This document shows, in pieces, positions 1 to 36,168 of a stretch of DNA of 36,168 nucleotides. The stretch comes from Eubacteriales bacterium (GTDB lineage Bacteria; Bacillota; Clostridia; Christensenellales; UMGS416): contig JAQUVY010000013.1 in NCBI GenBank assembly GCA_028693155.1, positions 1 to 36,168 of the forward strand, written 5' to 3'. Position 1 is the stretch's first letter. Every line of letters begins with the position of its first letter. The notes under the pieces are model-generated. The model saw nothing but the letters and a program-made list of their open reading frames with translations. It made no database searches and was not told where the DNA came from. Both the position numbers and the translations under genes were made by a program.

Positions 1-541
1 CGTTGCACATGCGCTGGGGCGAGCGGCAGTCGGTGCAGCGGCCGGTTAGGGCGCAGGGCGTGGAAAGCCCCAGACGCCGGGCGTTGGCCGGGCAGGCTTC
101 GCGCTTGATGCGCGCCACGGCGGCGGGTATGTCGGCGCACAGCTTGTTGCGCCCGCACAGCAAAATGACGCGCTCCGGCCCGTAAATCTGCGCCGCCACG
201 CGGTTGCCGCTTCCGTCGATGTTCACCAATTCGCCTTGCAGGGTGACGGCGTTGGAGGAGGCGAGATATACATCCGCGTGGACAGCCGCATCGCGCTGGG
301 TCTGCGTCTGTTCCGGGGAAGCCTTCCAGTGCCAGAACACTTCATGACCGCTTTGCTGCAAAAGCTCCCACAGCCCCAGAGACTGCACCGTTACCGATCC
401 GCCGATGCCGACCGACGCGTCCGCGGGGATGCTTTGCACAACGCAGCGGGCTGCCTCCTGCCCGCAGGAAAATTGCTTTGTGACAAAGCCGTTGCCCTCC
501 AGCGCGGCGCGGGCCTGTTCCAGCTGCTTGATATTTTCCAT
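1..541 (-). CDS. LUD-domain (lactate-utilisation type) protein, 3' end cut by window edge
   Basis: Reading the minus strand gives about 180 residues running off the left edge. The pattern is that of the LUD/DUF162 family (YkgG/LutC-like): a glycine-rich segment ASVGIGGSVTV near residue 45, ASSNAVTLQGELVNIDGSGNR in the middle, YGPERVILLCGRNK, and a C-terminal cysteine cluster TPCALTGRCTDC...C. LUD proteins are linked to lactate oxidation or related redox metabolism; the specific substrate cannot be told here. The ATG at 541 is preferred because GGAAGG lies 9 nt upstream of it and because the best promoter would start transcription near 591, downstream of the alternative in-frame ATG at 595. 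It is transcribed divergently from lepA. Family assignment is good; precise role is unknown. Confidence 0.8.
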   Translation of the reverse strand, partial: MENIKQLEQARAALEGNGFVTKQFSCGQEAARCVVQSIPADASVGIGGSVTVQSLGLWELLQQSGHEVFWHWKASPEQTQTQRDAAVHADVYLASSNAVTLQGELVNIDGSGNRVAAQIYGPERVILLCGRNKLCADIPAAVARIKREACPANARRLGLSTPCALTGRCTDCRSPQRMCN

Positions 542-578
542 GCTTTCCTGCCTTCCGCCGGGTGTTCCCGGCAAAACG

Positions 579-607
579 TTGATTTTTTTCTCCATCTATC
601 TTATTAT
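579..607 (+). promoter_or_regulatory. Probable sigma-A promoter of lepA
   Basis: TTGATT (579-584) and TATTAT (602-607) are separated by exactly 17 nt, 35 nt upstream of the lepA start codon. The -10 box overlaps the -10 box of the opposing LUD promoter. Prediction from consensus only. Confidence 0.55.
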
Positions 608-626
608 GGATGAGATCTTTTTTCAA
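598..626 (-). promoter_or_regulatory. Probable sigma-A promoter of the LUD-domain gene
   Basis: On the minus strand TTGAAA (626-621) and TAAGAT (603-598) are separated by exactly 17 nt. Transcription would begin near 591, giving a roughly 50-nt leader to the ATG at 541. It interleaves with the lepA promoter on the other strand. Confidence 0.55.
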
Positions 627-642
627 GAAATGAGGAAACGGA

Positions 643-2445
643 ATGCCCAACAGGCAATCAAAAGTCAGAAATTTTTGCATCATTGCTCATATTGACCACG
701 GGAAGTCTACCTTGGCCGATCGTCTGCTGGAGCTTACCAACACGGTAGCCCTTCGCGATATGGAAAATCAGCTGCTGGACAGAATGGAGCTGGAGCGCGA
801 GCGGGGCATCACCATCAAGTCTAAGGCTGTGCGCATGAGCTACATGGCGCTGGATGGGGAGAGCTATGAGCTAAACCTCATCGACACCCCCGGACACGTG
901 GACTTTTCCTACGAAGTGTCGCGTACCCTGGCCGCCTGCGAGGGCGCGGTGCTGGTGGTGGACGCGACCCAGGGCATTGAAGCCCAAACCTTGGCTAATG
1001 TATACATGGCGCTGGAGCATGACCTGGAGATCATCCCTGTCATCAACAAGGTGGATCTTCCTTCGGCCGATGTGGAAAGCGTGCGCCACGAAATCGAGGA
1101 CGTGATCGGGCTGCCGGCGGCGGACGCGCCCGCCATTTCGGCAAAGACGGGGCTGAACGTGCGCGATGTGCTGGAGCAGGTGGTCAAGCAGGTGCCCCCG
1201 CCCAGCGGCAGCGAGGAGAAGCCGTTGCAGGCATTGATCTTCGATTCCTATTATGACAATTATAAAGGCGCCATCAGCTTTGTGCGCATGGTCAACGGAA
1301 CGGTGCGCCCGGGAATGCGCATCCGCATGATGGCGCAAAACAAGGAGTTCGACGTGACCGAGGTGGGTGTGTTTCGCCCGCAGCTCGTGGGGACGGACGC
1401 GCTGTTTGCCGGAGAAGTGGGTTATATCTGCGCCAGCATCAAAAACGTGGAGGATACCCGCGTGGGCGACACCATTACCGACGCCCAGGCGCCTGCTTCC
1501 GCGGCGCTTCCCGGTTATCAGGAATGCCTGCCCATGGTCTACTGCGGAATTTATCCCGCCGACGGCGCGCATTATGAAGAGGTCAAGCTGGCGTTGGAGA
1601 AGCTCAAGCTCAACGACGCTTCCTTTCAGTATGAACCCGAAACCTCGGTAGCGCTGGGCTTCGGTTTCCGCTGCGGCTTTTTGGGGCTGCTGCATATGGA
1701 GATCATTCAGCAACGCCTGGAGCGGGAGTTCGATCTGGATCTGGTCACCACCGCACCCAGCGTGGCTTATCAGATCCGCCTGCACAACGGCACCCTCATC
1801 ACCATTCAGAACCCCAGCAATTTGCCCGATGTCAGCGAAATTGAAACCATGGAGGAGCCGGTGACACAGGCGCATATCATTTCGCCGCCGGACTATCTGG
1901 GCGCCATCATGGAGCTGTGCCAGGAGAAGCGCGGCGTGTATGAAAACATGACCTATCTGGATCCTACGCGGGTGCAGATCAATTATAAGCTGCCGCTGAA
2001 CGAGATCATTTACGATTTTTTCGACCAGCTGAAGTCCCGCACCCGCGGCTACGCATCCTTTGACTATGAGGTGACGGGCTACGAGGCTTCCGATCTGGTG
2101 AAGCTGGATATTCTGCTCAACGGAGATGTTTGCGACGCGCTGTCCATCATTGTGCATCGGGAGAAAGCCTACGCCCGCGGCCGCAGCATCGCCGAAAAGT
2201 TGCAGGAGGCCATCCCGCGCCAGCAGTTTGAGATCCCCATCCAGGCCTGCATCGGCGGCAAGATCATCGCCCGGGAAACGGTGCGCGCCTATCGCAAGGA
2301 TGTGCTGGCCAAGTGCTACGGCGGCGACATCAGCCGCAAGCGCAAGCTGCTGGAAAAACAGAAGGAAGGCAAAAAACGGATGCGGCAGGTCGGCTCGGTG
2401 GAGGTGCCCAGCGAGGCGTTCATGTCCGTGCTGAAGATGGATTAA
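643..2445 (+). CDS. lepA: Elongation factor 4 (LepA), ribosome-associated GTPase
   Basis: 600 residues, the usual LepA length. LepA binds ribosomes and hydrolyses GTP; it is implicated in back-translocation and in translation initiation or 30S assembly. The N-terminal G domain shows the P-loop AHIDHGKST at residues 15-23, the RGIT switch I motif near 50, DTPGH near 81 and NKVD near 135. An EF-G-like domain III with [14 protein letters not shown] follows, and the LepA-specific C-terminal region contains [29 protein letters not shown]. The start is supported by GAGG about 7 nt upstream. The next gene begins 1 nt after the stop, a common lepA-hemW pairing. Identification is secure. Confidence 0.97.
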
Positions 2446-2446
2446 G

Positions 2447-3574
2447 ATGAAGGGATTGTATGTGCACATCCCCTTTTGCGGGAGCAAGTGCCTGTATTGT
2501 GATTTTGCGTCCTATCCCCGGCGAGAGGCGGATATGCCCGGGTATGTGGACGCGGTGCTGCGCGAGGCGGAAATGCGCCGGGCGCAGTGGGGTTCTTTCG
2601 CGCCGGATACGATCTTCTGGGGTGGAGGGACCCCTTCCCTTTTGCCGGTGAAGGAGTTTGTCCGGTTGACCAAGGGGCTGGGCGAGGTGCTGGATTTGTC
2701 TCGGGTCAGGGAGTTCACGCTGGAGGCCAACCCCGGCACGATAGATGAAGAAAAGCTGGCCGCTTATGCTGCCTGCGGGGTGGATCGGATGTCGTTGGGT
2801 TTGCAGGCGGCGCAGCCCGCGCTGCTCAAGGCGATCGGCCGGCGGCACTCACCGGAGGATTTTGCCCGGTCGGTGGTGCTGATCCGCGCGGCGGGGATCC
2901 GCCGGGTGAACGGGGATATGATGACCGGCCTGCCCGGGCAAACGGTGGCGCAGGCTCGGGAGACGGCACGCTTTTTGACGGATGCCGGGGTCAGTCATGT
3001 GTCCTGCTATGCTCTTAAGGTGGAGGAAGGCACGCCGCTGTACGGCCTGCGCGAAGCGGGAAAGGTACAGGTGCCCGATGATGATGCCGAGCGCGACATG
3101 TTTCACGCCGCCCGTGAGGTGCTGGAAAGCGCGGGGTATGCGCGCTATGAGATCTCCAACTTCGCCTTGCCCGGTGAAGAATGCCTGCACAATCTTTTGT
3201 ATTGGCGCAGGGGGCAATATTGGGGGCTGGGCTGCGCGGCGGCGTCCTTCTGGGGAGCGGAGCGCGCCACCAATGTTGCGGAGATCGACGAATACAAAAC
3301 GTTTATTGATGAGAATAAATTGCCAATTGCGGGGAAAGAGGAGCTAACGCCCGAGGATGCTGCCTTTGAGGAAATTATGCTGGGCCTTCGCCTGACCCGG
3401 GGGGTGGACTGCCCGGGCTTCGCTCTGCGGCACGGGTGGGATCTCCGCGAGCGCTACCGGGAGACCATCGAAGGGCTGAAGGCGCAGGGCTTAATACTTC
3501 AAGAGGGGGATCGTCTGCGCTTGACGCGGCTGGGGATGGATGTTCAGAACCACGTGCTGCTGGAGTTTATGTAG
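2447..3574 (+). CDS. hemW: Radical SAM haem chaperone HemW (oxygen-independent coproporphyrinogen III oxidase-like)
   Basis: 375 residues. The radical SAM motif CxxxCxxC is Cys11, Cys15 and Cys18 (HIPFCGSKCLYCDF), followed by WGGGTPSLL and the LGLQAAQPALLKAIGRRH stretch typical of the HemN/HemW family. HemW proteins insert haem into respiratory enzymes, while true HemN decarboxylates coproporphyrinogen III. The first cysteine motif lacks the fourth cysteine that HemN has (CxxxCxxCxC), and the position just after lepA is the usual HemW context, so HemW is the better call. The start lies 1 nt after the lepA stop with no strong ribosome binding site, which suggests translational coupling. Confidence 0.93.
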   Translation: MKGLYVHIPFCGSKCLYCDFASYPRREADMPGYVDAVLREAEMRRAQWGSFAPDTIFWGGGTPSLLPVKEFVRLTKGLGEVLDLSRVREFTLEANPGTIDEEKLAAYAACGVDRMSLGLQAAQPALLKAIGRRHSPEDFARSVVLIRAAGIRRVNGDMMTGLPGQTVAQARETARFLTDAGVSHVSCYALKVEEGTPLYGLREAGKVQVPDDDAERDMFHAAREVLESAGYARYEISNFALPGEECLHNLLYWRRGQYWGLGCAAASFWGAERATNVAEIDEYKTFIDENKLPIAGKEELTPEDAAFEEIMLGLRLTRGVDCPGFALRHGWDLRERYRETIEGLKAQGLILQEGDRLRLTRLGMDVQNHVLLEFM

Positions 3575-3577
3575 GAA

Positions 3578-3600
3578 GCGCCTTGCCAAAGGCAAGGCGC
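3578..3600 (+). terminator. Perfect 10-bp hairpin just after hemW, without a U-tract
   Basis: GCGCCTTGCC, loop AAA, then GGCAAGGCGC, starting 3 nt after the hemW stop. No T-run follows, so it is not a classic intrinsic terminator. It may protect the 3' end of the transcript or belong to the adjoining repeat. Confidence 0.35.
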
Positions 3601-3602
3601 GA

Positions 3603-3782
3603 GGGTAGCTAAGACTTTCTGCTGACGATTATGCCGACAGGAACACCGCAGGTGTTCCGAAAGGCGGCGGCAAGGCGCTTGGGTAGCTAAGAGCTCCTGC
3701 GGACGCTGATGCCGACAGGAACACCGTAGGTGTTCCGAGAGGCGGCGGCGAAACGCGAGGGCAGCTAAGCGCAACTGCTGAC
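3603..3782. repeat. 78-bp tandem repeat, two full copies plus a partial third
   Basis: Copies start at 3603, 3681 and 3759 with GGG(T/C)AGCTAAG. The first two are exactly 78 bp apart and differ at scattered positions; the third matches for only about 24 bp. Each full copy carries a perfect inverted repeat, GGAACACC/GGTGTTCC, around a 3-nt loop: 3640-3658 with loop GCA and 3718-3736 with loop GTA. Because 78 is divisible by three, all frames show a 26-residue periodic translation, but no credible gene is present. It lies between hemW and the ZIP transporter gene. Confidence 0.8.
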
Positions 3783-4051
3783 ATCGCGAAGAACAGATTC
3801 GCCGCGCGTTGTTTGTTTTCGGGAACAATACCCTGAGTGTCAAAGGGGCTTTTCCCCGAAGAAAGGGTCAAGGGGCGACTGCCCCTTGCAGGGGCTCTTC
3901 CCATCCCTTTTCTGCCCCACTCTCATATTGCCGCAGGAGCGGTACTGGTTTCTTGCGGAATTCCTCCTTGCGCTTCGCTGCCGTCCGTTTTTGCTTTGCG
4001 CCCGCATTGCGTCCGATTTTTCACATATAGTGGATGCAGGGGGGCGATGGG
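3783..4051. other. Gene-free spacer with an 8-bp hairpin
   Basis: No convincing coding region or clear promoter was seen. The stretch contains AAAGGGGCTTTTCCCCGAA near 3842 and a perfect 8-bp hairpin CAAGGGGC/GCCCCTTG at 3869-3888 with loop GACT, followed by pyrimidine-rich DNA without a clean T-run. The base composition is less GC-biased than in the neighbouring genes. Together with the 78-bp repeats it forms a 477-bp gene-free interval. Confidence 0.5.
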
Positions 4052-4765
4052 ATGGAACTGGGAAGATCGGTATTGTTTGCCGCGATTGCGGGAATCGGCG
4101 GCACGGGGCTGGGCGGCTTGCTGGGCGCGTTGGGCGGCCGCAGCAAATATCTGCTGGGTGCTGCCATGGCCTTTACCGCCGGGCTGATGACCTCGGTGGT
4201 ATGCTTTGAATTGATCCCCGAGGCGGCGTCGCTGTGCACACTGCCATATTTGGGCGCGGGGCTGCTGGCTGGGGGAATGACGGTTTATTTGGCGGCGCTG
4301 CCGGGGCGGGGGAAGGACGGCTGGCAGCGCGCGGGGTGGACGGTGTTTTTTGCCATCATGCTGCACAATTTTCCTGAGGGGCTAGCCATCGGCAGCGGAT
4401 GGGCGGCGTATCCGGCGCTGGGGATTCGCTTGGCGGTGACCATCGCGCTACACGATCTGCCTGAGGGGATGGCGGTGGCGCTGCCCATGCACTGCGGGCA
4501 AAACGATGGAAAAAGCAGCATTGCCCGGTGTACTTTTTTGGCGGCGCTTTCGGGCGTGCCCACGGCGCTGGGCGCGCTGCTGGGCATGGCGATCGGCAGC
4601 CTGTCACCCCTGTGGGTGGGGCTGAGCCTGGGGTTTGCCGGGGGTGCCATGCTGTATGTCTGCGCGGGGGAAATCTTTCCGCGGCTGTACGAGCAGCCCG
4701 CGCGCCATGCCGTGCTGTGGCAGGCGCTGGGCTTTGCCGTGGGGTTGTATCTGGCTTTGGCTTAG
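4052..4765 (+). CDS. ZIP-family divalent metal transporter
   Basis: 237 residues of strongly hydrophobic sequence consistent with 7-8 membrane segments. The ZIP metal-binding motifs are visible: ELIPEA at 53-58, HNFPEG at 105-110 (helix 4) and HDLPEG at 134-139 (helix 5), as in ZupT-type importers. ZIP proteins usually bring Zn, Fe or Mn into the cytoplasm; the metal cannot be told from sequence. The His-rich cytosolic loop common in eukaryotic members is absent. The start at 4052 is chosen over an ATG at 4034 because AGGGGGG sits 7 nt upstream. The gene stands alone between a repeat-containing spacer and an acetyltransferase gene whose promoter overlaps its end. Confidence 0.9.
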   Translation: MELGRSVLFAAIAGIGGTGLGGLLGALGGRSKYLLGAAMAFTAGLMTSVVCFELIPEAASLCTLPYLGAGLLAGGMTVYLAALPGRGKDGWQRAGWTVFFAIMLHNFPEGLAIGSGWAAYPALGIRLAVTIALHDLPEGMAVALPMHCGQNDGKSSIARCTFLAALSGVPTALGALLGMAIGSLSPLWVGLSLGFAGGAMLYVCAGEIFPRLYEQPARHAVLWQALGFAVGLYLALA

Positions 4766-4774
4766 GGGTATAAT
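4745..4774 (+). promoter_or_regulatory. Probable promoter of the GNAT gene, overlapping the ZIP gene end
   Basis: TTGTAT and a perfect TATAAT (4769-4774) with an 18-nt spacer. The -35 box and most of the spacer lie within the last codons of the ZIP gene. Transcription would start near 4781. Confidence 0.55.
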
Positions 4775-4809
4775 ACATTCCATGCTTTTGCTTGGGGGGA
4801 AGCGATGAG

Positions 4810-5610
4810 ATGTTTGTAAAAACGCAGCGCGCGGATCTGGAGAGGGTCATCGCTTTTCTGCGCCGGGAGGAGCTGCGCAACCATTATATGCTGGCTGACC
4901 TGTTTTGGTTCGGGGCTGCGCATCCGTTGATCGATTTGTATCATCAGGAGGAGACGGACGGCGTGCGCGCCGTGCTGATGCGCTTTGGCGGCGGTTTTAC
5001 CGTGTATGCTCCGGGGGAATTTGACGCGGCGGGCGCGGCGCATGTGATGCAGCGCTACCGTTTTTCTCAGCTGGCGGGGGATACACCCGCCGTGCAGGCG
5101 GTGATGGCGTGCCTGCCGCCGCCCATTGAAGTGCGGCACCAGCATTTTGGCGTGTGGCACCCCTCAGCGGCACAGGAAGCACCCTGTGAGGTGCCGCTGA
5201 TCTGGGTGGACGGCAGCAACGCGCGGGTGCTGGCTCCGGCCATGGCGCGTATGCGCCGGGATATTCGGGAGTTTTCGCATCCGCTGTCGGTGGAGCAGAC
5301 GGTTGCCCAATGTGAACGGGGCAGCCAGAGGGCCGTCATTGCCGTGCGCGGCAACCGCGTGGCCTCCATCGCCATGACCAGCGGCGAGCTGCCCCGCACC
5401 GCCATGATCGTCAGCGTGTGCACCCACCCCGACTTTCGCGGGCAGGGCTGCGCCCCCGCGGCGGTGGACGCATTGTGCCGGCGCCTGGCCGGGGAGGATC
5501 GGCAGCCGGTTCTGTTTTGGGAAACCGAGCAGGCTGCGCGGATGTACGCCCGCCTGGGGTTTCGTCCGCAGGGGGAGTGGCGCATCGTGCGCTATGCACC
5601 GCAAAACTAG
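4810..5610 (+). CDS. GNAT-family N-acetyltransferase
   Basis: 266 residues. The C-terminal half is a GNAT domain: a beta strand NRVASIAMTSGE, then VSVCTHPDFRGQGCAPAAVDAL, where RGQGCA (210-215) is the acetyl-CoA pyrophosphate-binding loop (R/QxxGxG/A). The end YARLGFRPQGEW is the usual last motif. The N-terminal ~120 residues form a separate domain with no motif I recognise. The acceptor substrate is unknown. The ATG at 4810 is chosen over an in-frame TTG at 4792 because the purine-rich GGGGGGAAG lies at a usable distance upstream of the ATG. It has its own promoter at the end of the ZIP gene. Confidence 0.85.
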   Translation: MFVKTQRADLERVIAFLRREELRNHYMLADLFWFGAAHPLIDLYHQEETDGVRAVLMRFGGGFTVYAPGEFDAAGAAHVMQRYRFSQLAGDTPAVQAVMACLPPPIEVRHQHFGVWHPSAAQEAPCEVPLIWVDGSNARVLAPAMARMRRDIREFSHPLSVEQTVAQCERGSQRAVIAVRGNRVASIAMTSGELPRTAMIVSVCTHPDFRGQGCAPAAVDALCRRLAGEDRQPVLFWETEQAARMYARLGFRPQGEWRIVRYAPQN

Positions 5611-5701
5611 AAAACACGAACATAATACTGATAAACAATAGGAACGTTTGCCATTATACCGAACGCAGTCCCATAAAACCCATAAAAAATGCACTTTTTT
5701 T

Positions 5702-5731
5702 GCTCCGCGGCATGGACGCCGCGGAGCCTTT
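5702..5731 (+). terminator. Weak intrinsic terminator after the GNAT gene
   Basis: Perfect 10-bp GC-rich stem GCTCCGCGGC/GCCGCGGAGC with loop ATGGAC, followed by only CTTTA. The short T-run makes efficiency doubtful. Confidence 0.55.
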
Positions 5732-5741
5732 ATTGTATAAT
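5713..5741 (+). promoter_or_regulatory. Possible promoter of the DUF1015 gene
   Basis: Perfect TATAAT at 5736-5741. At the 17-nt position upstream is TGGACG, a poor -35 that falls in the loop of the preceding hairpin. Only the -10 box is strong. Confidence 0.4.
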
Positions 5742-5786
5742 AATCAAAAAAACCCGTACGGGAAAGAATGGAGAGCTTTGGCGCCG

Positions 5787-7031
5787 ATGGAACAGCGATG
5801 GGAAGGCTTGGGGATTCGCCCCTGCGATATTCTGCTGCCGCATACGGATTTGAACCGATGGGCTGTGGTGGCCTGTGATCAATATACTTCTCAGCCGGAA
5901 TATTGGGATGCGGTGGAGAAAACGGCGGGGGACGCCCCCTCTGCGCTACGCATGATGGTGCCGGAGATCTATCTGGGCACGGCGCGGGGCGAGACCATGC
6001 AGCGCGAAGCGGCGGGCAATATGCGCGCCTATCTGGAAAACGATCTGTTTACCTGCCTGAGCGGCAGTATGCTGTATTTGGAGCGCGCTACGCCCTATGC
6101 GCCCATGCGCCGCGGCTTAATGGCGGCCATGGATCTGGAGCAATATGACTATACCCCCGGCTCGCAGTCGCTGATCCGGGCGACCGAGGGAACCATTTTG
6201 GAGCGTCTGCCGCCGCGCATGGCGGTGCGCCGCGAGGCCGTGCTGGAGATGCCGCACATTATGGTGCTCATCGACGATCCCGACGGCACGGTGATCGAAC
6301 CCCTGGGGCAGCGCAGGGACGCGCTGGAGCGGGTCTACGATTTTGATTTGATGATGGCCTCGGGTCATTTGACGGGCTATGCGGTGCGCGATGAAAAAAG
6401 CTTTGACGCCATCGCGGCGGCGCTGGGTGTGCTCAAGGCCAAGGGCGGCATGCTGTACGCCATGGGCGACGGCAACCACTCCCTGGCGGCGGCCAAGGCC
6501 TGCTGGGAGGAGATCAAGGCCGGGCTGACCCCGGCGCAGCGGGCGGCGCATCCCGCGCGCTATGCGCTGGTGGAGCTGGTTAATGTGCACGATGAGGGGC
6601 TGCATTTTCATCCCATCCATCGCGTGCTGTTTCACGCGCCGGAAAATTTCAAAGAGCTGCTGTGCCGAGCCATGGGCGCCCGGGAGGGCGCGGGCGGCGC
6701 GCAGACGTTTACCTGCCTGAGCGGGGAAACCCAGAGTGTTCTTTCGGTGGACGCGCCGGAAAACCCCATCGACGCGGGCACGCTGCAGCGGGCGCTGGAT
6801 GACCTGATGCGTCAATATCCACAAATGCGCATTGATTACGTACACGGCGAAGAGACCGTGCGGGAGCTTGCCCGGCAGGCGGATACGGTGGGTATCCTGC
6901 TGCCGGCCATGGATAAATTCACGCTGTTTCCGGCGGTGGAGCGCCTGGGTGCGCTGCCCCGCAAGACCTTCTCCATGGGCGAGGCCCCCGAGAAGCGTTT
7001 TTATTTGGAGTGCCGGGTGATCCGGCCGTGA
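5787..7031 (+). CDS. DUF1015-family protein
   Basis: 414 residues, the usual DUF1015 length. Recognisable family segments are GIRPCDILLPHTDLNRWAVVACDQYTSQPEYW at the N-terminus, YDFDLMMASGHLTGY, the invariant-looking AMGDGNHSLAAAK near residue 230, and LVELVNVHDEGLHFHPIHRVLF. The enzymatic role of DUF1015 is not settled to my knowledge; family members often lie near serine-biosynthesis genes, which are not seen here. The reading frame is open much further upstream, into the GNAT gene. The ATG at 5787 is preferred because family homology begins there, GGAGAG lies 11 nt upstream and the only good -10 box lies just upstream. Aspartate kinase and PurL genes follow on the same strand. Confidence 0.85.
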   Translation: MEQRWEGLGIRPCDILLPHTDLNRWAVVACDQYTSQPEYWDAVEKTAGDAPSALRMMVPEIYLGTARGETMQREAAGNMRAYLENDLFTCLSGSMLYLERATPYAPMRRGLMAAMDLEQYDYTPGSQSLIRATEGTILERLPPRMAVRREAVLEMPHIMVLIDDPDGTVIEPLGQRRDALERVYDFDLMMASGHLTGYAVRDEKSFDAIAAALGVLKAKGGMLYAMGDGNHSLAAAKACWEEIKAGLTPAQRAAHPARYALVELVNVHDEGLHFHPIHRVLFHAPENFKELLCRAMGAREGAGGAQTFTCLSGETQSVLSVDAPENPIDAGTLQRALDDLMRQYPQMRIDYVHGEETVRELARQADTVGILLPAMDKFTLFPAVERLGALPRKTFSMGEAPEKRFYLECRVIRP

Positions 7032-7083
7032 GGCGAGATAAAACCGGGCGTCAGCCCGTGGTCATTTTGAAGGAGCATTGTAT

Positions 7084-8397
7084 ATGAGCACAAAAGTTGT
7101 CAAGTTCGGCGGATCGTCGCTGGCCGACGCCCAGCAGTTCCGCAAGGTCATCGACATCATCCGTGCCGATGAGACTCGGCGGTTTGTGGTGCCCTCGGCG
7201 CCGGGCAAGCGCTTTGCCGGCGACGAAAAGGTGACGGACATGCTGTATGCCTGCCACCGGCAGGCGCAGGCGGGGGAGGACTGCACGGCGGCGCTGGAGA
7301 AGATCCGCGCGCGCTATCAGGAGATCATCGACGAGCTGGGGCTGAGCACCGATCTGACCGGGGAGTTTGACACCATCAGCCAAATGCTGGCCAAGGGTGC
7401 CAACGCCGACTATGCCGCCAGCCGAGGAGAATATCTCAACGGCATCGTGCTGGCCGACGCGCTGGGCTACCCCTTTGTGGACGCGGCCAAGCTGGTGAAG
7501 TTCCAGCAAAACGGCAACCTGGACAACCAGCTGACCTATAATCTGATCAAAAACATCCTGGGTGATATGGGACGGGCGGTGATCCCCGGCTTTTACGGCG
7601 CGCTGCCCGACGGAAAGGTCAAGACCTTTTCCCGCGGGGGCTCGGATATTTCCGGATCGCTGGTGGCCTGGGGCGTGCAGGCCGATCTGTATGAAAACTG
7701 GACGGATGTTTCGGGCGTGCTCATGGCCGACCCGCGCATCGTGAAAAATGCCAAAAAGATCGACGTCATCACCTACATGGAGCTGCGCGAGCTTTCCTAC
7801 ATGGGAGCCACCGTGCTGCATGAGGACGCCATTTTCCCGGTGCGGATGGCCGGCATCCCCATTCATATCAAAAACACCAACCGTCCCCAGGATGTGGGTA
7901 CCCTTATCGTGGCGCAGACCGACGACAGCGACGCCGCCGGGCATATCACCGGCGTGGCCGGGCGCAAGGGCTTTTCCTTCATCAACCTGGAGAAGGACAT
8001 GATGAACAGCGAGATCGGCTTTGGCTATCGGGTGCTGGGCGTGCTGGCCAAGCACGGGGTGTCCTTTGAGCACTTGCCCACCGGCATCGACACGCTGACC
8101 GTGGTGCTGGAATCGGCCTATGTGCAGCCCCTGCGCCATCAGCTCATCGAGGATCTGTGCGCGGCGGTCAATCCCGACTCGGTCGCCATCGAGGACGGCA
8201 TGGCGCTCATTGCCACGGTGGGCCGCGGCATGGTGAAGAACAAGGGCACCGCCGCCCGCATTTTTGAAGCGCTCACCGAGGCGGGCATCAACATTCGCAT
8301 GATCGACCAGGGCTCCAGCGAGATGAACATCATCATCGGCGTGGAGGAAAGCGACTTTGAAAACGCCATTGCGGCGATCTATCAAAAATTTGCATAA
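7084..8397 (+). CDS. Aspartate kinase
   Basis: 437 residues. It phosphorylates aspartate to 4-phospho-aspartate, the first step to lysine/diaminopimelate, threonine and methionine. The amino-acid kinase domain opens with KFGGSSLADA (KFGGSS at 7-12) and includes SRGGSDISGSLVA and YENWTDVSGVLMADPRIV. Two C-terminal ACT domains follow, roughly 290-360 and 375-437 (VATVGRGMVKNKGTAARIF...IDQGSSEMNIIIGV), indicating feedback control by an end-product amino acid. Which one cannot be read from sequence. The start at 7084 has AAGGAG 8 nt upstream. The purL start follows 12 nt after the stop, so the two are probably co-transcribed. No other lysine or threonine genes are nearby. Confidence 0.95.
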   Translation: MSTKVVKFGGSSLADAQQFRKVIDIIRADETRRFVVPSAPGKRFAGDEKVTDMLYACHRQAQAGEDCTAALEKIRARYQEIIDELGLSTDLTGEFDTISQMLAKGANADYAASRGEYLNGIVLADALGYPFVDAAKLVKFQQNGNLDNQLTYNLIKNILGDMGRAVIPGFYGALPDGKVKTFSRGGSDISGSLVAWGVQADLYENWTDVSGVLMADPRIVKNAKKIDVITYMELRELSYMGATVLHEDAIFPVRMAGIPIHIKNTNRPQDVGTLIVAQTDDSDAAGHITGVAGRKGFSFINLEKDMMNSEIGFGYRVLGVLAKHGVSFEHLPTGIDTLTVVLESAYVQPLRHQLIEDLCAAVNPDSVAIEDGMALIATVGRGMVKNKGTAARIFEALTEAGINIRMIDQGSSEMNIIIGVEESDFENAIAAIYQKFA

Positions 8398-8409
8398 GGG
8401 GAGGACGCT

Positions 8410-11400
8410 ATGAACCAGGTAAAACGGATCTTTGTGGAAAAGCGCCCCGAGCACGCCGTGGTGGCGGACGCTCTGCGGCAGGACGTAAAGACGACGCTGG
8501 GCATTCGCTCGCTGGAGAGGGTGCGGGTGGTAAACCGTTATGACGTGCAGAATCTGCCGGAGGATGCCTGGGGCAGGGCGGTGGATACCATCCTGAGCGA
8601 GCCGGCGGTGGACGACGTGACAGACGAGCTGACCATCGACACGCCCTTTGCCTTCGCGGTGGAATATCTGCCCGGGCAATACGACCAGAGAGCCGACTCG
8701 GCAGCCCAGTGCATGGCCCTCATTACCGAGGGAGACCAGCCTCTGGTGCGCAACGCCACGATCTATCTGCTTTATGGAACCTTAAGCGATGAAGAATTCG
8801 CGGCGGTCAAGAAGTTCATGATCAACCCGGTGGATTCCCGCGAGGCGTCCATGGCGCTGCCCGAAACGCTGAAGATGGCGCTGCCCGTGCCCGCCGATGT
8901 GGCGGTGATGGAGGGCTTTTCGGCGCTGGATGACAAGGGCATCGAGGCGCTGTACGCCACGCTGGGGCTGGCCATGACCGCGACAGACCTGGCCTTTGTG
9001 CGCAACTATTTCCGCGATGAGGAAAAACGCGATCCCTCCTTAACCGAGATCCGCGTCATCGACACCTACTGGTCCGACCATTGCCGGCACACCACCTTTC
9101 AGACCCAGCTCACCGATGTGCGCTTTGACAAGGGTGCCGAACTGGTGGAGGCGGCCTGGAAGGAATACCTGGCTACCCGCGATGCAGTGTACGCCGGGCG
9201 CAAGGCCAAGCCCATCTGCCTGATGGATCTGGCCACCATCACTGTGAAGGATCAGAAGCTGCGCGGTTTGCTGGACGATCTGGATGAGTCCGATGAGATC
9301 AACGCCTGCTCCATCGTGCGCGATGTGGACGTGGACGGCGAGATCCAGCAGTGGCTGATCCAGTTTAAGAACGAGACCCACAACCACCCCACCGAAATCG
9401 AGCCCTTCGGCGGCGCGGCTACCTGCCTGGGCGGCGCCATTCGCGACCCGCTTTCGGGCCGAAGCTATGTTTATCAGGCCATGCGCGTCACAGGCAGCGC
9501 AGACCCACGGGCGCACATCAAGGACACGCTGCCCGGCAAGCTGCCCCAGCGCAAGATCACCCAGGGCGCGGCGCACGGCTATTCCTCCTATGGCAACCAG
9601 ATCGGCCTGGCTACCGGTCAGGTCACCGAGATCTACGACCCGGGATATGTGGCCAAGCGCATGGAGATCGGCGCGGTGGTAGGCGCGGTGCGCCGTGACG
9701 TGGTGCGCCGCGAAGTTCCCGATCCCGGCGATGTCATCATCCTGCTGGGCGGGCGCACCGGCCGCGACGGCATCGGCGGTGCCACCGGCTCCTCCAAGGC
9801 GCACACGGGAAAGAGCATTGAGACCTGCGGCGCTGAGGTGCAAAAGGGCAACGCCCCCACCGAGCGCAAGCTGCAGCGGCTTTACCGCGACCCTGAGGTG
9901 GTGGCGATGATCAAGCGCTGCAACGACTTTGGCGCGGGCGGCGTATGCGTGGCCATCGGCGAGCTGTCCGACGGGCTGGATATTGATCTGGACAAGGTGC
10001 CCCGCAAGTACGACGGACTGGACGGCACCGAGCTGGCCATCTCCGAGTCGCAGGAGCGCATGGCCGTGGTGGTGGAAAAGGAGAACGTGCAGCGCTTCAT
10101 CGCCCTGGCTGCCGGGGAAAACCTCGAGGCCACGCCGGTGGCGGTGGTTACCGATACGGGTCGGATGCGCATGAACTGGCGCGGCAAGGAGATTTTGAAC
10201 ATCTCCCGCGCATTCTTGGATACCAACGGGGCCGCGCAGTACGCGCAGGCCAGAGTTACGGCACCCGACCCCGAGCCCTTCTTCCACAGCCCGGACGGCG
10301 TGGAGGAGTTCCGCAGCTGGATGGGCGACCTGAACGTGTGCTCCCAGCGCGGCCTGTCCGAGCGCTTTGACGCGTCCATCGGCGCAGGCACGGTGCTTAT
10401 GCCCTTTGGCGGCAAGTATCAGCTGACCCCGCCCATGGTCATGGCGGCGAAGATCCCACTGGAAAAGGGAGAGACGCACACCTGCACCCTCATGAGCCAT
10501 GGCTACTACCCGGCGCTGTCCCGCCGCAGTCCGTATCACGGCGCGGTGTACGCCGTGGTGGAGTCGCTGGCGCGCATTGCCGCGGGCGGCGGTGATATTG
10601 CCACCTGCCGCCTGACCTTCCAGGAATATTTTGAGCGCCTGCGCACCGAAGAGACCCGCTGGGGCAAGCCCCTGAGCGCGCTGCTGGGTGCCATGACGGC
10701 GCAGCAGCGCCTGAGCGTGGCCTCCATCGGCGGTAAGGACAGCATGTCCGGTTCCTTCGATGAGCTGGACGTTCCGCCCACGCTGGTTTCCTTCGCCATC
10801 TGCACCGAAAAGACCGAGCACGTGCTCTCCAGCGAGCTCAAGGGCGCGGGGCACGACCTGATGGTGCTGCGTCTGCCCCGTGACGGGCAGGGTATGCCCG
10901 ACTTTGAACAGTTCAAAAGGAACTGCGCCGCGTTGTATCGCGCCATCGGCGAGGGCGTGGTGCTCTCGGCACATACGGTGGGCTTGGGCGGCATCGCCTG
11001 CGCCGTGGGGCGCATGTGCATGGGCAACATGGTGGGTGCCAGGCTCATCAAGACCAGCGGCCTGCTGGACGCCAATGTGGGCGATATCGTATTCGAGGTA
11101 AAGGATCATACCAAACTAAACGATTTGTTTACGGATATTCCCTGCACGGCGGTGGGTATTACCTGCGCCGAGAAGGAACTGGAGATCTACGGGGAGACCC
11201 TCGCGCTGGCCGACCTGCGTACCCTCTGGGAAACGCCCCTGCAAAAGGTGTTCCCCATGGGCAAGGAGGTCACCGGGCAGATCCGCTCCAAGATCTACAC
11301 CGGGCGCAGCCAGGCCAAGCCCGCCGTCAAGGTGGCCAAGCCCCGGGTGTTCATTCCCGTGTTCCCCGGCACCAACTGCGAATACGACGCAGCCCGCGCC

Positions 11401-12135
11401 TTTGAGCGGGCGGGTGCCGTGGCGCAGACGGTGGTCATGAAAAACATGACGCCCGCCGCCATCGCCCAGAGCATTGAGGAGATGGAGCGGGTCATCGACA
11501 ACAGCCAGATCATCATGCTGCCCGGCGGCTTTTCCGCGGGTGACGAGCCCGAGGGCAGCGGCAAGTTCATCGCCACCGTGCTGCGCGCGCCCCGCGTGGC
11601 GGCGGCCATCGGCCGGCTGCTCAACGAGCGCGATGGGCTGGCGCTGGGCATCTGCAACGGCTTCCAGGCGCTCATCAAGCTGGGGCTGGTGCCTTATGGC
11701 GAAATCCGCGATATGCGCGCCGACAGCCCCACCATCACCTTCAACGCCATTGGTCGCCATCAGTCCCGCATTGTGCACACCAAGGTTGTGTCGGTGAAGT
11801 CCCCGTGGTTCCTGCTGAGCCAGCCCGGAGACGTGGTGGAGGTGGCCATTTCCCACGGCGAGGGTCGCTTTGCCTGCACCGAGGAGGAGTTTGGCCGCCT
11901 GCTTGAAAACGGGCAGATCGCCACGCAGTATATCGACGCCCAGGGGCAGCCCACGTTCGATCCGGATTATAACCCCAACGCGTCGCTGCACGCGGTGGAG
12001 GGCATCCTCAGCCCCGATGGCCGGGTGCTGGGCAAGATGGGTCACAACGAACGCAGCGGCGAGGGCCTGTATCGCAACGTTCCCGGGCAGTACGACAGCA
12101 GAATCTTCGAGTCCGGCGTAAAATATTTCGGTTAA
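8410..12135 (+). CDS. purL: Phosphoribosylformylglycinamidine (FGAM) synthase, single-chain form
   Basis: 1241 residues. It converts FGAR, ATP and glutamine to FGAM in purine synthesis. The large single polypeptide fuses the PurS-like, PurL-synthetase and PurQ-glutaminase parts, as in the form found in Clostridium and Streptococcus. Visible landmarks are TYWSDHCRHTTF, FKNETHNHPTEIEPFGGAATCLGGAIRDPLSGR and GGRTGRDGIGGATGSS in the synthetase part. The glutaminase part starts near 980 with VFIPVFPGTNCEYDAARAF and has the nucleophile Cys1082 in LGICNGFQAL, with SHGEGRF downstream. GGGGAGG precedes the start. No other pur genes are in the window. No frameshift is seen along the full length. Confidence 0.96.
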   Translation: MNQVKRIFVEKRPEHAVVADALRQDVKTTLGIRSLERVRVVNRYDVQNLPEDAWGRAVDTILSEPAVDDVTDELTIDTPFAFAVEYLPGQYDQRADSAAQCMALITEGDQPLVRNATIYLLYGTLSDEEFAAVKKFMINPVDSREASMALPETLKMALPVPADVAVMEGFSALDDKGIEALYATLGLAMTATDLAFVRNYFRDEEKRDPSLTEIRVIDTYWSDHCRHTTFQTQLTDVRFDKGAELVEAAWKEYLATRDAVYAGRKAKPICLMDLATITVKDQKLRGLLDDLDESDEINACSIVRDVDVDGEIQQWLIQFKNETHNHPTEIEPFGGAATCLGGAIRDPLSGRSYVYQAMRVTGSADPRAHIKDTLPGKLPQRKITQGAAHGYSSYGNQIGLATGQVTEIYDPGYVAKRMEIGAVVGAVRRDVVRREVPDPGDVIILLGGRTGRDGIGGATGSSKAHTGKSIETCGAEVQKGNAPTERKLQRLYRDPEVVAMIKRCNDFGAGGVCVAIGELSDGLDIDLDKVPRKYDGLDGTELAISESQERMAVVVEKENVQRFIALAAGENLEATPVAVVTDTGRMRMNWRGKEILNISRAFLDTNGAAQYAQARVTAPDPEPFFHSPDGVEEFRSWMGDLNVCSQRGLSERFDASIGAGTVLMPFGGKYQLTPPMVMAAKIPLEKGETHTCTLMSHGYYPALSRRSPYHGAVYAVVESLARIAAGGGDIATCRLTFQEYFERLRTEETRWGKPLSALLGAMTAQQRLSVASIGGKDSMSGSFDELDVPPTLVSFAICTEKTEHVLSSELKGAGHDLMVLRLPRDGQGMPDFEQFKRNCAALYRAIGEGVVLSAHTVGLGGIACAVGRMCMGNMVGARLIKTSGLLDANVGDIVFEVKDHTKLNDLFTDIPCTAVGITCAEKELEIYGETLALADLRTLWETPLQKVFPMGKEVTGQIRSKIYTGRSQAKPAVKVAKPRVFIPVFPGTNCEYDAARAFERAGAVAQTVVMKNMTPAAIAQSIEEMERVIDNSQIIMLPGGFSAGDEPEGSGKFIATVLRAPRVAAAIGRLLNERDGLALGICNGFQALIKLGLVPYGEIRDMRADSPTITFNAIGRHQSRIVHTKVVSVKSPWFLLSQPGDVVEVAISHGEGRFACTEEEFGRLLENGQIATQYIDAQGQPTFDPDYNPNASLHAVEGILSPDGRVLGKMGHNERSGEGLYRNVPGQYDSRIFESGVKYFG

Positions 12136-12145
12136 GTTTTGTGAA

Positions 12146-12178
12146 AAACCCGCCTGTGCGCTTTGCACCGGCGGGTTT
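12146..12178 (+). terminator. Intrinsic terminator after purL
   Basis: AAACCCGCC pairs with GGCGGGTTT, with an inner GTGC/GCAC stem and a GCTTT loop, starting 11 nt after the purL stop. The T residues lie in the 3' arm and continue as ATTTGTT. Confidence 0.75.
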
Positions 12179-12250
12179 ATTTGTTATGATAATGCGGAAC
12201 AGTTAAAAGACTATGCGATAGGCGGAGCAGGGCTTCGCCGGGAGGAAAAA

Positions 12251-13018
12251 ATGGCAACCAATATTGCAGCGCAGTGTTATACCATTCGCGACTATATGCA
12301 AAATGAGCAGGACATGGAAAAAAGCCTGGAGAAGCTGGCCAAGCAGGGCTGGCGCGCCGTGCAGCTGTCGGGCAGCGCAAAAATTGATCCGTCGTTGGCA
12401 CGGGATATGCTGGATCGCAACGGACTGAAGGTGGCGGCCACGCACATCGGCTGGGACGACCTGACCCAGCATACCGACGAGGTGATTTCGGCGCACCGCA
12501 TCATCGGGTGCAAGTATATCGGCCTGGGCTCCATGCCGGAAAAATACCGCGGCAGCGCCGAAGGCTTTGAGGCCTTTGCCAAGGACACGGAAAAGCTGGC
12601 AAAAAAGATTGCCGACGCCGACTGCACGTTTATTTATCACAACCATAACTTTGAGTTTGTTCGCTTTGGCGGGCTCAGCGGCATGGACATTCTGGTGGAT
12701 AAGTGCGCGCCCGAGATGCAGTTTGAGCTGGACACCTTCTGGGTGCAGGCGGGGGGCGGCGATGTGCGCGCCTGGATCAAGCGCCTGGTGGGGCGCATCG
12801 ACGTCATCCACTTTAAAGACATGGCCTACGATCCTGAAAAGAGAACCGGCGTGTTTGCCGAGATCGGCCAGGGCAACCTGGACTGGAAGCGCATCGTGAA
12901 GACCTGCAAAAAGTCCGGCGTGCGCTGGCATATCGTGGAGCAGGACGTCTGCCCGGGAGATCCGTTTGACAGCCTGAAGATCAGCCTGGATTACCTCAAC
13001 GACATCGGAATGAAGTGA
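12251..13018 (+). CDS. Sugar phosphate isomerase/epimerase-like TIM-barrel protein
   Basis: 255 residues of the xylose-isomerase-like TIM-barrel (AP endonuclease 2) family. Segments placing it there are QLSGSAKIDP, ATHIGWDDL, FIYHNHNFEF (His130, His132, Glu135), FELDTFWVQAGG (Asp161), VIHFKDMAY (His187) and HIVEQD (Glu230), several of which are the expected metal ligands. Family members isomerise, epimerise or dehydrate sugars and inositols; the substrate here is unknown. GGGAGGA precedes the start. The next gene, a substrate-binding lipoprotein, begins 4 nt after the stop, suggesting that uptake and catabolism of one compound are linked, although no permease is present. Confidence 0.85.
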   Translation: MATNIAAQCYTIRDYMQNEQDMEKSLEKLAKQGWRAVQLSGSAKIDPSLARDMLDRNGLKVAATHIGWDDLTQHTDEVISAHRIIGCKYIGLGSMPEKYRGSAEGFEAFAKDTEKLAKKIADADCTFIYHNHNFEFVRFGGLSGMDILVDKCAPEMQFELDTFWVQAGGGDVRAWIKRLVGRIDVIHFKDMAYDPEKRTGVFAEIGQGNLDWKRIVKTCKKSGVRWHIVEQDVCPGDPFDSLKISLDYLNDIGMK

Positions 13019-13022
13019 GAAT

Positions 13023-13961
13023 ATGAAGCGCTGGGGCACCCTGCTTTTGGCGGCTGCGGCCGCGCTTGTGCTGCCGGGCTGCGCGCGCCGACCGGCGCAG
13101 GCCGTGGTGTATACCAACCTCATCCTGCCGGATATGGAGGCGCTGCTGGAGGGGTGCGGGACAGCTGCGCAGATCAAGGTGTTCCCCTCGGCATATGCGC
13201 TGGAAAAGGCGCTGACCCAGGGGGATACGCCCGATGTGATCGTGCAGTCCGGGCTGGAGAACACACACTATCTGACCCAGGGCGAGTATATCGCGCCCCA
13301 TGGCCTGACCCTTTCAGGCTTTTCCCCGGGCAGCGCGGGCAGCGACTGGTTTGCGCTGGGCGGCGCGCCGTATGTATGGCTGTATGACAGCGCAAAGGTG
13401 CCGGCGCTGCGCTCCTATTTTGAGGTGGGGGGCTATGCCGGGCAGGGCGTCGCCATGGTGGATCCGCTGGCGCAGATGTATTACCACGCAGGTGCCATGG
13501 CGTTTATGGGCGAGGACGTGTTTACTTCTTTGTGGCAGGAGCTGGGTCAGGGGGAGCTCGTGCTGTGCGAAAGCGAAGAGCGCGCGGCGGCGCAGGTATG
13601 CGAGGGAAAGTGCGCCATCGCCTTAACGACCTACGCGCTGGCGCAGGCCGCAGTGCAGCAAAATCCCGGGCTGACCTATTGCATTCCCGACCAGAAAAAC
13701 GGCATGGCCGGTGCGATGACGAGCAGCTATGTCTGCATGCTGGGGGCGGGCGGAAAAAGCCCCGAGCAGGGCAACGCCGTGCTGCAATGGCTGGCAAGGG
13801 CAGACAGCGAGGCGTGGCTGGTGGGCGAGGGGCTTTGCCCCTTTGCGCTGCGCGATGGGGCGGATGTGCCCGCCGTGCTGCCTCTTCAAGCCTCGCCCGA
13901 CGCGGTGGAAACCGCCAAGACCCGCTGCGGGGAGATCCTTCTGGAAGCGATGGAATCATAA
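13023..13961 (+). CDS. Substrate-binding lipoprotein (periplasmic-binding-protein fold)
   Basis: 312 residues. A lipoprotein signal peptide is clear: MKRW, a hydrophobic run, then LPGC with the lipidated cysteine at position 20. The mature part resembles class-2 solute-binding proteins of the iron(III)/spermidine kind: VVYTNLILPDMEALLEGC at the start, DVIVQSG, a central GVAMVDPLAQMYYHAGAMAF and a C-terminal ALTTYALAQAAV. It would be anchored outside the membrane and deliver a ligand to an ABC permease, but no permease or ATPase gene is in the window. It is almost certainly co-transcribed with the isomerase gene 4 nt upstream. The ligand is unknown; a sensor or non-transport role is possible. 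Confidence 0.75.
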   Translation: MKRWGTLLLAAAAALVLPGCARRPAQAVVYTNLILPDMEALLEGCGTAAQIKVFPSAYALEKALTQGDTPDVIVQSGLENTHYLTQGEYIAPHGLTLSGFSPGSAGSDWFALGGAPYVWLYDSAKVPALRSYFEVGGYAGQGVAMVDPLAQMYYHAGAMAFMGEDVFTSLWQELGQGELVLCESEERAAAQVCEGKCAIALTTYALAQAAVQQNPGLTYCIPDQKNGMAGAMTSSYVCMLGAGGKSPEQGNAVLQWLARADSEAWLVGEGLCPFALRDGADVPAVLPLQASPDAVETAKTRCGEILLEAMES

Positions 13962-13967
13962 AAAAAG

Positions 13968-13992
13968 GAACGGCCAAAGCCGTTCTTTTTTT
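13968..13992 (+). terminator. Strong intrinsic terminator after the lipoprotein gene
   Basis: GAACGGC, loop CAAA, GCCGTTC, then seven T residues; an A-run precedes it, so it could act in both directions. Confidence 0.9.
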
Positions 13993-14322
13993 GCCGCGAT
14001 TCAAACTGTGAGAGGAGATAACCCGCGCATTTTAAATACATAACGATTTGTTAAACGTTTTAATGGGTATTTTAAGCAGCCACTGCCAAAGGCCAGCAGC
14101 CGCTGCGCAGCGAAGAAAGCTACTTTTCCGCGCATCGCCGTCCTTTGCAGGCGGTGCGGGCACCTGCCGCAGAACCTTCTTTTTTTTGCGGCGGCACCCG
14201 CGTAAGCCGGTCAAGGCAATGCGGCGCAGGACGGCAGACCCATCCGGCGCCCTGTCAAAGGGCAGGCATGTTGGTTTCGGCTGCCTTGTCATGCCTGCAT
14301 TTTCAGGCATAGCCCACGGCGC
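13993..14322. other. Gene-free, palindrome-rich stretch; possible structured RNA or dispersed repeat
   Basis: About 330 bp between two strong terminators. It starts AT-rich (14028-14076) and then becomes GC-rich with many inverted repeats: CGCTGCGCAGCG near 14110, GGTGC/GCACC near 14154, GCCC/GGGC near 14249, and a 9-bp stem GCAGGCATG/CATGCCTGC (14262-14270 with 14290-14298). A third CAGGCAT follows at 14304. Open frames exist on both strands but their translations are Arg/Pro/Ala-rich and have no ribosome binding site, so I do not call a protein. No match to RNase P, tmRNA, SRP or 6S RNA core motifs was seen. Confidence 0.4.
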
Positions 14323-14360
14323 AAAAAAAGCGGCCTGTCCCTTGGACAGGCCGTTGCTTT
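14323..14360 (-). terminator. Bidirectional intrinsic terminator after the DUF436 gene
   Basis: Perfect 10-bp stem CGGCCTGTCC/GGACAGGCCG with a 3-nt loop. On the minus strand it is followed by C and seven T residues; on the plus strand by TTGCTTTTTT. Confidence 0.9.
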
Positions 14361-14378
14361 TTTGCGTCCGAACACGGT

Positions 14379-14933
14379 CTATTCGTACTGTGCCCGCGGA
14401 CCGCCCACGTATTTCGGGCGGGTGAAGGCCAGCACCAGCGGCGCTTTGCCGATGGACTTGACCTCGCAGCGGAAAGGAACCGCCACGTGCTTTAGGTGCA
14501 TGCCGATCATGGTGTGCCCCACGTCGATGCCCACATCGGCCTGCACCTGCTCCACCATGCAGGCTTCCTCGCCCATGTGGGCGAAGTAGGCCACGCCGCA
14601 GGCGCCGCCGGCGTGCAGCGCCGGGCGCACGGTGACGATCTCAAAGCCCTTTGCCTCCGCAACGCTGCGGGGCAGGGCTACCGAACGGTTCAGGTGCTCG
14701 CAGCAGCCCACCGCCAGCGTCATGCCGTAGGGGGACAAGCTCTCCAGCAGCGTGTCGATCACGGTGTTGCCGATCTCCTGGCTGGAATCCGAGCCGATGC
14801 GGCTGCCGGCGATCTCGCTGGTGCTGCAGCCAAAAATAAAAATGCCGCCGCGCTTGCAATGCCCGGCTTGCCCCAGCGCCGCCACGGCCTGGGTAAGCTC
14901 CCGGCGAATTTGTTCTAAAAATTCTTTTTCCAT
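14379..14933 (-). CDS. DUF436 (TIGR01440) family protein
   Basis: 184 residues, matching the DUF436/TIGR01440 family length. Conserved-looking segments are FIFGCSTSEIAGSRIGSDSSQEIG, VGCCEHLNRSV, VRPALHAGGACGVAYFAHM and GIDVGHTMIGMHLKHVAVPFR, with several cysteines and histidines. The function of the family is not established to my knowledge. The reading frame is open upstream, but the ATG at 14933 has AGGAGG 9 nt upstream and lies downstream of a good promoter. It is a single-gene unit placed directly after the pckA terminator. Confidence 0.88.
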   Translation of the reverse strand: MEKEFLEQIRRELTQAVAALGQAGHCKRGGIFIFGCSTSEIAGSRIGSDSSQEIGNTVIDTLLESLSPYGMTLAVGCCEHLNRSVALPRSVAEAKGFEIVTVRPALHAGGACGVAYFAHMGEEACMVEQVQADVGIDVGHTMIGMHLKHVAVPFRCEVKSIGKAPLVLAFTRPKYVGGPRAQYE

Positions 14934-14973
14934 GATGAAAGACCTCCTGCCCGATGGATCCCGGGCAAAGTTT

Positions 14974-15002
14974 AGTATAACACCCGACGCCGCGGGGTTC
15001 AA
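14974..15002 (-). promoter_or_regulatory. Probable promoter of the DUF436 gene
   Basis: On the minus strand TTGAAC (15002-14997) and TATACT (14979-14974) with exactly 17 nt between them. It starts 7 nt after the end of the pckA terminator T-run. Confidence 0.7.
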
Positions 15003-15009
15003 CAGCGGC

Positions 15010-15035
15010 AAAAAAGCCGACCCCGAAGGGTCGGC
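15010..15035 (-). terminator. Intrinsic terminator of pckA
   Basis: GCCGACCC, 4-nt loop, GGGTCGGC, then six T residues on the minus strand, 27 nt past the pckA stop. Confidence 0.9.
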
Positions 15036-15061
15036 TTTTGCTGAGGCATGATGGGGACCGA

Positions 15062-16633
15062 TTAGGCCTTGGGGCCGGCGTCCACGATCTCCTGAGACAT
15101 ATGGGTGTACTTCTCGAAGTTCTTGCGGAAGCTGGCGGCCAGCTCCTTGGCGGTCTTCTCATAAGCAGCCTTGTCTTCCCAGGTGTGGCGGGTGATCATG
15201 ATCTCATCGGGCACGCCGGCGCAGGTGGTGGGCACGGATACACCGAAGATGGGATCGGTCTCAAACTCGGCCTTCTCCAGCTCGCCGGTCAGGGCGGCGG
15301 TAATCATGGCGCGGGTGTAGGACAGCTTCATGCGCTTGCCGGTGCCGTTCCAGCCGGTGTTCACCAGGTACACGTTGGCGCCGGTCTTCTCGATTTTTTC
15401 GCTGAGCATCTGCGCATAGATGGAAGGATCCAGCGGCAGGAAGGGCGCACCGAAGCAGGTGGAGAAGGTGGGCACGGGCGAGGTGATGCCGCGCTCGGTG
15501 CCGGCCAGCTTGGAGGTGAAGCCCGAGACGAAGTAGTACATCGCCTGGTTCTTATCCAGCTTGGAGATGGGGGGCAGCACGCCGTAAGCATCGGCGGTCA
15601 GGAAAATGACGGTCTTGGGCTGGCTGCCCACGCCGGGGATGGCCGCGTTGGGGATGAAATCCACAGGATAGCCCACGCGGGTGTTCTCGGTGATGGAGCC
15701 GTCGTCAAAGTCGAACTCGCGGGTCTGGGGATCCATGACCACATTCTCCACCAGAGAGCCAAAACGAATGGCGTTCCAGATCTCGGGTTCGGTTTCGGCG
15801 GACAGGTTGATGCACTTGGCATAGCAGCCGCCCTCGAAGTTGAACACGCCGTCATCCGACCAGCCGTGCTCGTCGTCGCCGATGAGCTTGCGGTTGGGAT
15901 CGGCAGACAGGGTGGTTTTGCCGGTGCCGGACAGGCCGAAGAACAAAGCGGTGTCGCCGTCCTTGCCGATGTTGGCCGAGCAGTGCATGGGGAAGACGTC
16001 CTTCTTGGGCATGAAGTAGTTCATGACCGAGAAAACGGACTTCTTGATCTCACCGGCGTACTGAGAGCCGGCGATGATGACCAGGCGCTTTTCGTAGTCC
16101 ACCATGATGGCGGCTTCGCTGTGCACGCCGTCATGCTCGGGGGAGCACTTAAAGCCGGGCGCGGCGATGATGGTGAAATCGGGCGCGTAATCCTTCAGCT
16201 GCTCCTCGGTGGGGCGGATCAACAGCTGGTGGATGAACAGGTTTTCGCTGGCCAGCTCGTTGACGATGCGGAACTTCATGGTGTAGGTGGGATCGGCACC
16301 GGCAAAGCCGTCGAACACGAAGATCTCACGGTTTTGCAGATAGGCGACCATCTTTTCATAAATAGCGTCGAACTTCTCCTGAGAGATGGGGCGGTTGACC
16401 TTGCCCCAGGAAATCTCATTGTGCACGCCTTCGCTGTCCACGATGAACTTGTCGTCAGGCGAACGGCCGGTATATTTGCCGGTGGTGACCACCAGCGCAC
16501 CGGTGTTGCTCAGGGTACCTTCGCCGCGCTCCAGTGCCTTTTCAACCAACTGGCTGACAGGCATATTGCGGTAGACGGCAGAGGGATTCAGGATGCCAAG
16601 GTTTGCAAGAGCTTCTTTCATGCAGCAGGACAT
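15062..16633 (-). CDS. pckA: Phosphoenolpyruvate carboxykinase (ATP)
   Basis: 523 residues, normal for the ATP-dependent enzyme. It interconverts oxaloacetate + ATP with PEP + CO2 + ADP; in anaerobes it often runs toward oxaloacetate. Motifs are [15 protein letters not shown] near residue 53, the MHCSANIG segment, the kinase-1a P-loop [11 protein letters not shown], and the metal-site region [21 protein letters not shown]. The frame is open 44 codons further upstream. The ATG at 16633 is chosen because AAGGAG lies 9 nt upstream; an in-frame ATG four codons later is an alternative. It is divergent from nrdD across a 397-bp region and has its own promoter and terminator. Confidence 0.97.
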
Positions 16634-16656
16634 ACGGAATGTCTCCTTTCCATTGC

Positions 16657-16670
16657 GGAAAATATTTTCC
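16657..16670 (-). promoter_or_regulatory. 14-bp perfect palindrome in the pckA leader, possible operator
   Basis: GGAAAATATTTTCC lies between the pckA promoter and its ribosome binding site, 9 nt upstream of AAGGAG. It could be a repressor site; no known regulator consensus was recognised. Confidence 0.35.
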
Positions 16671-16755
16671 CTCGCTGGTAAGCATAATTGCTCGCGGCGA
16701 AAGAGGGAATGCAAGATAAATGTGTGTTGATAAACTTCAACTTTCCCCACTATGG

Positions 16756-16784
16756 AGGATAGCACAATTCATTTGGAAGAGCAA
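16756..16784 (-). promoter_or_regulatory. Probable promoter of pckA
   Basis: On the minus strand TTGCTC and TATCCT with exactly 17 nt between them and a TG two bases upstream of the -10 box. It implies a leader of about 115 nt. Confidence 0.55.
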
Positions 16785-16901
16785 CCATTTTTGTGAAAAA
16801 ATCAACAATCTTTTCTATTTTACCCCATTGCGCCGAAAAATATCGCCCGGGCGGCGAAAAACTGCCTTTGAAAAAACCTTTGCAAAAATGCACCGGGGGT
16901 A

Positions 16902-16931
16902 TTGAAATAGATATTGTGCTTGGTCTATAAT
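16902..16931 (+). promoter_or_regulatory. Probable promoter of nrdD
   Basis: TTGAAA (16902-16907) and a perfect TATAAT (16926-16931) with an 18-nt spacer. Transcription would start near 16938, giving a leader of about 90 nt. Confidence 0.7.
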
Positions 16932-16952
16932 CAATTACACAAGAACTTGTGG
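16904..16952 (+). promoter_or_regulatory. Two candidate NrdR boxes over the nrdD promoter
   Basis: Box 1 (16904-16919, GAAATAGATATTGTGC) matches 11 of 16 positions of the published NrdR consensus acaCwAtATaTwGtgt. Box 2 (16937-16952, ACACAAGAACTTGTGG) matches 12 of 16 and contains a perfect CACAAG/CTTGTG dyad. They are 33 bp apart start to start, close to the three-turn spacing usual for NrdR. Box 1 covers part of the -35 and the spacer; box 2 covers the start site. This would let NrdR repress nrdD-nrdG when dATP is high. Confidence 0.6.
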
Positions 16953-17030
16953 TTGCCTGGCAACCCACGACAATGGATGATTTCGCTTGGCCGCTTTGGG
17001 CGGCGGCGTGTTTGGAAAGGACGGTACCCC

Positions 17031-19133
17031 ATGATTGCAAAAATCAGAAAGCGCAACGGTGAACTGGAGGTCTTCAAGAAGGAGAAGATCGCCTGGGCAA
17101 TTTTTAAGGCGGCCAACGCGGTGGGCGGCAATGACTTCGCCACCGCCGAAAAGCTGACCGACCAGGTGCTGGAGATCGCCCAGCAGAAATACCCCGACGG
17201 CATCGCCGAGGTGGAAGGTATTCAGGACATGGTGGAGAAGGTCCTCATCGAGAGCGGCCATGCCCGCACGGCGAAGGCTTATATTCTTTATCGTGAAAAG
17301 CGCAAGGGTGCCCGCGAGTCCAACGCCCTCATCGGCGCCACCATCAATATGTTCGGCGACTATCTGGAAGACAAGGATTGGCGCATTCAGGAGAACGCCA
17401 ACACCCAGCGCAGCATCAACGGCCTGAACAACTACGTTCGCGAGGCCTTTACCAAGCAATATTGGCTGCACGAGATCTATCCCGAGGAAGTGCGGGAAGC
17501 GCATATCTCCGGCGACTGCCACATCCACGACCTGGGCTTCTTCGGCCCCTACTGCGCGGGATGGGATCTGCGCCAGCTGCTGCGCGAGGGCTTCGGCGGC
17601 GTGCCCGGCAAGGTGGAATCCAGCCCGGCCAAGCACCTTCGCTCCTTCCTGGGTCAGATCGTCAACTCCACCTTCACCACCCAGGGCGAGACGGCCGGCG
17701 CCCAGGCCTGGTCCAGCTTTGACACCTACTGCGCCCCGTTCATCCGTCATGACCACATGACCTATGAGCAGGTGAAGCAGTCCCTGCAGGAATTTGTCTT
17801 TAACATCAACGTGCCCACCCGCGTGGGCTTTCAGTGCCCCTTTTCCAACCTGACCTTTGACATCGTGGTGCCCCACACCCTGAAGGACGAGCCGGTCATC
17901 TTGGGCGGAGAATATCAGGACAGCACCTACGGCGATTACCAGCCCGAGATGGACATCCTGAACCACGCCTTCTGCGAGGTGATGATGGAGGGCGACGCCA
18001 AGGGGCGCGTGTTTACCTTCCCCATCCCCACCATCAACGTGACTCGGGACTTCGCCTGGGATTCTCCGGTGGTCACCGACTTTATGAACATCGCCTGCAA
18101 ATACGGCATTCCGTATTTCTCCAACTATATCAACTCCGATCTGTCCCCTGAGGATGCGCTGTCCATGTGCTGCCGGCTGCGGCTTAACACCAAGGAGCTG
18201 CGCAAGCGCGGCGGCGGGCTGTTCGGCTCCAACCCCATGACCGGTTCCATCGGCGTGTTCACCATCAACCTGCCCCGCATCGGTTACCTGAGCAAGAGCC
18301 TGGCGGAGTTTAAGGCGCGCCTGTGGAAGCTGGTGCAGATCGGCAAAAACTCTCTGGAGATCAAGCGCAAGGTCATCGAGGATCAGACCGACAAGGGGCT
18401 GTATCCCTACGCAGCGCATTACCTGCGCGACGTGAAGGCGCGCACCGGGAAGTATTGGTACAACCACTTCAACACCATCGGCGTGGTGGGCATGAACGAG
18501 GCGCTGCTTAACTTCATGGGCAAGGACCTGACCACGCAGGAGGGTCAGAAGGCGGCGCTGGAGCTGATGGATTACCTGCGCGATCTGCTGGTGGAGATTC
18601 AGGAAGAGACGGGCAACTTCTACAACCTGGAGGCCTCGCCCGCCGAGGGCACCAGCTATCGCCTGGCGCTGCTAGATCGCAAAAAGTATCCCGACATCAT
18701 TACCGCCGGCACCGCCGAAGCGCCGTACTACACCAACTCCACGCTGCTGCCCGTGGGCTTTACCCAGGATATCTTTGAAACGCTGGAGCTGCAGGATGAG
18801 CTGCAAAGCATGTATACCGGCGGCACCGTGCTGCATCTGTATCTGGGCGAGCGCATCCGCGATGTAGAGGTGGCTAAAAAGCTGATCCGCAAGATCTTTA
18901 CCAACTACAAGCTGCCCTATGTGTCGCTGACGCCCACCTTCTCGGTGTGCCCCAGCCACGGCTATATCGCCGGGGAGCACTTCACCTGCCCCGAGTGCGG
19001 CGGCGAGGCCGAGGTGTGGTCCCGCGTGACCGGCTACTTGCGCCCGGTTAAAAACTACAACCGCGGCAAGCAGCAGGAATATGCCGACCGCAAAAAGTAC
19101 GTCATCGACAACGCACAGCTGAGCGCCAAGTAA
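17031..19133 (+). CDS. nrdD: Anaerobic (class III) ribonucleoside-triphosphate reductase
   Basis: 700 residues. It reduces ribonucleoside triphosphates to deoxyribonucleotides with a glycyl radical, and works only without oxygen. An N-terminal ATP-cone (about 1-90; IRKRNGELEVFKKEKIAWAIFKAAN) provides allosteric control. The body contains SGDCHIHDLGFFGPYCAGWDL and NTIGVVGMNEALL. Near the end are paired cysteines of the zinc site (VCPSHG and CPECGG) and the radical site RVTGYLRP with Gly668. GGAAAGGA lies 9 nt upstream of the start. The activase gene begins 1 nt after the stop. Two candidate NrdR boxes lie over the promoter. Confidence 0.97.
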   Translation: MIAKIRKRNGELEVFKKEKIAWAIFKAANAVGGNDFATAEKLTDQVLEIAQQKYPDGIAEVEGIQDMVEKVLIESGHARTAKAYILYREKRKGARESNALIGATINMFGDYLEDKDWRIQENANTQRSINGLNNYVREAFTKQYWLHEIYPEEVREAHISGDCHIHDLGFFGPYCAGWDLRQLLREGFGGVPGKVESSPAKHLRSFLGQIVNSTFTTQGETAGAQAWSSFDTYCAPFIRHDHMTYEQVKQSLQEFVFNINVPTRVGFQCPFSNLTFDIVVPHTLKDEPVILGGEYQDSTYGDYQPEMDILNHAFCEVMMEGDAKGRVFTFPIPTINVTRDFAWDSPVVTDFMNIACKYGIPYFSNYINSDLSPEDALSMCCRLRLNTKELRKRGGGLFGSNPMTGSIGVFTINLPRIGYLSKSLAEFKARLWKLVQIGKNSLEIKRKVIEDQTDKGLYPYAAHYLRDVKARTGKYWYNHFNTIGVVGMNEALLNFMGKDLTTQEGQKAALELMDYLRDLLVEIQEETGNFYNLEASPAEGTSYRLALLDRKKYPDIITAGTAEAPYYTNSTLLPVGFTQDIFETLELQDELQSMYTGGTVLHLYLGERIRDVEVAKKLIRKIFTNYKLPYVSLTPTFSVCPSHGYIAGEHFTCPECGGEAEVWSRVTGYLRPVKNYNRGKQQEYADRKKYVIDNAQLSAK

Positions 19134-19134
19134 G

Positions 19135-19821
19135 ATGCGTATCGCGGGCTTTTTAAAGCAGTCTTTTGTGGATTACCCCGGCCAGATCGCCGGGGTGATC
19201 TTTACTGCCGGGTGCAATTATGATTGCTATTACTGCCATAACCGCCATATCTTGGGCGGGGATGCGCCGCAGATCGATCCCGCCGGTATGTGGGAATTTC
19301 TGGAGAAGCGGCGCGGGCTGCTGGACGGTGTGGTGGTCACCGGCGGGGAGCCCTGCCTGCACGACGATCTGCCGGAACTGCTGGCCAGGCTGCGCGGCAT
19401 GGGCTTTTTGGTGAAGCTGGATACCAACGGTTCCCGCCCGGAAATGGTGGAGCGGGTGCTGGCGGCCGGGCTGGTTGATCACGTCGCCATGGACATTAAG
19501 GCACCGTGGGCGAAGTATCCGCAGATCTGCCGTGCAGCGGGGGATGAGCCCCGCCGCACGCTGGAAGTGCTGAGGCGTAGCGGCGTTGCCTGGGAGGCGC
19601 GCACCACTTTTGCGCCCGAGCTCACCGTGCAGGACATCGGCACCATTGCCCGAGAGAATGCGCCGCTGCCCGTCTACGCGGTGCAGGCCTACCGCAAACC
19701 CGAAAGCTGGCGGGCGGAAGACGCCGCCCGGCTGGAAACGCCGCCCCACAGCGCGGCTGAACTGACTGCGGCGGTGGAAGCCGCCCGGCCTTACTGCGCC
19801 CAGGTGCTCCTGCGCGACTGA
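19135..19821 (+). CDS. nrdG: Anaerobic ribonucleotide reductase activating protein (radical SAM)
   Basis: 228 residues. It uses S-adenosylmethionine and a [4Fe-4S] cluster to make the glycyl radical on NrdD. The cluster motif CxxxCxxC is Cys27, Cys31 and Cys34 (TAGCNYDCYYCHN), followed by VVTGGEPCLH and KLDTNGSRPE, typical of activases. The length and the GFLKQSFVDYPGQIAGVIFT opening fit the NrdG2 (TIGR02495) subgroup rather than the shorter E. coli-type NrdG. It follows nrdD with 1 nt between stop and start, so the two are co-translated. Confidence 0.94.
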   Translation: MRIAGFLKQSFVDYPGQIAGVIFTAGCNYDCYYCHNRHILGGDAPQIDPAGMWEFLEKRRGLLDGVVVTGGEPCLHDDLPELLARLRGMGFLVKLDTNGSRPEMVERVLAAGLVDHVAMDIKAPWAKYPQICRAAGDEPRRTLEVLRRSGVAWEARTTFAPELTVQDIGTIARENAPLPVYAVQAYRKPESWRAEDAARLETPPHSAAELTAAVEAARPYCAQVLLRD

Positions 19822-19831
19822 CGGAGGTTAT

Positions 19832-20683
19832 ATGGAACCCGTTTTATCCAAAAAAGCTTACGCGACGCGGCTGCTGCAAAATCGGCAGGCCGCGTTTCGC
19901 TGTCCCATCTGCGCGGCGGCCATGACCGCCGACGAGCAGGGGTTGCTGTGCAGCCGGGGACATCGGTTTGATCTGAATAAAAAGGGCGGGCTGTGCCTGC
20001 TGCGTGATTACGGCGCGGGTCGGGTCAGCGAATACGACGCCACGCTGTTTGAAAGCCGCAGGTGGATATTTGAGCACGGCTTTTTTGACCCGCTGCTGGA
20101 GAAGCTGCGCGGCCTTGCGCGGGAAACCTCCCCGGCGCTGACGGTGGATCTGGGCTGCGGCGAAGGCTCCGTGGTTTCGGCCATGGCCGCCGCCTTTCCG
20201 GGCAATGACTTTCTGGGAGTGGATATCAGCGCGGCGGGCATTCGCGCGGCGGCGGGTGCCAGCCGCCCCAACACGCTGTTTTTTCAGGGCGATCTGGCGG
20301 CGCTCCCTTTGGCGGATGGCTGTGCGGATCTGCTGCTCAATATTTTGTCCCCGGCGCGCTATGAAGAGTTCGCCCGGGTGATGAAGCCGGGGGCGCTGCT
20401 GGTGAAGGCGGCGCCCACGCCCCGACACCTTTGGCAGCTGCGACGGGCTTTGGGGCAGGATTATCAAAAGGAGGAGGACGTGCGTCGGCGCTTTGCCCAG
20501 CGCTTCCAGCTCATCCGGGAGGAGCTGCTGGAATACGACGCTGCGCTGGACACGGCGCAGGCCGCCTCCCATTTGCTCAACATGACGCCGCTGGGGCTCA
20601 ACCAGCGCGAAAATATGACATTTTCAGACAAAGATATTACCTTTTCTCTGAATATTTACATAGGAATCTGCCGGGCAAAATGA
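19832..20683 (+). CDS. rlmA: 23S rRNA (guanine-N1)-methyltransferase, RlmA family
   Basis: 283 residues. The family methylates N1 of G745 or G748 in helix 35 of 23S rRNA. The N-terminal zinc finger is visible: Cys24, Cys27, Cys40 and His44 (FRCPIC...LLCSRGHRFD), followed by KKGGLCLL. The Rossmann methyltransferase domain has the SAM motif VDLGCGEGS near residue 101 and LLNILSPARYEEFARVMKPGALLVKAAP. GGAGG lies upstream of the start, 10 nt after nrdG, so it may be read with nrdDG. Whether it is the macrolide-related G748 type cannot be decided here. Confidence 0.9.
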   Translation: MEPVLSKKAYATRLLQNRQAAFRCPICAAAMTADEQGLLCSRGHRFDLNKKGGLCLLRDYGAGRVSEYDATLFESRRWIFEHGFFDPLLEKLRGLARETSPALTVDLGCGEGSVVSAMAAAFPGNDFLGVDISAAGIRAAAGASRPNTLFFQGDLAALPLADGCADLLLNILSPARYEEFARVMKPGALLVKAAPTPRHLWQLRRALGQDYQKEEDVRRRFAQRFQLIREELLEYDAALDTAQAASHLLNMTPLGLNQRENMTFSDKDITFSLNIYIGICRAK

Positions 20684-20689
20684 TATACT
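20681..20689 (+). promoter_or_regulatory. Possible extended -10 promoter upstream of yhaM
   Basis: TGATATACT is an extended -10 element at the end of rlmA; no clear -35 is seen. It would start a roughly 130-nt leader before yhaM. Confidence 0.4.
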
Positions 20690-20695
20690 AAATGC

Positions 20696-20825
20696 AAATC
20701 ACCTGTGGCGCCGTACGGTGCGCAGCCCCGCGCAAAGAGATGCGCAGATCATACAAATTGCCGGCTTTGCGGCCGGACACAATTTTGTCCCATTCAGGCC
20801 CGAAACGAAGGAGGAACTGCCCAAG
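20696..20825 (+). other. Structured 5' leader of yhaM
   Basis: Three hairpins can be drawn: GCGCC/GGTGC (20709-20722), GCGCA/TGCGC (20730-20745), and a two-part stem AAATTG-CCGGC...GCCGG-ACA-CAATTT (20755-20785). A strong AAGGAGG follows at 20808-20814. A further GGACA/TGTCC pairing could compete with the third stem. No known riboswitch core was recognised. Confidence 0.4.
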
Positions 20826-21794
20826 GTGGTCAACAATGTTAAAGTTTCAGAGTTTAAAAATGCTTTGCAGGTAACCGGTTTTTATTTGGTGCGCGCGGCT
20901 GCCATTCGCGCCTCCAGCAACGGAAAGTCCATGTACGGCGACTTTACCCTGGCCGACGAGACCGGAGAGATCAACGCCAAAATGTGGGATGTCAGCGAGG
21001 CATCCGCCTGCCCGCAGACGGGACAGGTGGTCAAGGTGCAGGGCACGGTCAACGAGTGGCAGGGCAGGCTGCAGCTGCGCATCGAGCGCTTTCGCGCGGC
21101 GACGCCCGAGGATGAGGTGGACCTCTCACGGCTGGTGCCCGCCGCTCCCCTGGAGCCGGTGGTCATGCTCAATACCATCGAAAAATACGCTGAAAAAATC
21201 GAAGACACGGAGATCCGTGCTTTGGTGCAGCGCATCCTGACCGATCAGCAGGAGCAGCTGCTGATTTGGCCGGCGGCGCTGAAAAACCATCACGCCGTGC
21301 GGGGAGGATTGCTTTACCACACCTCCACCATGCTGCGTTTGGCCGAGGGAATGGTCAAGGTCTATCCGTTCCTTCGCAAAGATCTGCTCTACGCCGGTGC
21401 CATTTTGCACGATATGGCAAAAATTCAGGAGATCAACGCCACCAACACGGGCATTGCCACCGAATACAGCCGGGACGGCCAGCTGCTGGGGCACATCGTG
21501 CAGGGAATTTTGGAGGTGGAGCGCGTGGGCGCACAGCTGGGCACCTCCCGCCAAACCATCACCCTTTTGCAGCATATGCTGCTGGCTCACCACTACGAAC
21601 CGGAATACGGTAGCCCCCGCAGGCCCATGTTTCCCGAGGCGGAGGCTCTGCACTATCTCGACATCATCGACGCACGACTTTACGACATGACAAAAGCGCT
21701 GGAAAGCACCCCAGAGGGCGGATTCAGCGAGAGATTATGGACCTTGCATAATCGCCAGCTGTATCACGTTCCCGAGGATCTTTCGGGAGATTGA
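20826..21794 (+). CDS. yhaM: 3'-5' exoribonuclease YhaM-like (OB fold plus HD domain)
   Basis: 323 residues from the proposed GTG start. An N-terminal OB-fold nucleic-acid-binding domain (about 10-95; GDFTLADETGEINAKMWDV, QGTVNEWQGRLQLRIERF) is followed by an HD phosphohydrolase domain with His165, the His195-Asp196 pair (AGAILHDMAKI), His223 and His250/255. This is the YhaM arrangement, a cytoplasmic metal-dependent 3'-5' RNase/DNase. The frame has no ATG before the conserved region. The GTG at 20826 is chosen because AAGGAGG lies 11 nt upstream; another GTG at 20718 has no binding site and lies inside the structured leader. Confidence 0.85.
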   Translation: MVNNVKVSEFKNALQVTGFYLVRAAAIRASSNGKSMYGDFTLADETGEINAKMWDVSEASACPQTGQVVKVQGTVNEWQGRLQLRIERFRAATPEDEVDLSRLVPAAPLEPVVMLNTIEKYAEKIEDTEIRALVQRILTDQQEQLLIWPAALKNHHAVRGGLLYHTSTMLRLAEGMVKVYPFLRKDLLYAGAILHDMAKIQEINATNTGIATEYSRDGQLLGHIVQGILEVERVGAQLGTSRQTITLLQHMLLAHHYEPEYGSPRRPMFPEAEALHYLDIIDARLYDMTKALESTPEGGFSERLWTLHNRQLYHVPEDLSGD

Positions 21795-21798
21795 TTCT

Positions 21799-22119
21799 AT
21801 GTCAAAATGCGCAAGAGCCATCGGATACCGAGCCGGAAAGAAAGAGAACGCCATGGCACGGGAGGAACAGGAAGAAATTGAGCGGCTCAGCCGCCAACTG
21901 GAGGCGCTGGAGACGGGGAGAAGGGCGAAGGTGGATCGTTTGGCCGCAATGTATGCCGATCAGCTGCAGCAGACGAACCACGCTTACCAGGCCAAGGAGG
22001 AAATTCTCCGCCTGAGCAATGAGGTGGATTATGACCTGCTGGTGCACTATGACCTGATGCGCAGAATGAAAAAGCTGCTGGACAGCCTGACACAGTGCAG
22101 CGAGGAAAATGTAAAATAA
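21799..22119 (+). CDS. Small coiled-coil protein of unknown function
   Basis: 106 residues, not recognised. It is rich in Glu, Lys, Arg and Leu. Heptad-like spacing in EEQEEIERLSRQLEALETGRRAKVDRLAA and a later DLMRRMKKLLDSL suggest a two-helix coiled coil; there is no signal peptide or membrane segment. GGGAGA lies 8 nt upstream of the ATG at 21799. An internal ATG at 21853 (MAREEQ) would drop the first 18 residues, which contain a basic CARAIGYRAGKK segment. It begins 4 nt after yhaM and is probably co-transcribed, which hints at, but does not show, a link to RNA decay. Confidence 0.7.
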   Translation: MSKCARAIGYRAGKKENAMAREEQEEIERLSRQLEALETGRRAKVDRLAAMYADQLQQTNHAYQAKEEILRLSNEVDYDLLVHYDLMRRMKKLLDSLTQCSEENVK

Positions 22120-22148
22120 TTATGAAGCGCCCTACGCCGCATTTCCAT

Positions 22149-22176
22149 TTGAACACAAACCGTATTATAATAAAAT
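22149..22176 (+). promoter_or_regulatory. Probable promoter of the phosphatase-cdaA run
   Basis: TTGAAC (22149-22154) with TAAAAT (22171-22176) at 16 nt; alternatively the perfect TATAAT at 22166-22171 with a poor -35 TTCCAT at 17 nt. Either way transcription starts inside the left arm of the adjoining terminator. Confidence 0.55.
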
Positions 22177-22206
22177 CATGGAGCCATTTCCGGCGCCATG
22201 ATTTTT
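22172..22206 (+). terminator. Intrinsic terminator of the yhaM unit, overlapping the next promoter
   Basis: AAAATCATGG pairs with CCATGATTTT, with an inner GCC/GGC and loop ATTTCC, ending in a T-run. Transcripts coming from yhaM would form the full stem. Confidence 0.8.
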
Positions 22207-22222
22207 GTTAAAGCAGGTTACT

Positions 22223-23344
22223 ATGCACAGAATTACCGAAGCGGAGAACAGTCTGGAATTTTTGAACAGCGTGCTGGACGGCATGGTGGATATGGTTCGG
22301 GTCATCGACGAGGACTGCAACGTGGTGATGATCAACGACCAGATGCGCCGCGTGCTGGGCACGCAGGTGGGCGGGAAGTGCTATTCCGCCCTGGGCGGCG
22401 CGCCCTGCGCCAACTGCGTGGGGGGAAAAGCGCGTACCGCCGGGAGAGTATTTCAGAAAAAGGCCAAGCTGGGCGACCGCTGGTATTCGGTGATGGCCTC
22501 TCCGCTGAAGCGCCCGGACGGCGCACCCTGGTGCGTAGAGGTGTGGCGGGACATGACCCACGAATACGCGGTGGACGATGCCCTGCGCCAGCGGGACGAA
22601 AAAATGAAGCAGGAGCTGGCTTATGCCCGCCGCCTGCAGTGGAACATGCTTCCCAAACGGCTGCCGGCACCGGCGGGCTACCGTTTTTTCGCTCAGTATA
22701 AGCCCTGCGAAGAATTGTCGGGAGATTTTTACGACGCCTTTGCGCTGGATGACCAACACATCGCCTTTTACATTGCCGACGTGGCGGGGCACGGTGTGCC
22801 CGCGGCGCTGCTGACCGTGTTCATTGCCCGGCTCATCCGCGCCGAAATGGATGTGCACACTTCCCCCGCGCAGATCCTCACCGAGGCGACGGCGCGCTTT
22901 TCCGAAATGGGTTTTGAGGAGCAGATGTACATTACGGCGGTGGTGGGCGTGCTGAGCCTGCCCACCGGAGAAGTGACCTGGTGCAACGCGGGGCACTCGG
23001 TGCCGCCCATTGTCTTTGGCAAGGAGGGCCCGCGAGAGCTGATGATGCCCGGGCTGCCCGTGTGCCGCTGGAAAATGGAACAGCCGCGCAGAAACGAAAC
23101 GTTTATCCTGAGCGAAGGAGAAAAAATTATGCTATATACCGACGGCCTGGAAGGAATGTGGAACGATTGCCATGAAGAAACCTTCCTGCAGGGCGCGGCG
23201 CGTATTGTCAGGCAAGGCTATTGTGAGAATGCCCCCCGCGATCTGTGGAGGGAGGCCTCGGCGGGAACCCGCCGGGAGCCCAACGCCATGAGAAATGACG
23301 ACACGGCGATTCTCCTGATTTGCAGAGAGGAGGCAAGGCCATGA
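22223..23344 (+). CDS. PAS-domain PP2C/SpoIIE-type serine phosphatase
   Basis: 373 residues. The N-terminal PAS domain (about 8-115) carries a cysteine motif, Cys53, Cys62 and Cys65 (GKCYSALGGAPCANCVGG), common in clostridial PAS sensors and possibly binding metal or sensing redox. A short helical linker (RQRDEKMKQELAYARRLQWNMLP) leads to a SpoIIE/RsbU-type PP2C domain. Its metal-binding aspartates are in SGDFYD (166-171), DVAGHG (186-191) and the later YTDGLEGMWN. Such enzymes usually dephosphorylate anti-sigma antagonists or other phosphoproteins; no such partner is in the window. No membrane segment is seen. The ATG at 22223 is chosen over an upstream TTG in the terminator. Its TGA overlaps the cdaA ATG. 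Confidence 0.88.
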   Translation: MHRITEAENSLEFLNSVLDGMVDMVRVIDEDCNVVMINDQMRRVLGTQVGGKCYSALGGAPCANCVGGKARTAGRVFQKKAKLGDRWYSVMASPLKRPDGAPWCVEVWRDMTHEYAVDDALRQRDEKMKQELAYARRLQWNMLPKRLPAPAGYRFFAQYKPCEELSGDFYDAFALDDQHIAFYIADVAGHGVPAALLTVFIARLIRAEMDVHTSPAQILTEATARFSEMGFEEQMYITAVVGVLSLPTGEVTWCNAGHSVPPIVFGKEGPRELMMPGLPVCRWKMEQPRRNETFILSEGEKIMLYTDGLEGMWNDCHEETFLQGAARIVRQGYCENAPRDLWREASAGTRREPNAMRNDDTAILLICREEARP

Positions 23345-24219
23345 AGGAGTTTTTTCAATCGGTGTGGCAGCTGCTTACGCAGATCCGCGTGCTGGATCTG
23401 CTGGACATCGCGCTGCTGGCGGTGTTGATTTATCAGCTGATCAAGCTGACCCGCGAGACGCGGGCGTCGCAGGTGCTCAAGGGGTTTGCCATTGTACTGA
23501 TCGTCTCTCAGGTGAGCAAATGGCTGCACCTGGACGGCCTGGCTCAGCTGATGAGCTATATCATGAACTCCGGCGTGGTGGTGCTGGTCATCCTGTTTCA
23601 GCCCGAGCTGCGCCGCGCGCTGGAAAGGCTGGGCGCGGGAACCTTTTTGGACAGCAGCACGCTGCGTGCCGTGGCGCATGAGACCGACGGCGGCTATGTG
23701 GCCGCGGAGCTGCAGCACGCCATTCAGGACATGGCGAAAAGCCGCATCGGCGCGCTGATCGTGCTGCAGCGCACCAACACGCTGGAGAGCATCATCGAAA
23801 GCGGCACCGTCATTGACGCGCAGGTATCCAGAGAGCTGATCGAAAACATTTTCGTGCCCAACACGCCTTTGCATGACGGCGCCACCATCATCAACGGCGG
23901 GCGCATCGTGGCGGCGGGGTGCTTTTTGCCGCTGACCAGCAACATAGACCTGAGCCACGAGCTGGGCACCCGGCACCGCTCGGCGCTGGGCATGTCCGAG
24001 CATACCGACGCGCTGGTCATTGTGGTGTCGGAGGAAACGGGTATTATTTCGGTGGCAGAGGGTGGAAAGCTGCGGCGATACATGGATCAATACAGCCTCA
24101 GCGAGCTGCTGGGCAGCGTTTACCACGAGCAGGAAACCCGGGGCATCAACCTTGGGGCTCTGCTGAAAAGGAGGAACGGCGGCAATGGAAAAAAGCAGCA
24201 AAAACAGTCGGATGACTAA
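23341..24219 (+). CDS. cdaA: Diadenylate cyclase CdaA (c-di-AMP synthase)
   Basis: 292 residues. It makes c-di-AMP from two ATP at the membrane. Hydrophobic segments at about 18-36, 46-60 and 70-86 are the expected three N-terminal helices. The DAC domain then shows the two catalytic motifs: DGA at 179-181 (LHDGATIINGG) and RHR at 211-213 (GTRHRSALG). The start is the ATG overlapping the phosphatase stop as ATGA, with GGAGG upstream. The C-terminal 35 nt overlap the start of cdaR. c-di-AMP controls potassium and osmolyte transport and cell-wall homeostasis in Firmicutes. The usual glmM neighbour is not present here. Confidence 0.96.
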   Translation: MKEFFQSVWQLLTQIRVLDLLDIALLAVLIYQLIKLTRETRASQVLKGFAIVLIVSQVSKWLHLDGLAQLMSYIMNSGVVVLVILFQPELRRALERLGAGTFLDSSTLRAVAHETDGGYVAAELQHAIQDMAKSRIGALIVLQRTNTLESIIESGTVIDAQVSRELIENIFVPNTPLHDGATIINGGRIVAAGCFLPLTSNIDLSHELGTRHRSALGMSEHTDALVIVVSEETGIISVAEGGKLRRYMDQYSLSELLGSVYHEQETRGINLGALLKRRNGGNGKKQQKQSDD

Positions 24220-25465
24220 AATGGCCGCCAATTTTAAGACCTGGTTCAACCAGAGGTGGGGGCTGGCGCTGATGTCGCTGGTGTTCGCCGTTCTGGTGTG
24301 GAACCTGGTCATCACGGAGGCCAATCCCCAGCGGCAGCTGACGATTGCCGCTGTGCCGGTGAGCATACAGGGCATGGACAAGCTGACGAACCAGGGGCTG
24401 ACCGTAAAGGGGCAGACCGGGGCGTCCAGCGAAACGGTGACGCTGAAGGTGGAGATGGCGCGCTCAGAGATGCTGCGCAGCACCAACACCGACGTAACGG
24501 CCTATCTGGATCTGTCGGGCATCAACGCGCCCGGCACCTACGACGCGCCGGTAAAGGCCGTTTCCAGCCGCGGCACGGTCAGCTCCATTTCGCCCCAGAC
24601 CATGAAGATCGTGGTGGAGGAGCTGGGCAGCAAGCTTGTGGCGGTCAAAACCAATTTGGTCGGGGAACTGGCGCAGGGTATGTGGCACAGCGATCCCGCC
24701 CTGTCCTCCAATCAGATCCGCATCAGCGGCGCCCAAAGCGAGGTGTCGCTGGTGGATCATGCCCAGGTGTCGGTGGATGTGACCCAGATGAGCGGGCAGG
24801 CGTCGGCCACCTGTGAATTTGAGTTTCTGGATGCGGACGGAAAGCTGCTGGACGCCAGCGCGTTTCAAAGCGAGGTGCCCAACTGCGTGGTGCGCATGGA
24901 TGTGTACCCCGAGAAGGTCATGACGGTGAGCGCGGACGAGTTTCTCATCAGCACGCTCAAGGATGGCTATGAGGTCTCCTCCATCGCCATTTACCCCTCC
25001 GAGCTGCATCTGGTGGGTTACCAGGAGAAGCTGGACGCCGTGCAAAAGCTGCAGCTGACGCCCATGAGCGTGCAGGGTGCGGATACCGATCAAACCTTCA
25101 CCGCAAAGGTGCAGCTGCCCGAGGGCGTCATCTCGCTGGAAGGGGAAGAGCTGGTGGTCATCGTGCGCATTGCGCCCAAGGTGATCGATACGGTGTACGA
25201 AAACGCCGCGGTGGAGGTGCGCAACGTGCCTTCGGGGCTCAAAGTGGGTGGCACCGTGGCCGCCGTGAACGTCACGCTGGAGGCGGAGCAGAACTTTTCC
25301 CGCCTGTTCCATGTGGGCAAGCTGGCGTTATTTGTGGACGCGACTGGTCTGGAGGCGGGAACGCACACCTTGACAATCAAAACCGATATAACAGGCGGGA
25401 TGGACGAAGTAAAACGGGTGATCATTGAACCCGCGTCCATCACGGTGCGCCTAGACAGAAAATAG
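24185..25465 (+). CDS. cdaR: YbbR-domain protein CdaR, regulator of CdaA
   Basis: 426 residues. A single N-terminal membrane helix (about 27-45, LALMSLVFAVLVWNLVI) is followed by an extracytoplasmic part of YbbR-like repeats, recognisable in NPQRQLTIAAVPVSIQGM, the VDVTQMSGQASATCEFEFLDADGK stretch and the similar VFA.L.V/PKVIDTV segments. CdaR binds CdaA in the membrane and modulates c-di-AMP synthesis. The start overlaps the cdaA end by 35 nt and has AAGGAGG about 10 nt upstream, inside cdaA. The protein is much less conserved than CdaA; the call rests on topology and on following cdaA. Confidence 0.9.
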   Translation: MEKSSKNSRMTKMAANFKTWFNQRWGLALMSLVFAVLVWNLVITEANPQRQLTIAAVPVSIQGMDKLTNQGLTVKGQTGASSETVTLKVEMARSEMLRSTNTDVTAYLDLSGINAPGTYDAPVKAVSSRGTVSSISPQTMKIVVEELGSKLVAVKTNLVGELAQGMWHSDPALSSNQIRISGAQSEVSLVDHAQVSVDVTQMSGQASATCEFEFLDADGKLLDASAFQSEVPNCVVRMDVYPEKVMTVSADEFLISTLKDGYEVSSIAIYPSELHLVGYQEKLDAVQKLQLTPMSVQGADTDQTFTAKVQLPEGVISLEGEELVVIVRIAPKVIDTVYENAAVEVRNVPSGLKVGGTVAAVNVTLEAEQNFSRLFHVGKLALFVDATGLEAGTHTLTIKTDITGGMDEVKRVIIEPASITVRLDRK

Positions 25466-25474
25466 GGGGGATCC

Positions 25475-25888
25475 ATGCAGGATACAACCAGCAGAGAGGT
25501 TTGCCGGGCGGCGGTTACATTGGCTCTGAGCCGCGACCGCGACGAAGAGCAGACGCTGAAAGATACTTACCGTGCCCAGGGAATGGGAACGGCGGCGGTG
25601 GATCACGGCGGGGAGTTTGTCTCCTCTGTGGCAAAGATGGTGGAGAGAACGGTGGTAGCCGCCAAGCGCGAGGGTCTAATCGGTAGCCATCACAACGAGG
25701 AAGGCGCGGTAGCCGGCGCGGTGCGCGAGGCGATCTCCCAGATCTCCGCCAAATCCATCGGGCTGAACGTGGGCGGTAAGATCGGCATCGCCCGGCAGGA
25801 CGACCATGTGGCGGTGTGCATCTTTGCCGCCATCGGCTTGCTGCATTTGAATGAAAATGCCATCGGAATGGGGCATCGAGCCATATGA
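25475..25888 (+). CDS. hutP: HutP-family RNA-binding antiterminator-like protein
   Basis: 137 residues, close to the length of Bacillus HutP, which binds hut mRNA in a histidine- and Mg-dependent way to prevent termination. Family segments are GGEFVSSVAKMVERTVVAAKREGLI, HHNEEGAVAGAVREAISQISAKSIGLNVGGKIGIAR and AAIGLLHLNENAIGMGHR. His72, His73 and His134 are candidates for the metal ligands by position. No histidine-degradation genes are in the window, and the gene sits 9 nt after cdaR and overlaps cmk as ATGA. Here it may control another RNA, so the hutP name reflects homology and not a demonstrated role. Confidence 0.88.
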   Translation: MQDTTSREVCRAAVTLALSRDRDEEQTLKDTYRAQGMGTAAVDHGGEFVSSVAKMVERTVVAAKREGLIGSHHNEEGAVAGAVREAISQISAKSIGLNVGGKIGIARQDDHVAVCIFAAIGLLHLNENAIGMGHRAI

Positions 25889-26562
25889 AAAACCAAACTA
25901 TACACATCGCCATAGACGGGCCGGCGGGCGCGGGAAAATCGACCGTGGCACGGGCGGTAGCCGCGCATTTCGGCATTGCTTATCTGGACACCGGTGCCAT
26001 GTACCGGGCGGTGGGGCTCAAAGCGCTGCGCGCCGGGGTGGATGTGCAGGACGAGGCGGCGGTGTGTGCGCTGCTGCCCCAAACCCAGCTGAACGTGGTC
26101 ATTGCGGACGGCGGGCAGCAGGTATTGCTAAACGGCGAAAACGTGTCTCAGGCCATTCGCACCCCCGAGGCGGCGCAGGCGGCCTCGGCCGTTTCGCGTT
26201 ATGGCCGGGTGCGTGAATGGCTGGTGGAAAAGCAGCGCGCCATTGCGGCCGGTTCATCGGTGGTGATGGACGGGCGCGACATCGGAACCAACGTGCTGCC
26301 CCGGGCGGATCATAAGTTCTTTTTGACCGCTGACGCGCGGGTGCGTGCGCAGCGGCGGGCGCTGGAGATGGAGCAGCGGGGCGAGCCGGTAGACCTGGAC
26401 GAACTCACCCGGCAGATCCGGGAGCGGGATCGCCAGGACAGCACTCGCGCCATCAATCCCCTATGCCGGGCAGACGACGCCGTGGAGGTGGACACCACCG
26501 CCATGACGCAGCAGCAGGTGATCGATCATATGATCGGGATCATTCAGGAGAGGCAGCGATGA
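25885..26562 (+). CDS. cmk: Cytidylate kinase
   Basis: 225 residues, the usual length. It phosphorylates CMP and dCMP with ATP. The P-loop GPAGAGKST lies at 12-20, then YLDTGAMYRAVG, the central GRDIGTNVLPRADHKFFLTA and the lid-region RERDRQDSTRAINPL with its conserved arginines. The start overlaps the hutP stop as ATGA and its own stop overlaps the plsC start the same way. cmk next to plsC and ispH-rpsA is a familiar order in Clostridia. Confidence 0.97.
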   Translation: MKNQTIHIAIDGPAGAGKSTVARAVAAHFGIAYLDTGAMYRAVGLKALRAGVDVQDEAAVCALLPQTQLNVVIADGGQQVLLNGENVSQAIRTPEAAQAASAVSRYGRVREWLVEKQRAIAAGSSVVMDGRDIGTNVLPRADHKFFLTADARVRAQRRALEMEQRGEPVDLDELTRQIRERDRQDSTRAINPLCRADDAVEVDTTAMTQQQVIDHMIGIIQERQR

Positions 26563-27185
26563 GCATGACCAAAGCGCAAAATGCGTTTTACCATTTTTGT
26601 GCGGGGCTGGCGCGGGTGGTGCTGCCGGTGCTGCATCCGCCCAAGGTCGAGGGGAACAGCAAGCTTCCCGAGGGTCCCTTTGTTTTTTGCGCCAACCATG
26701 TTTGCGTGTGGGACTGCATCATCATGGCGTACCTGGCGCTGCCGCGCCGTGCGGGATTCATGGCCAAGGCGGAGCTGTTTGAAAAGCAGCCTCTGCGGTG
26801 GATCGTGCAGTCCTTCCAAGCGTTTCCCGTGAAGCGGGGTACCGCGGATATGTCGGCGGTGAAGAACGCGCTTGCCTGCCTGAAGGAGGGGCGCATCTTC
26901 ATCATTTTTCCCGAAGGCACCCGAAACCGGGACTGGCAGGGGGAGCTGCTGCCCTTTAACAAGGGAACGGGCTTCATCGCGCTGATGAGCAAGGTGCCGG
27001 TGGTGCCGGTGTTTTTTGCCGATGTGCACGGCTTTAAGCTGTTCCGCAAGGTGCGGATGCTGGTGGGCGATCCCATTGACTTCGCCGATCTGCATTCCGG
27101 TCCGCTCAACGCTGAGAAAACGGCCGCCGCCACCGAGCGCATTCGGCAGGAAATGATAAAACTGACGAAAAATGCCCAGGTATGA
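26559..27185 (+). CDS. plsC: 1-acyl-sn-glycerol-3-phosphate acyltransferase (PlsC family)
   Basis: 208 residues. It acylates lysophosphatidate to phosphatidate at the membrane. The HX4D catalytic motif is His47 and Asp52 (ANHVCVWD), and the substrate-binding FPEGTRNRD lies near residue 125, with PVKRGTADM between them. A short hydrophobic segment near 15-25 may anchor it. The frame is open upstream into cmk; the ATG at 26559 is chosen because it overlaps the cmk TGA and is preceded by AGGAG. Family members can differ in substrate, so the exact acceptor is an inference. Confidence 0.92.
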   Translation: MSMTKAQNAFYHFCAGLARVVLPVLHPPKVEGNSKLPEGPFVFCANHVCVWDCIIMAYLALPRRAGFMAKAELFEKQPLRWIVQSFQAFPVKRGTADMSAVKNALACLKEGRIFIIFPEGTRNRDWQGELLPFNKGTGFIALMSKVPVVPVFFADVHGFKLFRKVRMLVGDPIDFADLHSGPLNAEKTAAATERIRQEMIKLTKNAQV

Positions 27186-27195
27186 TAAAAAATAT

Positions 27196-27224
27196 TTGAA
27201 AAATACGCGCTAAGTGGGTATAAT
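27196..27224 (+). promoter_or_regulatory. Strong promoter of ispH-rpsA
   Basis: TTGAAA (27196-27201) and TATAAT (27219-27224) with exactly 17 nt between them. It lies 10 nt after the -10 to the ATG, so the transcript would have a leader of only about 3-5 nt. Confidence 0.8.
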
Positions 27225-27234
27225 AGATTCCATA

Positions 27235-29328
27235 ATGCGATTGCAGATTGTAAAAGCTGAAAAAGGTGGGTTCTGCTTTGGCGTTCGCCGCGCGGTAGAC
27301 CGTGTGTTTACCTGCGTTGGGCAGCCGGGCAGAGTGTTCACCTACGGCCCCATTATTCACAATCCGGATGTGGTGGAAGCGCTTTCCGCACAGGGCGTAC
27401 GCCCGGTGGAGGAGCTGACGCAGTTGCGCGCGGGAGACTGTTTGGTGATCCGCAGCCACGGCGTGCCAAAGACGGTCATGGATGCCTGCCGGGAGGCCGG
27501 TATCCTGATTGACGACGCCACCTGTCCTTATGTGCAGCGCATTCATCGCAAGGTTCATGAAAGCACGGCCGCCGGGCATCCGGTGGTTATTGTGGGTGAA
27601 CGCGAGCATCCTGAGGTCATCGGGATCGCCGGCTGGTGTGAGAACGCTTACATCGTCAGCACCGAGCAGGACGCGCGCGAGCTGCCCCCGTTGGAGCATC
27701 CTTGCGTGGTGGCACAGACCACAACCCCGCCCGAGCGTTTTGACAGGCTGGTGAAGCTGATTGAGCAGCGGGTGACCGATGCGGAGATCTTTAACAGCAT
27801 TTGCCACGCCACAGAGGAGAGGCAGGCCGAGGCGCAGCGTCTGGCTGCCCAGGTAGACGCCATCGTGGTCATCGGCGGGAAGAACAGTTCCAACACGCGC
27901 AAGCTCTTTGAGCTTTGCCGCCAAAGCTGCCCGGACACCTGGTGGCTGGAGCGGGCGCAGGAACTGCCGGCACAGCAGCTGGCGCTGCATCGCAAAGTAG
28001 CAATCATTTCCGGTGCTTCCACACCGGACTGGATAATCGAGGAGGTTTTCAACAAGATGAGCGACATTGAAGTTAAATCCGGAGCGCCGGAGAATGAGCA
28101 GCTCGAAGCTGTAACGGAGGAGCAGAACAGCGGCGAACTGAGCTTCGCCGAGAGCCTGGAGGAGACGTTCAAGTCTATTCGCCCGGGCCAGATCATCACC
28201 GGCACAGTGGTGCAGGTGACCGACGATGAAGTGTGCGTGAACATCGGCTATAAGGCCGACGGTATCGTACCCAAGAGCGATTTCACTGCCGAAGGCGACG
28301 TGGACCTGAAAGCGACCATCCAGGTGGGTGATCCGCTGGAAGTGCAGGTCAAGAAAGTAAACGACGGCGAAGGCAATGTGCTGCTCTCCTGCAAGGACAT
28401 CGCGGCTCGCAAGAACTGGGACAAGCTCATGGAAGAATATGAGGCCGGCACCGTGTTTGAAGGCACCGGCAAGAGCGTCGTCAAGGGCGGCGTGATCGCT
28501 TCGATCTATGGCGTGCGCGCGTTTGTACCCGCTTCTCAGCTGGATGTGCACTACGTCAACGATCTCAACGAGTACGTGGGTCAGCCCATGCGCCTGAAGA
28601 TCATCGAGGTGGAGAAGAGCCGTCACCGCGTGGTGGCTTCCCGCCGTGTGGTGATGGAAGAAGAGAAGAAGGCCAAGGAAGACGAGCTGTGGGAAGGCAT
28701 GAAGAATCGCGAAGGCGAGATCGTCAAGGGCGTTGTTCGCCGCTTGACCGACTTTGGTGCCTTTGTGGATGTGGGCGGCATTGACGGCCTGATCCATGTG
28801 ACCGATCTGTCCTGGGGCCGTGTTCGCTCGGCTAAGGACGTGGTGTCCGTGAACCAGGAGGTCGAGGCTTTGATCCTGAAGGTGGACGTGGAGCGCAAGC
28901 GCCTGTCCCTGGGTCTCAAGCAGCTGCAGCCCAAGCCCTGGGAGCAGGCCCCCGATAAGTATATCGTAGGCAGCGTTGTGAAGGGTCGCGTGGTCCGCAT
29001 CGTTTCCTTCGGCGCCTTTGTGGAGCTGGAGCCCGGAATCGACGGCCTGGTGCATATCTCTCAGATCGCCAACCGCCGCATTGAGAAGGTGGAAGACGCG
29101 CTGAAGATCGGCGATGTGGTGGACGTTCGCGTGTTGGACGTAAACCCCGACGAGAAGCGCATTTCCCTGAGCATCCGCGACACCCTGCCCAAGGAAGAGA
29201 CCGAGCAGCCTGAGTTGGACTACACCCCCGCCGTCAACGAGAACGGCGCCATCTACTCCACCAGCGAGGCGATGGACGTGACCAACTCGATCGGCGACAT
29301 GGTCGATCTGGAGCAGTTCGAGGAGTAA
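27235..29328 (+). CDS. ispH-rpsA: Fusion of HMBPP reductase (IspH) and 30S ribosomal protein S1
   Basis: 697 residues. Residues 1-275 are IspH, the last MEP-pathway enzyme, which reduces HMBPP to IPP and DMAPP; its [4Fe-4S] ligands are Cys14 (GFCFG), Cys97 (ATCPYVQRIH) and Cys190 (NSICHATEE). An acidic linker follows, then four S1 RNA-binding domains at about 317-388, 404-471, 493-561 and 578-648 (VKGVVRRLTDFGAFVDVGGIDGLIHV being the third). This fusion is known in Clostridia. The start is the ATG just before the conserved IspH N-terminus; an earlier in-frame GTG at 27214 lies upstream of the -10 box. No Shine-Dalgarno sequence precedes the ATG. Co-location with cmk is typical of rpsA. Confidence 0.96.
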   Translation: MRLQIVKAEKGGFCFGVRRAVDRVFTCVGQPGRVFTYGPIIHNPDVVEALSAQGVRPVEELTQLRAGDCLVIRSHGVPKTVMDACREAGILIDDATCPYVQRIHRKVHESTAAGHPVVIVGEREHPEVIGIAGWCENAYIVSTEQDARELPPLEHPCVVAQTTTPPERFDRLVKLIEQRVTDAEIFNSICHATEERQAEAQRLAAQVDAIVVIGGKNSSNTRKLFELCRQSCPDTWWLERAQELPAQQLALHRKVAIISGASTPDWIIEEVFNKMSDIEVKSGAPENEQLEAVTEEQNSGELSFAESLEETFKSIRPGQIITGTVVQVTDDEVCVNIGYKADGIVPKSDFTAEGDVDLKATIQVGDPLEVQVKKVNDGEGNVLLSCKDIAARKNWDKLMEEYEAGTVFEGTGKSVVKGGVIASIYGVRAFVPASQLDVHYVNDLNEYVGQPMRLKIIEVEKSRHRVVASRRVVMEEEKKAKEDELWEGMKNREGEIVKGVVRRLTDFGAFVDVGGIDGLIHVTDLSWGRVRSAKDVVSVNQEVEALILKVDVERKRLSLGLKQLQPKPWEQAPDKYIVGSVVKGRVVRIVSFGAFVELEPGIDGLVHISQIANRRIEKVEDALKIGDVVDVRVLDVNPDEKRISLSIRDTLPKEETEQPELDYTPAVNENGAIYSTSEAMDVTNSIGDMVDLEQFEE

Positions 29329-29344
29329 GACGATTTGTCATCAA

Positions 29345-29376
29345 AGCGACCGGCGATTTAGCCGGTCGCTTTTTTT
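29345..29376 (+). terminator. Strong intrinsic terminator after ispH-rpsA
   Basis: AGCGACCGGC, loop GATTTA, GCCGGTCGCT, then a run of T residues. Confidence 0.93.
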
Positions 29377-29387
29377 AAGGAGGAGAA

Positions 29388-30266
29388 ATGAAGGCTTATC
29401 CGTATTGCAAAGCCGATGCGTTTACCCAGGGCGAATCCCTGGGCAATCCCGCTTCGTTCCTGGAAGCGGGGGAGGATGAACTGACCCCCGCCCAGATGCA
29501 GGCCTTTGCCCGCCAGCAGAAGGGCTTTGTCTGCGAGACGGTGATCTGCCAGCCCTCCCGCTGCGCGGATCGCAAGCTGACGTATTACTCTTCGGAGTGC
29601 GAGGTGGATTTCTGCGGGCACGGCACCGTCGCCGCTATGTATGAGATCATACGCCGGGAGCCGGCGCTGATGCAGAAAAGCCGGGTGACCATCGAGACCC
29701 ACCGCAAAGGCGTGTTGGAGATCGAAAACCGTATTGCCCAGGAGGATGCCATTTACATCACCGCGCCCCGGGCGCAATGGCTTGACCCGGTGCCGGATGG
29801 GGCACAAGCGGCACGCGCCCTGGGGATGGAGCCCGCAAAGCTTCATTCGGAATACCCGATGGAGCTGATCGACGCGGGGCTGCGCACCCTCATCGTGCCC
29901 ATGGACAGCTATGAGACCACGGTATCCCTTTTTCCGGATCAGAAGGTGCTGAAAAAGTTTTGCGAAGATCACGGGACGGATATTGTGCTCATCTTTTCTC
30001 TGGATGGCAAAGAGCCGGCATATTTTGCCCATACCCGCGTGTTTGCGCCCCGCTTCGGTTATCTGGAGGATCCGGCCACCGGCTCGGGGAACAGTGCCTT
30101 CGCCAATTATCTGCACCGGCACGGCCTGTGGGACGGGGAGAGCATGGCGCTGAGCCAGGGCGGCTGCGACCGCGTGTTCAACACGGTGCGCTGCCGGATG
30201 CAGGGGGAGAACGTTCTCTTTGGCGGGCGCGCCACGCTGCGCATCAGCGGGGTTTACTATCTGTAG
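29388..30266 (+). CDS. PhzF-family isomerase/epimerase
   Basis: 292 residues. The PhzF fold is shown by AFTQGESLGNPASF at the N-terminus, a catalytic glutamate at residue 50 (GFVCETVIC), CEVDFCGHGTVAA (GHxT motif), and RVFAPRFGYLEDPATGSGNSAFANYL (DPxTGSG) in the second half. Family members use this glutamate to move protons between carbons in varied small molecules; phenazine synthesis is only one case and no phenazine genes are here. AAGGAGG precedes the start. It lies 11 nt after the rpsA terminator and has no obvious promoter of its own, so it may depend on readthrough. Confidence 0.88.
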   Translation: MKAYPYCKADAFTQGESLGNPASFLEAGEDELTPAQMQAFARQQKGFVCETVICQPSRCADRKLTYYSSECEVDFCGHGTVAAMYEIIRREPALMQKSRVTIETHRKGVLEIENRIAQEDAIYITAPRAQWLDPVPDGAQAARALGMEPAKLHSEYPMELIDAGLRTLIVPMDSYETTVSLFPDQKVLKKFCEDHGTDIVLIFSLDGKEPAYFAHTRVFAPRFGYLEDPATGSGNSAFANYLHRHGLWDGESMALSQGGCDRVFNTVRCRMQGENVLFGGRATLRISGVYYL

Positions 30267-30286
30267 AGCGCCGGTGGGGCAGCGAC

Positions 30287-30314
30287 TTGCTTTTTTGGTG
30301 ATTTATGCCATAAT
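30287..30314 (+). promoter_or_regulatory. Possible promoter of the CapA-like gene
   Basis: TTGCTT and CATAAT with 16 nt between them, 40 nt upstream of the ATG. Confidence 0.45.
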
Positions 30315-30354
30315 GAGAAAGACAAAAAACACAAAGCCATAAAGGAGAATACGC

Positions 30355-31650
30355 ATGAGGAAGTTCTGGATACGGATAGCCCCGGCGACGCTGATTGGGG
30401 CGGCGGTTTTGGCGGCGGTGCTGTTGAGTGGCTGTCAGCTGCTGAAGCCTGCGCCCACACCCACCCCCGCGCCCACGCCGGAGATCACTGCGGAGCCGAC
30501 CCCTACCCCCACGCCCGAGCCGACCCCTACGCCGACACCCGAACCCACACCCGAGCCGACTCCGTCGGTCATCACCGTTGCGGGCACGGGAGATCTGATG
30601 TGCCATGAGAGCAACTACGTGGCGGCGTACGACAAGAGCAGCGGCACCTATGACTTCACCCGATACTTCCAGTACATCGCGCCCTTCATCCAAAAGGCCG
30701 ACATTGCCATCGGCAACTTTGAAGTGACGCTGGCCGGCAAGGACGACGGCGGCTACTCGGGATACCCGCGTTTTAACGCGCCGGACGAATACTTAGGCGC
30801 GGTCACCAATATGGGCTTTGACGTGCTGACCACGGCCAATAACCACAGCTACGACAAGCAGTATAAGGGTGCCATGGCCACGCTGGATAAGCTGGATGCC
30901 AACGGTGTCGCCCACACCGGCACCTTCCGCAACCAGAAGGAAAACGAAACCCCCACCATTGTGGAGGCCAACGGCGTCAAGGTGGGCGTAATCGCCTACA
31001 CCTATGGCAGCAACATTAAGCCCTCCTCCGCACCGGATGAGGACGAGCCATATGTGCTCAACCAGCTTTGGGACAGCAACGGCAAGCTGCGCATTGAGGC
31101 CATTCGCGCGGACATTCAGCGCTGCCGCGACGCGGGAGCGGACGTGGTGCTGTTTTGCGCGCACTGGGGCGCTGAGTATACCTCCGGCCCCAACGGAAAG
31201 ACCGTGGACGCGGCGGAAAAGATCTTAGCTGCCGGAGCGGACGCCATTCTGGGGCACCATCCGCACGCGCTGCACCCCATTAAAATGGTGACGGTGGAGC
31301 GGGAGGACGGCAGCACCTACACCGGCCCCGTCATTTATTCCATGGGCAACTTCTTCTGCAACCCCTCCAAGGAGGAATGCACCAAGTCGGGCATGATCAC
31401 CTACCTGCGCTTCGAGAAGGACAACGTGACGGGGAAAACCAAATTCCTGGATCTGAACTATCTGCCCACCTATATTTATCGGCAGAGCAGCCCGCGGGAT
31501 TATCGCCTGCTGCCGGTGGGTTACGCGCTGGACAACACCGGGGAGTGCGAAGGCCTGGGCAGCAAGATCAAGAATACGCTGACCAAAATATGGGAAAGCA
31601 CGCTGAAAACCGTGGGAACGGAGAACGGTGCCCAGCCTATCAGAGAATAA
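30355..31650 (+). CDS. CapA-family lipoprotein (poly-gamma-glutamate synthesis-type metallophosphatase fold)
   Basis: 431 residues. A lipoprotein signal peptide ends at LLSGC with Cys27. Residues 32-71 form a flexible Pro/Thr/Glu spacer of PTP and EPTP repeats that would hold the domain away from the membrane. The rest is a CapA/PGA_cap domain with calcineurin-like metal motifs: [36 protein letters not shown] and GHHPHALHP, then YSMGNFF. CapA-type proteins are tied to poly-gamma-glutamate capsule, but no capB/capC genes are seen and stand-alone members are common, so the substrate is unknown. AAAGGAG precedes the start. Confidence 0.88.
30448..30564 (+). repeat. Low-complexity Pro/Thr codon repeat inside the CapA-like gene
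   Basis: Repeated CCNACN codons encode the PTP/EPTP spacer after the lipid anchor. Such repeats change length easily between strains. Confidence 0.8.
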
Positions 31651-31668
31651 TAAACGATTTGTTTATGG

Positions 31669-31703
31669 AACGCCTGCCGCTTTTTGCGCGACAGGCGTTT
31701 TTA
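31669..31703 (+). terminator. Intrinsic terminator after the CapA-like gene
   Basis: AACGCCTG pairs with CAGGCGTT around a 15-nt loop that itself can pair (CGC...GCG), ending in five T residues. Confidence 0.8.
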
Positions 31704-31722
31704 TCAGGAAAGGGGCAAGATC

Positions 31723-33206
31723 ATGTTTGACTTTTCCAGGGCCACGCCCGAAAGCGTTGGCATTCCCTCTCGGGCCATGAGGCCTATGTAAAAAAGCTGT
31801 CCGACCAGCGGCTGTGCCTCCACTCCCTGCTGGTGATCCGCCGGGGAAAGCTGGTGTTCGACGGGCAGTACGCACCCATGACCTCCACGCAGCTGCACCG
31901 CATGTATTCGTGTTCCAAATCCTTTGTTTCCATGGCCATAGGGCTGCTGGCGCAGCGGGGAAGCCTGACGCTGGACGACACGGCGGTCTCGTTTTTCCCC
32001 GAGTGGGACACGCCGCAGCTGCATCCCTGGCTGCGGGAAACCACCGTGCGCGACCTTCTGCGCATGGCCGACTGCCACGACGACACCACCTATCAGATGG
32101 AAAAAACGCCGCCGGATATGGATTGGGTATGCACCTATTTTGAGACGCCGCCCACCCACCGAAGCGGCACTGTATTTCAGTATAACACCGCTTGCACGGT
32201 GATCCTGTCGGTGATCGTGGAGCGGGTGGCGGGGATGTCCTTTGTGGAGGTGCTGCGCCCGGCGGTGTTCGAGCCCATGGGCATGAGCCCGGGCATCACC
32301 TGCGTGCGCACCCCCTGCGGGCACAGCTGGGGCGGCAGCGGCGTGCTGGCCAGCGCCCACGACATGGCAAAGATGGCCTTCCTGTGCATGCGCGGGGGCG
32401 AGGCAGACGGGCGGCAGCTGCTGCCCCGGTGGTATGTGGAGCAGGCCGTCAGCCGGCAGATCGACAACACGCTGCACAACGACAACTGTGAGCGGCAGCA
32501 GGGATATGGCTATCAGATCTGGCGCATTCGCAACGAGGGCTTTGCCTTTTGCGGCATGGGCAGCCAGCAGGCCTTCTGCTTCCCCAAGGAGGATCTTCTG
32601 GTCGTGATGACGGGGGACACCCAGGCGGCGGCCGATCCCACGGGAAGAGAGCTGTCCGCGCTGTGGGACACGATTTTTCCCGCGCTGCGGGAGGAGGCGC
32701 TGCCCGAGGATGCGCAGGCTCAGGCGCACCTTCAGGCGCTGGAAGAAGGCCTGACGCTCATGGCAGAGCAGGGCGCATCCGCTTCGCCCTTGACCCTGCG
32801 GGTTCAGGGCCGCCGATATGCCTTCGCACCCAACGCCATGGGGATGCAATGGGCGCGCTTTGACTTTGAGACGACGGGCGGAACGCTGACCTATGCCAAC
32901 GGCACCGGCGAGCATGAGATCCGCTTTGGCTATGGAAAAAATGTGGAGCAGATGTTCAGCGAAACGTCTTTTTACGCCATGGACATCGGGCACGCGGCCA
33001 ACCGCCCGTTTCATGCCTATGCCAGCGGTGCCTGGAAGGACGACGCTGCGCTGCACATCACGCTGTACATCGCCGATGTATGCTTCGGCACCATGCAGAT
33101 GAGCTGTGTTTTTCAGGACGACACGCTGACGCTGGGCGCGCGCAAGAGCGCCGAGTGGTTTTTCACCAGCTATCAGGGCTTTGCCACCGGCAAGGCGGAA
33201 GCGTAA
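31723..33206 (+). pseudogene. Serine hydrolase of the beta-lactamase/class C family, frameshifted near residue 18
   Basis: The natural start is the ATG at 31723, preceded by AGGAAAGGGG. It reads MFDFSRATPESVGIPSRA, a typical family N-terminus, and then meets a stop at 31789. The remaining protein continues in another frame from about 31779 (EAYVKKLSDQRLCLHSLLVIRRGKL...), so one nucleotide appears to be missing at 31777-31779. Restored, it would be 494 residues. Downstream it is intact: the catalytic SxxK is SCSK in YSCSKSFVSMA, YNT in QYNTAC is the YxN motif, and a C-terminal domain follows. A GTG at 31833 opens a shorter frame but lacks a ribosome binding site. A recent mutation or a sequencing/assembly error are both possible. 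The esterase, peptidase or lactamase activity is unknown. Confidence 0.8.
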
Positions 33207-33222
33207 GGCGCGCGCGGCCAAT

Positions 33223-33257
33223 AAAAAAAGCCCGCACAAAGGTTTGTGCGGGCTTTT
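33223..33257 (+). terminator. Bidirectional intrinsic terminator between convergent genes
   Basis: AGCCCGCACAAA pairs with TTTGTGCGGGCT, flanked by an A-run on one side and a T-run on the other. It can serve the hydrolase gene on the plus strand and the APH gene on the minus strand. Confidence 0.92.
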
Positions 33258-33260
33258 GCA

Positions 33261-34220
33261 TTATAAGGCAAAAAGGATTTGCTGCGACAGCGGATCAAAA
33301 CAGGTTCGGCACCAGCGATCCATCGCGGCGGCAAACCAATCCTCGGAGAAGAATCTTCCGTGCTGGCAGGCGATAAAAAGCAGCACGCTTAAGGAAAAAA
33401 ACGCGTCCACATGGTGCGGGTCAAAGGAGATGCCGCTTTCTTCTTCATAGCCCCTGCAGACTGCCCGGCGAAGCGCCGGATCGTTATAGTTCGAGGCGAT
33501 CATGCCGCATTCCTGGACGCGGTAGCCAAAGCCCGACAGCGAAAAGTCGATGGGCGCCAGCCCCTGCGGCGTGGCCAGTACGTTGCCAAAGCCCATGTCG
33601 CAGTGGAGCAGCGCACGGGAATCCGTTTGCGCGTCCAGCTGCGTCATGACAGCGTCGATCTCACACAGCGCCCCCAGGCAGCTCTCCCGCTGCGCGGGGG
33701 TGATGTGCGCAGCCGCGCCGGCTGAACCGATCTCGGCCTGCAAAACGTCGATCAGGTCATGACAGTAGGAAAGTCGAGGGCCGCGAAACCCTGCGCTGGC
33801 TCGGTGGATTTTGGCAGCCAGCCGTCCCATCGCTTGGGCGTGATCCGCCGCGGTCTTCTCCGTGAGCGCTTCTCCGCCCAGCCAGCTCAGCAGGCAGGCG
33901 GGGGAGCCGTCGCTGAGCACGCAAAAAAGCGCGCCGTCCCGGCAAGGCTGCGGCTGCTGCACGGGAAAAAGCCCGGCGCGGCTCAGGTGCAGCAGCCGCG
34001 CGGTTTCGCCGTCGGTCAGCTCGGTGGGCAAGTACCCGCCGTTCAGAAGATTCAGCTCAAAGCCCGGGGCGGGGCAGCGGATGCGCAGCACAAAGCTGCC
34101 CTGCGGGCTGGTCACACGGCAGGTGATGTTCTCGCTATGACGCAAAAACTCCACCTGCGGCTGCTCCAGCGCGTAGTGTGCCAGAGCCTCTTGAACCAAA
34201 AGATTTTCTTTGCTGGTCAT
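33261..34220 (-). CDS. APH-fold phosphotransferase (aminoglycoside/choline kinase-like)
   Basis: 319 residues. The kinase-like APH signature is present: HxDxxxxN as His206, Asp208 and Asn213 (LLHCDMGFGNVL), then the metal-binding Asp225 in APIDFSLSGFG. The N-lobe has HSENITCRVTSPQGSFVLRIR, with the nucleotide-binding strand and likely Lys replacement by Arg46/Arg48. Members phosphorylate antibiotics, homoserine, choline, fructosamines and other alcohols; the substrate is unknown, and it should not be assumed to be a resistance gene. AAGGAG precedes the start. It lies 25 nt after the MATE gene and is probably co-transcribed with it. Confidence 0.85.
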   Translation of the reverse strand: MTSKENLLVQEALAHYALEQPQVEFLRHSENITCRVTSPQGSFVLRIRCPAPGFELNLLNGGYLPTELTDGETARLLHLSRAGLFPVQQPQPCRDGALFCVLSDGSPACLLSWLGGEALTEKTAADHAQAMGRLAAKIHRASAGFRGPRLSYCHDLIDVLQAEIGSAGAAAHITPAQRESCLGALCEIDAVMTQLDAQTDSRALLHCDMGFGNVLATPQGLAPIDFSLSGFGYRVQECGMIASNYNDPALRRAVCRGYEEESGISFDPHHVDAFFSLSVLLFIACQHGRFFSEDWFAAAMDRWCRTCFDPLSQQILFAL

Positions 34221-34245
34221 GTACGGCTCTCCTTTGCAAAAACAG

Positions 34246-35667
34246 CTAAACCGAAGGCGCGTCCGTTCCGGTCTTTTTGGTGCGAGCGGCCAGAAAGGCC
34301 GGCAGCGCTTCGCGCCCCAGCGCGGTGACCGGCTTTACCCACTTGCCCGTGTAGAGGTGGCGGTGCATCAGGACAAAGCGGATGGGCTCGTCGATGTAAC
34401 AGCAGGCAAAGATGACCAGGAACGGTGCCTTCCACACCAGGCCGCTGAGGCAAACAAAGGGCAGCAGCATGGCGTACATAAAGGCGATCTCCAAAATGGT
34501 GCCGAAGGACGCGTCGCCCGCCGAACGGAAGGTGTCGTTTTGCACCCAGTTGCTCATGCGCAGCACCGCCGCCACGCAATAGATCATCAGCATCCCCGTG
34601 CCCAGGCGCAGAGATTCACCTGACAGGCTCATGACCCGCAGCAAGGGGGTATGAACCGCGAGCAGCAACAGGCACACGCCGAAAATACACCCGGCGCACA
34701 GATACACCAGGCGTTTGGCCTGGTCGTAAGCCGTTTCCAGCTTTCCCGCGCCCACGTTGTTGCCCACCAGCACCGCCGAAGCGTTGGAAAAGCCGGCAAA
34801 AAAGCCGATGACCAAGCCCTCCAGCGTGCGGAACACGGCGGTGGCGGCAATGGCGTCTTCGCTTTGCCGCCCCAGCACCATGTTGATGACCATGTTGCCG
34901 ACGCCGATCAACAGCTCGTTGCACAAAATGGGAAAACACTTGCGAAAGTATTCCTTTAAAAAGACGCGGTTCCAGCAAAAGTGGCGGCGAAAGGCGAAGA
35001 CATAGGCGTGCTTTTGGATTTTTGCCATCAGCAGGATCACACCCGCATTGACCAGCGCCGCACACACCGTCGCCAGTGCCGCGCCCTGAATCCCCATGGC
35101 GGGCAGGCCAAAGCGCCCGTAGATCAGCACCCAGTTCAAAAAGATGTTGGTCAGCACCGAAGCCACCGCCCCGTACATGGGAATGCGCACCCGCCCGGTG
35201 GAGCGCAGCAGGGCGCTCATGGCCATGGAAAAGATCTGAAACGGGTAGGCAAAGCCGACGATGCGCAGGTAGGTAACGCCCAGCTGCTGAATGGAAGCCT
35301 TGTCGGTATACACCCGCATAATGACCTGCGGGAAAAACAACGCCGACGAGGCGGCCAAGAAGGCCACCGCCATCATGCAGCACAGCGTAACGCCATAAGA
35401 ACGGTTGACGCCGTCATCGTCTTTTGCGCCGTAATACTGGGCAAAAAACAGCATGCCGCCCCCGACGAAGCCCCAATAGCCGGAAAAAATCAGCGAAGAG
35501 AACTGGGCACAAAGCCCCACTGCGCCTACTGTTGTCTGCCCCAGCGGTGCCAGCATCATGGTGTCCACCATGCTGCCGGTGGTGGTAAGCAGGTTTTGCA
35601 GCGCCACCGGCACGGCAATGGCGGCAACGCTCTTTAAAAATTTTTTCCAGGGGAAGGGCTTTTTCAT
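34246..35667 (-). CDS. MATE-family multidrug/organic-cation efflux transporter
   Basis: 473 residues with about 12 hydrophobic helices. MATE landmarks are VPVALQNLLTTTGSMVDTMMLAPLGQTTVGAVGL near the start, FVGGGMLFFAQYYGAKD, and the mid-protein QSEDAIAATAVFRTLEGLVIGFFAGFSNASAVLVGNNVGAGK, which is the start of the second half. MATE proteins export cationic drugs or metabolites in exchange for Na+ or H+. The frame is open upstream, but the ATG at 35667 follows AGAGGTG with a 7-nt spacing and matches the family start. It is upstream of the APH-fold gene on the same strand. Confidence 0.93.
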   Translation of the reverse strand: MKKPFPWKKFLKSVAAIAVPVALQNLLTTTGSMVDTMMLAPLGQTTVGAVGLCAQFSSLIFSGYWGFVGGGMLFFAQYYGAKDDDGVNRSYGVTLCCMMAVAFLAASSALFFPQVIMRVYTDKASIQQLGVTYLRIVGFAYPFQIFSMAMSALLRSTGRVRIPMYGAVASVLTNIFLNWVLIYGRFGLPAMGIQGAALATVCAALVNAGVILLMAKIQKHAYVFAFRRHFCWNRVFLKEYFRKCFPILCNELLIGVGNMVINMVLGRQSEDAIAATAVFRTLEGLVIGFFAGFSNASAVLVGNNVGAGKLETAYDQAKRLVYLCAGCIFGVCLLLLAVHTPLLRVMSLSGESLRLGTGMLMIYCVAAVLRMSNWVQNDTFRSAGDASFGTILEIAFMYAMLLPFVCLSGLVWKAPFLVIFACCYIDEPIRFVLMHRHLYTGKWVKPVTALGREALPAFLAARTKKTGTDAPSV

Positions 35668-36002
35668 CGGGTTCACCTCTTTGCACTGCGCACAGCAGAT
35701 GAAAGGTATCATATCATATTTGGTGAAGAATGGGAATGCGCGCAGGGATAGAGCGCCGGCACGAAAACGGCACCCGGAGCGCGAAAATTTCATCTGCCGA
35801 CGGGGCGGGGAGGTGGGGCGAGCGCGCCGTGTCGGGGGTTCGCACAAAACCGCTTACCTGTGCCTGTGGCAGGATCGTTGAATAAAAAGGGGGAAGCTTT
35901 GCGCACGAAAATCGCTTATGTGTGTCCGCAGGACACACTGCGCTTAGGCAGTTGGCTGAAAGGGCAAGCGAGCCTTTCTGCGAAAGGCTCGCTGTAGGTA
36001 AC
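35668..36002. other. Gene-free region with two strong hairpins
   Basis: No convincing gene. The part next to the MATE gene holds ATATGATATGATACC on the minus strand (near 35712), a possible -10 region without a clear -35. Further right are two perfect inverted repeats: GTGTGTCC/GGACACAC with loop GCA (35920-35938) and AGCGAGCCTTTC/GAAAGGCTCGCT with loop TGC (35967-35993). The second shares its inner 9-bp arms with the tRNA terminator that follows. Confidence 0.6.
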
Positions 36003-36037
36003 AAAAAAAGAGCCTTTCATAGAAAGGCTCTTTTTTT
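36003..36037 (-). terminator. Intrinsic terminator of the tRNA unit
   Basis: GAGCCTTTC/GAAAGGCTC with a 3-nt loop, followed by seven T residues on the minus strand just past tRNA-Leu. The plus strand also has a T-run, so it may act both ways. Confidence 0.9.
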
Positions 36038-36041
36038 GCTT

Positions 36042-36128
36042 TGGTGCGAGAAACAGGACTTGAACCTGCATGAAATTGCTTTCACACGGACCTGAACCGT
36101 GCGCGTCTGCCAATTCCGCCATTCTCGC
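36042..36128 (-). tRNA. tRNA-Leu, anticodon CAG
   Basis: On the minus strand, acceptor GCGAGAA pairs with TTCTCGC, then A and an encoded CCA. The anticodon stem CACGG/CCGTG holds loop TTCAGGT, giving CAG (reads CUG). The long variable arm (TGAAA...TTTCA) marks a class II tRNA, and the T arm has GGTTCAAGTCC. The length of 87 nt including CCA fits. Confidence 0.95.
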
Positions 36129-36134
36129 ATAAGG

Positions 36135-36168
36135 TGGTGGAGGGAGATGGATTCGAACCATCGAAGTC
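36135..36168 (-). tRNA. tRNA-Tyr, 3' end only (cut by window edge)
   Basis: The last 34 nt are present on the minus strand: end of the variable arm GACTTCGA, T arm GATGG-TTCGAAT-CCATC, acceptor TCCCTCC, A and CCA. The variable-arm and T-arm junction resembles tRNA-Tyr. The anticodon is outside the window, so tRNA-Ser or another class II tRNA is not excluded. Confidence 0.65.

Follow-up and report, generated by a model that had tools for sequence, protein, structure and literature searches.

Known palindromic repeats and the locus in this genome

The closest described systems are families of short intergenic palindromes, most of them bacterial. In NIMEs (dRS3 and RS repeats), short palindromes and repeats of 30-160 bp form intergenic arrays of 200-2700 bp, as described in PMC3898611. 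REPs and BIMEs are high-copy intergenic palindromes in composite arrays; the REPs of BIMEs alternate in orientation (PMC2817692), and REPs are reported to be found mostly downstream of coding regions and between genes that are unidirectional or convergent (PMC3733652). GTAG REPs and REPINs are recognized by a GTAG/GTGG tag near the hairpin foot and by a RAYT gene that has the repeat on both sides. CGTC REPs, with stems of 8-9 bp and loops of 4-5 bases, are described as palindromes that lack a dedicated transposase (PMC3733652). Mitochondrial hairpin and mobile elements also repeatedly invade intergenic DNA (PMC2800124, PMC4478555). The partial texts consulted contain no recognizable description of the repeat family reported here, a weak negative result.

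The stretch analyzed (the window) comprises 36,168 nucleotides of contig C112 from a 2.45-Mb Eubacteriales genome (175 contigs, 93.9% complete). An earlier note, made from the letters of the window, described a 78-bp tandem repeat and took it for a dispersed intergenic element that expands in tandem. This interpretation is partly supported. What it overlooked is that the 78-bp unit is one module within a far larger nested mosaic. We consider it probable (roughly 0.7) that the tandem is part of a non-coding mosaic of palindromic modules, intergenic and narrow in distribution, that is similar to NIMEs and BIMEs and behaves as non-autonomous selfish DNA.

As in NIME arrays, intergenic short palindromes are combined with longer modules, and islands lying in the interior of the stretches analyzed (n=33) are 185-1832 bp long. 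Unlike in NIMEs, the dRS3 motif ATTCCC(N8)GGGAAT occurs 0 times in 45 islands, eight perfect arm sequences are found in the hairpins that head the islands, and modules sit inside hairpin loops. Like REPs and BIMEs, the palindromes are numerous, intergenic, and arranged in composite arrays, here enriched between convergent genes; unlike the alternating REPs of BIMEs, the 78-bp units are direct tandems, head to tail. A GTAG/GTGG foot tag was found in 3 of 266 island hairpins and a CGTC tag at 4 of the 266, and no RAYT gene flanked by the repeat of the islands was found. Head hairpins have stems of 10-12 bp and 3-base loops, compared with the shorter stems and longer loops of CGTC REPs. The mitochondrial elements are likened by description, and their hosts are mitochondrial genomes. 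Overall, the mosaic resembles NIMEs and BIMEs in its working, yet it departs from these families in tags, sequence, and orientation, which argues against membership.

The tandem array and its island

The strongest tandem array of the window detected by Tandem Repeats Finder lies at 3591-3769 (period 78, 2.3 copies, 84% matches, score 260; the runner-up scores 79), and the two full copies and partial third copy described earlier are thus real. The array starts directly 3' of a hemW-like gene, and its first unit opens with the right arm of a head hairpin. We named the genes adjoining the repeat from their Pfam domains: lepA, a radical SAM gene of the HemN/HemW type, and a ZIP metal transporter. 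In the same-genus genome G001 the locus stops inside the hemW-like gene, and the locus of this genome is the only one in which the ZIP gene turned up. The features of the island (3571-3950) are as follows:

3578..3600, + strand: head hairpin GCGCCTTGCC-AAA-GGCAAGGCGC, 23 bases, perfect, 3 bases past the stop codon of the hemW-like gene (3572-3574)
3591..3668, + strand: 78-bp unit 1, consisting of right arm, core GAGGGTAGCTAAGA..CTGCTGACG, then hairpin (Tandem Repeats Finder and copy comparison)
3640..3658, + strand: perfect hairpin of unit 1, GGAACACC-GCA-GGTGTTCC
3669..3746, + strand: 78-bp unit 2, 87% identical to unit 1
3718..3736, + strand: perfect hairpin of unit 2, GGAACACC-GTA-GGTGTTCC
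3747..~3782, + strand: partial third copy, with the right arm of a different haplotype (GGCGAAACGC) and the start of the core
3757..3888, + strand: complete core-tail module, from an alignment with 37 further copies (34 from this genome, 3 from locus L053 of another metagenome-assembled genome, or MAG)
3869..3888, + strand: tail hairpin CAAGGGGC-GACT-GCCCCTTG
3889..3950, + strand: remnant of 3' hairpin modules (..CTCTCATATTGCCGC..GCGGTACTGGTT..) that closes the island, its likeness to other modules judged by eye

The earlier note had assigned each full copy a perfect hairpin with a GCA loop. The stem is indeed perfect in both, and the GCA loop holds for unit 1 but not for unit 2, which has GTA. 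With 87% identity, the two units are among the more diverged pairs. Folding of the island exceeds that of shuffled sequences (z -4.8), a strength that palindromes alone would yield.

A second hairpin with a GCA loop, GTGTGTCC-GCA-GGACACAC, is present at 35920-35938, as the earlier note stated. Its proposed kinship with the 78-bp unit was rejected: the surrounding 146 bases match only themselves in the genome (E<=0.001), and the two have in common only the hairpin form and a 3-base loop. The same end of the window holds a terminator-like inverted repeat flanked by A and T runs, GAGCCTTTC..GAAAGGCTC (36003-36037), and a similar stem with a TGC loop at 35967-35993.

Islands across the genome

With a 200-bp query, the genome yields 61 matches (E<=0.001), or 75 when the cut-off is E<=10, own site counted. 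The unit is thus not confined to this locus, and the proposed dispersal is confirmed. An 18-mer of the tail has 42 exact copies, 20 forward and 22 reverse, whereas the backwards control has 0. There are dozens of intergenic islands: in the stretches fetched around matches we delimited at least 45, a lower bound, covering 37,835 bases (1.5% of the genome). Predicted genes, called approximately with a simple codon-usage script, cover 1,275 of these bases. Perfect hairpins (arm >=8, loop 3-5) number 402 in 183 kb, counted over 39 stretches including the window and with overlapping loop choices included, versus 7 in one shuffled control; their abundance is therefore not due to chance. The dispersal of the islands suggests that they may move as wholes. 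Two stretches, L041 (start of C15) and L088 (end of C25), have an identical head and identical 12 preceding bases, and may be one place counted or assembled twice.

Islands are enriched between convergent genes. For the 27 with called genes on both sides, these are convergent in 9, divergent in 5, and co-directional in 13. Among the 75 gene pairs of these stretches that have no island between them, the counts are 5, 10, and 60 (Fisher p 0.0015 for the convergent enrichment, 9/27 versus 5/75). A called gene lies within 150 bases on the 5' side of 15 of 59 head hairpins. It runs in the same direction for 9 of the 15, with the head starting 0-3 bases past its stop codon in 7, and in the opposite direction for the other 6, 5 of which lie at a distance of over 15 bases. 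Such a pattern is what would remain if insertions into genes and promoters were selected against.

Module anatomy and nesting

Islands are built from a recurring vocabulary of modules. Heads and 78-bp units were counted, and the anatomy and module order were partly read by eye. Many islands open at the 5' end with a head hairpin of the form (A/G)AGC..., after which comes a core (GAGGGCAGCTAAGA....CTGCTGACG). Three continuations occur: the hairpin of the 78-bp module with a right arm and further core; a second module around ATAGGGC..GCCCTAT and then a new head; or a tail (CGATGAAAGGGTCAAGGG..CCCTTG) followed by more hairpins, including GCCAGTGCCGC..GCGGCACTGG. The 3' module boundaries are too variable to fix by eye. 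Segments of the type GGGTACATAA take the usual place of head and core in L034:676-1701 and L045:338-1753, a second kind of 5' part. A fold-back, in which hairpin modules are followed by an inverted self-copy with the center CACTGCGCAGTG, was seen by eye in L035 at about 7690-7990.

The 78-bp tandem is the first continuation repeated head to tail, i.e., right arm, core, and hairpin. The spacing among 27 plain 78-bp hairpins is 78 in seven cases and 75 in one. Within an array, units share 0.936 identity (9 pairs), compared with 0.822 for other pairs (342 pairs), a difference reached by 0 of 5000 resamplings of the pair values. Arrays thus grow locally, which bears out the tandem expansion that had been proposed. 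The best pair between arrays has 0.987 identity. The solitary right arms that follow 78-bp hairpins belong to the commonest head haplotypes in 19 of 26 cases, so modules have probably recombined between islands.

In one hairpin class, the loop is either short or filled by another module. Short loops number 14 for this hairpin, GGACGTT..GATGCGTCC; 10 clean long copies, 114-115 bases in length, carry about 95 extra bases, another hairpin module, at one and the same loop position. A further four long matches, which start or end at another hairpin, were excluded from this count; a looser pattern gives 16 short and 14 long. The 78-bp hairpin also has seven variants whose left arm and loop are replaced by a longer segment; the matched stretch is 125-127 bases.

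Palindrome arms and loops

The arms of the head hairpins change together. In 39 stretches we counted 59 heads whose arms have no more than one mismatch (67 with at most three), and 54 of the 59 have perfect arms, in eight arm sequences. Ten left-arm sequences were seen, two of which occur only with mismatched right arms, leaving the eight perfect haplotypes. Nearly all heads open with (A/G)AGC. In 45 heads with 10-bp arms (at most three mismatches), 442 of 450 pairs are Watson-Crick, 4 are G-U, and 4 are other. When right arms were shuffled among copies, a generous test given that the haplotypes are related, Watson-Crick pairs averaged 362 and reached a maximum of 391 in 1000 shuffles.

Loops of the heads other than AAA/TTT gave 85 reverse-complement pairs versus 10 reverse and 4 complement, counted as pairs of copies rather than independent events. 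The loops of the 27 plain 78-bp hairpins (23 GCA, 2 GTA, 1 ACC, 1 GAA) include none that are reverse-complementary, and one such pair (GAA, TTC) was found by eye among A1 tail hairpins; loop flipping is thus mainly a feature of heads. Together, the co-changing arms, the few G-U pairs, and the reverse-complement head loops point to copying at the DNA level over compensation of the RNA type. Template switching during replication can create and repair perfect stems, as described in PMC8794818, and it homogenizes arms and inverts spacers, according to PMC8604942. The scarcity of G-U pairs and the flipped loops fit this process. Alternatively, flipped head loops could reflect insertion of heads in both orientations.

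Distribution beyond the genome

The mosaic is narrowly distributed. Across 61 genomes, the 200-bp query matched this genome and, weakly, 34 bases in G028; there was no strong match in the 60 relatives. The tail 18-mer was found in 1 of 297 genomes of the order, and a 1.8-kb island (E<=1e-6) in 1 of 391 of the class, in both cases this genome. At most two candidates per genome were scored in the class-wide search, so diverged relatives could escape it.

Among named genomes, where records of this genome were possibly left out, an exact 22-base pattern was found on a single contig of MAG STD2_26 (labelled Oscillospiraceae), JAQUZL010000014.1. This contig (L053; G297:C110) has many of the modules of the mosaic. 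All 11 of the 11 matches in STD2_26 are on this contig, which may therefore be misbinned and derive from a relative; transfer is also suggested. A 780-aa protein encoded on it has 60% identity to G001 (627 residues) and 36% at best to the genome analyzed here (G000). Among the matches listed between a 6.6-kb stretch of STD2_26 and G000, the repeats are covered and the intervening genes are not. The 1.8-kb island has no match in plasmid and phage collections, and two exact patterns have none in viral contigs, so a phage or plasmid origin was rejected.

Alternative explanations

How such modules move raises several possibilities. The RAYT-type mover suggested in the earlier note is not supported. 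Were these REP/REPIN elements mobilized by a RAYT transposase of the genome itself, the candidate would be its one Y1_Tnp gene (C139:5278-5559; L052:1333-1824; 163 aa, 28.8 bits versus a 23-bit cut-off), and REPs are likewise intergenic, palindromic, and mostly downstream of genes. However, the repeat on both sides of that gene, CCGCTCACATGTG, differs from the island modules and is exact nowhere else (two further places have it with one mismatch). Its contig shares two weak matches with the island-bearing stretches (E 0.003 and 0.009), one of 43 bases with L039 and the other inside the coding part of the window. Considering also the rarity of GTAG/GTGG and CGTC tags, we judge this explanation very unlikely. 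The modules could instead be MITEs of a DNA transposase or of a single-strand-acting (HUH) enzyme for which hairpin tips are preferred targets. The 14 short and 10 filled loops with near-identical junctions are in keeping with this, as is the (A/G)AGC start of nearly all heads, but the only cluster of three or more related genes among the 141 called in the stretches consists of three that encode GFO/IDH/MocA-type oxidoreductases. These ordinary enzymes were rejected as movers, as was a reverse transcriptase, since the search found no RVT_1 domain. MITEs seem to us rather doubtful. Somewhat more plausible, though still tentative, is that modules insert precisely in resident loops, with hairpin tips as insertion sites, and that template switching keeps at least eight diversifying haplotypes perfect, all without a dedicated transposase.

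The copies might also be dispersed RNA genes or regulators, i.e., a structured RNA family whose core-tail modules act in 3' untranslated regions. Strong folding of the window island, the joint change of head arms, and the 7 of 59 heads that start 0-3 bases past a sense stop codon would suit such a role, yet 6 of the 15 gene-adjacent heads follow a gene that points away, and G-U pairs are scarce in the head stems (4/450). A core pseudoknot (1-2-1'-2') that was convincing by eye on few copies was rejected on 38 aligned core-tail copies (35 from this genome, 3 from L053), in which the pseudoknot and tail hairpin were scored: 84.9% of pairs formed versus 85.1% when shuffled, with 4 double changes versus 6.9. 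The pairing did beat versions slid by 1-3 columns (36-45% of cells paired), as expected of a structure drawn from these sequences. Covariation gave no support to the pseudoknot with the tail hairpin, and RNAalifold gave zero double-changed pairs. In Rfam, only a tRNA passed the gathering cut-off in the window, and the 11 hits in eight loci were all below gathering, the best being a 5'-cut CsrC match (E 0.009, L053). On inspection by eye, a hammerhead-like reading of CTGATG..GAAAC was dropped, since unit 1 has no CTGATG. An RNA family is thus unlikely. Least credible of all is an artefact of short-read MAG assembly. The genome is in 175 contigs, 12 of 45 islands lie within 60 bases of the edge of a fetched stretch, and one island contains an N run; against this, 33 islands are interior, and the same modules occur in another MAG, a separate assembly. 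The copy number of any single array is less certain than the existence of the islands.

Proposed mechanism and significance

We favor the reading of the mosaic as non-autonomous selfish DNA. It would spread in this form and be tolerated between genes, above all at convergent genes. Single-stranded DNA at replication may form hairpins, favoring template switching, which in turn would keep arms perfect and flip head loops. The 78-bp tandems could arise by slippage or unequal exchange between cores.

Perhaps the most interesting traits of the mosaic are the co-changing arms and the modules nested in loops. Such islands may break short-read assemblies. More broadly, two questions are open for bacterial palindromic repeats: (i) how palindromes stay perfect despite sequence change and (ii) how they spread without a transposase. 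For both, this genome is a naturally occurring data set: eight perfect arm haplotypes share a single conserved context, G-U intermediates are few, loops come as reverse complements, and hairpin loops are found both empty and filled.
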